Assembly: GCF_041530365.1 (NCBI RefSeq)
Contig: NZ_CP168034.1
Location: 992,001-1,056,000, forward strand
Source of the DNA: Capnocytophaga sp. ARDL2
Lineage (GTDB): Bacteria; Bacteroidota; Bacteroidia; Flavobacteriales; Flavobacteriaceae
DNA: 64,000 nt
Direction: 5' to 3'
Below, piece after piece: positions 1 to 64,000 of the stretch; the stretch's first letter is position 1; each line of letters begins with the position of its first letter. Made by a program: the position numbers and the translations under genes. The notes under the pieces were generated by a model. It made no database searches. It was given only the letters and a program-made list of their open reading frames with translations, and was not told the DNA's origin.

Positions 1-224
1 GGGGTAAAGATTCCACTTCGGGCAATTTCCATCATTCCACCTGAAAACAATGCACCGCAAAGAATACCAACCGAGGCAACCAACATGGCTGTTTTAAACG
101 AAATAGCCTTTGAACCTAATGCCGAATTGAGAAAGTTTACTGCGTCGTTGCTCACTCCAACAACAATGTCGATGATTGCCAAAATGGCTAAGGTAATCAA
201 CATAATAACATAAATCTGTTCCAT
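1..224 (-). CDS. Inorganic phosphate transporter, Pit family (N-terminal part, cut by window edge)
   Basis: The reverse strand reads MEQIYVIMLITLAILAII and then GVSNDAVNFLNSALGSKA, the GxxNDxxNxxxxxxGSKA signature of the Pit family of inner-membrane phosphate permeases. Two hydrophobic segments are visible (about residues 4-20 and 41-60). The ATG at 222-224 is the natural start. About 75 residues lie in the window and the rest is beyond base 1. The gene diverges from hemH and does not belong to its operon. The family call rests on the signature motif; substrate specificity is inferred. Confidence 0.75.
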   Translation of the reverse strand, partial: MEQIYVIMLITLAILAIIDIVVGVSNDAVNFLNSALGSKAISFKTAMLVASVGILCGALFSGGMMEIARSGIFT

Positions 225-343
225 AGTGTTTTAATTTATTCTTTAATGCAAAATTCGGTAGATTTTTTTTATTGAATGTTAAGCCAATGTTATTAATTTT
301 TCTCATTGTTTTATTTTAGTTTTTTATTTAGGTTGCTATACCC

Positions 344-351
344 TATCTTTG
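344..351 (+). promoter_or_regulatory. Bacteroidota -7 element upstream of hemH
   Basis: TATCTTTG matches the TAnnTTTG consensus and lies 26 bases before the hemH ATG. No clear -33 TTTG is seen at the usual distance. Confidence 0.4.
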
Positions 352-377
352 TAAGAAATTTTTTAATTACAATAATA

Positions 378-1406
378 ATGAAAGGAGTATTAATCGTAAA
401 TTTAGGTTCGCCCGATGCACCTACACCAGAAAGTGTAAAACCTTATTTGGAAGAGTTTCTCATGGATAAATATGTGATAGATATGCCGTATTGGTTGAGA
501 AGCCTAATCGTAAAAGGAATTATTTTGCGTACGCGTCCAAAAAAATCTGCCAAGGCATATAAAAAAATATGGTGGGAGGAAGGTTCTCCTTTGATTGTTA
601 TTTCCAAAAACAAGCACAAGTTGGTACAAGAAAAAGTTTCGATACCTGTGGCATTGGCTATGCGATATGGCAAACCATCGATTGCTAACGGTTTAGAAGA
701 ATTACATAAAAAAGGGGTTACTGAGGTGTTGCTAATGCCTATGTATCCGCAATATGCGATGGCAACGACTTTGACTATTGAAGAATTGGCTGAAAAGATT
801 GTTGCTGAAAAATATCCAAACATGAAATTGACAAAATTTCCTGCATTTTACAACAAAAAGGAATACATCGATAGTTTGGTAACAGTAATTTCTGAATCTG
901 CTAAAGACAAAGCCTTTGACCATTTGTTGTTTTCTTACCACGGAGTACCAGAAAGACATATCAAAAAAACGGATAAAACCAAAAAACACAACGGTATAAA
1001 AATCGTTGAAGACACCTATTGTTGTCAGCCAAATAGCCCAGAAGCAGAAACTTGCTATCGTACCCATTGTTTTGAAACCACTCGATTGGTTACAGAACAA
1101 ATGAATTTGCCTAAAGAAAAATTTTCTCAAAGTTTCCAATCTCGTTTGGGGATAGACAAATGGTTGGAACCTTTTACGGTAGATGCGGTAGAGCGATTGG
1201 CAAAAGAAGGTGTGAAAAAATTGGCGGTGGTAACTCCTGCATTTGTGGCAGATTGTATCGAAACTTTGGAAGAAATCGAAATGGAAGCCGGAAAATTGTT
1301 TAAAGAACATGGGGGAGAATCTTTCCACTTGATACCTTGTCTCAACACACATCCACAATGGATTGACGCTTTGGTACAATGGATTACTGAATGGGAAAAT
1401 AAATAA
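378..1406 (+). CDS. hemH: Ferrochelatase (HemH)
   Basis: HemH inserts ferrous iron into protoporphyrin IX to make protohaem. The 342-residue protein opens with KGVLIVNLGSPDAPTPESV, typical of the family, and has the catalytic-histidine segment LLFSYHGVPERH near residue 190 and a cysteine-rich stretch after it (DTYCCQPN). An open frame extends 24 codons further upstream, but the ATG at 378 matches the conserved N-terminus and follows the -7 element. hemJ starts 9 bases downstream, so the last two steps of haem synthesis are probably cotranscribed. Confidence 0.95.
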   Translation: MKGVLIVNLGSPDAPTPESVKPYLEEFLMDKYVIDMPYWLRSLIVKGIILRTRPKKSAKAYKKIWWEEGSPLIVISKNKHKLVQEKVSIPVALAMRYGKPSIANGLEELHKKGVTEVLLMPMYPQYAMATTLTIEELAEKIVAEKYPNMKLTKFPAFYNKKEYIDSLVTVISESAKDKAFDHLLFSYHGVPERHIKKTDKTKKHNGIKIVEDTYCCQPNSPEAETCYRTHCFETTRLVTEQMNLPKEKFSQSFQSRLGIDKWLEPFTVDAVERLAKEGVKKLAVVTPAFVADCIETLEEIEMEAGKLFKEHGGESFHLIPCLNTHPQWIDALVQWITEWENK

Positions 1407-1415
1407 TCTCATATT

Positions 1416-1955
1416 ATGGAAAATCTGTATGCTTATGTAAAAGCCTTGCATATCATATTTGTAGTATGTTGGTTTGCAGGTCTTTTTTATATCGTGAGGT
1501 TGTTTGTGTATTATACAGAAGCTCAGTTGAAATCCGAAGTAGAAAAAAATATTCTGAGTGAGCAATTTCGATTGATGATTTATCGTTTGTGGTACATTAT
1601 CAGTTATCCAGCAGCAATTTTGGCAACCATTTTCGGTTTGATTATGTTGTATCTCAATCCATTTTTATTGAAAATGCCATGGATGCATGCCAAATTGGGA
1701 TTTATTGTTTTGCTTTGGGCATATCACTTTCAATGTGGCGTGTATGTAAAACAAAGTTTAGAAAATCGCTTACAAAAGACCAGTAAATATTTCAGATTGT
1801 GGAACGAAGGAGCTACCTTGATTTTGTTTTCCGTAGTGTTTTTAGTAGTTTTGAAACACGCAGTCAATTGGATTTATGGAGTTGTAGGGTTGTTTACCTT
1901 GGCAATTTTACTGATGATAGGAATCAAAGTGTACAATAAACTTAGGAAGCAGTAG
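1416..1955 (+). CDS. hemJ: Protoporphyrinogen IX oxidase HemJ (CopD/UPF0093-like membrane protein)
   Basis: A 179-residue polytopic membrane protein with about four to five hydrophobic helices. The N-terminal KALHIIFVVCWFAGLFYIVR with its conserved histidine is the HemJ signature. HemJ oxidises protoporphyrinogen IX to protoporphyrin IX, the substrate of the adjacent ferrochelatase, so the neighbourhood supports the call. The ATG at 1416 is 9 bases after the hemH stop, consistent with one transcript. Older annotations call the family CopD-like or UPF0093. Confidence 0.88.
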   Translation: MENLYAYVKALHIIFVVCWFAGLFYIVRLFVYYTEAQLKSEVEKNILSEQFRLMIYRLWYIISYPAAILATIFGLIMLYLNPFLLKMPWMHAKLGFIVLLWAYHFQCGVYVKQSLENRLQKTSKYFRLWNEGATLILFSVVFLVVLKHAVNWIYGVVGLFTLAILLMIGIKVYNKLRKQ

Positions 1956-2111
1956 GGTATTATTGTATATTGAATATTGTAGTAATGTATAATACTCGTT
2001 ATTAAATAGTTTCGTGTTTATCAATTTATAGAATATTGTTCAATTGTGATAAAATAAGCTAAATACAATTTTACAATTTACATTATACAATCTTATTAAT
2101 GCAAAGCTAAA

Positions 2112-3572
2112 GTGGAAAAAGACGAAATAGGAAATTTATCGTTACGGAATCGCATTTTTATTGCGATGCTATCTATTACCATTACATCGATGATTGTAGT
2201 GATAGCAGTTATGTTTTATCAGTATCGAAAAGAAGTAAGAACCTATCATCAGGAGTTGTTGCATAATAAAGAAGCAGCTGTGATAGAACATTTGTCTTTT
2301 ATTTTAGGCAATTCGCCTGAACCACTTACAAACGATAATCTTTCAGAAATATTAAAAGAAAAAATCTTTGAACTCTCAGCAATACATGATATTCAAATAG
2401 ATATTTATGATTTGAATGGTCGTATGTTGCTTTCATCAAAGGGACGATTTATTATTGATGAAATTGATAACGTACAGATTTCTCCTATTATTTTAAATAT
2501 CATTGAACTTTCACCAGATAAACGTTTTATTCACTTACAGCAGAGTTCGAAAGAGTCGTATAGAATATCTTACAATTATATAACAGATAAGAATTTTAAA
2601 AATTTAGGAATATTAAGTTTGCCTTATAAACAAGATATTACCTTGTATCAAAATCAGATAGATACATTTTTGATTCGCTTTGGGCAAATTACCTTTTTCT
2701 TGTTGATTTTGTCTATTTTGATGTCGTATTTTTTGTCAAATACAATTACGAAATCAATTCAAGCAGTTGCACGTAAAATTACGGGAACACGTATCAATAA
2801 AAATGAAAAGTTGCGTTCGAATAATATTCCGAGAGAGATAAAACCCTTGATAAAGTCTTACAATCGTATGATTGACGAATTGGAGGAAAGTGCCAATTTG
2901 TTGGCAAAAAGCGAACGCGAACATGCGTGGAGAGAGATGGCAAAACAGGTGGCTCATGAAATAAAAAATCCATTGACACCTATGCGATTGACCGTACAAA
3001 TGTTTGAACGAAAATTTGATTCCAATCACCCCGATGTTGATAAAAAGATGAAGGATTTTTGCGATACGCTTATTCAACAAATCGATACGATGTCGTCGGT
3101 TGCTTCGGCTTTTTCCAATTTTGCATCGATGCCTGCTCAAGAAAAGGAAACCATTGATTTGGTAAAAGTAATCGGATTGTCATTGGAAATCTTTAAAGAA
3201 GAATTTATAGAATTTACTCACGAAGTAGATGAATTATTCATTCATTTTGATAAAACACAATTAATACGTATTGTTACCAACTTGATAAAAAATGCTTTAC
3301 AAGCAATGCCAGAAGAAAAAGTTGACCCAAAAATTGAGGTATCTTTGTCAAAAATAATGGGTTTTGCAATTTTGAAAGTTAAAGACAACGGTTTGGGAAT
3401 AGCTAACGAACATTTAGAACGAATTTTTGAACCGAAATTTACTACCAAAACCAGTGGAATGGGATTGGGATTAGCTATGATAAAAAATATTGTTGAATCA
3501 AGCAATGGAACAATAACAGTTTCTTCAGTTCCAAATAAAGAAACGGTTTTTGAAATACGATTGCCGGTGTAG
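2112..3572 (+). CDS. Orphan sensor histidine kinase, NtrY-like
   Basis: The 486-residue protein has a membrane helix near residues 15-37, an extracytoplasmic sensor region, a second helix near 190-210, a HAMP linker, and a HisKA domain with the phospho-accepting histidine near residue 282 in AHEIKNPLTPMR. The ATPase domain shows NLIKNALQA (N box), DNGLGIANEH (G1) and GMGLGLAM (G2). The H-box style, with PLTPMRLTVQ, resembles NtrY. The start is GTG at 2112 because the nearby ATG runs into a stop. No response regulator is adjacent, so its partner and signal are unknown. Confidence 0.85.
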   Translation: MEKDEIGNLSLRNRIFIAMLSITITSMIVVIAVMFYQYRKEVRTYHQELLHNKEAAVIEHLSFILGNSPEPLTNDNLSEILKEKIFELSAIHDIQIDIYDLNGRMLLSSKGRFIIDEIDNVQISPIILNIIELSPDKRFIHLQQSSKESYRISYNYITDKNFKNLGILSLPYKQDITLYQNQIDTFLIRFGQITFFLLILSILMSYFLSNTITKSIQAVARKITGTRINKNEKLRSNNIPREIKPLIKSYNRMIDELEESANLLAKSEREHAWREMAKQVAHEIKNPLTPMRLTVQMFERKFDSNHPDVDKKMKDFCDTLIQQIDTMSSVASAFSNFASMPAQEKETIDLVKVIGLSLEIFKEEFIEFTHEVDELFIHFDKTQLIRIVTNLIKNALQAMPEEKVDPKIEVSLSKIMGFAILKVKDNGLGIANEHLERIFEPKFTTKTSGMGLGLAMIKNIVESSNGTITVSSVPNKETVFEIRLPV

Positions 3573-3640
3573 GGTTTTAAATTACAATTTTTTGATAATG
3601 ATATTTTTCAAATAGTTATTTTAAGACAATAAAAATTTAC

Positions 3641-4072
3641 CTACCTTTTCCTACTAAAAAATATTTTCATCAATTCTGAACATTCTTTTTCGAGTATTCC
3701 GTAGGTAACTTGAGTTTTTGGGTGTAGTTGACCACCCATATTTTGAAAACCTCTTTTGTTGTCAGTTGCTCCGATAACGATGCGGTCTATTTGTGACCAG
3801 TAGAGGGCACCTGCACACATTTGACAGGGTTCTACAGTGATGTACATTGTACAGGTTTTTAAGTATTTTCCCCCAAGTGAGTTGGCTGCAGCGGTAATAG
3901 CCTGCATTTCTGCATGTGCGGTAACATCGGTTAGAGTTTCGGTGAGGTTGTGAGATTTTGCGATGATTCGATCATTTGCAACCACTATAGCACCGATGGG
4001 AATTTCTCCTATTTTGAACGCTTCTTTGGCTTCATTCAAAGCTAGTTGCATATAATATTCGTCGTTTAGCAT
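3641..4072 (-). CDS. tadA: tRNA adenosine(34) deaminase TadA
   Basis: TadA converts adenosine 34 to inosine in tRNA-Arg(ACG). The 143-residue protein has the complete zinc-deaminase signature: TAHAEMQAI with H53 and catalytic E55, and EPCQMCAGA with C83 and C86. The length is normal for bacterial TadA. The start at 4072 precedes LNDEYYMQLALNEAKEA, the usual N-terminal helix. It lies just downstream of the tRNA-Phe array on the same strand but is separated from it by a strong hairpin terminator. Confidence 0.92.
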   Translation of the reverse strand: MLNDEYYMQLALNEAKEAFKIGEIPIGAIVVANDRIIAKSHNLTETLTDVTAHAEMQAITAAANSLGGKYLKTCTMYITVEPCQMCAGALYWSQIDRIVIGATDNKRGFQNMGGQLHPKTQVTYGILEKECSELMKIFFSRKR

Positions 4073-4103
4073 AATGTAGTTTGTTGGAAAAGTAAAAGTA
4101 ATT

Positions 4104-4133
4104 AAAAAACCGACTCAATTGAGTCGGTTTTTT
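4104..4133 (-). terminator. Rho-independent terminator of the tRNA-Phe array
   Basis: A-tract, CCGACTC, AATT loop, GAGTCGG, T-tract. This symmetric hairpin lies between the last tRNA-Phe and tadA, and probably ends the tRNA transcript. Confidence 0.8.
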
Positions 4134-4137
4134 GTTG

Positions 4138-4210
<73 letters not shown>

Positions 4211-4253
4211 TTTTTAAATTTTAATTTAAATATTTCAAAAATGAAAAACTTCG

Positions 4254-4326
<73 letters not shown>

Positions 4327-4369
4327 TTTTTAAATTTTAATTTAAATATTTCAAAAATGAAAAACTTTG

Positions 4370-4442
<73 letters not shown>

Positions 4443-4480
4443 AGTTTTTGAAAAGCACTATTGCTTTCCAAAAGCGAGTG

Positions 4481-4510
4481 CAAATATAAAACACTTTTTC
4501 TAATTTCAAA
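4481..4510 (-). promoter_or_regulatory. Sigma-A promoter of the tRNA-Phe array
   Basis: On the reverse strand TTTG (4507-4510), an 18-base spacer and TATATTTG (4481-4488) match the Bacteroidota TTTG-N17-23-TAnnTTTG consensus. It sits about 40 bases before the first tRNA. Confidence 0.75.
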
Positions 4511-4531
4511 AACTTTTTTTGAAAAAATGTT

Positions 4532-4966
4532 TTAGTTAAACAATATTGGTTTAGAAGTTTGATTGATTTTTACAATATGATAAGGTTTAGACATAACGGT
4601 AGCATCATTGTAAGTTTCTGTTAAATTTATCATTATATGTTCTGATGTTTCAGTGATATTTGAAATTTCGTAGTTAGAACCTGTTTGGCTAAGTTTACCA
4701 AGCAATACGATTACTTTAGAAGAATAGTAGTTTACCGTTGGAAAATTTGATGTGTTGAAAGATGTTGTTGTTACGAAATTTTCAAACTCATTATCGTTTG
4801 ATATTATAAGATTGAGGTTTTGATTTAAATTATCGTATAAATCTAAATCATTTCCCTTTGCCAATGTTTCAAATGCAACGGTTTGTTCTTCCATTGTTGT
4901 GGAGTCATCGTTACCACACGCTATCATTCCGATAGTTGCGATTGAAAGTGCTAAGATTTTTTTCAT
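4532..4966 (-). CDS. Putative lipoprotein of unknown function
   Basis: A 144-residue product begins KKILALSIATIGMIACGND, a lipoprotein signal peptide with lipobox MIAC followed by an acidic GNDDS, which fits surface export in Bacteroidota. The rest is polar with alternating beta-like strands and no motif I recognise. Nine upstream codons are open, but the ATG at 4964-4966 gives the correct short basic n-region. It lies between the tRNA array and the IS982 element. Function unknown. Confidence 0.6.
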   Translation of the reverse strand: MKKILALSIATIGMIACGNDDSTTMEEQTVAFETLAKGNDLDLYDNLNQNLNLIISNDNEFENFVTTTSFNTSNFPTVNYYSSKVIVLLGKLSQTGSNYEISNITETSEHIMINLTETYNDATVMSKPYHIVKINQTSKPILFN

Positions 4967-5103
4967 TTTATACATAAATTTTAAATGATACAATTTAGTA
5001 AATTCAAGTAGTTTAAATGTCGTGTTTTTATTTTATACCTTTCTCTTAGAGAGATAGTTTTAAAGTTGTTTTGGTAAATTTAAAAAAATAAATAGTTTTA
5101 TAA

Positions 5104-6096
5104 GAAAATAACCCGTTGTGCATTTTAAATTATACTTGCTTTAATTTTATTTATTTCCTTTTTTAATACAAATTTGTTAATGTATTGAATTAAGGTTAAA
5201 GCAGTTATTTTACTGATAATTCGTGTTTTAAAACCGTTGAATGATTTAGCATAATTCCTTTTAATCATAAATTGATCACAAAGTTGAGAAAATAGAGTTT
5301 CGATTCTTTTTCTCTTCTTTTTGAATAAATAAAATTGAGGTTTGTAATCTTTTTGATTTATTCTTTTAGGTGTATCTAACTGAATAGTAGCAGTGTTAAA
5401 CAAATCTAATTGATATTGTGACGATATATAACCTCTATCACCAATCAAAACGCAATTTTGAATTTGAGAACTAACATCTTTTAAATAATGAACATCGTGA
5501 ACAGATGCTGGAGTCATATCTAAACTTTGTACAATACCTTCTATTGAACAGATTATGTGTAATTTATATCCAAAATAATGTAACTTCTGACTAGCACAAA
5601 AACCATAATCAGGATATGAAAAACTTTCGTCTCTACAAATTTTACTTCTCATTGCTCTAGCATTTTCACATATTTTCAAAGGCATACTATCAATTACAAA
5701 ATAACTCTCCTCTCTATTAAAACACATTGCAAGTTTTTCCCTAATCTGATTTATATAATAAAAAAGATTTCGTTTTCTTTTGTTATAAACACTTCTTTCT
5801 ATTTTGTTTTTCAAAGAATTAGGTATTTTTCTAAAGAGTTGTAATTCACTATCAATACTTAAATATTCTGCTGTTAAATTTAAACTCACCAATTCTAAAT
5901 CACTCATTTTTGGCTTTCTCCTTTGATAAGGTAAAAGTTGATGAGGAAAAAAATCTTCTAAAACTTCTAAAATTCTTTCGTATATTTGCTCTAAGTTGTT
6001 CATTTTTTATTTGTTTTAGCGAACTAAATATACTGAATTTCAGTTAAATGAACAACTTTTTTTATTTTATTTCATAATGCACAACAGGTGAAAATA
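5104..6096 (-). mobile_element. IS982-family insertion sequence with 7-bp target duplication
   Basis: The element spans 5111-6089 (979 bp). The left end reads ACCCGTTGTGCATTTTAAAT and the right end, reverse-complemented, ACCTGTTGTGCATTATGAAA: terminal inverted repeats with few mismatches. The flanks carry a perfect direct repeat GAAAATA (5104-5110 and 6090-6096), a target-site duplication that fixes the boundaries. One intact transposase gene fills it. Size and structure are standard for IS982, and intactness suggests a fairly recent insertion. Confidence 0.9.
5125..6003 (-). CDS. IS982-family transposase
   Basis: This DDE transposase cuts and inserts the surrounding IS element. The 292-residue protein is full length for IS982. 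The likely catalytic triad is D105 (FVIDSMPLK), D189 (VLIGDRGYIS) and E235 (KRKRIETLFSQL). The N-terminal part is a helical, basic DNA-binding region. The start ATG at 6001-6003 lies just inside the inverted repeat. No frameshift or stop is seen, so the enzyme could be active. Confidence 0.92.
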   Translation of the reverse strand: MNNLEQIYERILEVLEDFFPHQLLPYQRRKPKMSDLELVSLNLTAEYLSIDSELQLFRKIPNSLKNKIERSVYNKRKRNLFYYINQIREKLAMCFNREESYFVIDSMPLKICENARAMRSKICRDESFSYPDYGFCASQKLHYFGYKLHIICSIEGIVQSLDMTPASVHDVHYLKDVSSQIQNCVLIGDRGYISSQYQLDLFNTATIQLDTPKRINQKDYKPQFYLFKKKRKRIETLFSQLCDQFMIKRNYAKSFNGFKTRIISKITALTLIQYINKFVLKKEINKIKASII

Positions 6097-6607
6097 GCAT
6101 AGAAGTTATCTCGACTTTTAAATTTTAGTTTTATTTCACGCCGATGAAGATTGATTTTTATATTTTTTCTGTTAATTTGATTTTCACTGATGTTTTTTGG
6201 ATTTATAAAAAAACAAAATCTGCGGTAATCTGCTTTAAACCGTAGGTTTAATAGTTTTTAAGTGCTTTTTTCTTAAATCATTTAAAAAAAATCTGTTGTT
6301 ATCTGTGAAATCTGCGTAAGAAAAAAAGTTAAGATGACTTCATAATCAATAAAAAAACGAACTACTTATAAATACTTTGGGGTTACGCATAGTTCGACAC
6401 TTCGTGTCGGTTTCCGTAAAGCAACTTGAAGAGTTTAATAATGTGTAACCCAATGTGCTAGCTTTGGGAGAGAAACACAAACGCCTATACTCCGTACAGA
6501 GTACAGTACAGAGATTAATTTTATTTCCGAAAATTTACTATCAAAATAAGTTGTGTTTGAGATTGATAAAATTAATGTATTTTTGTAGACAATTCATTCA
6601 AAAAACA
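6097..6607. other. Non-coding interval between IS982 and coaX with repeat remnants
   Basis: About 510 bases without a convincing gene. 6200-6330 holds AT-rich sequence with recurring 'aatctgcggtaatctgc'-type words, a repeat style also seen at 9420-9545 and 25960-26030. 6377-6453 is bounded by an imperfect inverted repeat with a perfect small hairpin inside (separate entry). The coaX promoter must lie in the last part, but I see no clean consensus. Confidence 0.5.
6377..6453. repeat. Imperfect inverted repeat with internal hairpin (possible mobile-element remnant)
   Basis: TTGGGGTTACGCAT (6377-6390) faces ATGTGTAACCCAA (6441-6453), whose reverse complement is TTGGGTTACACAT. Between them CGACAC-TTC-GTGTCG (6395-6409) is a perfect hairpin without a T-tract. 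It may be a miniature element or a fragment of one; there is no target duplication I can identify. Confidence 0.4.
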
Positions 6608-7345
6608 ATGATTCTAATCATCGATATCGGAAATACTCAAACAAAAATAGCGGTTTTCAAGGAAGAGAACATTCAACAAGTGCATTTTTGTCCTACCCAT
6701 ATTTTTCACGAACGATTGATTGAACTGAAAAATGAAAATCCAAATGTTCAAACGGTGGTTTTGGCTTCGGTGGGATTTCTTCAGGAAAATCAATTGGAAA
6801 TGTTGAAACAACATTTTTCTGTAGTTCAAATTACCTCATATTCTCCTATGCCTTTTCACAATGCATATTCTACGCCGCAGACTTTGGGTATCGATCGTCG
6901 GGTGTTGGCTGTGGGTGCGAGTTTGCAATTTCCCAATCAAAATGTGTTGGTCATCGATGCGGGAACTTGCATTACTTATGATTTTGTAGATGAAAATAAT
7001 AATTATCAAGGAGGTGGAATTTCACCTGGAATAGGTATGCGTTTCAAAAGTTTGAAACATTTTACCGCCAAATTGCCCGAAATCAACTGGGAGCAACAAA
7101 CGGCAAATCTCATCGGAACTTCCACTCAAGAAAGCATCGAAAGTGGTGTTTTGAATGGAGTAATTGCAGAAATTGACGGAATTATAGAAAAATATCAACA
7201 AAAAAATCCAAATTTAAAGGTAATTTTAACGGGGGGAGATGCAGAATATTTGTCAAAACAAATAAAAAATGTCATCTTTGCACATTCATTCTTTCTATTA
7301 GAAAGTCTTTATTCATTATATAAATACATTCAATCGTATGATTAA
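6608..7345 (+). CDS. coaX: Type III pantothenate kinase (CoaX)
   Basis: CoaX phosphorylates pantothenate, the first step of coenzyme A synthesis. The 245-residue protein has the ASKHA-fold motifs expected: IIDIGNTQTK at residues 4-13 (phosphate loop), TLGIDRRVLAVGA, VIDAGTCITYDFV, and GGGISPGIGMRFKSL. The frame is open for 51 codons upstream, but the ATG at 6608 matches the family's universal short N-terminus. Its 3' end overlaps the next gene by 8 bases, suggesting translational coupling and an operon running through lptC. Confidence 0.93.
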   Translation: MILIIDIGNTQTKIAVFKEENIQQVHFCPTHIFHERLIELKNENPNVQTVVLASVGFLQENQLEMLKQHFSVVQITSYSPMPFHNAYSTPQTLGIDRRVLAVGASLQFPNQNVLVIDAGTCITYDFVDENNNYQGGGISPGIGMRFKSLKHFTAKLPEINWEQQTANLIGTSTQESIESGVLNGVIAEIDGIIEKYQQKNPNLKVILTGGDAEYLSKQIKNVIFAHSFFLLESLYSLYKYIQSYD

Positions 7346-8594
7346 AAAGATACTTCCGGTTGTTTTCGGATTGTTTTGTGGGGTAACTTCGGCTCAAGAA
7401 GGGACAATTTCTCCGTATTCGCACTATGGATTGGGAGAACAAAAGTTTAGAGGAATCAACGAAATAAAAGATATGGGTGGTCTGGCTGTGTACAGCGATA
7501 GTTTGCGTATCAATACCCTCAATCCGGCTTCCTATGGTCAGTTGCAACGCGTGACGATTGCTATGGGAGCAAGTATGCGCGAAACCAAAGTTCAAAACAA
7601 CACCTCTTCTTACAAAACCAATACGGGAAGCATAAATTATATTGCTTTGGCAGTGCCTGTTGGAAAAGTGGGTATTGCTGCTGGAGTGAGTCCTTATACT
7701 TTTACTGGATATAAAATCACGGATACTTTTACCGAAAACAATATTGAGTACAACAATCGCTTTAATGGCAAAGGTGGAATCAATCGTGCCTTTGTGGGAG
7801 CTGGTTACAATGTGATGGAAAATTTTTCTGTTGGAGCAGAGGTAGGTATTTTCTTTGGAACGAATGAAAAATCGCAAGTAAAGTTTATCCAAGACGATGG
7901 GAATGAATTTCCAGTACAATACGGAACAGTTCGTAGAGAAGATAGTAGATATACTGGCTTTTCGTACAATTTTTCAGCTCAGTACAAACACCCATTGAGC
8001 AAACGAAAATTTTTGTATGCTAATGCTACTTTTAGTCCAGAATCTCAATTGGATAGAGTGCAAAATCGCTCAATAAATTTATTGGATGCCAATTATGCCA
8101 TTGTACAATCTTCTGATTTGGGTGAAGTACAATCAAAAGTGACTCATCCACAAAATTACAGTATAGGATTGGGGATTGGGGACCCTTTCAAATGGTTTGT
8201 TGGTGCCGAATACGCACAGCGTAAAACCAGCGTTTGGAATCAAATTTTTACCTATTCCAATGCCACCTATCAAGATGCTTATCGTGTTTCGGTAGGAGGA
8301 TTTTATACGCCAAAATTCAATTCGTTTACCAGTTTGTTGAGTCGTATGACGTATAGAGCTGGATTTAGATACGAATCTACAGGATTGATGATAAATAATG
8401 TAGGTGTAGAAGAAAAAGCAGTTACGGCAGGAGTAGGAATTCCAGTGGGTAGATTTGCGTCAAATTTGAATATAGGGTTTGAATACGGAACTCGAGGAGC
8501 ATTGAAAAATGATATGGTAAAAGAAAATTATATCGCTGTATCTGTAGGAATTTCATTAAACGATAGATGGTTTGAAAAGAGAAAATTTGAATAG
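7338..8594 (+). CDS. Predicted outer-membrane beta-barrel protein
   Basis: A 418-residue protein with signal peptide IKKILPVVFGLFCGVTSAQ, followed by the mature start EGTISPYSHYGLGEQKF. The rest is rich in alternating aromatic/hydrophobic strands, such as NYSIGLGIGDPFKWFVGAEY and FASNLNIGFEYGTRG, and ends with a beta-signal-like stretch (SVGISLNDRWF). Proteins of this kind commonly sit between coaX and lptC in flavobacteria, so a role in the outer membrane is likely; transport or assembly function is not known. Confidence 0.7.
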   Translation: MIKKILPVVFGLFCGVTSAQEGTISPYSHYGLGEQKFRGINEIKDMGGLAVYSDSLRINTLNPASYGQLQRVTIAMGASMRETKVQNNTSSYKTNTGSINYIALAVPVGKVGIAAGVSPYTFTGYKITDTFTENNIEYNNRFNGKGGINRAFVGAGYNVMENFSVGAEVGIFFGTNEKSQVKFIQDDGNEFPVQYGTVRREDSRYTGFSYNFSAQYKHPLSKRKFLYANATFSPESQLDRVQNRSINLLDANYAIVQSSDLGEVQSKVTHPQNYSIGLGIGDPFKWFVGAEYAQRKTSVWNQIFTYSNATYQDAYRVSVGGFYTPKFNSFTSLLSRMTYRAGFRYESTGLMINNVGVEEKAVTAGVGIPVGRFASNLNIGFEYGTRGALKNDMVKENYIAVSVGISLNDRWFEKRKFE

Positions 8595-8661
8595 TAAATT
8601 GTTAGATCTTTCTGAATCAAATGAAGAATCTCTAAAAACTCAAATAAAAAAGATTCCTCCT

Positions 8662-9234
8662 ATGGTCGGAAGCATAAAATACGAAATTTCTAAAGTAGCA
8701 ATTAAACTATTTGCTTTATTATCAATTTTGGCTTGCGATTCTGATACAAAAGAAATTCAGAATATACATGTAAAACGCTTGCATCCCGACGGTGAAGCAG
8801 AAAAATTTGTCGTAAAATACACCGAGGAAGGAAAGATAAAAGCCCAGCTCAACACCGAAAAAATGTTGGATTACAGTTCGGCAAAATCGCCTTTCAATTT
8901 GTTTCCCAAAAAAGTGTTTGTAACTATTTTTGACGAAAACAAAAACAAAACAGAAATTCAGGCCGATCGTGGGTTTTCGTACAACAAAACGCAAATCATC
9001 GAATTGACGCATAATGTAAAAATCAAAACTCACGATGGAAAGTTGCTCGAAACTCAACAATTGTTTTACGATCAAAAAAATCAGTGGTTTTTTACCGACC
9101 ATTATTTCAAATTGACTACCAAAGACAAGAGTTATTTCGAGGGAATTGGAGTGGATTTTGACAGTGATTTCAAGGTGTTTAACGCACAACAAAATAGAGG
9201 AGAATTAAACAATATTAGCAATGAAAATTTATAA
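8662..9234 (+). CDS. lptC: LptC-like LPS export protein (lipoprotein form)
   Basis: LptC receives lipopolysaccharide from the LptBFG transporter and passes it to LptA. The product (190 residues from the ATG at 8662) has a lipobox at SILAC, then a beta-jellyroll-like region with the OstA-family pattern GEAEKFVVKYTEEGKIKAQL and FDENKNKTEIQADRGF. The frame is open back to ATG 8572, overlapping the previous gene, but that would put the lipobox too far from the N-terminus, so 8662 is preferred. Neighbours (outer-membrane protein, PpiD) fit envelope biogenesis. Confidence 0.75.
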   Translation: MVGSIKYEISKVAIKLFALLSILACDSDTKEIQNIHVKRLHPDGEAEKFVVKYTEEGKIKAQLNTEKMLDYSSAKSPFNLFPKKVFVTIFDENKNKTEIQADRGFSYNKTQIIELTHNVKIKTHDGKLLETQQLFYDQKNQWFFTDHYFKLTTKDKSYFEGIGVDFDSDFKVFNAQQNRGELNNISNENL

Positions 9235-9409
9235 AATTACCGCATATATATACTTGTTGTTTGCAGGGGTATTTGTGTATGATATTTACGATAGAATTCA
9301 ACATGGTGAAAATTACACCGTAAGTGTTTTATTTTTAGCAATAGCGATTTTTATGTTTTTCTTTCGTATGCGTACGGCTAAAAAAGCAGAACAAAATCGA
9401 AATAATTAA
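9221..9409 (+). CDS. Small two-helix membrane protein
   Basis: A 62-residue product overlapping the lptC 3' end by 14 bases. It has two hydrophobic helices (about residues 6-22, IYLLFAGVFVYDI, and 34-50, VLFLAIAIFMFFF), a short loop between them and a basic tail MRTAKKAEQNRNN. It is in the same operon as lptC. Proteins of this size and place recur in flavobacteria, but I know of no assigned function. Confidence 0.6.
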   Translation: MKIYKITAYIYLLFAGVFVYDIYDRIQHGENYTVSVLFLAIAIFMFFFRMRTAKKAEQNRNN

Positions 9410-9419
9410 AATAATAAGG

Positions 9420-9538
9420 TTTCACGTAGATTTTTTATATTATACTCGTTATGCTAATTTTATTTTAGCGATTCCGATAGCTATCGAAAATCAAATCAAC
9501 AAAGAGAAAATAACAAAATCTGTTCTATCAGCGTGAAA
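9420..9538. repeat. Intergenic palindromic repeat unit between lptC operon and ppiD
   Basis: The segment starts TTTCACG (9419-) and ends CGTGAAA, and contains the perfect 12-bp palindrome CGATAGCTATCG at 9475-9486. Words like 'atctg...cgtgaaa' resemble the repeats near 6300 and 26000. It may be a non-autonomous repeat; no coding content. Confidence 0.35.
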
Positions 9539-9633
9539 GAAAAAAAGCAAAGTTTTTGGTATAATAAAATTAAAGTATAATTGAAATAAACAAAAAAAAC
9601 GAAAAAACATTTTATTTTATTAACAATAAATTG

Positions 9634-9641
9634 TATTTTCG
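9634..9641 (+). promoter_or_regulatory. -7-like element upstream of ppiD
   Basis: TATTTTCG, one base off TAnnTTTG, 31 bases before the ppiD ATG. Confidence 0.3.
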
Positions 9642-9671
9642 CCCTTCGAAAAGAAAAATAGATTTAAAAAA

Positions 9672-11774
9672 ATGGCTGTTTTACAAAAAATTAGAGAAAG
9701 ATCAGGTTTGCTGATTGGAGCAACAGGGGTTGCGTTATTTGCATTTATCATCGGAGATTTATTTACAGGAGGAATGTCTTTTTCTTCAAGAAATGTAGGT
9801 GAAGTAGATGGAGTGTCAATCCGTACAAACGACTATATAAATAAGGTGCACAATGCACAGCAAAATGGACAAAACACTACGGAAGTTCATAATCAAATTT
9901 GGGGTAATGAGGTGCGTTCTATTTTGTTGAACAATCAATTTGAGAAATTGGGATTGCGTTTAGGTAAAGATCAAATCATTTATTTGATTCAAAGATTGCC
10001 TGATTTCCAAAATCCACAATTTTACAATGAAGCAGGTCAGTTTGACAAAGGAAAATTCAATGCGTTTTTGGCTGATATTCAAAAACAAGGTCAAAATGCA
10101 TGGAATGGATGGCTTGCTTATGAAAAACAATTGGAAAACTTTGCTAAAGAAGAGGCGTATTTCAATATGATTCGCGGTGCAGTAAATACAACTGCATTGG
10201 AAGCAAAAAGAGTATATCACAACGAAAACGACGGAGTTTCTTTCGAATTTGTAAAATTGGGATATGAAACTGTAAAAGATGAGGAAGTGAAAGTAAAAGA
10301 TGAAGAAATTTTAAACTACATCAAAAAATACGCATCTCAATTTAAAGCAGATAACTCTCGTTCGTTGGAATATGTGTTGATAGACAACAGTCCATCGGAA
10401 GCTGATTTGAAAGCAGCAAACAATCAAATTAATGATTTGTTGCAATCGTCTGTGTCTTATAACAATTTGAGAAAAAAGAACGATACGGTTGCTGGATTTA
10501 ACAGAACAGCAAATCCTGTTGATTTTGTAAACCAACATTCAGATGTGCCGTTTGATTCTACATATTTGACCAAAGAACAATTGCCAGCAGAGTTTGCAGA
10601 TGCAATTTATGGATTGGCGGTTGGTCAATCTTACGGACCGTACACCGAAGGAAATGCGATTAAAGTTACTCGTATGTTGAAAAAAGAAGCGGTAGCAGAC
10701 AAAGTAACAGCATCTCATATTTTGATTGCTTACAAAGATGCTCAGTCTAGTACATCTACTTTGACTAAAGAAGAAGCAAAAGCAAAAGCAGACGAGTTGT
10801 TGAAACAAGTACAGGCAAATTCTGCTGATTTTGCAAGAATTGCAACAGAAAATACAGACGATCCAGGTTCGAAAGCAACAGGAGGTCAATATAAAGATAT
10901 CACAAAGGGTTATATGGTGCCACAATTTGATGAGTTTATCTTTACAAAACCAACAGGAAGCATCGGATTGGTAGAAACAGTATTTGGATATCATATCATC
11001 AAAGTAGATGGAAAACAAAATGCAGAAAAAGTACAATTGGCTACTTTAGTAAAAAATGCAGAAGCATCTGCTGAAACAGAAGACAAAGTACACGCAATGG
11101 CTACAAAATTGGAAGAAGCTATTGCATCAAAAGAATTTTCAAAAGCAGCCGCAGAATTGGGATTGATTGCACATCCAGCGGCGTCTATCGGTGCCTTTAC
11201 AGAACAATTGCCAGCAGTAGGAGCTCAAAGAGAAGCGATTCAGTGGGCGTTTGGAAAAGATGTAAAAGCAGGAGATTACAAGCGTTTTTCTACAGCTCAA
11301 GGAGAGTTGATTGTAAAAGTAAAAAGCATTAACGAATCGGGATTGGTAAGTGTAGATGATGCAAGAGCGTTGGTAGAACCTATTTTGATCCGTCAGAAAA
11401 AAGCTGAGATTTTGCGTAAGAAAATGACAGGAGATACAGTAGAAGCTGTGGCAAAAGCTACTAAGACCAATGTAGAGAAAGTAGAAAATGCAACAGGAGT
11501 AAATTCTTCAGTAGGAGGATTTCAAGAGCCAAAAGTATTTGGAACAGCCTTGGCATTGGATGTAAACAAAATATCAAAATTGATCGAAGGGAAAAACGGA
11601 GTATATATGGTAAAAACAACTGCTAAAAACAAAGCGACAGAATTGCCAAATTACGAAGGATTCAAATCGAGAGTACTTACAAACAATGCAAATTCTGTAA
11701 GCAGTAGTGTAATGAATTCATTGTATCAACAAGCTGAAATCAAAGACAACCGCGTAAAGGTGTTGAATCAATAA
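9672..11774 (+). CDS. ppiD: PpiD-like periplasmic peptidyl-prolyl isomerase / chaperone
   Basis: PpiD is a membrane-anchored foldase that meets proteins leaving the Sec channel. The 700-residue protein has a single N-terminal helix (LLIGATGVALFAFIIGDLF, about residues 13-31), a SurA_N-like helical region (to about residue 330), a parvulin domain near 345-450 with TASHILIAY, TDDPGSKATGGQY and VFGYHIIKV, and a second, more divergent isomerase-like region after it. This is the normal flavobacterial layout and length. The preceding lptC cluster fits an envelope-assembly role. Confidence 0.88.
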   Translation: MAVLQKIRERSGLLIGATGVALFAFIIGDLFTGGMSFSSRNVGEVDGVSIRTNDYINKVHNAQQNGQNTTEVHNQIWGNEVRSILLNNQFEKLGLRLGKDQIIYLIQRLPDFQNPQFYNEAGQFDKGKFNAFLADIQKQGQNAWNGWLAYEKQLENFAKEEAYFNMIRGAVNTTALEAKRVYHNENDGVSFEFVKLGYETVKDEEVKVKDEEILNYIKKYASQFKADNSRSLEYVLIDNSPSEADLKAANNQINDLLQSSVSYNNLRKKNDTVAGFNRTANPVDFVNQHSDVPFDSTYLTKEQLPAEFADAIYGLAVGQSYGPYTEGNAIKVTRMLKKEAVADKVTASHILIAYKDAQSSTSTLTKEEAKAKADELLKQVQANSADFARIATENTDDPGSKATGGQYKDITKGYMVPQFDEFIFTKPTGSIGLVETVFGYHIIKVDGKQNAEKVQLATLVKNAEASAETEDKVHAMATKLEEAIASKEFSKAAAELGLIAHPAASIGAFTEQLPAVGAQREAIQWAFGKDVKAGDYKRFSTAQGELIVKVKSINESGLVSVDDARALVEPILIRQKKAEILRKKMTGDTVEAVAKATKTNVEKVENATGVNSSVGGFQEPKVFGTALALDVNKISKLIEGKNGVYMVKTTAKNKATELPNYEGFKSRVLTNNANSVSSSVMNSLYQQAEIKDNRVKVLNQ

Positions 11775-11856
11775 TAAGTAAAAACCGTCTGAAAATGCGT
11801 TTTTTTATTTTAGAAAAATGTATATTAGTGGATGTAATTGTTAAACAAAAAGAGAT

Positions 11857-12333
11857 ATGAAAAAACTTTTAGCATTTTGTATCATGGCAATTTTCTTTGT
11901 TGCCTGTGGTTCGTCTAATTCGCCAAAAGCAGTTGCAGAAAAATTTTTAACAGCTACTCAAAAAGGAGATTTTGAAGAAGCAAAAAAATACGGCGACTCT
12001 CAAACAGCTGATTTGTTGAATTTGGTTACAACTTTCGGTGGTGAATCTTTGAAAGAAGAAATCAAAAAAGAAGGAGTAAAAGAGTTTACCATTGAAAAAG
12101 TTGAAGAAAAAGACGACTTGGCAACTGTAACTTACAAAGTAGAGGGAAAAGAAAATTTCCTGCGATTAAAAAAAATAGATGGCGAGTGGAAAGTTTCTAT
12201 GAACAAAGAAAACATGAATAAAGAAAATGCTTTGCCAGAAGGAAAGCTAAATGAATCAACTATTCAACACGAAGGAACCAACGGAGTAGAGGAACAAGAA
12301 CAAATGGTAGAAGAGATGCCTGTTGCTGAGTAA
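11857..12333 (+). CDS. DUF4878-like lipoprotein
   Basis: A 158-residue lipoprotein: signal KKLLAFCIMAIFFVACGSS with lipobox FVAC. The mature part, PKAVAEKFLTATQKGDFEEAKKY followed by a DLATVTYKVEGKE strand and LKKIDGEWKVSM, is the NTF2-like DUF4878 pattern. The C-terminus is acidic and low-complexity (GVEEQEQMVEEMP). It is followed by the YiiX-like gene with only 4 bases between, so they are probably cotranscribed. Function unknown. Confidence 0.7.
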   Translation: MKKLLAFCIMAIFFVACGSSNSPKAVAEKFLTATQKGDFEEAKKYGDSQTADLLNLVTTFGGESLKEEIKKEGVKEFTIEKVEEKDDLATVTYKVEGKENFLRLKKIDGEWKVSMNKENMNKENALPEGKLNESTIQHEGTNGVEEQEQMVEEMPVAE

Positions 12334-12337
12334 AATC

Positions 12338-13033
12338 ATGAAAAACAAAACACTTTTTATAGCTAAGAACATTTCTATAGTTGTAGGAAGTGTTTTTTTA
12401 TGCTTTTTTTTGACCTATAAAATCCTGCGTTTTTGGGACGAAAAATCCGAACAAAAACAAATCAATCAACGAATAGAATCTGCATCGTTATCAGAAATAC
12501 AAATGTCAAAAATCCAAGATGGAGATATCATTTTACGGAGAGGTTATGGACTATTGAGCGATTGGGTGGCTGATTATTTCAATCAATCGGCGTATGATGT
12601 TTCTCACGCTGGAATTTTGTACAAAAAAGGGGAGGAGTGGTATGTGATTCATTCGCTTTCGGCAGATAATCGCAACATCAGCGGAGTAATAGAAGAGTCG
12701 CTGAATAGTTTTTTACATTATTCTCAAGCAAATAAATTGGTTGTCGTTCGTGTAAAAAATATTTCATCTATGCAACAAAATCAATTGGTATCCTATGCGA
12801 AAGAATATGTGAAAATGCAAACTCCCTTTGACAAAAAAGGAAACATACACGATGATTCCGAATTGTTTTGTACAGAATTGATTTGGTACATATTGTTTTA
12901 TAAAATGAATTATTTTCCCTTGCCAAAAGAAGAATCATCACAAAAGAAATTGTGGTATTCGATGGATGGATTAACAGATGAAAGTTTTTTTGAGATATTA
13001 CTTTCCACTTTTGAAAATGTAAATAAATTCTAA
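12338..13033 (+). CDS. YiiX/YebB-like NlpC/P60-type cysteine hydrolase
   Basis: The 231-residue protein has an N-terminal membrane helix (ISIVVGSVFLCFFLTYKI), then the permuted papain-fold core: IQDGDIILRRG, DVSHAGILYKKG with the conserved histidine, VIHSLSADN, and ELFCTELIWYI with the likely catalytic cysteine. This family hydrolyses or binds lipid-like or peptide amide bonds; the substrate here is unknown. The ATG at 12338 is chosen because an upstream in-frame TTG overlaps the previous stop. Confidence 0.75.
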   Translation: MKNKTLFIAKNISIVVGSVFLCFFLTYKILRFWDEKSEQKQINQRIESASLSEIQMSKIQDGDIILRRGYGLLSDWVADYFNQSAYDVSHAGILYKKGEEWYVIHSLSADNRNISGVIEESLNSFLHYSQANKLVVVRVKNISSMQQNQLVSYAKEYVKMQTPFDKKGNIHDDSELFCTELIWYILFYKMNYFPLPKEESSQKKLWYSMDGLTDESFFEILLSTFENVNKF

Positions 13034-13071
13034 AATCTATCGATAAAATTTTTAGTCTGTAAGAAAAGTTG

Positions 13072-13079
13072 TAACTTCG
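13072..13079 (+). promoter_or_regulatory. -7-like element upstream of the saccharopine dehydrogenase-like gene
   Basis: TAACTTCG, close to TAnnTTTG, about 30 bases before the ATG at 13109. Confidence 0.3.
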
Positions 13080-13108
13080 TGCAGTTGTTACATTATTAAT
13101 CACAAACA

Positions 13109-14463
13109 ATGAAAAACATCACTATTGTAGGGGCGGGGCGTTCGGCTTCCAGTTTGATAAAATACTTATTGAACCACTCTACAGAAAGAAATTACAAAGT
13201 TACTGTAGCTGATATGTATTTAGAATCAGCTCAAAAGAAAATAGATAACCATCCAAATGGAGTAGCAATTCAGTTTACATTAGATCAAGAGGAATTGCGA
13301 AAAGAGTTGGTGCAATCTTCAGATTTGGTTATCTCTATGTTACCAGCCTTTTTGCATATTGAGTTAGCCAAAGATTGTGTTACTTATGGCAAGCATATGG
13401 TTACTGCTTCGTATATTTCTAAAGAAATGATAGGATTAGACGCAGAGGTAAAGGCAAAAAAGTTAGTGTTTATGAATGAGTGTGGTTTAGATCCAGGGAT
13501 TGACCACATGAGTGCCATGAAAGTATTGGACGAAATACGCGAAAAAGGAGGGAAGATAGTACGTTTTGAATCATTTTGTGGAGGATTGGTAGCACCAGAA
13601 TCTGACAATAACGCTTGGAATTACAAATTTTCTTGGAATCCACGAAATGTTGTATTAGCAGGGCAGGGCGGTGCCGCTATGTTTTTGCAACAAGGCAATT
13701 ATAAATACATTCCCTACCACCGATTGTTTCGTAGAACAGAGTTTTTGACTATCGAAGGATATGGAAAATTTGAAGCCTACGCTAATCGTGATTCACTGAG
13801 CTATCGCGAAGTCTATGGATTGGAAGAGCTCACACGATTTATAGAGGTACTATACGTAGAGTTGGGTATTCACGTGCATGGAATATGTTGATTCAATTGG
13901 GAGTTACGGACGATAGTTACACCATTGAAAACTCAGAAAACATGACGTATCGTGAATTTATTAATTCATTCTTGTATTACCATCCAACAGATTCTGTTGA
14001 AGTAAAGTTCCGATTGACACTAAATATTGATCCAGATGATACGGCTTGGGAAAAATTTGTGGAATTGGATTTGTTTAGCGACAAGAAAATAATCGGATTG
14101 AAAAATGCTACACCGGCTCAAGTGATGGAGAAAATATTGTCTGAGTCTTGGCAATTGCAACCAGAAGATAAAGATATGATTGTAATGTATCATAAATTTA
14201 GTTATGAATACGAGGGCGAACTCAAACAAATCGATGCAACGATGGTATGTATAGGAGATGACAATATTCATACAGCCATGGCAAAAACGGTAGGGCTTCC
14301 AGTGGGAATCATTGCCTTACAAATTCTCGATGGAAAAATATCTACTCCAGGTGTGCAAATGCCTATTACAAAAGAAGTTTATAAACCTGTTTTGGAAGAA
14401 TTGGAAAAATCTTTTCAAATTTCATTTACAGAATTAGAAGTTCCTTATGATGGGGAATTGTAA
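13109..14463 (+). pseudogene. Saccharopine dehydrogenase-family protein, broken by one frameshift
   Basis: The first frame (13109-13891) encodes an NAD(P)-binding Rossmann start (ITIVGAGRSASSLIKYLL) and the catalytic region NECGLDPGIDHMSAMKVLD. Its last 20 residues are nonsense. Reading one base out from about 13838 restores YRGTIRRVGYSRAWNMLIQL, which runs into the second frame (13885-14463, ending EVPYDGEL). One missing T in the TTT at 13838-13840 explains it. The intact protein would be about 451 residues. Either a young pseudogene or a homopolymer sequencing error; all other family regions look intact. Confidence 0.85.
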
Positions 14464-14466
14464 TAC

Positions 14467-14497
14467 AAAAAAGCTGTCCAATTAGGATAGCTTTTTT
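14467..14497. terminator. Bidirectional terminator between convergent genes
   Basis: A-tract, GCTGTCC, AATTA loop, GGATAGC, T-tract (one G-T pair). It serves the saccharopine dehydrogenase-like gene and the converging LytTR gene. Confidence 0.7.
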
Positions 14498-14511
14498 TAT
14501 TTTATACTTTT

Positions 14512-15229
14512 TTAAATAAATTGAGAAAATCGTTCTTTTTTTGCTCGACTTAAAAGGATGACATTGTCGTCTTCCATTACGATTTCGGCACCACTTTCCC
14601 TAATGTATTTTAGGTTGATAATATGAGATTTATGTGTTCTAAAAAAGAACGGAAATTCGGTTAGTAATTTTTCAAAATGCGTTATTGATTTACTGACAAA
14701 ATGTTTTTCTCCATTGGTCAGTTGAATGGTTGTATAAGATCTATCGGCAGAAAGGTTCATGATGTCTTCCATTTTTGTAAAAACCAGCCCTTTTTGAGTA
14801 GAAATTGCTAATGTATTTGAAATTTCTCCTATGCGAAATGTACTCACTGATGCCACCTGCTCATTGGTGATGAGGAGTTCTTTTTTCAAAAATTTATCGA
14901 TGGCAAGACGCAATTCTTCCATATCAATGGGCTTTAATAGGTAGTCAATGCATTGAGGCGTAATGTTTATACGGTATACTGATCGTAAGCAGTTGTATAA
15001 ACCACTTCAAAAGGCAGATTGTCAAATTGTTGTAAGACTTCAAATTCATTGAAGTACGGCCTTTCAATATCTAAAAATACCAAATCAGGTTCAAAACTTT
15101 CAATGGTCTCTTTTGATAAACTACTATCTTGTATCGTAGTGATTTTTACATCATCGACTATAGTTTTTAGATAATGTTTAGTGTAATTAATGCGTGTTTT
15201 TCATCGTCTATTATGAGTATTTTCATCAT
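14512..15229 (-). pseudogene. LytTR-type response regulator, disrupted
   Basis: On the minus strand the start MMKILIIDDEKHAL is a receiver N-terminus. The frame then changes to one reading EPDLVFLDIERPY (phosphorylation site, with R where M is normal) and VVYTTAYDQYTV, and changes again to CIDYLLKPIDMEELRLA, which leads into an intact LytTR DNA-binding domain (14512-14922, with FFRTHKSHIINLKYI). At least two shifts are needed, so the receiver is unlikely to fold. The DNA-binding part alone stays open for 136 codons. No histidine kinase is adjacent. Confidence 0.8.
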
Positions 15230-15430
15230 TTTATAAGTATTATGTCTATTGCTTCGCTAATATAAAAAAAGGAATTTATTTATAGCAAAAAAGAAGAAAA
15301 AAATACTTTTGTTTCAAAAGAAAAAAAAGTATAAAAAAATGATTTTTGTTAAATATTTTAACGTTTATCGAATTGAATCAATATTTTTTTATAATTTTGG
15401 TTATTTATCATAGTTTATGACATTTTGAAC

Positions 15431-16033
15431 ATGAATTTTATCCAAAAAATACTCAATATATTCAGTAAAAATAAAGCAGAACAACCAAAGGAAAGTAAAT
15501 ATTTTCCAGATAAACAAATTCCAGTAGATGAGTTGTTTATGGAAAATTTTAAAGCCAATGGGGGTAAGTTTCTTTATTGTGAAACTATAGATGAATTGAA
15601 AGACACTTTTGAGAGTATCTTACAAGAAAATGACTGGTTTGAACGCGAGGCACTCACTTTTGAAAAATTGTTGTGTCCGATGTTACGCGAAAACAATTTG
15701 GAATATTTAGAACCTAAAAATCCCGTTTTCATCCTCAGTACTTGTGAGGGCTTAGTTGCAGAAGATGGATCTGTGCTATTTTCTTCGAAACAATTGTTGC
15801 AATTCAAATCCAATCAATTGCCTAAAAACATGATTGTTATTGGGCGTACAAGTCAGATTTTACGCACAAAAAGCGAAGGGTTGAGCAATATTAAATACAA
15901 ATACGAAGGTGAAATTCCAACGAATATTACCACATTGAAAAATTTCAATGAGAGTGTTCAACAAACGGATGATTTCCTTCAATACGGTTTGTGTGCAAAA
16001 AATCTATATTTACTATTGTTAGAAGATTTATAA
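15431..16033 (+). CDS. LUD-domain protein (LutC/YkgG-like)
   Basis: A 200-residue soluble protein. The segments NPVFILSTCEGLVAEDGSVLF and KNMIVIGRTSQILRT match the LUD domain seen in lactate-utilisation protein C. No lutA or lutB lies nearby; instead it precedes cdsA with one base between, a context common in flavobacteria, so a role in lactate oxidation is doubtful. The ATG at 15431 is used; an in-frame TTG two codons earlier is less likely. Confidence 0.65.
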   Translation: MNFIQKILNIFSKNKAEQPKESKYFPDKQIPVDELFMENFKANGGKFLYCETIDELKDTFESILQENDWFEREALTFEKLLCPMLRENNLEYLEPKNPVFILSTCEGLVAEDGSVLFSSKQLLQFKSNQLPKNMIVIGRTSQILRTKSEGLSNIKYKYEGEIPTNITTLKNFNESVQQTDDFLQYGLCAKNLYLLLLEDL

Positions 16034-16034
16034 A

Positions 16035-16829
16035 ATGTCTGAAAGTCTTACACGAGCCTTGAGTGGCTCAGTATATATTCTCCTTTTGGTTGGGGCAATG
16101 TTTATCAGTGAAATTGTTTTCAAGGCTGTGTTTTTGGCTTTGATGACGATTGCTACTTATGAATTTGCCAATATCGTAAAACTCAATCCAAATTACATTT
16201 TATTGGCAGTGTTTTTTGCTGTGATTCCTACTTTTTTGTTGGAAGATGATATAATACAATTCATTCCTTTACTTTGCATTCCCTTTTTGTTATTGCTTAC
16301 CTATTTTTTATTTGCAAGAAAATCGTTTAACTATCAATCGTTTTATCAAAAGAAATTTCATTTGTTTGGTTATGTGATTTTTCCTTTTTTAGCCATTATA
16401 CAATTGAGTTATTTCAACGGTGAATTTCAACCCAAATTACTTTTAGCATATTTTATTTTGATATGGACAAATGATACTTTTGCGTATATTTGCGGTCGAA
16501 AATTTGGAAAGAGAAAACTATTTGAAACAATTTCTCCTAAAAAAACCATCGAAGGTTTTGTAGGTGGGGTGCTTGTGGCTATTTTGGTAAGTAGTATCTT
16601 ACGAAGTACTATGGTTTCTGAGTTTTTTACTTATTTCATTTGGGTAATTATCGCCTTGAGTATTGGTGTTTTCGGTACAATTGGCGATTTGATAGAATCG
16701 AAATACAAACGACAAGAAGGTATCAAAGACAGTGGAAAAATTTTACCCGGACACGGTGGAATTTTAGATAGAATGGACAGTATTCTTTTCATTGCTCCAT
16801 TTATTTTGTTAATTTATTATTTTTTATAA
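16035..16829 (+). CDS. cdsA: Phosphatidate cytidylyltransferase CdsA
   Basis: CdsA makes CDP-diacylglycerol from phosphatidic acid and CTP, the branch point of phospholipid synthesis. The 264-residue integral membrane protein has about seven hydrophobic helices and the C-terminal CDS signature KRQEGIKDSGKILPGHGGIL followed by DRMDS, plus the cytosolic motif ISPKKTIEGFVGG. It lies directly before psd with 3 bases between, so the two enzymes of phosphatidylethanolamine synthesis are coupled. Confidence 0.93.
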   Translation: MSESLTRALSGSVYILLLVGAMFISEIVFKAVFLALMTIATYEFANIVKLNPNYILLAVFFAVIPTFLLEDDIIQFIPLLCIPFLLLLTYFLFARKSFNYQSFYQKKFHLFGYVIFPFLAIIQLSYFNGEFQPKLLLAYFILIWTNDTFAYICGRKFGKRKLFETISPKKTIEGFVGGVLVAILVSSILRSTMVSEFFTYFIWVIIALSIGVFGTIGDLIESKYKRQEGIKDSGKILPGHGGILDRMDSILFIAPFILLIYYFL

Positions 16830-16832
16830 AAA

Positions 16833-17483
16833 ATGTTTCACAAAGAAGGATTTAAAATCATCGTTGGAGCTTTGATTGCGACAGCAGCTATTATTTTAGC
16901 AGCAGATATGATTACTATCGAATGGTTGAGATTGTGTGTGCAATTGATTACACTTTTCTTTTTAATCATGATTTTGCAGTTTTTTAGAAATCCTAAAAGA
17001 TATATTGCAAATGCTTCTGAACATACAATTTTAGCCCCAGTTGATGGTAAGGTTGTGGTGATTGAAGAGGTTTACGAACCAGAATATTTCAAAGACAAAC
17101 GATTGATGGTGTCTATTTTTATGTCGCCTATCAATGTGCATGTAACGAGATACGCCCTGAGCGGTCTTGTAAAATACAGCAAATACCACCCTGGTAAATA
17201 TTTGGTAGCTTGGCATCCAAAAGCCAGTGAAGAAAACGAACGTACTACTGTGGTGATAGACAATCCCGTTTTTGGTGAGGTGATGTATCGACAAATTGCA
17301 GGAGCTTTGGCAAAACGCATTGTGAATTATGCCAAAGTAGGGCAACAAGTGGTACAAGGTACAGATGCTGGATTTATCAAATTTGGTTCGCGTGTAGATA
17401 TTTACTTGCCTATTGGTACCAAAGTAGATGTACAGCTCAACCAAAAAGCCAAAGGTAATGTTACTGTGATTTCCAAAAAATAA
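16833..17483 (+). CDS. psd: Phosphatidylserine decarboxylase (Psd), short form
   Basis: Psd decarboxylates phosphatidylserine to phosphatidylethanolamine and matures by self-cleavage to a pyruvoyl enzyme. The 216-residue protein is the short type common in Bacteroidota: two membrane helices at the N-terminus, ILAPVDGKVVVIEEV, FMSPINVHVTRY with the conserved histidines, and the cleavage site FIKFGSRVDIYLP (between G and S). It is in an operon with cdsA, and the gene for an acyl-CoA-binding protein begins 4 bases later. Confidence 0.92.
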   Translation: MFHKEGFKIIVGALIATAAIILAADMITIEWLRLCVQLITLFFLIMILQFFRNPKRYIANASEHTILAPVDGKVVVIEEVYEPEYFKDKRLMVSIFMSPINVHVTRYALSGLVKYSKYHPGKYLVAWHPKASEENERTTVVIDNPVFGEVMYRQIAGALAKRIVNYAKVGQQVVQGTDAGFIKFGSRVDIYLPIGTKVDVQLNQKAKGNVTVISKK

Positions 17484-17487
17484 AACC

Positions 17488-17748
17488 ATGGAGGAACAAT
17501 TGGATGTAGAATTTCAACAATGCTATCAACATATATCGACATCTGACAAAAAAGTTGCCGCAGATGATATGCTGAGGTTGTACGCATACTACAAACAAGC
17601 CATCGGTTATGAAGAGCAATCAAATATAGATCACAATCTAACGATAGTGAGTTCTTTCAAAATCAATGCTTGGCAGCAAGTAAAGCATCTAACAAAACAA
17701 GAAGCAAAAGAAGAATATATAAAACTAGTAAAAAAACTATTATCATGA
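17488..17748 (+). CDS. Acyl-CoA-binding protein (ACBP)
   Basis: An 86-residue four-helix protein. The ligand-binding signature is visible as LRLYAYYKQAIGYE and then KINAWQQVKHLTKQEAKEEY, with the conserved Tyr, Lys and Trp positions. ACBP carries long-chain acyl-CoA in the cytosol. It is uncommon in bacteria but recurrent in flavobacteria, and its place right after cdsA-psd links it to membrane lipid synthesis. Its stop overlaps the next start (ATGA at 17745). Confidence 0.88.
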   Translation: MEEQLDVEFQQCYQHISTSDKKVAADDMLRLYAYYKQAIGYEEQSNIDHNLTIVSSFKINAWQQVKHLTKQEAKEEYIKLVKKLLS

Positions 17749-18497
17749 AAAAAACAATCGTATTAATGGCATCAGTAGCCATGATTGCTACAGCATGCAA
17801 AAACAAAGAGGAAGTATACGAAGTAGATGTGCCAAGTAGAGAGCAAGCAGATGCTCCTTTTGAATTGGGGTCGCCAAGCGATGTAAAAGCAGAAAAAGGC
17901 TCTTTTCAGATGTTGGGACTAAACTACGAATACAACGGTTTAGAACCTCACATGGATGCATTGACAGTGGCTACGCACTACGGAAAACATCATTTGGGTT
18001 ATTGTAACAAATTGAACGAAACCGTTGCTGGTACCGATTTAGAAAATCTTTCGATTGAAGAGGTGTTGGCAAAATTGGATGTAAACAATGCAACCTTGAG
18101 AAACAACGCAGGCGGATATTACAACCACAATTTGTTTTGGGAAATTTTAGGAGCAAAAAAAGGAGGAAATCCTACGGGGAAAATTGCAGAAAAAATCAAT
18201 GCACAATTTGGTTCGTTTGACAATTTTAAAGCCGAATTCAAAAAAGCAGGAACAGGCGTGTTTGGTTCAGGTTGGGTATGGTTGGTAGTAAAAGATGACC
18301 AATCTTTGGCAATCACAACCACTGCAAACCAAGACAATCCTTTGATGAGTAATGCCACAATAAAAGGTACGCCAATCATTGGTTTGGATGTATGGGAACA
18401 CGCATACTACCTAAAACACAAAAATAAAAGAGCAGATTATATCGACGCCTTTTTTGATTTGTTGGATTGGGGAAAAATTAATGAGAAATTACAATAA
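17745..18497 (+). CDS. sod: Superoxide dismutase (Mn/Fe family) as a predicted lipoprotein
   Basis: The 250-residue product begins with a lipoprotein signal (IVLMASVAMIATACKNKEE, lipobox ATAC) and a polar linker of about 45 residues, then a complete Mn/Fe superoxide dismutase domain. Metal ligands are seen in ATHYGKHHLGY, GGYYNHNLFW and GLDVWEHAYYLKH. The NQDNPLM segment favours Mn or cambialistic use. The start at 17745 overlaps the ACBP stop. A frame extending back into ACBP is not used. The lipid anchor suggests the enzyme works outside the cytoplasm. Confidence 0.9.
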   Translation: MKKTIVLMASVAMIATACKNKEEVYEVDVPSREQADAPFELGSPSDVKAEKGSFQMLGLNYEYNGLEPHMDALTVATHYGKHHLGYCNKLNETVAGTDLENLSIEEVLAKLDVNNATLRNNAGGYYNHNLFWEILGAKKGGNPTGKIAEKINAQFGSFDNFKAEFKKAGTGVFGSGWVWLVVKDDQSLAITTTANQDNPLMSNATIKGTPIIGLDVWEHAYYLKHKNKRADYIDAFFDLLDWGKINEKLQ

Positions 18498-18527
18498 AAA
18501 CAAGGTCGCTATTGAGCGACCTGTTTT
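18498..18527 (+). terminator. Terminator after the cdsA-sod operon
   Basis: Stem AGGTCGCT / AGCGACCT with ATTG loop, A-rich upstream and TGTTTTG downstream; it follows the sod stop directly. Confidence 0.7.
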
Positions 18528-18550
18528 GTATGAACTATAAACAAAAAACT

Positions 18551-20578
18551 ATGACAAATAATATATTGTTGACTTCGTTTGATGAAGTTCCATTTTTAAA
18601 AATAAAAAACGAAGATTACTTACCCGCTTTTGAAAAAGCAATACAAGAAAATACTGAAGAAATTGATGCTATTTGCAATCAAACGGCTCAGCCTACTTTT
18701 GAAAATACGATAGAAGCAATGGAATATTCTGGAAAACAACTCAATAGAATTTCATCTGTGTTTTTCAATTTGCTCAGTGCTGAGACCAATGACGAAATGC
18801 AACAAATTGCTCAAGAAGTAGCACCAAAATTGTCAAAACTACGCAATGATATCGCATTGAATCAAGAGTTGTTTTTACGAGTAAAAGAGGTATATGAAAC
18901 CACTGATTTTTCAAAATTGACGATAGAGCAACAAACATTACTAACACAAACGTATAAATCTTTTGTGCGAAACGGAGCTTTGTTGGACGAGGAAAAAAAG
19001 CAACAATTAAGAGAAATCGATGCACGATTGGCTGTGTTGACGTTGCAATTTGGTGAAAATGTTTTAGCAGAAACACAAAAATATCGCTTGCATATTACAG
19101 ATAAAATTCGATTGGAAGGATTGCCAAAAGACGCATTGGAGACGGCACAAAAATTGGCTGAAAAAGAAGGGAAAAAAGGTTTTATTTTTACCTTAGATTT
19201 TCCAAGTTATTTACCGTTTGTAACCTATGTAAAGGATAGAGAATTGCGTAAAGAATTGGTGATTGCAGCCGGAAAAAAAGCCTTTCAGGAAAATGAACAC
19301 AACAATGAGGCAATTGTCAAAGAAATTGTCAATCTCAGACAAAAAAGAGCTGAGCTTTTAGGGTATAAAAATCATGCACATTTTGTGTTGGAAGAACGCA
19401 TGGCTCAATCACCTGAAAAGGTATTGTCTTTTTTAAACGAATTGTTGGAAAAAGCCAAACCAGCTGCATTAGCAGAGTTTGATCAATTGACACAATTTGC
19501 AAAGAAAACAGATGGAATTTCAGCTTTAGAAAAATGGGATGCCAATTATTTTTCTGAAAAAATGAAACAAGAGTTGTATGATTTAGATGATGAAATACTT
19601 CGTCCGTATTTTTCATTACAAAATGTTTTGAACGGAGCATTTGCTGTAGCTGGAAAGTTGTTTCAATTACAATTTAGAGAAACCAACCAAGTTGATGTCT
19701 ATCACAAAGATGTACGAGTTTTTGAAGTTTATGATACGAACAACAATGAGAAAATTGCGTTGCTTTACACCGATTTTCATCCAAGAAAAGGTAAGCGAAA
19801 TGGTGCGTGGATGACATCTTATAAATTACAATGGAAAGAAAAAGGAGAGCATCATATTCCACATGTGTCTATTGTATGCAATTTTACGTCTCCAACAGAA
19901 ACCAAACCTTCATTATTGACGTTTAATGAAGTTACAACACTGTTTCACGAGTTTGGTCATGCCCTGCATGGAATGTTGGCAAATACCGTATATCCGTCAT
20001 TGTCAGGAACTTCGGTTTTTTGGGATTTTGTAGAATTGCCAAGTCAGATTTTCGAAAATTGGGTGTATGAACCAGAAGTGTTGCAATTGTTTGCCAAACA
20101 TTATGAAACAGGAGAGGTAATTCCACAAAAATATATTGATAAAATCAAGGAGAGTTCCAACTTTTTAGAAGGATTGGCTACAGTACGTCAATTGAGTTTT
20201 GGATTGCTCGACATGGGGTGGCATACATCGTCGATTGAAGAAACTGAAAAACTAAAAACATTTGAAAACAAACAATTTGAATCGACAAAAATATATCCAG
20301 ATGTTTTAGAAAATGCTATGAGTACCTCATTTTCTCATATATTTTCGGGAGGATATTCCGCAGGATACTATTCGTATAAATGGGCAGAAGTTTTGGATGC
20401 AGATGCTTTTGCCTATTTCAAAGATAAAGGAATTTTTGACTCTGAAATTGCTGCAAAATTTAAAACTTTATTGTCAAAAGGAGGTAGCGAACATCCGATG
20501 GATTTGTACAAGGCGTTTAGAGGACAAGAGCCAAATGTGTCGGCTTTAATGAAACGAGCAGGTTTGATAAATAAATAA
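18551..20578 (+). CDS. dcp: M3-family peptidyl-dipeptidase (Dcp-like)
   Basis: A 675-residue zinc peptidase that removes dipeptides from the C-termini of peptides. The zinc site is FHEFGHALHGML (HExxH), with the downstream glutamate in FWDFVELPSQIFENW. The helical N-terminal region and PRKGKRNGAWM loop are typical of the Dcp/oligopeptidase A group. No signal peptide is visible from the ATG at 18551, so a cytoplasmic role is likely. Thirteen upstream codons are open but overlap the terminator of the previous operon. Confidence 0.9.
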   Translation: MTNNILLTSFDEVPFLKIKNEDYLPAFEKAIQENTEEIDAICNQTAQPTFENTIEAMEYSGKQLNRISSVFFNLLSAETNDEMQQIAQEVAPKLSKLRNDIALNQELFLRVKEVYETTDFSKLTIEQQTLLTQTYKSFVRNGALLDEEKKQQLREIDARLAVLTLQFGENVLAETQKYRLHITDKIRLEGLPKDALETAQKLAEKEGKKGFIFTLDFPSYLPFVTYVKDRELRKELVIAAGKKAFQENEHNNEAIVKEIVNLRQKRAELLGYKNHAHFVLEERMAQSPEKVLSFLNELLEKAKPAALAEFDQLTQFAKKTDGISALEKWDANYFSEKMKQELYDLDDEILRPYFSLQNVLNGAFAVAGKLFQLQFRETNQVDVYHKDVRVFEVYDTNNNEKIALLYTDFHPRKGKRNGAWMTSYKLQWKEKGEHHIPHVSIVCNFTSPTETKPSLLTFNEVTTLFHEFGHALHGMLANTVYPSLSGTSVFWDFVELPSQIFENWVYEPEVLQLFAKHYETGEVIPQKYIDKIKESSNFLEGLATVRQLSFGLLDMGWHTSSIEETEKLKTFENKQFESTKIYPDVLENAMSTSFSHIFSGGYSAGYYSYKWAEVLDADAFAYFKDKGIFDSEIAAKFKTLLSKGGSEHPMDLYKAFRGQEPNVSALMKRAGLINK

Positions 20579-20591
20579 TTTTGTATATTTG
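20563..20591 (+). promoter_or_regulatory. Sigma-A promoter of the cysteine synthase-like gene
   Basis: TTTG (20563-20566), 17-base spacer, TATATTTG (20584-20591): full Bacteroidota consensus. It overlaps the end of the dcp gene and lies 38 bases before the ATG. Confidence 0.65.
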
Positions 20592-20628
20592 CAGTCGCAA
20601 AGTCATCAAATAGACTTTACAAGAGAAT

Positions 20629-21660
20629 ATGAAAGAAAAAATAGAAGCAAGTGAATCTATTTTAGAATTTATTGGAAATACACCTTTGGTACGATTAAAC
20701 AAAGTTGTAGAAGGTTTTAAAGGACTATTTTACGCAAAAATAGAAGCGTTTAATCCAGGACACTCTGCAAAAGATAGAATAGCATTACACATCATTGAAA
20801 CAGCTGAGAAAAAAGGAATACTAAAGCCAGGAAGTGTTATTGTCGAAACTACCTCGGGAAACACAGGTTTTAGTTTGGCAATGATTGCAATGATAAAAGG
20901 CTACAAATGTATTTTGGCGGTTTCTGATAAATCGTCTATAGACAAAATCGATATGTTACGTGCTATGGGTGCAAAAGTTTATTTGTGTCCTGCTAAAGTA
21001 TCAGCAGAAGATCCACGTTCGTACTATAATGTAGCTAAAAAAATCCACGAAGATACTCCCAATTCGGTATATATCAATCAATATTTTAATGAGTTGAATG
21101 TTGAGGCTCATTACCTGACCACAGGAAAAGAGATTTGGGAGCAAACCAAAGGTACTTTGACTCATTTTATAGCATGTTCGGGTACCGGTGGTACACTTTC
21201 GGGAGTTGCAAAATATTTGAAAGAAAAAAATCCAGAAATTCAAGTAATTGGAATTGATGCCTACGGTTCGGCTATTCAAAAATATCACGAAACTGGTGAG
21301 TTTGACGAAAATGAAATTTACTCTTACCGCATCGAAGGTTTAGGTAAAAATTTAATACCTACTACAACCAAATTTGAATACATAGACCGATATGTAAAAG
21401 TAAATGATGAAAATTCGGCTTTGTCTGCAAGAGAATTGGCATTGAAAGAAGGATTGTTTATGGGGTATACTTCAGGATCGGTGATTCAAGCATTGAAACA
21501 ACTCAACGAAGAAAATATCTTTGATAAAAACAGTAGAGTAGTCGTAATATTGCCCGATCACGGTTCGAGATATTTAAGTAAAATCTACAGTGATCAATGG
21601 ATGAACGACCAAGGATTTGTAGTAGAAAAATTAGACAACGAATTGATAGTAGTTGAATAA
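20629..21660 (+). CDS. PLP-dependent cysteine synthase / cystathionine beta-synthase-like enzyme
   Basis: A 343-residue fold-type II PLP enzyme. The PLP lysine lies in [13 protein letters not shown], the substrate loop in [11 protein letters not shown], and the phosphate-binding loop in [14 protein letters not shown]. The N-terminus ([16 protein letters not shown]) is shared by CysK, CysM and bacterial cystathionine beta-synthase. No C-terminal CBS pair is present. It makes a cysteine-type product from an activated serine and a sulfur donor; exactly which pair cannot be told from sequence. Confidence 0.85.
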
Positions 21661-21678
21661 ATAATAAAAATAATCAAC

Positions 21679-21714
21679 AAAAAAACTCATGTTTGCAAAA
21701 ACATGAGGTTTTTT
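21679..21714 (+). terminator. Terminator between convergent genes
   Basis: A-tract, CTCATGTTT, GCAA loop, AAACATGAG, T-tract. It is symmetric and can serve both the cysteine synthase-like gene and the converging lipoprotein gene. Confidence 0.8.
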
Positions 21715-21733
21715 GTTGAAACAAAATGAAATG

Positions 21734-22288
21734 TTATTCTTCATAAACAAAAGGTACGTAGAAAAACGTTCCATTTGAAAGAATGTATTGAGCATTTTCA
21801 CTACTTTGCAAAGTATATAAAAATGTACCAGAAATTCTTTTGTTAGTCAAATCTACTTTGTCTATTACAACTCTACCCTCAATACTCGAAGGGAGTAGTA
21901 AATTGAAAGTAGAATACGTGATTCCTGTATGCGTAGAATGAAAAGTTGCTGTACTAACATTTACAGCTTCAAAAGATTCATTTCCACCTTCCCAAGGATA
22001 TGAATAACCTTCTCCAAAGGTACCTTTCAAAACCATTTTTAGAGTAGAAATTCTATAATCTTCACTTTTTCTTTTAAATTTTGCTGTGATTTCCATTGTA
22101 CCATTGGTTTTCAATACTGCACTAACATCATTGGTTACATTGCGTTCAGAATCAGTATATGCCATAATAGGAGTGGCAGCAACGTCGCTATTTTCAACAC
22201 CTTCTCCCAATTTCTCAGTTTCACATGATACAAAAGCAAAAGTTGCTATTGCAAACAATCCTAAAGCAAATTTTTTAATCATATTCAT
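21734..22288 (-). CDS. Putative lipoprotein of unknown function
   Basis: A 184-residue protein with signal IKKFALGLFAIATFAFVSC and lipobox FVSC followed by acidic ETEKLGEG. The mature region is beta-rich with polar strands (TLKMVLKGTFGEG, ISGTFLYTLQSSE) and resembles small flavobacterial surface lipoproteins, but I recognise no named domain. ATG 22288 and an in-frame ATG two codons later are both possible. It is monocistronic, with a -7 element upstream on the minus strand. Confidence 0.6.
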   Translation of the reverse strand: MNMIKKFALGLFAIATFAFVSCETEKLGEGVENSDVAATPIMAYTDSERNVTNDVSAVLKTNGTMEITAKFKRKSEDYRISTLKMVLKGTFGEGYSYPWEGGNESFEAVNVSTATFHSTHTGITYSTFNLLLPSSIEGRVVIDKVDLTNKRISGTFLYTLQSSENAQYILSNGTFFYVPFVYEE

Positions 22289-22321
22289 AATGTGTTTTTG
22301 TTTTTCGATTTAAATATTTTT

Positions 22322-22329
22322 CAAATATA
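22322..22329 (-). promoter_or_regulatory. -7 element of the 21734-22288 lipoprotein gene
   Basis: TATATTTG on the minus strand, about 33 bases before the start. No clear -33 TTTG. Confidence 0.4.
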
Positions 22330-22352
22330 TAATATTTCTGAAATATTAAGAT

Positions 22353-23666
22353 TTATTTTTTACTTTTTTTTTCAATTCTCAAGGTTTGTACCAGTAAAAT
22401 TACCCCAATAATAAAGAAAATTGCAAATAGTAATATAGCATTTTGTACTTTTCCTGTCAGTTGTGTAATGAGTCCGTACATGCTCATACCGAATACAATT
22501 CCAATCTTTTCTGTAGAATCAAAAAAACTGAAAAAAGAGGTGGTATCTTCTGTTTTAGGCAATAATTTAGAAAATGTAGAACGAGAAAGAGATTGAATTC
22601 CACCCATTACAAATCCTACGCAACCAGCTGTGATATAAAATTGTATAGGTTGTAAAATAGTGTAGGCATATAAGCAAATTCCTATCCATATACAATTGAT
22701 GACTATCAATGTTTTGAAATTGCCAATTTTACTTGCCAATTTTGAAGTGAGAAATGCCCCAATAATAGCGATTAATTGTATGATCATGATACTAATAATC
22801 AATCCTATAGTGCGTTGGTTACTGTCTTTCCATTGAATTTCTTTTTCACCAAAATAAGCAGCAATAATCATGATAGTTTGCACCGCCATATTATACACAA
22901 AAAACGCTTGTAGATATTTGCTAATTACCGCATTTTCTTTGATTTGAAAATATACCTTTTTTAGTTCTTTGAGTCCGTTGGTTAAAATACCCATTTCAAA
23001 TTTTTTATCATTCCTGAAATTGGGTAAATATCGATAACTAATCTGACTAAAACCGATCCACCACAATCCTACAGCTACAAAAGAAAAACGCATTGCTTGT
23101 TCAGTATTTTGAAAACCAAAAAGTTCGTGCTTCATTATGATGACGAGTAAAATAATCAATAAAAGTACACTGCCTATATAACCCATTCCAAAACCTTTGG
23201 CACTCACTCGGTCTTGATTTTCCTTTGAAACAATATCGGGTAGATACGAGTTGTAAAATACCAAACTTCCCCAAAAGCCAAGCAATGCCATCAAATAAAA
23301 TGAAAGACTAAAATAAAAGTAATCCAATGAGAAAAAATACAATAGCATACAACCTGTTGCTCCCAAATAGCAAAACAATTTGAGGAAAAACTTTTTATTG
23401 CCCAAATAATCGGCTACACCGGATAAAACAGGAGAAATAATGGATATGATAATAAAGCCAAAAGCAGTAAGGTAACTAATGATAGATTCGCTAGGAACTT
23501 CGGTTGAGCCTATAGTCCAACTTCTCATTTCACGTTGAGCAAAGAGCAATCCGTAAAATAAAGGAAATACAGACGAACTCACCACTAACGAATACACAGA
23601 ATTTGCCCAATCGTAAAATGTCCAAGCATTAATAATTTTTTTATCGTCTTTTTTAAAGGTGTTCAT
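22353..23666 (-). CDS. MFS transporter, UMF1/Atg22-like family
   Basis: A 437-residue polytopic protein with about 12 hydrophobic segments. The N-terminal WTFYDWANSVYSLVVSSSVF is the signature of the UMF1 (Atg22-like) branch of the major facilitator superfamily. The yeast relative exports amino acids from the vacuole; the bacterial substrate is unknown. The start at 23666 follows a good promoter at 23689-23721. It ends 65 bases from the neighbouring lipoprotein start and is probably a single-gene unit. Confidence 0.82.
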   Translation of the reverse strand: MNTFKKDDKKIINAWTFYDWANSVYSLVVSSSVFPLFYGLLFAQREMRSWTIGSTEVPSESIISYLTAFGFIIISIISPVLSGVADYLGNKKFFLKLFCYLGATGCMLLYFFSLDYFYFSLSFYLMALLGFWGSLVFYNSYLPDIVSKENQDRVSAKGFGMGYIGSVLLLIILLVIIMKHELFGFQNTEQAMRFSFVAVGLWWIGFSQISYRYLPNFRNDKKFEMGILTNGLKELKKVYFQIKENAVISKYLQAFFVYNMAVQTIMIIAAYFGEKEIQWKDSNQRTIGLIISIMIIQLIAIIGAFLTSKLASKIGNFKTLIVINCIWIGICLYAYTILQPIQFYITAGCVGFVMGGIQSLSRSTFSKLLPKTEDTTSFFSFFDSTEKIGIVFGMSMYGLITQLTGKVQNAILLFAIFFIIGVILLVQTLRIEKKSKK

Positions 23667-23688
23667 TTTTATAATATTTTGAAAGGTT

Positions 23689-23721
23689 CAAAAGTAGGTA
23701 AAAAATGAGTATACTACCAAA
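23689..23721 (-). promoter_or_regulatory. Sigma-A promoter of the UMF1-family gene
   Basis: On the minus strand TTTG (23718-23721), 21-base spacer, TACTTTTG (23689-23696), 22 bases before the ATG. Confidence 0.55.
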
Positions 23722-23851
23722 TGAATTGTAAAAATGGGGTTGACAATAAAAAATTTTCCGTTCATACAGAAAAAAGCTGTTCATACATTTTATTTTGAAG
23801 AGTGAAGGAAAGTTCTTAATTTATGCAAATGTTTTTTAGAACACTTATTCA

Positions 23852-24168
23852 ATGAAATTCAAACTCATTCTCAAGCAATAACAGGGAAATGCCATTCCTT
23901 TCAATTATCAATATCCTTTGTCGACTGCCATCTATCGTTTTATGAAATTGGCAGATGAGGAATTTGCTACAGAAATTCAGAACAAAGATTTTTGGAAAGG
24001 GTTTAAGTTTTTTACTTTTTCAGATTTGGTATTCAGAAATTTTCAATGAGACAAAACAGCATACGCATAGCCGATGGCGATGTGGTTTCGTTGTTTGTGG
24101 ATATTTATATTCCTAAGGGTTACCGCTCGTTTTTGAAATCTCTGCTTCTTAGTGGTAAAAAGAAATAA
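23852..24168 (+). pseudogene. Degraded cas6 (CRISPR endoribonuclease) remnant
   Basis: Translation from ATG 23852 gives KFKLILKQ, a stop, then GNAIPFNYQYPLSTAIYRF, MKLADEEFATEI, WKGFKFFTFSDL, another stop, and in a shifted frame IADGDVVSLFVDIYIPKGYR. This is the N-terminal pattern of Cas6, the RNase that cuts CRISPR transcripts. Only about 100 codons remain, with at least two stops and a shift; the C-terminal RNA-binding loop is missing. No repeat array or other cas gene is in the window. I judge it a relic. Confidence 0.65.
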
Positions 24169-24224
24169 ATTAGCATCAATCCGCTTTTTTTATCTATATA
24201 CTTCATGAAAATAAAGAAATACCG

Positions 24225-24232
24225 TACCTTTG
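24225..24232 (+). promoter_or_regulatory. -7 element of purK
   Basis: TACCTTTG, 21 bases before the purK ATG at 24254. Confidence 0.5.
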
Positions 24233-24253
24233 TGGTTTAAACTATTAACAACA

Positions 24254-25408
24254 ATGGATTATTTTTCTTCTGAATTCAAATTAGGAATTTTAGGTGGTGG
24301 TCAATTGGGAAAAATGCTTTTGACCGATACGCGTAAATTCGACATACAAACTTATGTGTTAGATCCAAGTGCCGAAGCTCCTTGCCAGTTTGGGGCAACG
24401 AAGTTTTTTCAAGGTAGTCTTACAGATTATGATACGGTAATGCAACTTGGAAATCAAGTAGATGTATTGACCATCGAAATCGAAAATGTAAACTTAGATG
24501 CTTTGGAAACTTTAGAAAAACAAGGTAAAAAAGTTTTCCCATCGGCTAGTACTTTGCAATTGATAAAAAATAAAGGAAATCAGAAAGATTTTTATACAAA
24601 ACACAGTATTCCCACTGCTCCATATCATAGATTTTCATCTGTTGATGATTTAAAATCTGCGGTAAACGAAGGAAAAGTTAGCCTTCCTTTTGTGTGGAAA
24701 GCTACCGAAGGTGGTTACGACGGAAATGGTGTAAAAGTGGTGAGAAAAGTCGAAGATTTGGAGGTTTTACCCTATACAGAATGTATTGCCGAAACGATGA
24801 TTCCTTTCAAAAACGAATTGGCAGTGATTGTTGCTCGTTCGGCTTCGGGAGAAATCAAAACTTATCCTGTAGTTGAAATGGAATTTCACCCAGAGGCCAA
24901 TCAAGTAGAATATGTGATTTGTCCGGCTCGTATCGATGATACAGTGGCAACCAAAGCCAGAGAAGTTGCATTGAAAGTATCAGAAGCCTACAACCATGTG
25001 GGATTGTTGGCAGTGGAAATGTTCCAAACGCAAGACGATGAAATTTTGGTAAACGAAGTAGCTCCAAGACCTCACAATTCGGGGCATTACTCAATAGAGG
25101 CAAGTTATACTTCTCAATTTGAACAACATATACGTGCTATTTTAGATTTGCCATTGGGTAATACCGAAAGCAAAGTAGCTGGAATCATGGTAAATTTGGT
25201 AGGAGAAGAAGGATATTCTGGCCAGGTAGTATATGAAAATATCGAAAAAATTATGGCTATTGACGGAGTCACGCCACATATTTACGGAAAAAGAGAAACG
25301 CGTCCGTTTAGAAAAATGGGGCATGTAACCATCGTAAACGAAGACATGACCGAAGCCAGAAAAGTAGCACAACAAGTAAAAGAAACCATAAGAGTAATAA
25401 GCAAATAA
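24254..25408 (+). CDS. purK: N5-carboxyaminoimidazole ribonucleotide synthase PurK
   Basis: PurK makes N5-CAIR from AIR, bicarbonate and ATP in purine synthesis. The 384-residue ATP-grasp enzyme opens with FKLGILGGGQLGKMLL, and has KATEGGYDGNGVKVV (ATP-binding loop), VNEVAPRPHNSGHYSIEA (metal and substrate site) and the C-terminal HIYGKRETRPFRKMGHVTI. The ATG at 24254 follows the -7 element; eight upstream codons are open but not needed. purE begins one base after the stop, so the two are an operon. Confidence 0.94.
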   Translation: MDYFSSEFKLGILGGGQLGKMLLTDTRKFDIQTYVLDPSAEAPCQFGATKFFQGSLTDYDTVMQLGNQVDVLTIEIENVNLDALETLEKQGKKVFPSASTLQLIKNKGNQKDFYTKHSIPTAPYHRFSSVDDLKSAVNEGKVSLPFVWKATEGGYDGNGVKVVRKVEDLEVLPYTECIAETMIPFKNELAVIVARSASGEIKTYPVVEMEFHPEANQVEYVICPARIDDTVATKAREVALKVSEAYNHVGLLAVEMFQTQDDEILVNEVAPRPHNSGHYSIEASYTSQFEQHIRAILDLPLGNTESKVAGIMVNLVGEEGYSGQVVYENIEKIMAIDGVTPHIYGKRETRPFRKMGHVTIVNEDMTEARKVAQQVKETIRVISK

Positions 25409-25409
25409 T

Positions 25410-25892
25410 ATGAAAGTAGCCATAGTAATGGGTAGTATCTCAGATATGCCTGTAATGCAACAAGCCATAGATGTATTGAAAGAATTTGGAGTAGAGACAC
25501 ATGTGGATATTGTTTCTGCACATCGTACACCAGAAAAATTGGTTGATTTTTCTACCAATGCGCACAAAAACGGAATCAATGTAATTATTGCCGGAGCAGG
25601 AGGAGCTGCACATTTGCCAGGAATGGTGGCTTCTATGAGTCCACTACCTGTGATTGGTGTACCAGTAAAATCGTCAAACTCTATCGACGGTTGGGATTCT
25701 GTATTGTCTATTTTGCAAATGCCTGGTGGTGTACCTGTGGCAACTGTAGCGTTGAACGGAGCTAAAAATGCAGGTTTGTTGGCAGTGCAAATATTAGCAA
25801 GTCAAAATGCTAACTTGTTAGAAAAAATGATTGCTTATAAACAAGGTTTGAAAGAGGCAGTTTTGAAAGCAAGTGAAGGTTTGGGGAAATAA
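25410..25892 (+). CDS. purE: N5-carboxyaminoimidazole ribonucleotide mutase PurE (class I)
   Basis: PurE converts N5-CAIR, the PurK product, to CAIR. The 160-residue protein has MGSISDMPVM at the N-terminus, SAHRTPEKL with the active-site histidine, AGAGGAAHLPGMVAS, and GVPVKSSNSIDGWDSVLS. These are standard for class I PurE. It follows purK with a single base between, so translation is likely coupled. Confidence 0.95.
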   Translation: MKVAIVMGSISDMPVMQQAIDVLKEFGVETHVDIVSAHRTPEKLVDFSTNAHKNGINVIIAGAGGAAHLPGMVASMSPLPVIGVPVKSSNSIDGWDSVLSILQMPGGVPVATVALNGAKNAGLLAVQILASQNANLLEKMIAYKQGLKEAVLKASEGLGK

Positions 25893-26120
25893 GCTCCCTA
25901 TCCCCAGAAGGGGAATTATGAAAATGCGTTAATTATTACGCAAGGGAGAATTACGAATTAAAAAAATACGCAGATTTTTGAAATAATCAACTTTGTGTAT
26001 TTTATTTTAGCAGATAACGCAGATTTTAGTATAACAAAAAATAAACACTCCTTTTTTTTTCTCCTTCGGAGGAAGTCTCCGAAGACTTGGAGGAGAGTAT
26101 TATGAAAGGGGAGGCAGATT
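25893..26120. repeat. Intergenic region with palindromes and a dispersed repeat
   Basis: No gene. It contains TTCGGAG-GAAGT-CTCCGAA near 26064-26082, an outer CTCC.../...GGAG pairing, and a segment at about 25960-26030 with 'acgcagatttt' words like those near 6300 and 9500. It also has a CTCCC...GGGAG pair near 25893-25950. Probably inactive repeat debris between purE and idi. Confidence 0.35.
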
Positions 26121-26639
26121 ATGGAAAAAGTAATATTGGTAGATACCAACGACAATCCGATTGGTTTGATGGAAAAAATCGAAGCTCATGAGAAAGCTTT
26201 GCTACATCGTGCATTTTCGGTTTTTGTAATCAACGTTAAAAAAGAGGTGCTTTTGCAACAAAGAGCCGCTCACAAATACCATTCACCTTTGTTGTGGACA
26301 AATACTTGTTGCAGCCATCAACGAGAAAACGAAACCAATCTACAAGCGGGTAAACGCCGTTTGAAGGAAGAAATGGGGATGGAAGTGCCTTTGGAAGAAG
26401 TGTTTAGTTTTATTTACAAGGCTCCATTCGACAATGGACTCACCGAACACGAATTCGACCATGTGATGATTGGATATTCCAACCAAAGTCCTGTAATCAA
26501 TCCTGAGGAAGTTGCCGATTGGAAATGGATGGACATTATCGAATTAAGAAACGATATCGAAGCCAATCCGCAGGTTTATACCGAGTGGTTTAAAATCATT
26601 TTTCAAAAATTTTATCATTACATAGAGTCAAAACTGTAA
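26121..26639 (+). CDS. idi: Isopentenyl-diphosphate delta-isomerase, type I
   Basis: Idi interconverts isopentenyl and dimethylallyl diphosphate for isoprenoid synthesis. The 172-residue Nudix-fold protein has the two catalytic landmarks: the cysteine in WTNTCCSHQRENE and the glutamate in EHEFDHVMIG. The remaining Nudix-like helix appears as GKRRLKEEMGM. Length and motifs are normal for type I. A QueD-like gene follows 5 bases after the stop. Confidence 0.93.
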   Translation: MEKVILVDTNDNPIGLMEKIEAHEKALLHRAFSVFVINVKKEVLLQQRAAHKYHSPLLWTNTCCSHQRENETNLQAGKRRLKEEMGMEVPLEEVFSFIYKAPFDNGLTEHEFDHVMIGYSNQSPVINPEEVADWKWMDIIELRNDIEANPQVYTEWFKIIFQKFYHYIESKL

Positions 26640-26644
26640 AGGAT

Positions 26645-27055
26645 ATGAAAGTTACCGTTAGTAGAAAAGCACATTTCAATGCAGCCCACCGTTTGCACAA
26701 TAAAAACTGGGACGATGCAACCAATGAAAAAATCTTTGGCAAGTGCAACAATCCCAATTTTCACGGACACAACTACGAATTGATTGTGCATATCACAGGT
26801 GAGGTAAATCCGGATACAGGCTATGTAATCGATATGAAAATTTTGGCAGATATTATTTACGAAGAGGTTGAACAGGCTTTTGATCATAAAAATCTAAATG
26901 TAGATGTAGATGATTTTAAAAATCTAAATCCAACAGCTGAACACATTGCCTATGTAATTTATCATAAAATTGCTAAACGAATAGACAAATCGTTAGAATT
27001 GGAAGTAGAATTGTACGAAACTCCAAGAAATTTTGTCAGATATTCAGGAAAATAA
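26645..27055 (+). CDS. queD: 6-pyruvoyl-tetrahydropterin synthase-like protein (QueD family)
   Basis: This 136-residue T-fold enzyme has the zinc ligands in FNAAHRL and NFHGHNYELIVHI, the catalytic cysteine in GKCNNPNFHG, and DHKNLN with the conserved Asp-His. QueD makes 6-carboxy-tetrahydropterin for queuosine; a folate- or biopterin-type role is possible, since no other queuosine gene is adjacent. It is probably cotranscribed with idi. Confidence 0.85.
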   Translation: MKVTVSRKAHFNAAHRLHNKNWDDATNEKIFGKCNNPNFHGHNYELIVHITGEVNPDTGYVIDMKILADIIYEEVEQAFDHKNLNVDVDDFKNLNPTAEHIAYVIYHKIAKRIDKSLELEVELYETPRNFVRYSGK

Positions 27056-27065
27056 ACTAACTTTG
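27032..27065 (+). promoter_or_regulatory. Promoter of the 89-residue gene
   Basis: TTTG (27032-27035), 22-base spacer, TAACTTTG (27058-27065), 26 bases before the ATG. It overlaps the end of the queD-like gene. Confidence 0.5.
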
Positions 27066-27090
27066 CAACAAATATTTAAAATAGCACAAA

Positions 27091-27360
27091 ATGGCAAATG
27101 TAAGAAACTTAAAGAAAGATGTACGATATGTATTAGGTGATTTGACTACTGCAGTATATATGTGGGAAATGGCAAACACTGGAAAACCAACGGAAAATTC
27201 TTCAGCTTTGTTGAATGAAATCTATGAAAAATACGATGATTTACTTTCAAAAATCAATGCGAATGTAGAAGGAAATAAAAAAGCGTATTTCAAAGGTATT
27301 TATTCAGAATTAGAAGAATCTGCAATGAATATTATTGAGAAAATTAATACATTAAAATAA
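27091..27360 (+). CDS. Conserved small helical protein of unknown function
   Basis: An 89-residue soluble, mostly helical, acidic protein (LKKDVRYVLGDLTTAVYMWE, then EIYEKYDDLLSKINA). Its own promoter and terminator make it a single-gene unit. Similar short proteins are found in flavobacteria, but I know no function, and no nucleic-acid-binding or catalytic motif is visible. Confidence 0.65.
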   Translation: MANVRNLKKDVRYVLGDLTTAVYMWEMANTGKPTENSSALLNEIYEKYDDLLSKINANVEGNKKAYFKGIYSELEESAMNIIEKINTLK

Positions 27361-27379
27361 TAGTTTTTTTCATATACAT

Positions 27380-27417
27380 AAAAAGTGCAATACTAGATTA
27401 GGGCATTGCACTTTTTT
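27380..27417. terminator. Bidirectional terminator between the 89-residue gene and pgi
   Basis: A-tract plus GTGCAAT pairs with ATTGCAC plus T-tract across a 13-base loop. It lies between two converging genes. Confidence 0.75.
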
Positions 27418-27420
27418 ATT

Positions 27421-29022
27421 TTATCTATTTTGCTTTTTTAAGTAATGTTCTAAAAGAAAACTTGTAGAGGCATCATGCTGTCCTACCTTTTGATTTTTTA
27501 TTTCATTGCTGATAGATTGAGCCAATTGCTTTCCGTATTCCACTCCAAATTGATCAAAACTATAGATATTCCAAATGTAGCCTTGAACAAATGTTTTGTG
27601 TTCGTACAATGCCAAAAGACTTCCGATGTTTTTTGGGGTCAATTTGTTGATCAAAAGTGTGTTAGTAGGTCTGTTGCCTCTAAAAATACGATATTTTGCC
27701 AAACCATCTGTATTGTCGGTGTTTTCATAAGCTCCTGTTTTTCCGTTCATCAATCCTTCAGTTTGGGCAAAGAAATTTGCCATCAATTGATGGTGCATTT
27801 CGGATGGAGTAAATGGGTTGATAAAACCAATAAAATCCGTAGGAATGATTTTCGACCCTTGATGAAACAACTGGAAAAAAGCGTGTTGAGAATTGGTTCC
27901 GATTTCTCCCCAAACGATATTACAGGTTTGATAGTCAACTAAATATCCTTCTCTCGACATGTTTTTACCGTTACTTTCCATAATGACTTGTTGCAAATAG
28001 GCAGGAAGTGAAGCCAAACGATTGCTATATGGTACAATTGCTTCGGTTTCGTAACCAAAGAAATTGGCATACCAAATTCCAATCAATCCCAAAATCACAG
28101 GAATATTTTCTTGAAAGGGTGTGCGTAAGAAATGTTCGTCCATTTCTTGAGCTCCTTTCAACAATTCGATAAAATGCTCATAGCCTACAGCCAAAGCTAT
28201 TGAAAGACCTACTGCCGACCACAATGAAAATCTTCCGCCAACCCAATCCCACATACGGAAAATGTTATCAGCATCAATTCCGTAAGCTACCGCTTTGTCT
28301 ATGGCACTCGAAACGGCAATCAAATGGTCTTCGGTTTTTAGATTTGCCTTTACAATCCAGTTTTTGATTGCATCTGCATTGGTCAATGTTTCTAAAGTTG
28401 TAAATGATTTAGATACTATGATAATCAAGGTGGTTTCTGGATTTAATTTTTCTAAAGTTTCCTTTATGGCATCATAATCAATATTGGAAATGTAATGAGT
28501 GTGAAGATGCGTTTTATAATCTTGCAAACTTTCCACTACCATTTTAGGGCCTAAATCCGAACCGCCAATTCCAATATTTACTACATCTGTAAAGGCTTTT
28601 CCTGTAGAACCTTTGGTTGTACCTGATAAAATATTTTCTGTAAATACTTTTATCTTTTGCAAAGCCTCTTGTACCTCTTGATAAAAAGGTAATTGCAATT
28701 GATTGTTCCAATCACGCAATGCCACATGAGCGACAGCTCTTTTTTCTGTTTCATTGATGATTTCGCCCGAAAACATAGCCTCAATTCCCTTTTTCAATTC
28801 TACTTCATTTGCCAATTCGAAAAGGAGCTTCAATGTATGGTCGGTAATTTTATTTTTTGAAAAATCCAAGAGAATATCTTTCCACTCAATGTGCATTTTT
28901 TTTACTCGTTGATCATCATACGAAAAAAAATCTTGAATGCGATCGTATTGCAATTTCAAGTAGTGATAATTGAGTTTTTCCCAAGCTTTTGTTTCTGTTG
29001 GATTTATTTTTAGTAGTGCCAT
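27421..29022 (-). CDS. pgi: Glucose-6-phosphate isomerase
   Basis: Pgi interconverts glucose 6-phosphate and fructose 6-phosphate. The 533-residue protein has VNIGIGGSDLGPKMVVESL, the sugar-phosphate loop VSKSFTTLETLTNA, WVGGRFSLWSAVGL, and the catalytic SNGKNMSREG and GEIGTNSQHAFFQL segments. The ATG at 29022 matches the family N-terminus (LLKINPTETKAWEKL); eight upstream codons are open but unlikely. It lies 41 bases from the M23 peptidase gene on the same strand. Confidence 0.95.
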   Translation of the reverse strand: MALLKINPTETKAWEKLNYHYLKLQYDRIQDFFSYDDQRVKKMHIEWKDILLDFSKNKITDHTLKLLFELANEVELKKGIEAMFSGEIINETEKRAVAHVALRDWNNQLQLPFYQEVQEALQKIKVFTENILSGTTKGSTGKAFTDVVNIGIGGSDLGPKMVVESLQDYKTHLHTHYISNIDYDAIKETLEKLNPETTLIIIVSKSFTTLETLTNADAIKNWIVKANLKTEDHLIAVSSAIDKAVAYGIDADNIFRMWDWVGGRFSLWSAVGLSIALAVGYEHFIELLKGAQEMDEHFLRTPFQENIPVILGLIGIWYANFFGYETEAIVPYSNRLASLPAYLQQVIMESNGKNMSREGYLVDYQTCNIVWGEIGTNSQHAFFQLFHQGSKIIPTDFIGFINPFTPSEMHHQLMANFFAQTEGLMNGKTGAYENTDNTDGLAKYRIFRGNRPTNTLLINKLTPKNIGSLLALYEHKTFVQGYIWNIYSFDQFGVEYGKQLAQSISNEIKNQKVGQHDASTSFLLEHYLKKQNR

Positions 29023-29063
29023 TTTTTTATTTGATCGTTTTAACAAAAATAATCATTTTTTCT

Positions 29064-30299
29064 TTATTTCAGTAATTTTATCCTTTTATCCAATGAGTCT
29101 TTTATTGGAGTGATTTGTTTTTTGAAATCTGGTATTTCACTACTTTCCAATGACATAGAAGTTGGTAAATTGATTTTTAACGGATTTACTTGTACGCCGT
29201 TTTTCCAAAAGCGATAACAAACATGTGGCCCAGTAGCCAAACCTGTACTTCCGACCAATCCGATGGTTTGTCCTTGTGAAACGCGTTGTCCTTTTTTTAC
29301 CAATATTTTCGACATGTGCAAGTATTGTGTGCTATAGGTGGCGTTGTGTTTTACCTTTACATAATTGCCATTTCCTTTGTTAAAACCTGTTTCAATCACG
29401 ATTCCATCTGCGGTTGTCATAATAGGTGTACCTGTAGGAGCGGCGTAATCCGTACCGTGATGAGCTCTGTTTTCTTTCAGTACAGGGTGAAATCTCTTTG
29501 CTGAAAATTTTGAAGTAATGCGATAATATCTCAAAGGTGCTTTGAGAAACATGGTTTGCATTTGCTTGCCATTTTCGTCGTAAAATTCTACTGAAAAATC
29601 ACCGTTGGATTGATAAGGAAAACCATAAGTTGCTTTTCCTTGTGTGTAAAAATAGGCTCCATTTATTTTTTCTATTCCTACAAAAATAGAGTCGTTGAGG
29701 TATTTTTCCGTAAGAAAAATAGCAAATTTGTCACCTTTTTCAAACTTGAAAAAATCGATTGTCCATGCAAATTTTTTCGCCAAAACCATAGCAACTCCCG
29801 TGTCTATGTCTTCGTTTTTGATAGTTTCGTAAAGATTTTCGTTGATATGTGTAGCGACAACTTTTGTTTTGAGTTTGATGTCGTATTCAGTAGTATATGC
29901 GTGTATGCTATCGCGAAAATCAACAATATTGTAAGTTTGCGGACTAGCTTGATACACAATGTATTGCAAGGGGTAAGGTGCTTCCTTTCCTTTTAAAATG
30001 GTCAATGTTTTGCCCACTTTCATTTTACGCATATCAAAAGCGTTTCCAATATTTTTGGAAATTTCGTGAATATTGGTGGCATCGAGTCCGTTTCTTGCCA
30101 TAAGAAGTGAGAGGTTGTCGCCTCGCTTGATTGTATCTCGCTCGACTTTGAAGTTTTTGAGTTGAAAACCATACAACGGCTCTTCAACAATCGAATCTTC
30201 GGCAATTTCTTGATACATTTCGTTGATAGTTTCAACTTCTTTTTTACAAGAAATTACCGAAAATATCATTATTAGGAAAAATCCCAATCTGTTAAACAT
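29064..30299 (-). CDS. M23-family (LytM) metallopeptidase lipoprotein
   Basis: A 411-residue envelope protein. The N-terminus FNRLGFFLIMIFSVISCKK is a lipoprotein signal with lipobox VISC. A LysM/OapA-like region follows (KRGDNLSLLMARNGL), then the M23 domain near residues 300-380 with HHGTDYAAPTGTPI (zinc His/Asp) and TQYLHMSKILVKKGQ, VGSTGLATGPHV. It should cut peptidoglycan cross-links or help do so. The start at 30299 overlaps the tryptophan dioxygenase stop by 8 bases; a longer open frame into that gene is not used. Confidence 0.88.
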   Translation of the reverse strand: MFNRLGFFLIMIFSVISCKKEVETINEMYQEIAEDSIVEEPLYGFQLKNFKVERDTIKRGDNLSLLMARNGLDATNIHEISKNIGNAFDMRKMKVGKTLTILKGKEAPYPLQYIVYQASPQTYNIVDFRDSIHAYTTEYDIKLKTKVVATHINENLYETIKNEDIDTGVAMVLAKKFAWTIDFFKFEKGDKFAIFLTEKYLNDSIFVGIEKINGAYFYTQGKATYGFPYQSNGDFSVEFYDENGKQMQTMFLKAPLRYYRITSKFSAKRFHPVLKENRAHHGTDYAAPTGTPIMTTADGIVIETGFNKGNGNYVKVKHNATYSTQYLHMSKILVKKGQRVSQGQTIGLVGSTGLATGPHVCYRFWKNGVQVNPLKINLPTSMSLESSEIPDFKKQITPIKDSLDKRIKLLK

Positions 30300-31227
30300 C
30301 TTTTCCCCAATTTTCCAATTCTTCTTTTGACCACAATTCTGGGAAGAAAATTCTTCTTTGGTATTGTGGCAACATGTATTTTTTCCAGTCGCTACCACCT
30401 GTTGCTTCTTGTGGACCGTCTTCGCTTTCAATGTATTTTTTTGCTGCGTAGAAATGCCCCATTACCCAAGTGATATTTACCGTTTTGTCATAATGACGCA
30501 TGGCTTTAATCAATTCTTCGTTTAGTTGGTCTTGTATTGGCAATTGTTTGTATTTGCTCCACAAATTGTTGGTATCATATTTTTCAATAAAATCGATGAA
30601 TTGTTTTTTGTATTTCTTTTCAAAAGCGTCTAACAGGTACGATTTTTTACCAGTTTTGTAGTCTTTTCCAGCCGCTTGCCAATACATGTTTTCGATGATT
30701 TCGTCGTATGAAATATCGTTTTTTCTCTTTCTAATATCTTCTCTAAAACGAGTGTCAATCAGATTGATCCAATCGGTAGAAGCAAATTCAATCAATCGGT
30801 ATTGAGCACTTTGAAATCCGCTGGCAGGTGTCAATGTGTGTCTAAATTTCAAATATTGATCGATATCCATTCCGTCCATCATCACGGTAAACGAAGTGGT
30901 CAACATATCAAAATATCTCGAAATGCGGTACATTCTATCTGAGAAAAACGCGATTTCGATATTTTCTTTTTCACAAACTTGTTCTATTTCCCACAATATC
31001 ATTTTAAACAACAATTCATTTACCTGATGATACATAATAAATACCATTTCATCGGGTAGGGTAGAGCGTTGGATTTGTAGGTTTAGCAAGGCATCTGTCT
31101 GAATATAATCCCAATATGTGATGGGTTTTTGCCACAACAATCCTTGCAAATGTGTTTCTAATTTTTGGTCAATCGATTGGAATTTTTCATCCAATTTTTC
31201 AATTGTGTTTGTGATTTCTGGTTTCAT
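30292..31227 (-). CDS. kynA: Tryptophan 2,3-dioxygenase
   Basis: This haem enzyme opens the indole ring of tryptophan to N-formylkynurenine. The 311-residue protein has TYWDYIQTDALLNLQ, MVFIMYHQVNELLFKMIL (substrate-site region), SGFQSAQYRLIEF and RHYDKTVNITWVMGHF. The conserved haem-ligand histidine region is towards the C-terminus. It is followed by the M23 gene with an 8-base overlap and preceded closely by a DUF3108 gene, so the three share a transcript. Kynureninase is 2 kb upstream. Confidence 0.9.
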   Translation of the reverse strand: MKPEITNTIEKLDEKFQSIDQKLETHLQGLLWQKPITYWDYIQTDALLNLQIQRSTLPDEMVFIMYHQVNELLFKMILWEIEQVCEKENIEIAFFSDRMYRISRYFDMLTTSFTVMMDGMDIDQYLKFRHTLTPASGFQSAQYRLIEFASTDWINLIDTRFREDIRKRKNDISYDEIIENMYWQAAGKDYKTGKKSYLLDAFEKKYKKQFIDFIEKYDTNNLWSKYKQLPIQDQLNEELIKAMRHYDKTVNITWVMGHFYAAKKYIESEDGPQEATGGSDWKKYMLPQYQRRIFFPELWSKEELENWGKDV

Positions 31228-31229
31228 TT

Positions 31230-31997
31230 TTATTTATGAAAATTAATAGGGGTTGATAATCCTTTGTAATCTACTAAATTTGCTTTGAGAGAACCTACCA
31301 TTAGGCTGGCTTGAATCCTCAAAGGTACTTTGTTGCTGTCGTCTGATACCCAAACGGTTAAACTTTCTTCTTCTTTAAACACGCGTCCAGATTGAACATA
31401 CGGTCTAAATTTCAAAGCTTTGGTTTTTCCAAATTTTGTTTTGATGGTTTCGCTACCCAACAATTTTAGGCGAAATTTGTAGATTTCTCTGTCAAAAAAC
31501 ATATCGATATCAATGCTTTGACCATTTTTCAAATTGTCGATATTTGGATGATTTCTCAGGTAATAAAAAGCCGAAACAATGTCTTGAATTTTGTTATGAG
31601 GCAGTTTGTGGTTGTTTTCAGCCTTGTGTTTATAATCTTTTACCAAGATATTGTTTTTGTCGTATTGAAAAAATCCTTCTTCGTTTTTGGTATATCCACC
31701 TTCGTCTATATTTCTGATGTATCTGTAGGGTTGATTGGTATTTACATCAAAATAACTTTGATAATCATCTTTTACCTTAAACAAAGTTTTGGTAATTCCA
31801 GTGGTGTATCCATTACCTTTTGCGTGGAATACTTTTTTTCCGTTGTATGTAGTTTCATTGAGCGAAAGCGTCGCAACTCCTGCATCAATAATTCCGTACG
31901 ATATTTGAAATTTAAAGTATTCTCCCGATTTAAACGCTTGTGCAAATGTGAAATTACTGATTAACATAAGTAAAATCACAGTAGCATATTTCATCAT
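31230..31997 (-). CDS. DUF3108 periplasmic protein
   Basis: A 255-residue exported protein: signal KYATVILLMLISNFTFAQA, then FKSGEYFKFQISYGIIDAG, VFHAKGNGYTTGITKTLF, QDIVSAFYYLR and a C-terminal VWVSDDSNKVPLRIQ, the DUF3108 pattern of beta strands. The start at 31997 is chosen because GAGGAG sits 7 bases upstream; several earlier in-frame ATGs exist. It ends 3 bases before tryptophan dioxygenase starts. Function unknown; likely periplasmic. Confidence 0.75.
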   Translation of the reverse strand: MMKYATVILLMLISNFTFAQAFKSGEYFKFQISYGIIDAGVATLSLNETTYNGKKVFHAKGNGYTTGITKTLFKVKDDYQSYFDVNTNQPYRYIRNIDEGGYTKNEEGFFQYDKNNILVKDYKHKAENNHKLPHNKIQDIVSAFYYLRNHPNIDNLKNGQSIDIDMFFDREIYKFRLKLLGSETIKTKFGKTKALKFRPYVQSGRVFKEEESLTVWVSDDSNKVPLRIQASLMVGSLKANLVDYKGLSTPINFHK

Positions 31998-32100
31998 TTT
32001 CATTCTCCTCATTTTTATTGCAATTTTAATCATTTTTTTCCTTTTTTTGGGTTACTTTGTAAAAAGAATTGCAAATACCGAGCCTAAATTTATTTTGAAT

Positions 32101-32132
32101 AAAAAAGACTGTCAATTTTGACAGTCTTTTTT
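32101..32132 (-). terminator. Terminator after the arginase-family gene
   Basis: A-tract, GACTGTCA, ATTT loop, TGACAGTC, T-tract. It lies 5 bases after the arginase-family stop and separates it from the DUF3108 gene. Confidence 0.8.
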
Positions 32133-32136
32133 ATGA

Positions 32137-33210
32137 TTAAAATGAAACTTTTTTACCTACATTTAATCCTTTGTTTTTTGCGAAAGCTCCGCACAAATGG
32201 AAAAGCAATCTCGCTCCTACATTTCCGTCCCAATCGTCTTCTCCTGGGGCAACTTCTACTAAATCTACTCCGATGATGTTTTTGCCAGAGTTTGCCAATT
32301 TGTCTATCAAATAAGTAGCTTGTTCAAAAGACAGTCCTCCTGGTACTGGTGTTCCTGTATTTGGGCAGTACCATCTTTGTAATGCGTCGATGTCAAAGCT
32401 AATGCAAACATCTTGTGGTAATTGTGCTATGATATCATCGCATAGGTTTTGCCACGATTTGCCTTCAAACAATTTTTCTTTCAAATCACTGTCTGTATAA
32501 ACTTTTACTTTGTCAGTACCTTGAATAACCTCTACTTCTTGCTGACTAAAATCACGGATTCCTACTTGAACCAATTTTGTGATTTGTGGCAATTGGATCG
32601 CATTGTACATAATCGATGCGTGCGAATGAGTAAAGCCTTCGTAAGCAATACGCAAATCCATATGGGCATCGAAATGCAAAATTCCAAAATTGTTGTATTG
32701 AGTAGCCAATGCCTCGTAATATCCTAATGGAGTAGAATGATCACCACCCAACAAAATCACCAATTTCCCTTGTTTTTGCCATTCCATAATGTGGTTTTTT
32801 ACTTCGTTGTGCAGTCGGGTTGTCGCTTGGTTGATTTCCTCCAATTTTTTATGCAACGCTGGGATTTCTTTGATGACTTTTCCTTCTTCCAAGGCTTGAA
32901 TAATTGGTTGTGCATCGGCTTTGTATTGGTCGCTCAACAATTTCCAATGTTCGGGGGCTTCGTCCATATAAATTCCCAATTTCCACAAATCAGGGAATTG
33001 TTGGTGTAATAAATCCACTTGGAACGATGCGTCGAAAATCGCTTCTGGACCTTCTGATGCACCAGCTCCGTAACTCACAGTTACTTCCCACGGCACAGGA
33101 ACCACGATGATTTCACTTTCTTCTGCTGTAAACGGTAATCCGTAGATGGTTGCATCAGACAAACCAGGTTGTGATGGGTCGAATGTTTCTATTTTTTGTT
33201 GTTTTGTCAT
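32137..33210 (-). CDS. Arginase/agmatinase/formimidoylglutamase-family enzyme
   Basis: A 357-residue ureohydrolase-fold enzyme with the three manganese motifs intact: LLGGDHSTPLG, LHFDAHMDLRIAYE and ISFDIDALQRWYCPNTGTPV. The family splits guanidinium groups (arginine, agmatine, others); the long insertion before GGDHS and the SFDIDALQ variant make exact substrate assignment unsafe. The ATG at 33210 is used; 20 upstream codons are open but lie in a repeat. It is between the tryptophan genes but separated from them by a terminator. Confidence 0.82.
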   Translation of the reverse strand: MTKQQKIETFDPSQPGLSDATIYGLPFTAEESEIIVVPVPWEVTVSYGAGASEGPEAIFDASFQVDLLHQQFPDLWKLGIYMDEAPEHWKLLSDQYKADAQPIIQALEEGKVIKEIPALHKKLEEINQATTRLHNEVKNHIMEWQKQGKLVILLGGDHSTPLGYYEALATQYNNFGILHFDAHMDLRIAYEGFTHSHASIMYNAIQLPQITKLVQVGIRDFSQQEVEVIQGTDKVKVYTDSDLKEKLFEGKSWQNLCDDIIAQLPQDVCISFDIDALQRWYCPNTGTPVPGGLSFEQATYLIDKLANSGKNIIGVDLVEVAPGEDDWDGNVGARLLFHLCGAFAKNKGLNVGKKVSF

Positions 33211-33232
33211 GTTTTGTTTATTATTATTTTTA

Positions 33233-33343
33233 AACCACATAGCACATAGCTTTTTTATGCTACAACCCATGCTTACTATGAAAAGCGTAAGCGTCTATTA
33301 TATTAACACTTAATACTATGTTTCTATTGTTCCTAATGTGGTT
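33233..33343. repeat. MITE-like intergenic repeat with inverted ends
   Basis: AACCACAT (33233-33240) faces ATGTGGTT (33336-33343), with further similarity inside (CACATAGC / CTATGTTTC). This 111-bp AT-rich unit lies between kynU and the arginase-family gene. A similar word (ATGTGGTTCAA) occurs near 53729. No coding content. Confidence 0.45.
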
Positions 33344-33349
33344 CAATTA

Positions 33350-34620
33350 TTATTTCAACGCCGCTTCCAATATCTGCCCAAAGTCATACATTTCCTCAAA
33401 CGAAGTATATAACGGCACTGGGGCAAAGCGAATTACTGCGGGTTCTCTCCAATCGGTAACAACACCGTTTTTCATCAGGTTTTCAAACAATTGTTTTCCT
33501 TGTCCGTGGAAAATTACCGACAATTGCGAACCTCTTTCTTCTTGATTTTTTGGTGTGATGATTTCCAAATTACTTCCTGTGCGTTGTGCAATATCGTTGA
33601 TGATGAACTCAAGGTAAGAGGTAATCAAATTGCGTTTTTCTACCAAGGCTTTCATACCTACTTCTTCAAAAATTTCAACCGAAGCCAAATAAGGTGCCAT
33701 TGCCAAAACGCCTGTACACGAACTCTGCCAGCCCAATGCTCCTGCGTTTGGTGTAAAATCAGGTTCCATTAAGAAACGGCGTTCTTTGTTGTGTCCGTAC
33801 CATCCACCAAATCTCGGAATATCTGGATTGTTGTGGTGTTTTTGATGTATAAAATACCCAGAAACACTCCCTGGCCTGCGTTCATGTATTTGTAGCTACA
33901 CCAACAAGCAAAGTCGATGTTCCAATCGTGCAACGACATTTCGATATTTCCTGCTGCGTGTGCCAAATCCCAACCTACAATCGCTCCCACTTCGTGCCCA
34001 GCTTTGGTAATTGTAGGCATATCCAACACTTGTCCTGTATAATAATTGATTCCTCCGATGAGTACCAACGCCAATTCATCACCTACTTCTTTGATTTTTG
34101 CAATGATGTCTTCGTTGCGTAGGTTGTGTTCTCCCTCACGGCGTTTTACCTCAACGATGGCAGTTTTTGGGTCAAAACCGTGAAATTTTACTTGCGTTTG
34201 CAACAAATATTGATCACTTGGAAAGGCTTTTTCCTCGCAAATGATTTTAAATCTTTTTTCGGTAGGACGATAAAACGACACCATCATCATGTGCAGGTTT
34301 ACCGTCAAAGTATTCATTACCGAAACCTCTTCAGGCAAAGCACCTACGATTTTTGACAAAGGATTTGAAAATCTTTCGTGGTAATCCCACCAAGGTTTTT
34401 CGGCATAAAAATGACCTTCCACAGCCATTGTTGACCAATCTTCTACCACATCGTTGATGTATTTTCTGGCTCTTTTGGGCAACAATCCCAATGAGTTTCC
34501 TGTAAAATAAATGGCTTTTTTACCGTTGACAACCGGAAATTCAAATTCGTCTTTGTATTTTGCCAAGGCATCTTTGGCATCTAAAGATTGTGCAAAAGCA
34601 CGAGTATTTTCAAAAGTCAT
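33350..34620 (-). pseudogene. kynU: Kynureninase with one frameshift
   Basis: Kynureninase cleaves kynurenine to anthranilate and alanine. The first frame (34620 to about 33875) holds FTGNSLGLLPKRARKYI, the PLP-phosphate residues and WDLAHAAGNIEMSLHDW, ending SYKYMNAG, then drifts. The next frame continues YFIHQKHHNNPDIPRF, GGWYGHNKERRF, MEPDFTPNAGALGWQ to the normal end (33350). One missing C in the GGCC at 33873-33876 (expected NAGPG) explains the break. All catalytic regions are otherwise conserved, so this is either very recent inactivation or a sequencing error. Confidence 0.88.
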
Positions 34621-34673
34621 ATTGATAAATATTATTTCAGAGGCTAAAATTAAAGATTCTTATGTTTATAAAC

Positions 34674-34703
34674 AAAAAAACAAGGCGATGAACCTTGTTT
34701 TTT
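34674..34703 (-). terminator. Terminator after the SRPBCC-like gene
   Basis: A-tract, CAAGG, CGATGAA loop, CCTTG, T-tract, between the 34710-35792 gene stop and the kynU start on the minus strand. Confidence 0.6.
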
Positions 34704-34709
34704 ACTTTT

Positions 34710-35792
34710 TTATTCTTTGATTTCTACAGTCGCGTTATTGGATGAGCTCGTTGCAGTAGTTGTAGTTGTCGATTGTGTTTCAGTATTTTGAATTTGCTTG
34801 ATAGGGTAGTAGATGATGGTTTCCCATTTATCTCTTTGGAAATCATTGGAAAAACTACGAACCAATTTAAACAAACTCATTTGGTCGTAATTGATACTAC
34901 CTCCTATTTTTTCAATTTCTTTTACACAATAATTTTTTGCAGAAGAAAAATGCGAATAGTCACCCGTTAGTTTTGCTTTAAAGGCATAAAAAACTGATTT
35001 CTTTCCAGTAGAAATTTTTTCAGTAGTTTCAGCTAAAATAGCTTCACCTTGGATTGGAAGAAGTACTTCTACTTGATACACAGATGATTCTTCCGTACCT
35101 ATTTTGTAAAAGCTAACAAATACGTCTTCTTTGTATTTTAGTTTCAAATCTTGAGCAGATTTTTTCAACTCCTTGTCTGCTTGAATGATTTTTTCAGAAA
35201 AATCGTCCAATTTGCTTTCAAAAGATTTAGAAATATAGTTGAAATCTGAAAGATATTCATTGTTTTGTTTTTCTATGTCAAATGATTTTACAGATTGAAC
35301 AACATAAAAGTTGATGTTGTTGAGTTTTTTTTCAAAATTTTCTCCTTTTAAATTGTAGATACCTCCGTAAAACACACTTTTTACACGATCAAGAAATGAC
35401 AAATTTCCTTTTGATTCCATTTCAATCATAGTTTCATCGTTTGGCAATGAGGAAATTGAAAGTGTGTGTAGCGTTTTTTCACCATAGTTGTTTACTTCAA
35501 AAATAATACGGTCTTTGCCATTATCATCTTTTATGATAGAATGAAAATTTTGAGCAGTAAGTTCCGCATTTTTCCCTATAAATTGTTCTGAAACAGTAGG
35601 CGAAATCAGAGCATCAGCACCCCATTGTTGAAAGCTACGAATATCCGTAATATACGAGTATATCAAACGGCTATTTTGCTCTATTTTTTTAGAATGTTTG
35701 AGAGTATAATCTCCTTTTTGAGTGGCAATGAAAATTGACAAACACACAGTAGTAAGGAGAAATAAAGTAAAAATATATTTTAAAATTTTCAT
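34710..35792 (-). CDS. SRPBCC / effector-binding-like exported protein
   Basis: A 360-residue protein with one N-terminal membrane helix or uncleaved signal (LKYIFTLFLLTTVCLSIFIA), a polyketide-cyclase/SRPBCC-like domain (NSRLIYSYITDIRSFQQWG) and a second half resembling a GyrI-like effector-binding fold (YQVEVLLPIQGEA, ETTEKISTGKKSVFY). The C-terminus is a Thr/Ser-rich tail. The start overlaps the stop of the upstream 63-residue membrane protein by 4 bases. Likely an envelope sensor or binding protein; ligand unknown. Confidence 0.65.
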   Translation of the reverse strand: MKILKYIFTLFLLTTVCLSIFIATQKGDYTLKHSKKIEQNSRLIYSYITDIRSFQQWGADALISPTVSEQFIGKNAELTAQNFHSIIKDDNGKDRIIFEVNNYGEKTLHTLSISSLPNDETMIEMESKGNLSFLDRVKSVFYGGIYNLKGENFEKKLNNINFYVVQSVKSFDIEKQNNEYLSDFNYISKSFESKLDDFSEKIIQADKELKKSAQDLKLKYKEDVFVSFYKIGTEESSVYQVEVLLPIQGEAILAETTEKISTGKKSVFYAFKAKLTGDYSHFSSAKNYCVKEIEKIGGSINYDQMSLFKLVRSFSNDFQRDKWETIIYYPIKQIQNTETQSTTTTTATSSSNNATVEIKE

Positions 35793-35980
35793 TTTTCTTT
35801 CAAATAAAATTTTATCAAAAACAACAGTCCAATAAATAAGAGAAAAGCAATGAAAACAAGAGTACTACCTTTGTAATATTTTTTATGTAAATTCATATCT
35901 TTTCTGTACATAACTATCATTAGTGTTGTAAAAACAACGACAAACAATAATGCAAAAACAATTTTTCCTGTTGTAAACAT
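35789..35980 (-). CDS. Small two-helix membrane protein
   Basis: A 63-residue product with two hydrophobic helices (IVFALLFVVVFTTLMIVMY and TLVFIAFLLFIGLLFLIKF) linked by a charged loop (RKDMNLHKKYYKG). It is translated just before the SRPBCC-like gene with a 4-base overlap, so they are coupled. Its likely partner is that protein; no function is known. Confidence 0.65.
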   Translation of the reverse strand: MFTTGKIVFALLFVVVFTTLMIVMYRKDMNLHKKYYKGSTLVFIAFLLFIGLLFLIKFYLKEK

Positions 35981-36022
35981 GGTCTTTTATTTATGGACGT
36001 ATTATTTCTTAAAAGTCATTCA

Positions 36023-36030
36023 CAAAAGTA
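36023..36030 (-). promoter_or_regulatory. -7 element of the 35980-34710 operon
   Basis: TACTTTTG on the minus strand, about 43 bases before the start of the 63-residue gene. Confidence 0.4.
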
Positions 36031-36092
36031 AAAAAAATAATAGGTTTAAATGATTTTATTAGAAAAATGTTTTTAATGATTTCATAATTTGT

Positions 36093-36100
36093 TATATTTG
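36093..36100 (+). promoter_or_regulatory. -7 element of the 36125 lipoprotein gene
   Basis: TATATTTG, 24 bases before the ATG at 36125. Confidence 0.5.
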
Positions 36101-36124
36101 TATGAATTATAAAACTATTAGATT

Positions 36125-36606
36125 ATGAAAAATATGAAAAAATAGCATTTTTTGCATTGGTTTCAGCCTTTATATTTGTTGGTTGTTCTAAATCGAGTGG
36201 GGGAGAAACACCAACTAAATATCAAATGAAAATGAATATTGATGGTGTTCCGTATTCTACTTCCGCTGTTCATTCTACTTTTTCTGGTGGTTCATTGTCG
36301 ATAAATGGTCGTACTGATAGCAATCAGTATGAAGGTCTAACAATTCATATTTTATATTACGAAGGACAAACAGGTACATTTACCTTTACCGATCACATGA
36401 ATTCTCATGTAAAGGCTCAGTTTTCCGTAAAATGGGACTCACCAAATGTTGATCATCATTTTGCGATGGAGATGGGAAGTGTTACTATTACAGAGGTTAC
36501 CAATAAGGATATAAAAGGAACTTTTTCTATGGTAGTAAAAAATTTAGAATCAGGAGAAACGAAAACACTTACAGAAGGTTCGTTTTACACTCCTTTAGCA
36601 AGATAA
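36125..36606 (+). CDS. Small lipoprotein whose signal peptide is out of frame (A-tract shift)
   Basis: From ATG 36125 the frame reads MKNMKK and stops. One base out, the sequence reads IAFFALVSAFIFVGCSKSSG, a perfect lipoprotein signal with lipobox FVGC, followed by 130 open codons to 36606. One A missing from the run of six A at 36137-36142 would restore MKNMKKIAFFALVSA. The mature part (KMNIDGVPYSTSAVHSTFSGG) resembles DUF6252-type flavobacterial lipoproteins. It may be pseudogenised, phase-variable or mis-sequenced; a TTG start at 36157 would lose the n-region. Confidence 0.65.
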
Positions 36607-36658
36607 GTCTTTTAAATTTAAAAGGTGTTCGTTTAGTTAATTTTAAAGTTTTTTATTT

Positions 36659-36687
36659 GTCCGAAAAGCAATAGATGCTTTTCGGAC
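36659..36687. terminator. Strong hairpin terminator between convergent genes
   Basis: A perfect 12-bp stem GTCCGAAAAGCA / TGCTTTTCGGAC with ATAGA loop, followed by TTT. It lies between the lipoprotein gene and the converging CYTH gene. Confidence 0.75.
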
Positions 36688-36691
36688 TTTA

Positions 36692-37162
36692 TTATTTCCA
36701 TGTTTTATATGGATGATTAGACAAATACGCATTGAAAAATCGATTGTCGAGTGTGATTTCGTTATCCACCCAATCGGGCAGGTCAAATTGTTCGTTTTCT
36801 GATTCAAGTTCTATTTCAGCAATCATCAAACCTTCGTTTGCTCCGTGAAACACATCGATTTCCCAAAGATGATTTCCAAAGGGAACTTCATAACGCGTTT
36901 TTTCGATGACGAAATCTTCGCATAACGCCAATAATTGCAGTGCTTCTTCCACTGGAATTTCTTTTTCCCATTCAAAACGAGAGGTAAGATTTTCGTTGGA
37001 TTTTCCCTTTATAGTGATAAATCCTTTATTGCCTTTTGTGCGAATTCTCACGGTGCGTTCGGGCAAAGAATTGAGATATCCTTGAGTTATTTTATAAGAT
37101 TTTGTGGCACTTGCCAAAAAATTAGTATTTTTGAGGCTAAATTTTCTTTCGATTTCTATCAT
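36692..37162 (-). CDS. CYTH-domain protein (triphosphate tunnel metalloenzyme)
   Basis: A 156-residue protein beginning MIEIERKFSLKN, the ExExK motif that defines the CYTH fold, followed by RTVRIRTKGNKGFITIKGK, FEWEKEIP, KTRYEVPFGNHLWEIDVFHG and IAEIELESENEQF. Such proteins are usually inorganic triphosphatases or related phosphohydrolases rather than adenylate cyclases. The ATG at 37162 places the motif at the N-terminus; a longer upstream frame overlaps the promoter area of the divergent gene. Confidence 0.88.
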   Translation of the reverse strand: MIEIERKFSLKNTNFLASATKSYKITQGYLNSLPERTVRIRTKGNKGFITIKGKSNENLTSRFEWEKEIPVEEALQLLALCEDFVIEKTRYEVPFGNHLWEIDVFHGANEGLMIAEIELESENEQFDLPDWVDNEITLDNRFFNAYLSNHPYKTWK

Positions 37163-37200
37163 AAAGGAGAATTTTAATGGGATAAAGTTACAGCAATTGT

Positions 37201-39249
37201 ATGAATTTGAAAAAGAATATACCTCAAAATAAAAGTTTAGACAGCATATTTCAAACGGCAATAGAAGAATCTACGAAAGTAGAACAATTGGAACAGTTGC
37301 AATTGTTCTATGAAATTGTTGATTATTTCCGTCCAGATAAACCTAAACAGATTCAGCGATTTAGCATACGCGAACTCATCGATCACTTGATTGAATTTGA
37401 TGAACATCGCAAATTTTTGTACTATTATATGTCGCAGATATTGAGCAAACGAAAGTTTAGCCGTATGATGTCTGATGTAGAAATTTTGCAAGAATCTGAC
37501 TTTTTGTACGAGGTTCAGAAGCGTTTGTGGAACAAGGTTTTGCCGTATCAGCCAGAGAAAGACTCGATGGAATATGTACTAAACCAAGTGTTTTACAAGC
37601 AAACCGACTATCTGTGGATTCAGAAAATACCGTACGAAGAAATCTATGAATTGACAGAAATTCTCAGTATTTCCAATATGTACGAACGTGAAAAATATTA
37701 TCAAGGAGTCGTTTCAGAAATATTGTTTACCGCAGGATTGCTCTCACAGCGTATGAGTGGTCGCTCGATGGAAAGCAATATTGTGAAAATGGTACCCGAA
37801 TATACACATTTGGAAAATCCGTTTTTGGGCTTGGAACGCGAATTTTTATTGATAGAAAAATTGATGCGTAATGGCGAATTGAAATATTTGGTTCACAACG
37901 ACCAGCATTTGAAACAACTACAAATTTTATTGGGACAGTGTTTTGAATTTATTAATCAAGCGTTTAACAATAAACAGAAATATGGTATCACTTTGCGTGT
38001 AAATCAAGCTTTGTTGCGTTTGAAACAACAATTGTACCGCTTTGAATTGATGCTTTCATTCTTGATTGTCAATAGCGAAGGAGACAAAATGCGCAATACC
38101 ATCAAATTGTGCTTGAAACTCATTGAGTTTAACTGTATGAAAAACGATGTGTCTTCATTGATCAAAGAAAGTATCGGGAATGTATCGTTTCAGATTACCA
38201 ATTACACCGCAAAAACAGGCGAACATTACATCACCGAAAGTGCATCGGAATACATGAAAATGTTTAAAGCTGCCTTGGGAGGTGGTTTTATCGTAGGGTT
38301 TTTGTGTGTGTTGAAAATTTTGGTGTCAAAATTGGCAAGTTCAGATTTTGGAAACGCTTTTTGGTACAGTATGAACTATTCTATGGGGTTCATACTCATT
38401 TATTTATTGGGTTATACATTGGCAACCAAACAGCCAGCTATGACGGCATCTACCATTACAAAATCTATCGAAGAAGGTTATAAAAACAAAAACAACGCAG
38501 AAGATCGCTACACCGCTTTTGCCGAATTGTTTGCAAAACTCACGCGTTCGCAATTCATTGCCTTTATCGGAAATATCATCATGGCATTTCCCGTAGCTTT
38601 GTTGATTGTATGGGGGATAGATATGGCTACGAATATCAATATTGTTGATACCAAATGGGTAACTTTGCTCAAGGATGTTGACCCAATCGAATCGCCTGCG
38701 ATATTCCACGCCTCGATAGCAGGAGTATTTTTGTTTTTGTCGGGGATTATTTCTGGAAATGTTTCCAACAAAAATTTGCACAATCAAATTGTGTATCGAA
38801 TCAAAGAACATCCGAAGTTAAAATTGATGTTTGGAAAAGAAAAAACCAACAAAATCGCTTCTTTTATTGAGAAAAAATGGCCGGGAATTGTGTCTAACTT
38901 TTGGTTTGGTGTCTTCATGGGGAGTACCTATTCTGTTGGACATTTCTTGGGATTGGATTTAGACATTCGACACATCACATTTGCCAGTGGAAACATCGCT
39001 TTAGGAGCTTATGGAGCTAATTTTGATTTGACACTTTCTACCTGGATTTGGTCTTTTATAGGACTGACCGTGATAGGATTTATGAACTTTATCGTGAGTT
39101 TTTTATTGTCAATCTATTTGGCGTTTAAATCGAGAGAATTGTCGTTGTGGGAATTGATTCCAATGTTTAGATCGGTTTGGAATTATTTCAAAACCTATCC
39201 AATGAAGTTCTTTTTTCCACCAAAATCAAAGAAAATCAAAGTAGAATAA
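37201..39249 (+). CDS. COG4389-family membrane protein (often mislabelled site-specific recombinase)
   Basis: The 682-residue protein has a long soluble helical N-terminal half (to about residue 350), then five or six hydrophobic helices, such as GGGFIVGFLCVLKILVSKL, YSMGFILIYLLGYTLA, FIGNIIMAFPVALLIVWGI and FIGLTVIGFMNFIVSFLL. The pattern ATKQPAMTASTITKSIE marks COG4389. The family is often annotated as a Gcr-like recombinase, but the many membrane helices and lack of a recombinase active site make that unlikely. Real function unknown. Confidence 0.75.
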   Translation: MNLKKNIPQNKSLDSIFQTAIEESTKVEQLEQLQLFYEIVDYFRPDKPKQIQRFSIRELIDHLIEFDEHRKFLYYYMSQILSKRKFSRMMSDVEILQESDFLYEVQKRLWNKVLPYQPEKDSMEYVLNQVFYKQTDYLWIQKIPYEEIYELTEILSISNMYEREKYYQGVVSEILFTAGLLSQRMSGRSMESNIVKMVPEYTHLENPFLGLEREFLLIEKLMRNGELKYLVHNDQHLKQLQILLGQCFEFINQAFNNKQKYGITLRVNQALLRLKQQLYRFELMLSFLIVNSEGDKMRNTIKLCLKLIEFNCMKNDVSSLIKESIGNVSFQITNYTAKTGEHYITESASEYMKMFKAALGGGFIVGFLCVLKILVSKLASSDFGNAFWYSMNYSMGFILIYLLGYTLATKQPAMTASTITKSIEEGYKNKNNAEDRYTAFAELFAKLTRSQFIAFIGNIIMAFPVALLIVWGIDMATNINIVDTKWVTLLKDVDPIESPAIFHASIAGVFLFLSGIISGNVSNKNLHNQIVYRIKEHPKLKLMFGKEKTNKIASFIEKKWPGIVSNFWFGVFMGSTYSVGHFLGLDLDIRHITFASGNIALGAYGANFDLTLSTWIWSFIGLTVIGFMNFIVSFLLSIYLAFKSRELSLWELIPMFRSVWNYFKTYPMKFFFPPKSKKIKVE

Positions 39250-39260
39250 TCCATTTTTCC

Positions 39261-40352
39261 ATGCGAAAAATCATTCATATAGACATGGACGCCTTTTATG
39301 CTTCTGTAGAGCAACTCGATTTTCCAGAGTTGAGAGGAAAGCCTATTGCGGTAGGAGGAGGAGAGGAGAGAGGAGTGGTTTCGGCGGCAAGTTACGAAGC
39401 TCGAAAGTATGGTGTACACAGTGCATTGAGCGGTAAAATTGCCAAAAAACGTTGTCCTGAATTGATTTTTCAACCTTTGAGATTTGAACGTTATACGGCA
39501 ATATCGCGACAGATTCGACAAATTTTTTACAAATATACCGATTGGGTTGAACCCCTTTCTTTGGACGAAGCTTATCTCGATGTTACGGAAAATAAAATAA
39601 ATATTTCCAGTGCATCCAAAATCGCTCGATTGATACGTGAGGAAATTTTTGCTACTACCCAATTGACGGCATCAGCTGGGATTTCTGTCAATAAATTTTT
39701 GGCAAAAATAGCCAGTGATTACAACAAACCCAATGGACAAAAAACGATTTTGCCCGAAGAAATTGATGAATTTTTAGCTCAACTCGACGTGCGAAAAATG
39801 TATGGAATAGGGAAGAAAACCACGCAAAAAATGTATCAATTGGGAATTTTTACTGGAGCTGATTTACGCACAAAATCTCTTGACTTTCTTTCAAAACATT
39901 TTGGAAATATGGGATTGCATTTTTATCAAATAGCTCGAGGGATTCACAATAGTCCTGTAAGAAATGTACACATTCCCAAATCGATTGGAGCAGAACGAAC
40001 CTTTGCAGTCAATCTTAGTTCGGTGTTGCATTTAGAAGAAAAATTAGAACACATTGCGAATGAACTCACGCTGCGATTACATAAAAAAAATGTAAAAGGA
40101 AAAACACTGACTTTAAAAATTAAATACAGTGATTTTACCTTACAAACTCGAAGTAAAACATTTGCTTATTATATAGACGATGCTAAAATCATTTTAAAAG
40201 AAGCCATTTCTTTGTTGGATCAGGAAAAATTAAAAGACTCTGTCCGATTGATTGGCATTCAGATTTCAAATCTCAATACATCGTCAAATAAAGAGAAACC
40301 TAAATATATTCAGCTCAAATTAGAGTTTGAAAATTCCAATTATTTTTACTAA
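39261..40352 (+). CDS. dinB: DNA polymerase IV (DinB)
   Basis: DinB is a Y-family polymerase for synthesis across damaged bases. The 363-residue protein has IHIDMDAFYASVEQ at the start (metal-binding Asp), VVSAASYEARKYGV, PLSLDEAYLDVT (catalytic Asp-Glu) and SAGISVNKFLAKIASDY; the little-finger domain follows (GAERTFAVNL). Length is normal. The ATG at 39261 is preferred; an upstream open frame overlaps the preceding gene. Confidence 0.94.
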   Translation: MRKIIHIDMDAFYASVEQLDFPELRGKPIAVGGGEERGVVSAASYEARKYGVHSALSGKIAKKRCPELIFQPLRFERYTAISRQIRQIFYKYTDWVEPLSLDEAYLDVTENKINISSASKIARLIREEIFATTQLTASAGISVNKFLAKIASDYNKPNGQKTILPEEIDEFLAQLDVRKMYGIGKKTTQKMYQLGIFTGADLRTKSLDFLSKHFGNMGLHFYQIARGIHNSPVRNVHIPKSIGAERTFAVNLSSVLHLEEKLEHIANELTLRLHKKNVKGKTLTLKIKYSDFTLQTRSKTFAYYIDDAKIILKEAISLLDQEKLKDSVRLIGIQISNLNTSSNKEKPKYIQLKLEFENSNYFY

Positions 40353-40362
40353 ATTATAATCG

Positions 40363-40370
40363 TATTTTTG
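40363..40370 (+). promoter_or_regulatory. -7 element of trmD
   Basis: TATTTTTG, 16 bases before the trmD ATG. Confidence 0.45.
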
Positions 40371-40386
40371 CAACAAAACATTCAAT

Positions 40387-41064
40387 ATGCGTATAGATAT
40401 CATCACCGTTTTACCCGAATTAATCAAAAGTCCGTTTGAGGCTTCGATTTTGAAAAGAGCCATTGCCAAAGGTTTGGTCGAAGTGCATTTTCACAATTTA
40501 CGAGACTATAGTACCAACAAACACAAAAATGTAGATGACTATCAATTCGGTGGAGGAGCTGGTATGGTGATGAGTATCGAACCAATCGATAGATGTATTT
40601 CACAATTGAAAAGCGAACGCCATTATGATGAGGTCATTTATATGACCCCAGACGGTGAGACTCTTAATCAGTCTATGGCAAACGGATTGTCACTTTTGGG
40701 GAATATCATCATACTTTGCGGACATTACAAAGGAGTCGATCAGCGAGTACGCGACCATTTTATCACCAGAGAAATTTCGATAGGAGATTATGTGCTTTCG
40801 GGAGGAGAATTGGGAGCAGCAGTACTTTGTGATGCCATCATTCGATTGATTCCTGGAGTGCTTTCCAATGAGACTTCGGCATTGACCGATAGTTTTCAGG
40901 ACAATTTGTTGGCACCGCCGATTTACACAAGACCAGCCGAATACAAAGGTTGGAAAGTACCTGATATTTTGTTGAGTGGCAATTTTCCTGAAATCGAAAA
41001 ATGGCGTGAAGATATGGCATATCAGCATACCAAAAACAGAAGACCTGATTTATTGGAAGAATAA
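40387..41064 (+). CDS. trmD: tRNA (guanine(37)-N1)-methyltransferase TrmD
   Basis: TrmD methylates G37 of tRNA with SAM and prevents frameshifting. The 225-residue protein shows [26 protein letters not shown], the SAM-binding knot loops [16 protein letters not shown] and [13 protein letters not shown], and [16 protein letters not shown]. It is followed 18 bases later by a small DUF4258-like gene, a usual flavobacterial arrangement. Confidence 0.95.
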
Positions 41065-41082
41065 TATAAATAAAACAAACAC

Positions 41083-41460
41083 ATGAAATTTTCACAACGA
41101 TTAGCCTACTACCTATTAGGACTGTTGATTGGTAGTTTTGCAGTATATTACTTTTTAGACGCAAAAGATACCAAATTTTGTTATTTACCCAATTGTCGCG
41201 TTTTGAAGGATTTGCGTTCAAAACCCTATATTGTGAGCGATAAAGCACACTACGAATTTAGTCAACTTTCTAAAGAAGAAATCAATACATTCCTCACCTT
41301 GGGAGATATAGATTTTAAAAACAGCAACATTCCTTACGAAGGTGGAAAACTCTATATCATCGAAGGTAAAAATGCTAAATTAGAACCTATGACTTTCAAA
41401 GTAATCAATCATACAGACAAAGTGATTTTTGATGAAATTATTGTAGAAAGGGGAGAGTGA
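41083..41460 (+). CDS. DUF4258-like membrane-anchored protein
   Basis: A 125-residue protein with a hydrophobic N-terminal helix (LAYYLLGLLIGSFAVYYFL) and a small soluble domain (FCYLPNCRVLKDLRSKPYI; LSKEEINTFLTLGDIDF). Proteins of this kind follow trmD in many flavobacteria. No catalytic motif is clear, and function is unknown; conservation next to trmD suggests coexpression only. Confidence 0.65.
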   Translation: MKFSQRLAYYLLGLLIGSFAVYYFLDAKDTKFCYLPNCRVLKDLRSKPYIVSDKAHYEFSQLSKEEINTFLTLGDIDFKNSNIPYEGGKLYIIEGKNAKLEPMTFKVINHTDKVIFDEIIVERGE

Positions 41461-41595
41461 TTGTTTTAATTGAGTTTCACTTTTTAGTCGTCACATTCTA
41501 TGTTTTTTTCAAGTGGAGCGTCTCTGCTAACTATAAATTCTTTGATTCTCTTTTGTAAAAAATCTTTTTGACGATGTGGTTAATTTAGAAAAATT

Positions 41596-42984
41596 ATGAT
41601 ATTACAAGATACTATAGTAGCACTGGCAACACCTTCGGGGGCTGGTGCTGTTGCCATTATACGCGTTTCGGGACCAGAGGCTGTTGAGCAAGTAGCCACT
41701 GTGTTTCATTCTGTTAAAAACAAAGACTTACGCAAACAGAAAACGCATACCCTACATTTGGGATACATCAAAGACGGCGAAAAAATCATCGATCAGGTGT
41801 TGGTCTCGCTTTTCAAAGGAACCAATTCCTATACTGGCGAACCTACCGTAGAGATTTCGTGCCACGGTTCGGTGTTTATCCAACAGCAAATTATTCAGTT
41901 GTTGCTTCGCAATGGCGTGCGAATGGCTACTGCCGGTGAATTTACCATGCGTTCGTTTCTCAACGGAAAAATGGACTTGTCGCAAGCCGAAGCTGTTGCC
42001 GATTTGATTGCTTCAGACAACGAAGCCTCACATCAATTGGCAATGCAACAAATGCGTGGCGGATTTAGCAACGAGATTGCCAACTTACGCGAACAATTGC
42101 TCAATTTTGCCTCACTCATCGAACTGGAATTGGACTTTTCGGAAGAAGATGTGGAATTTGCCGACCGTACGGAATTTAGAAAATTATTAGAACGTATACA
42201 GTTTGTAATCAAGCGATTGATTGATTCGTTTGCAGTTGGAAATGTGATTAAAAACGGAATTCCTGTAGCCATTGTGGGCGAACCCAATGTAGGGAAATCG
42301 ACCTTGCTCAATGCATTACTTAACGAGGAAAGAGCCATCGTATCAGATATTGCTGGAACCACTCGAGATACCATCGAAGACGAATTAGTCATCAACGGTA
42401 TAGGCTTCCGATTTATCGATACAGCTGGAATTAGAGAAACCAAAGATGTAGTCGAAAACATTGGAATTCAGAAGACTTTTGAAAAAATTGACCAAGCACA
42501 AGTGGTGTTATATTTGTTAGAAAGTTCCAAGTTTCAAGTTTCAAGTTCTCAGTATATTGAAGAAATTGAAAGGGTTAAAAATCAATACCCACAAAAATCA
42601 TTATTGGTGATTATTAACAAAGCAGATTTATTGGATGCTTCACAAATTGAAGATCTCAAGAAACAGATAGATAATTTACTATTCATTTCGGCTAAAGAAA
42701 AAATTGGTGTAGAAACTCTAAAAGAGCAATTGCTCAATTTGGTAAATACCGGAGCTCTTCGCAACAACGAAACCATCGTAACCAATACCCGTCATTACGA
42801 TTCGCTAATTAAAGCCTTGGAAGAAATCCAAAAAGTACAGTACGGACTCGACACCCACCTTTCAGCCGATTTGATGGCGATAGACATTCGTCAAGCCTTG
42901 TACCATTTCGGTGAGATTACAGGACAAGTGTCTAACGATGAGCTACTCGGAAATATATTCTCGAAGTTTTGTATAGGAAAATAG
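41596..42984 (+). CDS. mnmE: tRNA modification GTPase MnmE
   Basis: MnmE with MnmG installs the carboxymethylaminomethyl group on U34 of some tRNAs. The 462-residue protein has the N-terminal formyl-folate domain (DTIVALATPSGAGAVAIIRV), the helical domain, the G domain with GEPNVGKSTLLNALL, DIAGTTRDTIED, DTAGIR and NKAD, and the diagnostic C-terminus FCIGK with the essential cysteine. No defect is seen. Confidence 0.96.
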   Translation: MILQDTIVALATPSGAGAVAIIRVSGPEAVEQVATVFHSVKNKDLRKQKTHTLHLGYIKDGEKIIDQVLVSLFKGTNSYTGEPTVEISCHGSVFIQQQIIQLLLRNGVRMATAGEFTMRSFLNGKMDLSQAEAVADLIASDNEASHQLAMQQMRGGFSNEIANLREQLLNFASLIELELDFSEEDVEFADRTEFRKLLERIQFVIKRLIDSFAVGNVIKNGIPVAIVGEPNVGKSTLLNALLNEERAIVSDIAGTTRDTIEDELVINGIGFRFIDTAGIRETKDVVENIGIQKTFEKIDQAQVVLYLLESSKFQVSSSQYIEEIERVKNQYPQKSLLVIINKADLLDASQIEDLKKQIDNLLFISAKEKIGVETLKEQLLNLVNTGALRNNETIVTNTRHYDSLIKALEEIQKVQYGLDTHLSADLMAIDIRQALYHFGEITGQVSNDELLGNIFSKFCIGK

Positions 42985-43186
42985 GTTTTAATTGAGAATT
43001 ATGACACGAGGACTTCTCCGACTGAGAGAAGTTAATTGATAATTGACCTCGTATTTGGTGGAGCAAGGAATTAAGGAATAAAAATGTAAGAGGCTTTCCG
43101 AAACTTTCGGACTTATTCCGCTAATGATTTATCTGGAAATAGGCTTGTATTTGAGGAATATACGGAAAAAGAAAGAATTAAATTGT

Positions 43187-43297
43187 AAAACTAAAATCAT
43201 AAAAAAGCACAATCAAAAAACAACATCGTAACCCACGGATGAATTTAAAAACATACAACGAAAAACGCCCCAATTAAGGAGCGTTTTTGAGGGATAT
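43187..43297 (+). repeat. Scar A: fused fragments of marR 3' end, 50157-gene 5' end and terminator
   Basis: AAAACTAAAATCATAAAAAA (43187-43206) equals the marR end at 46324-46343. GCACAATCAAAAAACAACAT and the next bases to 43238 match the start of the 50157 gene. The text TTTAAAAACATACA and the hairpin at 43261-43288 then match scar B. Together with 46324-46440 it forms a pair of roughly 110-bp direct repeats flanking 3 kb of accessory genes. Confidence 0.7.
43261..43288 (+). terminator. GCG-type hairpin terminator in scar A
   Basis: AAAAACGCCCC, AATT, AAGGAGCGTTTTT: stem with one mismatch and a T-tract. Its reverse complement differs from the scar B hairpin (46406-46434) by one base in the core. 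Confidence 0.65.
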
Positions 43298-43301
43298 ATA
43301 C

Positions 43302-43332
43302 TTGACGCAAAGATACAAAGTTTTTACCTTTG
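43302..43332 (+). promoter_or_regulatory. Sigma-A promoter of the first Crp/Fnr regulator gene
   Basis: TTG (43302-43304), 20-base spacer, TACCTTTG (43325-43332), 29 bases before the ATG at 43362. Confidence 0.55.
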
Positions 43333-43361
43333 TTAAAATTTTTAGATATTCTCAGTCCATT

Positions 43362-43988
43362 ATGTACGAAAAACAAAATTATATACAACAATTTTTTAAA
43401 AAAGTACAATCCTACTACCCAATCTGCAATGAAACCTTCGATTTGTTGCTGAAAATCATTCATTTTGAAGAAATTAAATCTGGAGAATTGCTTTTACCTT
43501 TTGGCAAAATAGCCAAATACAAATATTTCATTTGTCAAGGGGCGGTAATCGCTTATTTTATAGATGGAAAAGGAAGTTTATACAACAAAAATATATTCCT
43601 TGAAAATGATTTTGCTGGGTCTTTAGTCTCATCAATATTACAAAAACCTTCTCAGTTTGAACTTCAAGCCGTTGAAGATTCGGTAATTATTTGCATTGAC
43701 TATCAAAAATATAGGAAGTTAATAGATGAAAACTCAGATTTTAAAAATTTCTACATTGCTTATCTGGAAAAAAATTGGGTAATTGATAAGGAAAAACGAG
43801 AAATCGCTATTGTAATGCAGGAAGCCTCTGAAAGATACCTAAAATTATTAGAACAACATCTAAATATAGAAAACCATATTTCACTGAAAAACATAGCATT
43901 ACATTTAGGAATCACTCCGACACAATTGAGTCGCATTCGTAAAGAATTAAAAAATTCTCTGCCAATCAACATATGTAAAGAGTTGTAA
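43362..43988 (+). CDS. Crp/Fnr-family transcriptional regulator
   Basis: A 208-residue protein with a cyclic-nucleotide-binding-like beta-roll (KSGELLLPFGKIAKYKYFICQG) and a C-terminal winged helix-turn-helix (ISLKNIALHLGITPTQLSRIR). It is one of three Crp/Fnr genes in this accessory region. The ATG at 43362 gives the usual N-terminus and follows the promoter. It precedes a YdcZ-type transporter and an acetyltransferase, which it may control; effector unknown. Confidence 0.85.
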   Translation: MYEKQNYIQQFFKKVQSYYPICNETFDLLLKIIHFEEIKSGELLLPFGKIAKYKYFICQGAVIAYFIDGKGSLYNKNIFLENDFAGSLVSSILQKPSQFELQAVEDSVIICIDYQKYRKLIDENSDFKNFYIAYLEKNWVIDKEKREIAIVMQEASERYLKLLEQHLNIENHISLKNIALHLGITPTQLSRIRKELKNSLPINICKEL

Positions 43989-44009
43989 TTTCAAAATGCT
44001 CTAATTTTG
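43983..44009 (+). promoter_or_regulatory. Possible promoter of the YdcZ gene, near-leaderless
   Basis: TTG (43983-43985), 16-base spacer, TAATTTTG (44002-44009). The ATG at 44014 is only 4 bases after the element, so a transcript from here would be leaderless. Confidence 0.4.
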
Positions 44010-44013
44010 CCGT

Positions 44014-44466
44014 ATGAATACAAAATTACTATTTATACTGGCTTTTATGGGGGGTGTTTGCTTAGCAATTCAAGCGGCATTTAATTCTCAACTGACGGTT
44101 CTGCTCAAAAAACCGATTTTTACTACTTTCATTTCTGCAATAAGTTCGGTAATATTTTCGTTACTATTTGTTTTACTGCTGTTTACAAAAGACCTTCCCA
44201 ACAAAGAAAGTTTTAGGGAAATTCCTTGGTATTTGTGGTTGGCAGGTGGATTTTTCAGCATTGCAGGACTGATGCTTTACTTTATTACGATTCCTAAAAT
44301 AGGCATTACCAAAGTTATCGTATTGGGACTTTGTGGACAATTGGTTTTCTCGGTTATCGCAGGGCATTTTGGTTGGCTCAATCTACCTGCTGACCCCATT
44401 ACCTTGAAAAAAAGTATAGGCGTGGTGGTAATGATTGTAGGAATTCTTTTAATTTACTCGAAATGA
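44014..44466 (+). CDS. YdcZ/DUF606-type DMT-family membrane protein
   Basis: A 150-residue protein with five predicted helices (LLFILAFMGGVCLAIQAAFN, FISAISSVIFSLLFVLLLF, LWLAGGFFSIAGLMLYFI, VIVLGLCGQLVFSVIAG and SIGVVVMIVGILLIY). The GGVCLAIQAAFNSQL start is the DUF606/YdcZ pattern, a drug/metabolite transporter half-protein. It overlaps the GNAT gene by 4 bases, so the two are coupled. Substrate unknown. Confidence 0.8.
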   Translation: MNTKLLFILAFMGGVCLAIQAAFNSQLTVLLKKPIFTTFISAISSVIFSLLFVLLLFTKDLPNKESFREIPWYLWLAGGFFSIAGLMLYFITIPKIGITKVIVLGLCGQLVFSVIAGHFGWLNLPADPITLKKSIGVVVMIVGILLIYSK

Positions 44467-45263
44467 AAAAAATACTTCAAAACACTCAGAATCTCTTTTC
44501 TCTTTGGAAAACTATGAGTGATTGTGCAGGAGAATACCATCAATTTGATACAATTTCGGTGGCGAAAGTTGCGAATTCAGAATATCCTAACAGAATTTGG
44601 CTGAACCAATATCCAAATATATTGACAAATGAAATTCTTAAAGAAATTCAATCTACTTCCTTTCAAAGTATTGAACCTTTGACATTTAGCTACTTTGCAA
44701 ACGATGGTTTCCAAAACGAAGATGAAAAACTACAATCATTCGGATTTGTGAAAAAATCAGAACAATACGGAATGTCATTGGCTTTAACCGAAAAAATACT
44801 GGCAAACAATAAATTACAATTAAAAAAGATAGAAATAAAAGAACAATCGGAAATTTGGTCAGATGTATTTAGCAAATGTTTTGGTTATCATATTTCCGCT
44901 GAAAGTGTCTATAAATCAAAATCAGAAATTGAATTTTATTTGCTTTATTATCAAGAAAATACAATTGGAACTTTAGTTCTTCATCAAACCGAAAATATAA
45001 TGGGCGTTCATTCGTTGGGGGTACTTCCTGAGTTTAGAAAATTAGGTTTTGCTGAAGAAATTATGTGTCAAATCATTAATCAATCTATTGAAAATCAGTC
45101 TAAAATAATAACTTTACAATCTTCCCCAATGGGCAGAAATCTTTACCTAAAATTAGGTTTTGAAGAGGATTTTTTGATGATGAATTACGCTCTTACTAAT
45201 ATCTTAAAATCAAAAAATCACACAATCAAAGAACAACATCGTAACCCACGGATTAAGTGGTAA
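44463..45263 (+). CDS. GNAT-family N-acetyltransferase with a C-terminus supplied by a repeat scar
   Basis: A 266-residue protein. The acetyl-CoA site is seen in MGVHSLGVLPEFRKLGFAEE with LQSSPMGRNLYLKLGF after it, a standard GNAT core. The first 130 residues are less conserved. The last residues, HTIKEQHRNPRIKW, are encoded by bases 45217-45263, which match the start of the 50157 gene in another frame, so the natural C-terminus has probably been replaced. Substrate unknown. Confidence 0.78.
   Translation: MKKILQNTQNLFSLWKTMSDCAGEYHQFDTISVAKVANSEYPNRIWLNQYPNILTNEILKEIQSTSFQSIEPLTFSYFANDGFQNEDEKLQSFGFVKKSEQYGMSLALTEKILANNKLQLKKIEIKEQSEIWSDVFSKCFGYHISAESVYKSKSEIEFYLLYYQENTIGTLVLHQTENIMGVHSLGVLPEFRKLGFAEEIMCQIINQSIENQSKIITLQSSPMGRNLYLKLGFEEDFLMMNYALTNILKSKNHTIKEQHRNPRIKW
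45204..45263 (+). repeat. Scar D: 5' fragment of the 50157 gene inside the GNAT 3' end
   Basis: TTAAAATCAAAAAATCA and then CACAATCAAAGAACAACATC, followed by GTAACCCACGGATTAAGTGG. It matches the first 45 bases of the intact gene at 50157 with about three changes. It is the best-preserved of the three scars. Confidence 0.75.
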
Positions 45264-45424
45264 ATTTTTAGTTTTGAAAATCAAATAATTATCATCAATT
45301 TCTTCTGCTTTTAATAGTTTTGACCATAAATTTAATTTTAAATCTAAGATAATGGCATCAGTTTTATTGACTTCTTAAAGAAAAATATCATTATAAGTAT
45401 ACTTATTATATACACATTTATTAT

Positions 45425-45432
45425 TATCTTTG
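45425..45432 (+). promoter_or_regulatory. -7 element of the SRPBCC-marR operon
   Basis: TATCTTTG, 25 bases before the ATG at 45458. Confidence 0.45.
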
Positions 45433-45457
45433 TCCCGAATTTTAACTAACATAAATT

Positions 45458-45877
45458 ATGTGGACAAAATCGTATTCGGTAGTTACCCAAGAAATTACAA
45501 AAGAGCAAATCTGGCAATTGTTTACAGATATTGATAATTGGAATCGCTGGAAGACTTCCATAGAATACTCAAAATTATTGGGCGAATTGAAAGTGGGGAG
45601 TTTCTTCATCCTAAAACCTAAAAAAGCTCCCAAAGTGAAAATGGAAATTGTGGAATTAGAACCCTTTAGGAAATTCACGGACTTAACCCGATTTCCTCTG
45701 GCAAAAATGTACGGGGAACATTTGTACGAAGAAACTCCCGATGGACTAAAAATCACCATAACAATGAGCGTAAAAGGATTGTTATCAAGACTTTGGATAA
45801 AACTTGTAGCCAATGATATTGTAAAAAATCTTCCAAAAGATATTGAAAATCAAATCAAACACGCTAAACAATTATAA
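45458..45877 (+). CDS. SRPBCC-family protein
   Basis: A 139-residue START-like protein: EITKEQIWQLFTDIDNWNRW is the classic N-terminal strand-helix, followed by VGSFFILKPKKAPKVKMEI and a long C-terminal helix. These proteins bind hydrophobic ligands in a deep cavity. It is followed 15 bases later by a MarR regulator; the pair could sense and handle a small compound. No enzyme motif is evident. Confidence 0.78.
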   Translation: MWTKSYSVVTQEITKEQIWQLFTDIDNWNRWKTSIEYSKLLGELKVGSFFILKPKKAPKVKMEIVELEPFRKFTDLTRFPLAKMYGEHLYEETPDGLKITITMSVKGLLSRLWIKLVANDIVKNLPKDIENQIKHAKQL

Positions 45878-45892
45878 CCTTGTAGTCAGAAA

Positions 45893-46339
45893 ATGAATAA
45901 TATATTTCAATTGACACCCGAAGTCAGTTCTGGTCTTTTGCTTTTACAAGTAACGAATTTGTGGCAAAGAGAAATTAAGAAAATATTACAACCTTTCGGT
46001 TTAACACATCCTCAATTTATGATTTTGGCAAGTATTTACTGGTTTTCTTTGAAAAAGGAAGAAGTTACACAGATTTCATTGTCAAATTTTACACAGATTG
46101 ACCCAATGACGACATCTCAAATCGTTAGAAATTTAGAAAAGAAAACTTTCATAATACGAAAAGAACACAAAACCGACACACGAGCTAAGGTAGTAGAAAT
46201 TACAAATAAAGGTATGGACTCCATTAAAAAAGCAATTTTTGAAGTGGAAGAGTTTGACAAGCGTTTTTTTGGAAAACTCAGTGAAAAGCAATTTTTATTC
46301 AATGAATTCTTAAACATATTATTAAAACTAAAATCATAA
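45893..46339 (+). CDS. MarR-family transcriptional regulator
   Basis: A 148-residue winged-helix protein. The DNA-binding part reads FGLTHPQFMILASIYWF, QIDPMTTSQIVRNLEKKTFI and the wing RKEHKTDTRAKVVEIT. MarR proteins are usually repressors released by small ligands. It probably controls its own operon with the SRPBCC gene. The last codons (KLKS stop) are the part copied in scar A at 43187. Confidence 0.85.
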   Translation: MNNIFQLTPEVSSGLLLLQVTNLWQREIKKILQPFGLTHPQFMILASIYWFSLKKEEVTQISLSNFTQIDPMTTSQIVRNLEKKTFIIRKEHKTDTRAKVVEITNKGMDSIKKAIFEVEEFDKRFFGKLSEKQFLFNEFLNILLKLKS

Positions 46340-46440
46340 AAAAATAGCACAATCAAAGAACAACATCGTAATCTATAAACTTAAAACATACATAGTAAAA
46401 GACACAAAAAACGCTCCTTAACTGGGGCGTTTTTAATGAT
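46324..46440 (+). repeat. Scar B: marR 3' end plus 50157-gene 5' fragment and terminator
   Basis: After the marR stop, GCACAATCAAAGAACAACAT (46347-46366) and GTAA match the 50157 gene start; then TTAAAACATACA and the hairpin at 46406-46434 match scar A. It is a direct-repeat partner of 43187-43297. Confidence 0.7.
46406..46434 (+). terminator. GCG-type hairpin terminator in scar B
   Basis: AAAAAACGCTCC, TTAACT, GGGGCGTTTTT with one G-T pair. Read on the other strand it is nearly identical to the scar A hairpin. Confidence 0.7.
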
Positions 46441-46481
46441 ATGATTTATATTCAGGTAGTTGTACAAACAACATTGTTATT

Positions 46482-46669
46482 TTTTATTTCCTCAACTTCC
46501 CGAAAGTTTCGCTAATCATTTCCATTCGTTTTTTAACTTTTTCAGCCGAGGCATCAAGAGTGTAGCCTTCGTCTAAAAGTTCCTTGATGAGGAGCATTTT
46601 TTTGATGTTTTTGTAATCATAGCGGCGGTTTTTACCCTCCTCTTCGGTCAGACTTTTGATGATGCCTTT
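46482..46669. repeat. 188-bp direct repeat, left copy
   Basis: Identical to 48560-48747 by eye over the full 188 bases. The two copies flank the 1890-bp segment carrying the GmrSD-like gene. Confidence 0.9.
46484..46669 (-). pseudogene. 3' fragment of merR (duplicate)
   Basis: The reverse strand encodes the last 61 residues of the MerR protein at 48562-48867 (from KGIIKSL to GKLRK), with no start. It is part of a perfect 188-bp direct repeat (46482-46669 = 48560-48747). The fragment is left over from the insertion or recombination that brought in the GmrSD-like gene. Confidence 0.85.
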
Positions 46670-46703
46670 GTTAAAAAAATATAGCTAATTCCAAATTATC
46701 GAT

Positions 46704-48477
46704 TTAATTCTTCCATTTCCAAACTGATAAAGCGTATTGAGCAAGTTTCTTTGAACGCTTATTTATTTCATCAATATTCCAAATATCAATTTTTTGTTCT
46801 TTCAATTCTCTGGATAAAGCCGAAACATCAGTATATAATTTTCTTTTTTCCTCAAATGGTTTCTGACCAAATGTACTATTTGCAGAACCACTATTGAGTA
46901 GCAAATTTCCTACTGTGTTAATAACTGTTTTTAAGGTAGGAATTTCAGCATCATTCCCTAAATAATCCTTCCAATGTTGATTTAATGTTTGGGGTAAAAT
47001 ATGCTCTATTGTATTGATTGTAGAGTAATCTGGATATTCGTTATAATTCTGACACGATTTATCAATTTCTTGCAAAATATGCCTTGTAAAGTTCAGTTCT
47101 CTTTGATTATATAATTCTTTTGTTAAAAACGAATCTTCGAACTCTTGATTAGAAACCCATAGCCCTTCTTGTTGAAATCTTGTTTCAATTGCCCGAGCTT
47201 TATTTGGCTCGTTAATTACCTCATTGAGCAACGAAGGAAAAAAAGTATCAAATTTAGTCACACGCCTATTGGCTATTTTACTTCTTACTAAAAGGACATA
47301 AGTAGCTTCTAATAATTCCAATGTATCTTTCTCAGTAAGGTTGTTCAGAGAAAAACTTTTCAGAACACTCATTAAAAACGGTGTTATAGAAGTCATATTA
47401 GTTTGTGAAATTTTGTATAACAAATCCTTTACAGTATTGTTTGAATGCGGGAATTTTAAAGGTTGTTTAATGTTATTATAATAAGTAACATTTTCTAAAA
47501 TATCGTTTAAAGTTGAAATGGCTTTTTCCTTAGATATTTTTTTATTTCGATTTTTGAAATGCACATACATTCTCCTCCCTTGACCAATTCTCTTTTTCTC
47601 TCCAATGGAAAAAAGATTAATTAAATAATCTTCAAAATTGCCTTCACCAACTTTTTTTCTTGACTCTAACCAGTGGTTATTATGTAATCTTTCGTGTTCA
47701 TTGTTCGAGTCGTTTAATATAGGTTTAAAGATATAATTGCACAAAAGTTCGGATGCTGTTAGTGGCATTCCTGCATCATTTAGACTCTCAAAAATAGCTT
47801 GTGCATCGTCTTTTTTTTCGTCCAATGGAATCCAAACAATAGTCAATGAATTGATAATAATCTGATAAAGCTGCCAAAGTTCTTGAACACTAAAATTTTT
47901 TGTTTTTTTTGTTGTAAAATTTCACAAATTGATCTATTCTATTGGTGTCAGGAAAATATAATTTTTGATCTTCAAGCAGGAATGGGCTATTGGGGTTTTC
48001 TTGGAAAATTGTCTTATAAGTAGGATAACGATCTCCCTTGCTACTGAAAACCTTTAATTTTAGGTAATCGTCAATATCTGTTATATTATTAGAAAGTAGT
48101 TGATCTATTTCAGCACAATAACTTTGAGCCTCTGATGATAGAGGAGACAAGTTATTAAGAGATTTTTTTATTAATCCTAAAAGTAAATAAACAGTTGTAA
48201 TTCTTTGCTGACCATCAATAATTAAATATCGCTTCAAATTCGGATGGGGAGCATTGGCTTTTTCTAATACCACAACAGGTCCAAAAAAATGTTCTTCATT
48301 TTCAAAATTGTTGTCATCTAACGCAGGAATTATTTCTTCATAAATATCACTCCAAAGTTTATCCCATTGTTTTTTCTCCCAAGCATATCCTCTTTGAAAG
48401 AAAGGGATTTCATACCTTACATTTGTGTTAAAAATATCTTTAAATCTTCTGCTAATTATTTTGTGTTCTTGATTCAT
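46704..48477 (-). pseudogene. GmrSD-like DUF262-DUF1524 nuclease, frameshifted in an A-tract
   Basis: The first frame (48477-47890) holds the DUF262 part: VRYEIPFFQRGYAWEKKQW and YLIIDGQQRITTVYLLL, the nucleotide-binding motifs. It ends in a Lys/Asn run encoded by A-rich sequence near 47893-47910. One base out, the sequence reads NFSVQELWQLYQIIINSLTI and runs into the second frame (47846-46704), with the rest of DUF262 (AIFESLNDAGMPLTASELL) and the DUF1524 HNH motif TINTIEHILPQTLNQHW. GmrSD is a type IV restriction enzyme that cuts modified phage DNA. One extra A would explain the break. Confidence 0.85.
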
Positions 48478-48559
48478 TTAGTTTATAAATTGAATTTTAA
48501 TACAATATTTATATGTGTATAACAATCTATTGATATATAGATTTTTATTGTGTTTTCTA

Positions 48560-48747
48560 TTTTATTTCCTCAACTTCCCGAAAGTTTCGCTAATCATTTC
48601 CATTCGTTTTTTAACTTTTTCAGCCGAGGCATCAAGAGTGTAGCCTTCGTCTAAAAGTTCCTTGATGAGGAGCATTTTTTTGATGTTTTTGTAATCATAG
48701 CGGCGGTTTTTACCCTCCTCTTCGGTCAGACTTTTGATGATGCCTTT
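48560..48747. repeat. 188-bp direct repeat, right copy (inside intact merR)
   Basis: Contains the 3' part of the merR gene and its stop. See the left copy at 46482-46669. Confidence 0.9.
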
Positions 48748-48867
48748 ATCTTCCCAATAGCGGATTTGTCGGGTAGGAATACCTGTAATTTGTGATACTT
48801 CACCGATGCCTACCACCAATTTTTCTAAAAAATCGTAATCAAAACCAAGGTCTTTATTCTCTTTCAT
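48562..48867 (-). CDS. MerR-family transcriptional regulator
   Basis: A 101-residue protein with the MerR helix-turn-helix and wing: LVVGIGEVSQITGIPTRQIR, YWEDKGIIKSL, GKNRRYDYKNIKKMLLIKEL. There is no effector domain, only a short C-terminal coiled coil, so it resembles small MerR-like regulators. The 3' end lies in the 188-bp direct repeat, so the coding region is intact despite the neighbouring insertion. A good promoter lies upstream. Confidence 0.85.
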   Translation of the reverse strand: MKENKDLGFDYDFLEKLVVGIGEVSQITGIPTRQIRYWEDKGIIKSLTEEEGKNRRYDYKNIKKMLLIKELLDEGYTLDASAEKVKKRMEMISETFGKLRK

Positions 48868-48895
48868 TTGTAGAAATTCTTAACATAAGATGTTG

Positions 48896-48927
48896 CAAAT
48901 GTACTTTGTTTGAAAGTATTTTACAAA
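48896..48927 (-). promoter_or_regulatory. Sigma-A promoter of merR
   Basis: Minus strand TTTG (48924-48927), 20-base spacer, TACATTTG (48896-48903), 28 bases before the merR ATG. Confidence 0.65.
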
Positions 48928-49095
48928 TTTATTATTTTACAAAAATACTTAAATTATTGATATATAAGATTTAATAAAACAAAATTGTAAATAATTTTTA
49001 ATAATTGTTGTTTATTTAAAAATAAAGCACTTATTTTGTATTTATAAATAATTTACAATTGAGGTTATTTTTAAACAATTTAATACCATAAGAAA

Positions 49096-49479
49096 ATGAA
49101 GTATCTAATTTTAATTTTGACGATTATGAGCACATTTTTTAATCAAGCAAACGCACAGAAAATCAGTTTGGAACAGGCTAAACCGTATTTGGAGGCCTTT
49201 CAAAAAAGCATTGAAATCCCCAAAGAATATCAATTTCATTCGGTGGAAAATCTTTGGATAGAACCGCATAATGAAGAAATCATTGTAAATGGGAAATCAT
49301 TGTCAATCAATGGAATGAAATACAAATGTTTTCGTCCTTCACACAATGACTACGCTTGGGTAATCGTTGGTTCAGATGGCACTATTATTACTTTTGAACG
49401 CGATATATTTTGGGACAATCACAAGCAAAAATGCATTACCGAAAAATGGTTACACGATAATTGGAGAATTGAAAAATAA
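49096..49479 (+). CDS. Exported protein of unknown function
   Basis: A 127-residue protein with a signal peptide (YLILILTIMSTFFNQANAQ). The mature part (ISLEQAKPYLEAFQKSIEI; AWVIVGSDGTIITFERDIF; EKWLHDNWRIEK) looks like a small alpha/beta periplasmic domain. It starts the operon that continues with an isochorismatase-like gene and the 50157 gene. No domain name can be assigned. Confidence 0.6.
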   Translation: MKYLILILTIMSTFFNQANAQKISLEQAKPYLEAFQKSIEIPKEYQFHSVENLWIEPHNEEIIVNGKSLSINGMKYKCFRPSHNDYAWVIVGSDGTIITFERDIFWDNHKQKCITEKWLHDNWRIEK

Positions 49480-49489
49480 TTAAAAACAA

Positions 49490-50155
49490 TTGAAAATGAA
49501 AAGAATAACTTTAACACTAATGATTTTTCTAATGGTAAATTTGTTACAAGCCCAAGTACAGGGAAAATCAGCCATCGTACTTATCGAAACTCAAAACGAA
49601 TGGATGCATAAAGACGGGAAACTCCGTAAATTATTGATTCAAGATGAAACAATGATGCTAAAATCCATTCAAAACATTGAAAAAATAGTTGATTTCGCCC
49701 GAAAAAATAATATTCCTCTTATTCATTGCGGATTGCGATTCGATAAAGGCTATCCCGAACTTGCCAACGGAAAAAGCGGACTTAGAAAAGCCATTCCCAA
49801 AGCAGGAACATTTCTAAAAGAAGGTTTTGGTTCGCAATTTTACGAAAGCGTAAAGCCTATTGAGGGCGAATTTATAGTAACAGGCAGAGTGGGAGCCAGT
49901 GGTTTTACAGGTTCTAATTTAGATATTTATCTACGAAATAATAATATAGAGAATGTCTATTTGGTGGGGTACGCCACTCAAGTTTGTGTAGAAAGCACCC
50001 TGCGTGATGCTCACGAAAAGAGTTACAATACTTTTATAATTTCCGATGCTACTTCGGCTTTTAACAAGATGCAACAAGAGTATGTCCTCAATGAAATTGT
50101 TCACCATTTCGGAGAACACCTTACAACAAAAGAATTCATCAATCAAAAAAAATAA
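49490..50155 (+). CDS. Exported isochorismatase-like cysteine hydrolase
   Basis: A 221-residue protein with a signal peptide (ITLTLMIFLMVNLLQAQ) and an isochorismatase fold. The active site would use Cys in VYLVGYATQVCVESTLRDA and Lys in GLRKAIPKAG; the usual Asp is Glu in AIVLIETQNEWM, as in some subfamilies. Export of this fold is unusual. Substrate unknown. It is 10 bases after the previous gene and one base before the 50157 gene. Confidence 0.75.
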   Translation: MKMKRITLTLMIFLMVNLLQAQVQGKSAIVLIETQNEWMHKDGKLRKLLIQDETMMLKSIQNIEKIVDFARKNNIPLIHCGLRFDKGYPELANGKSGLRKAIPKAGTFLKEGFGSQFYESVKPIEGEFIVTGRVGASGFTGSNLDIYLRNNNIENVYLVGYATQVCVESTLRDAHEKSYNTFIISDATSAFNKMQQEYVLNEIVHHFGEHLTTKEFINQKK

Positions 50156-50156
50156 A

Positions 50157-50717
50157 ATGGCACAGTCAAAGAACAACATCGTAACCCACGGCTTAAGTGG
50201 AAAAGTGGGAGATATTTTAGTCTTCTCCCAACGAAACGGGAAAACCATTGTTTCCAAAGCTCCCAAACGCAAAGCAGAATTTTCAGACAAACAAAAAGAG
50301 CATCATCAAAAATTCCAAAAAGCGGTCATTTACGCCAAAGGAGCATTGCAAAACCCTACTACCAAACAAATGTATGATGAGGCAGCCGCCAAAAAAGAAG
50401 GCTTAAATAGCTATAACATCGCTGTTGCCGACCTGATGAACGCCCCAAAAATTGAACAAATTGACCTTTCAGCATATACAGGGCAAGTGGGCGACCTTAT
50501 CAAAATCAAGGCCTATGATGATTTTGCAGTAAAAGCAGTAACCGTTGAAATTCAAAATTCCGAAGGAACATTAGTCGAAAAAGGAAATGCTATTGACAAT
50601 GGCTTGGAATGGATTTACACCGCAACGGTCAACAATCCTAATCTTTCAGGCGATAAAATTATCGTCCGTGCTACTGATAACCCTGACAATCTAACTGAAA
50701 AAGAAGTCCAGCTATAA
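50157..50717 (+). CDS. Protein of unknown function; parent of the scar repeats
   Basis: A 186-residue protein. The N-terminal half is basic and helical (SKNNIVTHGLSGKVGDILVF, GKTIVSKAPKRKAEF, KGALQNPTTKQMYDEAAAKK). The C-terminal half (from about residue 95, KIEQIDLSAYTGQVGDLIKI) looks like an Ig-like beta sandwich. The ATG at 50157 follows the isochorismatase stop by one base. Its first 25-45 bases recur at 43207, 45217 and 46347. I do not recognise the family well enough to name it. Confidence 0.65.
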   Translation: MAQSKNNIVTHGLSGKVGDILVFSQRNGKTIVSKAPKRKAEFSDKQKEHHQKFQKAVIYAKGALQNPTTKQMYDEAAAKKEGLNSYNIAVADLMNAPKIEQIDLSAYTGQVGDLIKIKAYDDFAVKAVTVEIQNSEGTLVEKGNAIDNGLEWIYTATVNNPNLSGDKIIVRATDNPDNLTEKEVQL

Positions 50718-50785
50718 ATTTTTCAAACTACAAAAGAGATAGAGAAACGATAGAGACAGGATATAGCCATAACCAAAAGATACAC

Positions 50786-50812
50786 AAAACACCCTTACCA
50801 AGGAGCGTTTTT
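50786..50812 (+). terminator. Weak GCG-type hairpin after the 50157 gene
   Basis: AAAACACCCTT, ACC, AAGGAGCGTTTTT: imperfect version of the hairpins in scars A and B. Confidence 0.45.
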
Positions 50813-50905
50813 CTTTTTAAACAATTCACACAAAACCAAATATTTTTAAGATTTAGCATAACTATAATAGGTACAAACACTTCTTCCCTGCTCAACAAGA
50901 AAAAT

Positions 50906-50945
50906 TTCCTGTCAGTCTGAGCGAACTCGAAGACTCTTATCTCAG
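50906..50945. repeat. Dispersed-type intergenic repeat word
   Basis: The segment with 'gtcagtctgagcgaactcgaagact' style text resembles repeats common between genes in Bacteroidota. Only one copy is in the window, so this rests on memory of the type. Confidence 0.25.
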
Positions 50946-50988
50946 TAATTTTAAATCCAAAAATCGTATCCCACTTCAAAAAACCTTG

Positions 50989-50996
50989 TATTTTTG
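50989..50996 (+). promoter_or_regulatory. -7 element of the M1 aminopeptidase gene
   Basis: TATTTTTG, 17 bases before the ATG at 51014. Confidence 0.4.
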
Positions 50997-51013
50997 CACC
51001 AAAAAAGAATAAT

Positions 51014-53470
51014 ATGAAATACATACTTTTTGCTATTGCTTTATGGGGAGGGACTTGCCTTTACGCCCAAACCGATACTTCGGGGAGAACTCTTCACCGA
51101 GCAACTCCCGAAATGAAAACCAAACTCCAACACACCAAACTGAAAGTAGGCTTTAACTTTGAGAATCAAACCCTAAATGGTGAGGAATGGCTCACGGCTT
51201 CGCCTTATTTTTATGCCACCGATAGCCTAATTTTAGATGCCAAATCAATGCTCATCCACGAGGTAAAACTCAATGACCAACCGCTAAAATATGCCTATGA
51301 AAAGGATTTTCTGAAAATAAAATTGGATAAAATCTATCAGAAAAACGAAAACTACACCGTGTACATTCGCTATACGGCACAGCCTGAAAAAGTCATTGAA
51401 AAAGAGGGGGCAAGAAGTGATGCCAAAGGCTTGTATTTCATCAATCCGAAAGGAGAAATTCCTGATGTGCCTACCCAAATTTGGACGCAGGGCGAAACCG
51501 AATCTTCATCGTGCTGGTTTCCCACTATCGATAAGCCCAACCAAAAAACCACGCAGGAAATTTATATGACTGTTCCCGATAAATTCGTAACCCTGTCCAA
51601 CGGGATTTTAAAATCTTCCGTAAAAGAAGCCAATCACCTACGCACAGACCATTGGGTAATGGATAAACCTCACGCTCCGTATCTCTTCTTTATGGGTGTG
51701 GGCGATTTCGCCGTAGTGAAAGACACCCCGTGGCGAGGCACTATTCCCGTGGATTATTATGTGGAAAAAGAATACGAATCGGTGGCAAAAAAAATCTTTG
51801 GGCATACAGCGGAAATGATGGAGTTTTACTCTAAAAAATTCGGATATGATTTCCCTTGGCAGAAATACGCACAAATGGTAGTTCGCGATTTTGTGGCGGG
51901 GGCAATGGAAAATACCACAGCGGTAAGCCACGCCGAGTCTGCTCATCAGCCGAGCGAAGTTTTGGCAGACGAAAACTATTGGGAAGCCATTATCGCTCAC
52001 GAAATGGGGCATCATTGGTTTGGCGATTTGGTAACCACCGAAAGTTGGGCAAACCTTACCATCAATGAATCTTTTGCCAATTATTCCGAGTATCTGTGGT
52101 ACGAATACAAATACGGAAAAGATGCCGCCGACTATCACCTCAACAATAAAGTGGGACAATACCGCCACCGCTCAACGGATTTTCTGAAAAATTTGGTGCG
52201 TTTTGGCTACAACGACAAGGACGATATGTTCGATTTGGTATCGTACAACAAAGGCGGTGCAATTTTGCATATGCTTCGTGATTATTTGGGCGATGAGGCT
52301 TTTTTTCAAGGGATTACAGATTTTTTGAAAACTTATGAATTCGGCACAGGAGAAGCCCATCAGCTAAGACTTTCCTTTGAAAAAGTCAGTGGAAAAGACC
52401 TCAATTGGTTTTTCAATCAGTGGTTTTTCTCTCACGGGCATCCCTTCGTAGCTGTGGAAAAAAATTACGATGCAAAAACGCAAAAAATTCATTTGAAAAT
52501 TATTCAAAATCAGGAAGAAGATGTGCTTTTTGAGTTTCCTTTGGAAGTGGATATTTATGAAAACGGAACTTACCACCGACACCAAGTTTGGGTAAAAGCT
52601 CAAAAGGAAAACGAATTTTATTTCTCGGCGAAGAAAAACCCTAATTTGGTGAATGTCAATCCGAGAGGTGTTCTTATTTGGGTGGAAGCATCGTACAAAA
52701 CCCCTGCTGAATACGCCTATCAGTACCAACACGCCAAAGATTTCAAAAGCAGATGGCAAGCAGTAGAATTTGCGGAAGAAAATCAGGATAATCCATTGCT
52801 AATGAAAGCGATAAAAGACCCTTTCTATCAAGTTCGAATTAAAGCCTTGAATGCTTTGGCAGGTCAGAAATTAAGCAAAAAAGAATTTGCCGAGATAGAA
52901 AAAATTGCCAAAACCGACCCTAAAAATTTGGTAAAATCGGCAGCAATGTGGACTTTGGCAGCGACCCAAAACCGAAAATATTTACCTGTTTTCGAAAACG
53001 CTTTGGGCGTACATTCGGCAGCCATACAAAATGCAGCACTCAACGGCATCGGCAAAATAGACGCTACACGAGCTAAAAACTTCTTATTAAAATCCGCTCC
53101 CGAAAATTTCACTTCAGACCAATTGGTTTGGGTATTTTCCGTAATCGTGGACAACAAAATGGAGAAATATTTACCGAAAGTGCTTCCGTACATTATTTAT
53201 TATCCGTTCATAGAAAAGGACAACCCGAAACAAGCTGAAATTTTCCGCAAGGGCTACTTATGGGCAATGAGCTTAGACGATAGGGCTTTGGTAGAAATCA
53301 TTGCCAAATCTTTCAGAGCGGCGGCTCCGTATTCCGATAAAGGTTCAGAAGCCAACAAAGCCACCATCAAAGTTCTGGACGAGGGCATCGCCGCCAAACG
53401 AAAACTCCCCCCAACCGCCTCCGTACAACAACAGATACAGCTATTGGAAGAAGTAAAAGCCTTGTTTTGA
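51014..53470 (+). CDS. M1-family aminopeptidase, exported
   Basis: The 818-residue zinc aminopeptidase has a signal peptide (YILFAIALWGGTCLYAQ), the exopeptidase motif VAGAMENTTAVS, the zinc site AHEMGHHWFGDLVTTESWAN with the third ligand in INESFANYSEY, and a C-terminal helical-repeat region (LLMKAIKDPFYQVRIKALNA). It trims N-terminal residues from peptides in the periplasm. The base composition is less AT-rich than the following operon. It is flanked by the 50157 gene and the DUF262 operon but transcribed on its own. Confidence 0.9.
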   Translation: MKYILFAIALWGGTCLYAQTDTSGRTLHRATPEMKTKLQHTKLKVGFNFENQTLNGEEWLTASPYFYATDSLILDAKSMLIHEVKLNDQPLKYAYEKDFLKIKLDKIYQKNENYTVYIRYTAQPEKVIEKEGARSDAKGLYFINPKGEIPDVPTQIWTQGETESSSCWFPTIDKPNQKTTQEIYMTVPDKFVTLSNGILKSSVKEANHLRTDHWVMDKPHAPYLFFMGVGDFAVVKDTPWRGTIPVDYYVEKEYESVAKKIFGHTAEMMEFYSKKFGYDFPWQKYAQMVVRDFVAGAMENTTAVSHAESAHQPSEVLADENYWEAIIAHEMGHHWFGDLVTTESWANLTINESFANYSEYLWYEYKYGKDAADYHLNNKVGQYRHRSTDFLKNLVRFGYNDKDDMFDLVSYNKGGAILHMLRDYLGDEAFFQGITDFLKTYEFGTGEAHQLRLSFEKVSGKDLNWFFNQWFFSHGHPFVAVEKNYDAKTQKIHLKIIQNQEEDVLFEFPLEVDIYENGTYHRHQVWVKAQKENEFYFSAKKNPNLVNVNPRGVLIWVEASYKTPAEYAYQYQHAKDFKSRWQAVEFAEENQDNPLLMKAIKDPFYQVRIKALNALAGQKLSKKEFAEIEKIAKTDPKNLVKSAAMWTLAATQNRKYLPVFENALGVHSAAIQNAALNGIGKIDATRAKNFLLKSAPENFTSDQLVWVFSVIVDNKMEKYLPKVLPYIIYYPFIEKDNPKQAEIFRKGYLWAMSLDDRALVEIIAKSFRAAAPYSDKGSEANKATIKVLDEGIAAKRKLPPTASVQQQIQLLEEVKALF

Positions 53471-53507
53471 TTGGCAAAATTCCTTGTATTAAAGGGATTT
53501 TGAAACG

Positions 53508-53528
53508 GGTTTAAAGCAACTTTAAACC
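53508..53528. repeat. Perfect hairpin, no T-tract
   Basis: GGTTTAAAG-CAA-CTTTAAACC, 38 bases after the M1 peptidase stop. It could be a weak transcription or mRNA-end structure. Confidence 0.5.
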
Positions 53529-53701
53529 AAGTAAAATGATTCAATGGAGCAACATCAAGTTTTGAGGTGTTGTGTATATTAATTGGTTTAAGAAAGAATA
53601 ACTTAATTACAATTGTTAAATTCCATTGGTTAGTAAATTTAATTTTTAGGGAATAAATTTTTCCATTTCTGAATGAATGTGGATTTGATAGAGGAAATTT
53701 G

Positions 53702-53709
53702 TACTTTTG
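53702..53709 (+). promoter_or_regulatory. -7 element of the DUF262-AAA-RelE-like operon
   Basis: TACTTTTG. TTTG at 53684-53687 is 14 bases upstream, shorter than usual. It lies 80 bases before the ATG at 53790, leaving a long leader with an AT palindrome near 53735-53765. Confidence 0.4.
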
Positions 53710-53789
53710 CTAACAAAATATTTCAATGTGGTTCAACTAATAAAAATACTTTTATTAGTTATTTTTAACTTATTATTAATACACTAAAA

Positions 53790-55019
53790 ATGGTACAAGA
53801 TACAATAAAACAGAAAGTAGACGAATTTGATTCATCTGACGGCGTTGAAAGTGGAGAAATTGAAGAAATTCAGCCATTTGATCCTGAAAAAATATCCATT
53901 GACACTAAAACTTTTACAATGGAGGCTTGTTTGAGACGACTGGAACAAAAGACATTGATTTTAAATCCAGATTTTCAAAGAAATGAGGTGTGGAATGAAG
54001 ATAAAAAATCAAGGCTTATAGAATCTCTTATTTTGAAAATTCCATTACCTATGTTTTATGTTTCTGCAGATGAAAATAATGTATTTTATGTAGTAGATGG
54101 ACTACAACGGTTGAGTACTATCAGAGATTTTGTATTGGGGAAAGAATATTTGGATACTTTGAAGCTAGAAGAAAAGGGAAATGGATTTAGATTAAAAAAT
54201 TTAGAATTTTGGGGAGAGAAATTCAATGGTTCTAATTTTAAGTCTTTACCTATTCATATTTACAATAGAATTTTAGAGACTGAGTTTACTTTTACAATCA
54301 TTAATCCTGGTACACCAGAAGAGGTGAAAAGAAATATATTTAAAAGAATTAATACAGGTGGAGAACCCTTAACTTCTCAAGAAATAAGACACGCTTTATA
54401 CATCGGAGCAAGTACAGAATTCTTATTAGATTTATCTAAAAGCAATGAATTTCTAAAAGCTACAGATAATTCTATCAAATCAGGAAGAATGATGGATAGA
54501 GAAATTATACTAAGAGCTTTGGCTTTTATGGTCAGAAGCTATGATTCCTATCCTAAAAATAATGATATGGATGAATTTTTATCTGATACAATGAGAATAA
54601 TAAATGTATATAACAACAAGCGACCTTTAAGCAAAGCGGATATCAAATTTAAAGAATCTGTAGAATCAAATGAGATAAATCATAATTTGAATGATTTAAA
54701 AAACAAGTTTAATACGGCAATGATAAGGTCTTTCAAACTTTTTGGAAAACATTCATTTAGAAAAAGCTATAATAATAAACAAAGAACTCCTATAAATAAG
54801 GGACTTTTTGAGGTTTGGTGTAATACTCTTTCTAACTTAAATGAATATGAATATGAAAAATTATTATCTAATAGGAAAGGATTTATGAATGACTATATTG
54901 AATTATTAAATGATAATAATTTTATTATTGTTATATCAAGAGACAGTCAGAAGTCGAGTAGTGTTAAAACTAGATATGAAAGGATTAATGAACTTGTAAA
55001 TAAACATATAAAATGGTAA
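53790..55019 (+). CDS. DUF262-domain protein (ParB/GmrS-like)
   Basis: A 409-residue protein with the DUF262 motifs LNPDFQRNEVWNEDKKSRL, ESLILKIPLPMFYVS and YVVDGLQRLSTIRDFVLGKE, a ParB-like nucleotide-binding fold. An FKRINTGGEPLTSQEIRHAL segment follows, also typical. No DUF1524 HNH domain is present, so unlike GmrSD it has no nuclease of its own. Its 3' end overlaps the ATPase gene by 7 bases. Likely the NTP-sensing or DNA-recognising part of a defence operon (inference). Confidence 0.85.
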   Translation: MVQDTIKQKVDEFDSSDGVESGEIEEIQPFDPEKISIDTKTFTMEACLRRLEQKTLILNPDFQRNEVWNEDKKSRLIESLILKIPLPMFYVSADENNVFYVVDGLQRLSTIRDFVLGKEYLDTLKLEEKGNGFRLKNLEFWGEKFNGSNFKSLPIHIYNRILETEFTFTIINPGTPEEVKRNIFKRINTGGEPLTSQEIRHALYIGASTEFLLDLSKSNEFLKATDNSIKSGRMMDREIILRALAFMVRSYDSYPKNNDMDEFLSDTMRIINVYNNKRPLSKADIKFKESVESNEINHNLNDLKNKFNTAMIRSFKLFGKHSFRKSYNNKQRTPINKGLFEVWCNTLSNLNEYEYEKLLSNRKGFMNDYIELLNDNNFIIVISRDSQKSSSVKTRYERINELVNKHIKW

Positions 55020-56017
55020 AAAGTATAAACATTTCTGGTTTTAAATCATTATTAGAAAACTACATTGAATTTGGAAATTTAACCTTATTGACTGGATTAA
55101 ATAGCTCAGGAAAAAGTTCGATAATTCAGGCTCTACTGATGTTAGAAAAAGCATATTATGAAAAAGATAATGTGCTTTTGGAAAATCACGGCTCAATGAG
55201 AGATTTGAAAAACCCATATCAAGAAGAAAATATAAAATTTGATATCCGAATTGATGATGCTGAAAATACCATTGAATTTTGTGATGATGATAAATGTTTA
55301 ATTCCTAACGATAAACTTATTTTTCCTGAAATTATTTATATCTCAGCAAACAGATTTGGTCCATCTATAAATTTGCCTATATATAATAATTCTGTAAGAA
55401 AAAATAAAATTGGTAAAAATGGCGAAAATCTTATTCAGTTTATTGATTTTTACAAAGATGAAATAATTGACAATTCTTTAATTCGAGATGAATCTGAGGG
55501 GAATACCGTATTATTCAATATTAGAACTTGGTTAAATATTATTTCTCCGAATATAAAATTTGATTACAATATAGATAAGAAAAGTGATACTTCGTATGCA
55601 CTGTTTAATGGATATAGATCTACTAATGTTGGATTTGGATTAAGTTATTCTCTAAGCGTTATCGCAACTCTGTTAATCGGTTCTGTAATAAAGAACTCTT
55701 TAATAATAATTGAAAATCCAGAGGCTCATTTACATCCTAGAGGACAAGTTGAATTAGCAAAACTAATGTCTTTATGTGCGAATAACGGAAATCAGATAAT
55801 TGTAGAAACTCATAGCGACCATATCTTTGATAGTGTTAGAATAGCTTGTAAAGAAATGGAAGGATTTAATGAAAAAGTGAAATTACATTGGCTCGAACTT
55901 AATGAAAAAAATAATTCTACAATTATTTCTCCCATAATTAGCAAGAAAGGAAGAATTGACGAATGGTCACAAGGTTTTTTTGACCAATTTGAAATAAACT
56001 CTTCAAAATTAATCTAA
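55013..56017 (+). CDS. AAA-family ATPase (DUF3696/RecF-like)
   Basis: A 334-residue ABC/RecF-type ATPase. Walker A is LTGLNSSGKSSIIQALLML, the signature region GFGLSYSLSVIATL, and Walker B SLIIIENPEAHLHPRGQ, with switch histidine in IIVETHSDHIF. The end resembles the DUF3696 C-terminus. Such ATPases sense DNA or activate partner effectors in many phage-defence systems. It is coupled to the DUF262 gene by overlap and to the next gene by a 6-base gap, so the three are a unit. Confidence 0.88.
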   Translation: MVKSINISGFKSLLENYIEFGNLTLLTGLNSSGKSSIIQALLMLEKAYYEKDNVLLENHGSMRDLKNPYQEENIKFDIRIDDAENTIEFCDDDKCLIPNDKLIFPEIIYISANRFGPSINLPIYNNSVRKNKIGKNGENLIQFIDFYKDEIIDNSLIRDESEGNTVLFNIRTWLNIISPNIKFDYNIDKKSDTSYALFNGYRSTNVGFGLSYSLSVIATLLIGSVIKNSLIIIENPEAHLHPRGQVELAKLMSLCANNGNQIIVETHSDHIFDSVRIACKEMEGFNEKVKLHWLELNEKNNSTIISPIISKKGRIDEWSQGFFDQFEINSSKLI

Positions 56018-56023
56018 CATAAA

Positions 56024-56938
56024 ATGATTTATTATTCATTCAATGAATGTTTTAGTAAGAATATTGGTTTTAATTTATTGAAACAGTGTTTTTCTGATAC
56101 ACTAAAACATTATAAAAACATAGCTGAAAAACATCCAGATGTAGTTTTTGGGATTCTTACCGACAAAGTTATCAGTGATGTTGAAATTAATAAAAAAAAT
56201 AGTTTGTACGATTTGGTTGATTCATTAGATAGAGAAGAAAAAAGATATGCTTTTAGTTTATTGAATAAATATCCTACTGAAGATTTTTTCGAAATTGATA
56301 ATATAGATTCGTTAATTGATAATAACTATATTTTATCTGTTGATAATTGTGAATATAATGCTTTTAGTCATAAAATAATTAGCTTGTATAGTGGTTTTTT
56401 ATTCTCTTTGGGCGTTCACAATGATTTAAAGAAAAATCAATTAGGAATATTAGAAAAAAATAATAAAGAATCAATAGCCCTTATTGATAACCTTTTTGGA
56501 GAACAAGCTAATACAAAATATAATCTACAACAAATTAGCAATAAAATTGGTCAATCAAAACAAGGGTTCAATAAATTATTAACACTATTCGGGGCACCTA
56601 TCTTCGATGAAAGACTTTTTAAAAAGGAATATGAACATTTATCAGTTGAAATACAGAATTGCATTTATGATAATTTTGAAATAGCTAAAACACGAGATTT
56701 ACCTACTCCTTTTTCTGCTGATGGACAATTGATTAAGGATGTTACTCCTCAAAAAGAAAACAATATAAAGGTGTATGAATTGAGAATTTTTAAACCTGTA
56801 TGTATAAGAATATATTTTTATGAAAATAATGAAAATATATATTTAGCATCTATTACTAGAAAACCAGCTAAAAACACTCAAAGCAAAGATATTAGAACAG
56901 CTTTATCTATAATAAAATCTCTAATTAAAACGCATTAG
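56024..56938 (+). CDS. Unknown protein with a RelE/HigB-like C-terminal domain
   Basis: A 304-residue protein. Residues 1 to about 200 match nothing I know. From about 200 the sequence follows the pattern of Gp49/HigB-type toxins: NCIYDNFEIAKTRDLPTPFS, then VYELRIFKPVCIRIYFY, NIYLASITRKPAKNTQSKDI and a final helix. RelE-family domains cut mRNA on ribosomes. If this one is active, it would be the effector of the operon. The resemblance is by eye only. A strong terminator follows. Confidence 0.7.
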   Translation: MIYYSFNECFSKNIGFNLLKQCFSDTLKHYKNIAEKHPDVVFGILTDKVISDVEINKKNSLYDLVDSLDREEKRYAFSLLNKYPTEDFFEIDNIDSLIDNNYILSVDNCEYNAFSHKIISLYSGFLFSLGVHNDLKKNQLGILEKNNKESIALIDNLFGEQANTKYNLQQISNKIGQSKQGFNKLLTLFGAPIFDERLFKKEYEHLSVEIQNCIYDNFEIAKTRDLPTPFSADGQLIKDVTPQKENNIKVYELRIFKPVCIRIYFYENNENIYLASITRKPAKNTQSKDIRTALSIIKSLIKTH

Positions 56939-57009
56939 ATTGAATTATTGTTTACTCTCTATGATAGTTTGTTCATTATTTTAATTTATTGTCAAATAAA
57001 TATTTTTTG

Positions 57010-57039
57010 AAAAGAGAGAGCTTTTACTCTCTCTTTTTT
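57010..57039 (+). terminator. Terminator of the three-gene DUF262 operon
   Basis: AAAAGAGAGAG, CTTTTA loop, CTCTCTCTTTTTT: strong hairpin with T-tract, 70 bases after the last stop. Confidence 0.8.
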
Positions 57040-57134
57040 CTCATATATTTTGTTGTTTTTACACACTTTCTTTAATCTAAAAAATTACATTTGCTAATAT
57101 TAAATTTAAAATTCCAAAACCATTCAAAACTTGA

Positions 57135-57142
57135 TACCTTTG
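57135..57142 (+). promoter_or_regulatory. -7 element of the second Crp/Fnr gene
   Basis: TACCTTTG, 21 bases before the ATG at 57164. Confidence 0.5.
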
Positions 57143-57163
57143 CAAAAAAATAGCTAATCAAAA

Positions 57164-57706
57164 ATGAATCTCCATACGATTTTTACGGAAAACTTTTCCT
57201 TGGGAAAGGAAATCGTTATCCAAAGAGGAGCGTTTTTAAAAACGCCTGATACGAAAGACACGCATATTTATCTTGTGAAAGAGGGGAGTTTAAAAATCGG
57301 ATTTTTTACCGAAAATGAAGACAAAATACTAAGGTTCGGGTACGAGAATGATGTAATCACGGCATTGGATTCTTTTATCACAGAACAGAAATCCAAATTG
57401 TATATTCAGGCAATCAAAAAGTGTCGTTTGGCGGTGGTTTCTAAGTCGGATTTTATGGCATTTGCACAAAAATCTTCTGAAAACTTGTGGATTTATACCA
57501 AAATTTTAGAAAAACTACTTGTTGACCAATTGGAACGCGAACAAGATTTGCTCTTACCCTCGCCCAGAGAACGCTACCAGCGAATTTTGAAACGCAACCC
57601 CCAACTTTTTCAGCAAATTCCGCACAGGCACATCGCCGTGTATTTGGGAATGACCGAAGAGACGCTTTCCAGACTCAAAAAAACATTGACGCCAATCAAG
57701 ATTTAG
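57164..57706 (+). CDS. Crp/Fnr-family transcriptional regulator
   Basis: A 180-residue protein with a cNMP-binding-like N-terminal half (HIYLVKEGSLKIGFFTENE) and a C-terminal helix-turn-helix (HRHIAVYLGMTEETLSRLKK). It is followed by a DinB-family gene 34 bases on, perhaps its target. Motifs and length are ordinary for the short Bacteroidota Crp/Fnr group; ligand unknown. Confidence 0.82.
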   Translation: MNLHTIFTENFSLGKEIVIQRGAFLKTPDTKDTHIYLVKEGSLKIGFFTENEDKILRFGYENDVITALDSFITEQKSKLYIQAIKKCRLAVVSKSDFMAFAQKSSENLWIYTKILEKLLVDQLEREQDLLLPSPRERYQRILKRNPQLFQQIPHRHIAVYLGMTEETLSRLKKTLTPIKI

Positions 57707-57740
57707 CACCTCCATTTTGCTGACCTTTGCCCCAAAAAAG

Positions 57741-58310
57741 ATGGACAGAAAACAATTGTTAGACACGCTTACCCAAATAACGCTGGAAAATAAAACCTTT
57801 GCAGAAGCACTGCTACTAAAATCCGAAATAGAACTCAGCAATAGCCCCAGTGATGATAGTTGGAGTATTTTGGAATGTATCGAACACCTGAATTTGTACG
57901 GAAATTTTTATCTGCCCGAAATAGCTTCGTGTATAGCAAAAGCTGATGAAAGCAACCGTAATCTGTTCAAAAGCGGATTTTTAGGCAATTATTTTGTGAA
58001 ACTTATTCAGCCCAAACCTCGGCTCAACAAAATGAAAACCGCCACTAAAATGAATCCCAAAGGGCGTAGGCTTACAAAGAATTGTTTGCAAGTTTTTATC
58101 CGTCAGCAAAACCAACTCCTTGATTTACTACAAAAAGCTCACACTGTGGATTTGGCTAAATGCAAGACCAATATCAGCATCGTTCCATTCATCAGACTTC
58201 GTTTGGGAGATACCTTGCAATTTGTAGTTTATCACAATCAGCGACATATGAAGCAGGTGTGGGATATTTTGGATGCAAATAAAAAAACTCTTGAAACCGA
58301 GGATAAATAA
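57741..58310 (+). CDS. DinB/YfiT-like superfamily protein
   Basis: A 189-residue helical-bundle protein. The metal-binding histidines appear in DSWSILECIEHLNLYGNFY and QFVVYHNQRHMKQVWDIL. DinB-like proteins are often thiol S-transferases or damage-inducible proteins of unclear function, and are unrelated to the polymerase DinB at 39261. The ATG at 57741 is preferred; eight upstream codons are open. It probably shares a transcript with the Crp/Fnr gene before it. Confidence 0.8.
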   Translation: MDRKQLLDTLTQITLENKTFAEALLLKSEIELSNSPSDDSWSILECIEHLNLYGNFYLPEIASCIAKADESNRNLFKSGFLGNYFVKLIQPKPRLNKMKTATKMNPKGRRLTKNCLQVFIRQQNQLLDLLQKAHTVDLAKCKTNISIVPFIRLRLGDTLQFVVYHNQRHMKQVWDILDANKKTLETEDK

Positions 58311-58445
58311 TCAAAGAAGGTTGTTGTAATATAAGTATCATAAAAGGATTCTCTCAGGGTGCTATTTTTCATAAATGAATAATTTTTCATTAGCAATATT
58401 AATTCGTTCTTGACTTACATCAATGACGGGAAGTAAAAAACCGCC

Positions 58446-58453
58446 TACCTTTG
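58446..58453 (+). promoter_or_regulatory. -7 element of the yceI gene
   Basis: TACCTTTG, 25 bases before the ATG at 58479. Confidence 0.5.
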
Positions 58454-58478
58454 CCCTGAATTTAAAAATAAAGAAGAT

Positions 58479-59006
58479 ATGTCAACAGTAAAATGGTCAT
58501 TAGACACCGCTCACAGTGAATTGAATTTCAAGGTAAAACACCTTATGATTTCTAACGTAAAAGGAAGTTTCAAAGACTTTTCAGTGGAAATTCTTGGCGA
58601 AGATTTCGCAACTTCAAAAGTAAATACACAGGTAAAAACTACTTCTATTTTCACCAACAACGAGGATAGAGACAACCACTTGCGTAGTGCTGATTTCTTC
58701 GATGTGGAAAACTTCCCAGAAATGAAATTTGAGGGGATTTCTCTTACCAAAAAATCAGACGATGAGTTCACTTTGGTAGGAAACCTCACTATAAAAGATG
58801 TTACCAAAGAAGTAACTTTGGCAGTAGATTTTGGAGGAGTGAGCAAAGACCCTTGGGGAAATGAAAAGTTAGGTTTCTCTGTAAAAGGAAAAATCAACAG
58901 AAAAGATTTCGGACTCAACTGGAATGCTGCTTTAGAAACAGGAGGTGTTTTGGTAAGTGATGAAGTGAGAATCGAAGGTGAATTGCAATTTGCAAAACAA
59001 AACTAA
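58479..59006 (+). CDS. YceI-family lipocalin-like protein
   Basis: A 175-residue protein with the YceI pattern: VKWSLDTAHSELNFKVKHLM, SNVKGSFKDFSVEI, DNHLRSADFFDVENFPEMKF, and the end FGLNWNAALETGGVLVSDEV. The fold binds isoprenoid or amphipathic ligands. Unlike E. coli YceI it has no signal peptide, so it should be cytoplasmic. Monocistronic, with its own promoter and terminator. Confidence 0.88.
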   Translation: MSTVKWSLDTAHSELNFKVKHLMISNVKGSFKDFSVEILGEDFATSKVNTQVKTTSIFTNNEDRDNHLRSADFFDVENFPEMKFEGISLTKKSDDEFTLVGNLTIKDVTKEVTLAVDFGGVSKDPWGNEKLGFSVKGKINRKDFGLNWNAALETGGVLVSDEVRIEGELQFAKQN

Positions 59007-59038
59007 AAATAAGTAAAACTCAATCACTAACTAATCTT

Positions 59039-59069
59039 CAGGGCTTTTACAATGATTGTAAAAGCTCTG
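59039..59069 (+). terminator. Terminator after yceI
   Basis: CAGGGCTTTTACAAT-G-ATTGTAAAAGCTCTG followed by ATTTTGTTT: a 15-bp stem with one G-T pair. Confidence 0.75.
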
Positions 59070-59134
59070 ATTTTGTTTCAATAGAAAATTTCTAACCAAA
59101 TTTGTATTATCTTTACCTCCAAAATTGATAGATA

Positions 59135-59706
59135 ATGATGGTTAGTGAATATTTTTCAAAGTTGGTGCAACTCTCCACAGAGGAAAAAAACTTGATAGAT
59201 AAGAGCTTTGAACTGAAATCCTTCTCCAAAGGAGATTTTGCCTTGCGTTTGGGAGTGATTTGTGAATCTGAATTTTTTGTAAAACAGGGCTGTCTTAAAA
59301 ATTATTATATCGACTTTCAAGGCAATGAAATTATTCTTTCTTTTGCTATAGAGCATTGGTGGATTGGTGATTTTGACAGTTTTAACAATCATACTCCCAG
59401 TAAAATGTTTGTAGAAGCTTTGGAAGATAGCGAGGTTTATACTATTTCCTACAACAAAAAACAGCAACTACTCAAAGATATTCCACAATTGGAGCGTGCT
59501 TATCGTATACTTTTAGAACGACATTTACAAAACTATCAGGAACGAATTTATTCTGTATTAGCACTTTCGGCCAAGAACGCTACGAACGATTTTTAAAAAA
59601 ATATGCCAAATTGGTGCAGTGCGTTCCACAGTACTCTATCGCTTCTTTTTTGGGTGTAACCCCCGAAACGCTGAGCCGTATCAGAGCTAAACAGGCTAAG
59701 AAATAG
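59135..59706 (+). pseudogene. Crp/Fnr-family regulator with a frameshift before the DNA-binding domain
   Basis: The first frame (59135-59596) gives the effector half (LRLGVICESEFFVKQGCLKN, IEHWWIGDFDSFNNH) and then loses register after VLALSA. One base out from 59571, the sequence reads ERYERFLKKYAKLVQCVPQ and SIASFLGVTPETLSRIRAK, the expected helix-turn-helix, ending at 59706. One missing C in the CC at 59571-59572 would restore it (about 190 residues). Either recent inactivation or a sequencing error. Confidence 0.82.
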
Positions 59707-59738
59707 AAATCATAATCCGAAAAATAAATTAAAAACAT

Positions 59739-59769
59739 AAAAAAACTCCATACAAAATGGAGTTTTTTT
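59739..59769. terminator. Bidirectional terminator
   Basis: A-tract, CTCCAT, ACAAA loop, ATGGAG, T-tract. It serves the Crp/Fnr gene and the converging lipoprotein gene. Confidence 0.8.
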
Positions 59770-59775
59770 ATTATT

Positions 59776-60144
59776 CTAGTTGGTTGTATTAACGATAATG
59801 TTAATACTTTTTCCACTCTTGGTATCAGTAATATAAGTGGAGGCTCTTCCGCCTTCTTTAAGAGCTGTAATTTCTAAATATTCTTTGTCTTTGCTAAGGT
59901 TTATTATTGCGATTTGAAGGTTTTGAGTATAATCATAATCTCCATTTCCAGAAATAATTTTAATTCTATCGGTTTTTCCTCTTTTTATAGTAATTTCTGT
60001 TTTTTCAAGAGTGAATTTTTTTAATGGAGTGATAGATTCCTTTTTAGGTTCTGTTGATTTGGAATAATCATCATCTCTTCCACAACTTGCCAATGTGCCT
60101 ATGACCATTGTAGCAATCATCAAATGTGATACAAATTTCTTCAT
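59776..60144 (-). CDS. Putative lipoprotein of unknown function
   Basis: A 122-residue protein with signal KKFVSHLMIATMVIGTLASC and lipobox LASC, followed by acidic GRDDDYSKS. The mature part is a short beta-rich domain (LEKTEITIKRGKTDRIKII; EYLEITALKEGGRASTYIT) like a single Ig-like or BIG-type module. Monocistronic; function unknown. Confidence 0.6.
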   Translation of the reverse strand: MKKFVSHLMIATMVIGTLASCGRDDDYSKSTEPKKESITPLKKFTLEKTEITIKRGKTDRIKIISGNGDYDYTQNLQIAIINLSKDKEYLEITALKEGGRASTYITDTKSGKSINIIVNTTN

Positions 60145-60367
60145 TTTTTTAATTGTAATGTATATTGAGCCATTGCCTTACAATTATTATGCCAAATAAT
60201 CTAACATAAGAAATAAAATGATATTTTGGATGCTTTGAAATAGTGAAAATGAAATAAAAGACGAAATAAATTTATAGTTTAAACGCTAAAAAAATGAATA
60301 TTTTAAAAATTTCTATAATCAATTTTTATTTTTTTGTATGATAATACTTTTTCCTTAGTCTAATTTG

Positions 60368-60375
60368 TATCTTTG
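60368..60375 (+). promoter_or_regulatory. -7 element of hsdM
   Basis: TATCTTTG, 30 bases before the ATG at 60406. Confidence 0.5.
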
Positions 60376-60405
60376 CTTCCTAAAACATTTTTTACAGACA
60401 AATAT

Positions 60406-62592
60406 ATGGATCATAAAATTCACAATCAGATTGTTAATTTCATTTGGAGTATTGCCGATGATGTACTAAGAGATATTTTTGTTCGTGGAAAATACCGCGA
60501 TATTATTTTGCCATTTACGGTACTTAGGCGTTTAGATGCCTTGTTGGTGCCTACCAAACAAAAAGTTTTGGAAGCAGTAGAATTTATGCGAAAAGAAAAA
60601 ATCGACGACTATTCGGCACTCAAATCGGTTACTAATTATCCGTTTTACAATACCTCTAAATTTACTTTCGAGAGCCTTCTCAATGATGCCAATAACATAG
60701 ACAGCAATTTAGAAGCCTATTTAGACGGATTTAGCCCCAATGTACAAGAAATCATCAGTAAATTCAAATTGAGAAATCAGTTGGAAACGATGAAAGAAAA
60801 CGGAATTACTTTTCTTTTGATTGAAAAATTTGCTTCCAAAGAAATCAACCTTAGCCCCAACGAAGCCCTAAATGGCAAAGGCGAAAAAATGCCTCCGCTT
60901 ACCAATTTGGGTATGGGCTATGTATTTGAAGAACTGATACGAAAATTCAACGAGGAAAACAACGAAGAAGCAGGAGAACATTTTACCCCACGAGAAATCA
61001 TCAAACTGATGACGCATATTTTGTTTCTTCCAGTAAAAGACAAAATTACAAAAGGGACTTATCTCATTTATGACCCAGCCTGTGGTAGCGGAGGTATGCT
61101 TACCGAAGCCGAAAGTTTTGCCGAAGAAATTACCGGACGAAAAGGCGGTTTTAGTCTCTATGGGCAAGAAGTAAATCCTGAAACCTATGCTATTTGCACC
61201 TCGGATATGCTCATCAAAGGCGACAAACCCGAAAATATAGCCTTTGGTTCTACGCTCTCAAAAGATGGTTTTCCAGAGTTGTTTTTTGATTTTATGCTCT
61301 CCAATCCTCCTTACGGAAAAACTTGGAAATTAGACGAAAGTGCCATTGTAGATAATCGCGGAAAGAAAGGCAAGGGCGAAAATAGCGAAAACATTAAAGA
61401 CCCTCGTTTTCAAGTGGGATTGCCTACCATTTCAGACGGACAACTATTATTTTTGATGAATATGGTAAGCAAAATGAAACACGATACCTCATTGGGAAGT
61501 CGCATAGCTTCCGTGCATAATGGTTCGTCTTTGTTTACAGGAGATGCAGGAGGTGGTGAAAGTGAAATCCGAAAATATATCATCGAAAATGACTATTTGG
61601 ACTGCATCATCGCACTGCCCAAAAATATTTTTTACAACACAGGTATTCCTACTTATGTATGGATACTCAACAACCGAAAACCCACACACCGCAAAGGCAA
61701 AGTACAACTGATCAACGCATTGGATTTGTTTGTAAAATTGCGTAAAAACTTGGGCGATAAAAACTGCGAAATGACCGCCGAACACATCGACCAAATTACA
61801 GACCTGTATATGAACTTTACCGAATCGGATATTTCAAAAATATTTTCCAATGAGCATTTTGGTTATCGCAAAATTACGGTAGAAAGACCCTTGCGTTTGT
61901 CTGTAAAATTTACAGAAGAAGCCCTTGAAAACCTGCGTTTTGACAAGAATTTGGAAGAGCCAATGCGTTGGGCTTATCAAAAATTTGGTAAAAAAGTATA
62001 TACCGAGCTTGAAAACCTAAAAACCGAAATAGAAAAATACCTTGCCAAAAGTGAGGTAAAACTCAAAACCAACGATAAAAAAAATTTGTTTAGTCAAACA
62101 TTTTGGAACACCCAGTTGGAAAACTTGGAAAAGGCAAAACAACTAATGGAACATATTGGCACTAAGCAATTTGACAATTACAATGAATTTCTCTTACTTT
62201 TTGATCAAACAATCAAAAAACATAAGATAAAATTGGACAACAAAGCACAAAAAAACTTGCTCAACGCCATCAGTTGGAAAAATGAAGAGGCTACCCCCGT
62301 AATCAAAAAGGTAGAAAAAAACGGAACAATCACTTACGAAGCCGATACCGACCTCAGAGACACCGAAAATGTGCCACTGAGCGAAGAGATACAAACCTAC
62401 TTTGAGCGAGAAGTCTTGGCACATATCCCCGATGCGTGGATAGACCACAGCAAAACTGTAACGGGTTATGAAATTTCGTTTACACGCTATTTTTATCGCT
62501 ATACCCCTCCGAGGAGTATAGAAGAAATCGCTGCCGAAATCCTACAATTGGAGCAAGAAACCGATGGTATTTTAAAGCAAATAGTGAGTTAA
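60406..62592 (+). CDS. hsdM: Type I restriction-modification system methyltransferase HsdM
   Basis: HsdM methylates adenine in the target site as part of an HsdM2S complex. The 728-residue protein has the N-terminal helical domain (NFIWSIADDVLRDIFVRGKY), the SAM motif LIYDPACGSGGMLTEAESF and the catalytic motif FMLSNPPYGKTW (NPPY). The C-terminal extension is long, with coiled-coil stretches. hsdS and hsdR are expected nearby but lie outside the window if present. The ATG at 60406 gives the family N-terminus. Confidence 0.93.
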   Translation: MDHKIHNQIVNFIWSIADDVLRDIFVRGKYRDIILPFTVLRRLDALLVPTKQKVLEAVEFMRKEKIDDYSALKSVTNYPFYNTSKFTFESLLNDANNIDSNLEAYLDGFSPNVQEIISKFKLRNQLETMKENGITFLLIEKFASKEINLSPNEALNGKGEKMPPLTNLGMGYVFEELIRKFNEENNEEAGEHFTPREIIKLMTHILFLPVKDKITKGTYLIYDPACGSGGMLTEAESFAEEITGRKGGFSLYGQEVNPETYAICTSDMLIKGDKPENIAFGSTLSKDGFPELFFDFMLSNPPYGKTWKLDESAIVDNRGKKGKGENSENIKDPRFQVGLPTISDGQLLFLMNMVSKMKHDTSLGSRIASVHNGSSLFTGDAGGGESEIRKYIIENDYLDCIIALPKNIFYNTGIPTYVWILNNRKPTHRKGKVQLINALDLFVKLRKNLGDKNCEMTAEHIDQITDLYMNFTESDISKIFSNEHFGYRKITVERPLRLSVKFTEEALENLRFDKNLEEPMRWAYQKFGKKVYTELENLKTEIEKYLAKSEVKLKTNDKKNLFSQTFWNTQLENLEKAKQLMEHIGTKQFDNYNEFLLLFDQTIKKHKIKLDNKAQKNLLNAISWKNEEATPVIKKVEKNGTITYEADTDLRDTENVPLSEEIQTYFEREVLAHIPDAWIDHSKTVTGYEISFTRYFYRYTPPRSIEEIAAEILQLEQETDGILKQIVS

Positions 62593-62639
62593 GTGCATAA
62601 AAATAGTACTAAATGTAGTTTAGAAAAAATAGATAGATT

Positions 62640-64000
62640 ATGAATGATTCTGTTTCTAAAATAAACACTATTCTAACAAAAGAATATCTGCAAAATCAAA
62701 AAGAAAATCAGTATTTTGAACGAAAAGGTTTAGGAGAAAAAGACACCAAACCAAGCAAAATAGCAGAAGAACTTGTAGGTATGCTTAATGCTGATGGGGG
62801 TGTATTGGTTTTTGGAGTTTCGGACAAGGGCGAATTTCAATCGGTAAGAGAACTTCCCAATTTAGATGATTTCAGAAAAATTATTTTTGACTACATCAAA
62901 CCGCCTTGTAATATCGAATTAGAAGAAGTAGAAATAGACGGAAACCTAATTTTTATTTACCACATTGAGCAAGATTTAGAAAGAATATTTAGTATAAAAG
63001 ATAACGAAAAAATATTCCTAAGGATTGCTGACACCAACCGAGAACTTTCGCGTGAGCAAGTGAAAAAATTAGAATATGATAAAAACATCAGGCGATTTGA
63101 AGAAGAAATCATCTCCGATTTTGATACAGAAGACTTAGATTATGACCTGCTTGAAGAGTATAAGAAAAGACTAAAATATCAAGGGGAAATATTTGATTTA
63201 CTTGTCAAAAGACATCTGGCTCAGAAAAAGGGAAATGATTATTTATTTAAAAAATCTGCTATTTTACTTTTTGCGAAAGACCCTGAAAAATATATTCCTT
63301 CGGCTTCCGTTCGTTACATTAGATTTGAAGGTACTCAGTCTAAAACAGGTGATAATCATAATGTTATAAAAGATCAAAGATTTGAAAATAATATTCCCAA
63401 ACTTATCGATGAGCTTCGCTACTTTATAAAGATAACCCTGAAAGATTATTATTTCTTAGATATTGAGCAAGGAAAATTTATAAAAGTACCTGAGTATCCA
63501 GAAGATGCTTGGTTAGAAGGAATTGTTAACGCTCTTTGTCATCGTTCGTACAATGCACAAGGAAATTCGGTGTATATCAAGCATTTTGATAATAGAATCG
63601 AAATTAGCAATAGCGGTCCGCTACCTGCACAGGTTACCATCGATAATATAAAAACTGAACGCTTTGCCCGAAACCCAAGAATCGCTCGTGTTTTAGAAGA
63701 CTTAGGTTGGGTACGCCAACTCAATGAAGGCGTAAATCGTATTTATGAATCAATGGAAAAATCAATGCTTTCTGAACCTGAATACCAAGTAAGAAACAAT
63801 AATGTATATCTAACTTTGAAAAATAAAGTCAGTATGCACAGTAAAACCATCGCTACTGAAATTATCAATCAAATCGAACAACAATGGGAAAATTATAACG
63901 ATACACAAAGAAAAATCATATTATTTTTATGTGCTGAAAATCAATTAACATCATTGGAAATCGCTCAGAAAATAGAAACTTCCGAAAGAACGATAAGGCG
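62640..64000 (+). CDS. AlbA_2-domain ATP-binding protein (partial, runs off the window)
   Basis: The frame is open from ATG 62640 to the last base (about 453 codons). It has an AlbA_2 (Schlafen-like) domain near residues 20-130 (YFERKGLGEKDTKPSKIAEE, LVGMLNADGGVLVFGVSDKG), then a RecG-like HATPase_c_4 region (WLEGIVNALCHRSYNAQGNS, NRIEISNSGPLP) and the start of a winged helix (TSLEIAQKIETSERTIR). Such proteins often sit inside type I RM operons. It starts 47 bases after hsdM. Confidence 0.85.
   Translation, partial: MNDSVSKINTILTKEYLQNQKENQYFERKGLGEKDTKPSKIAEELVGMLNADGGVLVFGVSDKGEFQSVRELPNLDDFRKIIFDYIKPPCNIELEEVEIDGNLIFIYHIEQDLERIFSIKDNEKIFLRIADTNRELSREQVKKLEYDKNIRRFEEEIISDFDTEDLDYDLLEEYKKRLKYQGEIFDLLVKRHLAQKKGNDYLFKKSAILLFAKDPEKYIPSASVRYIRFEGTQSKTGDNHNVIKDQRFENNIPKLIDELRYFIKITLKDYYFLDIEQGKFIKVPEYPEDAWLEGIVNALCHRSYNAQGNSVYIKHFDNRIEISNSGPLPAQVTIDNIKTERFARNPRIARVLEDLGWVRQLNEGVNRIYESMEKSMLSEPEYQVRNNNVYLTLKNKVSMHSKTIATEIINQIEQQWENYNDTQRKIILFLCAENQLTSLEIAQKIETSERTIR

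Follow-up and report, generated by a model that had tools for sequence, protein, structure and literature searches.

The window analysed here, a stretch of 64,000 nucleotides of Capnocytophaga sp. ARDL2 (contig NZ_CP168034.1), contains three consecutive genes that encode a DUF262 protein, an ATPase and a protein with a predicted RelE-like C-terminus (Table 1). A sequence-only reading had singled them out as a candidate undescribed defence operon, and its description of the layout was borne out: the genes are tightly coupled, with a 7-base overlap between the first two and a 6-base gap before the third, and they are clearly more AT-rich than their surroundings (GC 0.27, against 0.36-0.43 in the immediate flanks and 0.34 in the window as a whole). 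Ten of 609 sliding windows of the trio's length are equally AT-rich. Further AT-rich stretches lie nearby, at 45-49 kb (GC 0.29-0.31) and around 59-61 kb (GC 0.29-0.32).

Table 1. Features of the locus and its surroundings (window coordinates; genes from the ORF list of the window)
Feature	Position	Strand	Description
nsnA	53790..55019	+	DUF262 protein, ParB/Srx-like fold, 409 aa, no HNH domain
nsnB	55013..56017	+	RecF/OLD/PtuA-like ATPase, C-terminal DUF3696, 334 aa, no Toprim match
nsnC	56024..56938	+	304 aa; N-terminal alpha/beta domain (about 1-186) and HigB/Gp49-like RelE-fold RNase domain (about 187-304), predicted
NsnC effector (toxin) domain	56582..56935	+	residues 187-304; putative catalytic pocket E252, R254, R262, K280
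Terminator-like hairpin after nsnC	57009..57040	+	12-pair stem, 4 GC pairs, T-rich tail
TAnnTTTG element upstream of nsnA	53702..53709	+	motif match; weak
GmrSD-like ORFs	46704..48477		
HsdM gene	60373..62592		type I RM subunit

A promoter-like element had also been claimed, which the counts do not support: there are 26 sigma-70-like sites, where 25.7 would be expected by chance. TAnnTTTG, a Bacteroidota-type -7-like element, occurs 137 times in the window against 102 expected, and because it is so frequent, the copy upstream of nsnA is weak evidence; its TTTG partner is 14 bases away, a spacing shorter than is usual for Bacteroidota promoters. As for the proposed strong terminator, a T-tailed hairpin does follow nsnC, but "strong" was an overstatement, since 4 of its 12 pairs are GC and the number of hairpins does not exceed that expected by chance (2 calls, which overlap, against a shuffle mean of 1.0 and sd of 1.2). 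Of the GmrSD-like gene and the type I RM locus reported from the same region, GmrSD-like ORFs and an HsdM gene are present.

Identity of the trio with NsnABC

Each of the three proteins matches its PADLOC model over nearly the full length (NsnA, 3.8e-133, residues 6-408; NsnB, 1.1e-89; NsnC, 4e-85 to model PDLC03897), and the genes are adjacent, on one strand and in the order A-B-C, as in NsnABC. These near-full-length matches show that the trio is present in a defence-system catalogue of 2023, and the identity of the locus with the catalogued NsnABC system is almost certain. The trio is thus not undescribed, as had been thought: PADLOC-DB lists it as NsnABC, Gerdes has described it as ptuXYZ, and what was a candidate novel system is settled as a known one. 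PDLC03897 is one of many NsnC models, and 24 different NsnC accessions are found among the matches. The locus is a well-formed member of a known system, with a testable active site, and ordinary in kind.

According to Gerdes (mBio 2025; PMC11980606), ptuXYZ begins with a DUF262 protein that lacks HNH, followed by a PtuA-like ATPase and by the two-domain PtuZ, which was modelled on a Flavobacterium protein and whose C-terminus has a BECR fold related to HigB and YoeB. The locus described here is alike in its first gene (DUF262 without DUF1524/HNH), its second (a PtuA-like P-loop ATPase) and its third, a two-domain protein with a predicted HigB/YoeB-like BECR C-terminus. It differs in the reading of the N-terminal domain of the third protein, which Gerdes regards as PIN-like, whereas a fold search with the NsnC N-terminal domain alone gave no confident fold. 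The invariant columns of this part (P84, L126, F127, N156, N163 and I171) contain no acidic residue, and on these two grounds a PIN RNase was rejected as a second NsnC active site.

We take NsnA, NsnB and NsnC to be the gene names of the Menshen system (Millman et al. 2022). NsnABC is probably Menshen, and the two names, NsnABC/Menshen and ptuXYZ, seem to denote one system. In the literature searched, the name NsnABC was not found, no paper joins Menshen with the Nsn name, and ptuXYZ is used by Gerdes (PMC11980606) only. A review (PMC10952713) states, where it deals with Menshen, that the system gives phage resistance and includes a DUF262 gene whose mutation or deletion abolishes the resistance. 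It also pairs Menshen with a predicted OLD/TOPRIM nuclease, whereas NsnB has no Pfam Toprim match at E<=1, and we therefore rejected a Toprim/OLD nuclease in NsnB.

NsnA matches GmrSD_N/DUF262 in Pfam (2.7e-26, residues 54-204) and has no match to GmrSD_C (DUF1524/HNH) at E<=1, in agreement with the earlier description of a ParB/GmrS-like protein without HNH nuclease. It differs in this from the type IV restriction enzymes GmrSD and BrxU, which carry GmrSD_C at the C-terminus, and is ruled out as an HNH restriction enzyme. Pfam gave no HNH match in any trio protein, and PADLOC listed no PtuB match for NsnA or NsnC. The motifs PDFQR (60-64) and DGLQR (103-107) are invariant in 9 of 9 sequences; since DGLQR stands in place of the nucleotide-hydrolysis motif DGQQR, NTP hydrolysis by NsnA is uncertain. 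Comparison with solved structures gave a weak match to an 818-aa DUF262 protein (0.0076), and the profile search against them gave none. The DUF262 domains of BrxU and SspE are described as hydrolysing NTP and acting with an attached nuclease (PMC10952713 among the sources). NsnA is a probable NTP-binding sensor or switch.

Alternatively, NsnA itself might be a ParB/Srx-like DNA nuclease that carries out type IV-like restriction of foreign DNA, in which case NsnC would act only as a secondary toxin. DUF262 is indeed common to GmrSD, BrxU and SspE, and PtuX is termed a putative nuclease (PMC11980606). However, the domain that cleaves in GmrSD and BrxU is the DUF1524/HNH domain, absent from NsnA at E<=1, and the greatest variation between loci lies in the third gene and not in NsnA, which makes this alternative unlikely.

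NsnB is, as had been proposed, a RecF/DUF3696-like ATPase, with Pfam matches to AAA_15 (1.5e-23), AAA_21 and DUF3696 (3.4e-11) and, among solved structures, matches to ATPases only. Its Walker A residues G28 and N30-S35 and the motifs ENPEAHLHP (234-242) and ETHSDH (265-270) are invariant in 9 of 9 sequences. NsnB also matches PADLOC PtuA models (4.7e-12 and 1.2e-11), and Septu (PtuAB) likewise has a RecF/OLD-like ATPase as regulator; the HNH partner PtuB of Septu is absent here, the predicted effector being an RNase-type domain.

The HigB-like domain of NsnC and its proposed role

For the third protein, the proposed RelE/HigB-like C-terminus is supported by a Gp49 match, the sole Pfam match of NsnC and sub-threshold (0.011, residues 226-295), by a match to the NCBIfam RelE/ParE family TIGR02683 that is also below its curated cut-off (2.3e-5, residues 248-299), and by structure comparison of a model, which gives the C-terminal domain a BECR/RelE fold. 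Foldseek found no PDB match for NsnC at E<=0.001 (best 1.9e-3), and comparison with solved structures by sequence gave no useful match.

In M. tuberculosis, the toxin HigB1 (HigB-TAC) cleaves mRNA at the ribosomal A site. In its ribosome-bound form, residues E66, R68, R77 and K95 are assigned to the catalytic pocket proposed for the A-site codon; toxicity is fully inhibited by K95A, inhibited by R68A and R77A, and partly inhibited by E66A (as given for these residues in PMC9098466). NsnC contains E252-x-R254, followed by R262 after 8 residues (9 in HigB-TAC) and K280 after a further 18 (18 in HigB-TAC), and the ranges paired in the structure search (NsnC 187-304 on 8-119) put K95 at about position 280. 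From the spacing and the aligned ranges we infer that E252, R254, R262 and K280 are the counterparts of E66, R68, R77 and K95. None of the four varies among the 38 aligned sequences (the window NsnC and 37 of its 41 matches); the pattern occurs in 40 of the 41 matches, with P0023 as the exception, and in 212 of 20,000 shuffles of the tail of the window NsnC. The modelled domain thus shares its fold and four pocket residues with HigB-TAC and Gp49-like HigB toxins, and the alignment shows that the main residues of the putative pocket are kept.

No invariant position of NsnC corresponds to K58, N73 or K99, three further residues of importance in HigB-TAC (PMC9098466): K244 is K in 23 of 38 sequences, position 259 is never N and K283 is K in 20 of 38. 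This slightly lowers the odds of a working RNase pocket. We nevertheless consider it likely that NsnC is an RNase effector with a working pocket, an active ribosome-dependent mRNase being the best reading of the sequence. That the domain is instead a ParE-like gyrase poison or a non-catalytic RNA binder is quite improbable, since structure matches of these kinds come lower in the ranking than the best HigB and RelE matches, the four HigB pocket residues are invariant in NsnC, and ParE is said to be without essential catalytic residues (PMC11980606). The HigB pocket mapped onto NsnC offers a direct and cheap test of how this variant acts.

With moderate confidence, our best explanation is an anti-phage operon of the NsnABC (probably Menshen) type with NTP-controlled release of an mRNase. 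NsnA, a DUF262 protein without nuclease domain, would bind NTP and sense infection or modified or foreign DNA. NsnB, an ABC/OLD-type ATPase, would relay the signal as a switch; before infection it would keep NsnC inactive, with the N-terminal domain of NsnC serving for docking. Once NsnC is released, its HigB-like domain would, as HigB1 does, cut mRNA in the ribosomal A site; translation would stop and the infected cell would abort phage production. Such an abortive-infection mechanism is plausible, and the full order of events, from sensing and switching through docking and release to the stop of translation, has an even chance of being correct. NsnC would differ from HigB toxins in that its toxin domain follows an N-terminal domain of 186 residues in one polypeptide and works with a sensor and an ATPase, and from Cami1 (CARF-RelE, type III CRISPR), in which cyclic tetra-adenylate control resides in the same polypeptide (PDB title among the sources).

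Distribution of the trio and exchange of third genes

NsnC is rare: among 100 genomes (own genome included, 60 of the same genus), the own genome alone has a full-length match, and a second match (E 9.8e-4) covers the C-terminal part only. Searches of 395 Bacteroidota genomes, with at most 5 candidates scored per genome, found NsnC matches in 4 of them (the own and two others full length) and 13 places that match the NsnB profile at E<=1e-40, in 11 genomes. A scan of named genomes yielded 8 NsnC loci, in Chryseobacterium, Flavobacterium, Anditalea, Sediminibacterium, a Draconibacterium-labelled MAG, a Saprospiraceae MAG, an Ignavibacteria MAG and a Bacteroidia bacterium. The trio does occur together elsewhere, a point raised by the sequence-only reading: NsnA and NsnB directly precede NsnC in all 8 named-genome loci, which were picked by NsnC, and the 13 NsnB-chosen places, the window among them, all have NsnA in front and a third gene of 277-314 aa behind. 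Of 47 loci compared in the same way (the window, 8 from named genomes, 12 from Bacteroidota, 14 viral and 12 on plasmids, with at least L007/L039 and L041/L042 as duplicates or near-duplicates), 45 show NsnA, NsnB and a third gene in full and in this order; of the remaining two, L045 stops at a contig end and L060 (Nostoc) has an HD-domain neighbour and no NsnA. An empty-site comparison in relatives was uninformative: among 30 genomes, only two others (G063, G066) hold both flank genes, and the two genes are not adjacent in either.

Defence genes are among the neighbours elsewhere, in a count that covers 8 loci. The roughly 10 kb around these loci hold 84 ORFs that reach 150 aa, and the first 25 of 82 families listed for them include two PtuA and two PtuB matches, as well as type I restriction and methylase subunits, type II methylase matches, a type IIG enzyme, a TIR effector and a CBASS cyclase; most of the Pfam families listed for the 84 ORFs belong to ordinary metabolism, transport and other housekeeping. 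MAE_28990 HEPN was considered as a further effector of the operon and rejected, as the HEPN survey PMC3710099, in its treatment of MAE_28990, associates it only with genes for ParB nucleases and methylases.

The order A-B-third gene is also found on plasmids of Pseudomonadota, Campylobacterota and Cyanobacteriota, so the NsnAB core crosses phyla. No close NsnC copies were found on plasmids, and the search of viral contigs by NsnC patterns found none; in the NsnB-found viral contigs L040-L042 the third gene looks NsnC-like, and L041 and L042, but not L040, fit the HigB-like pattern. The presence of related trios on plasmids (28 records match NsnB, of which 14 were examined) and viral contigs would suit a toxin-antitoxin-like addiction module, in which NsnB (or NsnA) is the antitoxin of the HigB-like NsnC and which serves selfish maintenance rather than defence, and so would the HigB fold with its main pocket residues kept, a RelE-fold toxin as in HigBA and RelBE. 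As regards a small antitoxin gene next to the trio, no ORF in the flanking gaps that lies on the strand of the trio reaches 80 aa. We judge such a module to be improbable, because defence systems are among the neighbours, two large sensor/ATPase genes would be an unusual antitoxin, and Menshen, if it is Nsn, gives phage resistance that needs its DUF262 gene (as stated for Menshen in PMC10952713).

The C-terminal patterns of 46 third genes are HigB-like in 16, a YoeB-like tail in 22, TTGxET in 2, HDRY in 1 and none of these in 5, a set that is biased because 9 of the 16 HigB-like cases are the window and loci found via NsnC. L032 is the sole clear Pfam YoeB (5.4e-16), the pattern for the other 21 YoeB-like assignments having been drawn by eye. 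The N-terminal 185 residues of L032 match model PDLC03895 (2e-35). L033 and L036 match this model over its whole length, yet these two finish in a different domain, which resembles the tail of CARF7-DUF2103 models (8e-7 and 2.7e-7). Effector exchange is seen in third genes that share the N-terminal domain and differ C-terminally, and this variation suggests that a general sensor core is combined with exchangeable effectors. To judge by the title of Li et al. (2025), effector polymorphism seems to be published already, and we therefore claim no priority. Tentatively, and with somewhat less than even confidence, NsnABC/Menshen may be viewed as a plug-in alarm, in which a conserved NTP-sensing DUF262-ATPase core would take up unrelated effectors via a docking domain of unrecognised fold; here the effector would be a HigB-type ribosome-dependent mRNase, and infection would be aborted by translation arrest instead of DNA cutting.

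PADLOC classes 18 of 20 scanned third proteins as NsnC variants, while L028 and L029 match no model. The best model for the third protein of a Campylobacter locus (L059) is NsnC PDLC03880 (1.2e-80), and this protein also has a weak phospholipase D-like match (0.011). Its homologue search returned 116 rows, three of them labelled phospholipase D-like (PF16565).

Spread of NsnC

The nearest relative of NsnC (window 56024-56938) is P0001, a homologue (94%) that carries the label Capnocytophaga canimorsus, and full-length NsnC was found in 0 of the 60 same-genus genomes searched. Together, the label and the same-genus result fit sporadic horizontal transfer of NsnC.

Variants of the trio in other genomes and plasmids

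Three NsnA homologues have long N-terminal extensions, with open frames of ~592 (L006), ~601 (L037) and ~573 aa (L038), compared with 409 in the window. The extension is possibly an extra sensing domain or the product of a mis-called start.

In three plasmid loci, the third protein beside the DUF262-AAA pair is shorter (240-248 aa). The one in L059 contains an HDRY motif and matches a phospholipase D-like family weakly, so it is probably a non-RelE effector.

Matches on Nostoc plasmids (L060; H8, H12-H15) are NsnB/DUF3696-like ATPases, and no DUF262 gene is listed under them in a plasmid gene table that is itself incomplete. At L060, the one locus inspected, an HNH protein lies upstream of the ATPase and an HD-domain gene downstream. 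L060 perhaps represents a different system that uses the same ATPase.

Coordinates of variant loci and of further genes in the window
Feature	Location	Coordinates	Strand	Matches
NsnA homologue, long N-terminal extension	L006	7050-8825
NsnA homologue, long N-terminal extension	L037	5176-6981
NsnA homologue, long N-terminal extension	L038	8929-10650
DUF262-AAA pair, short third protein	L066 (Klebsiella plasmid)	2390-5299
DUF262-AAA pair, short third protein	L059, L067 (Campylobacter plasmids)
GmrSD-like gene, two ORFs	window	46704-47846, 47890-48477	-	GmrSD_N, GmrSD_C
Crp-like cNMP-binding domain genes (n=3)	window	43287-43988, 57164-57706, 59135-59596

Other genes in the window

The GmrSD-like gene (46704-48477) appears to be interrupted and divided between two ORFs, the upstream one holding the start of GmrSD_N and the downstream one its end together with GmrSD_C. 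The Crp-like genes all lie inside ~16 kb, two of the three downstream of the trio.
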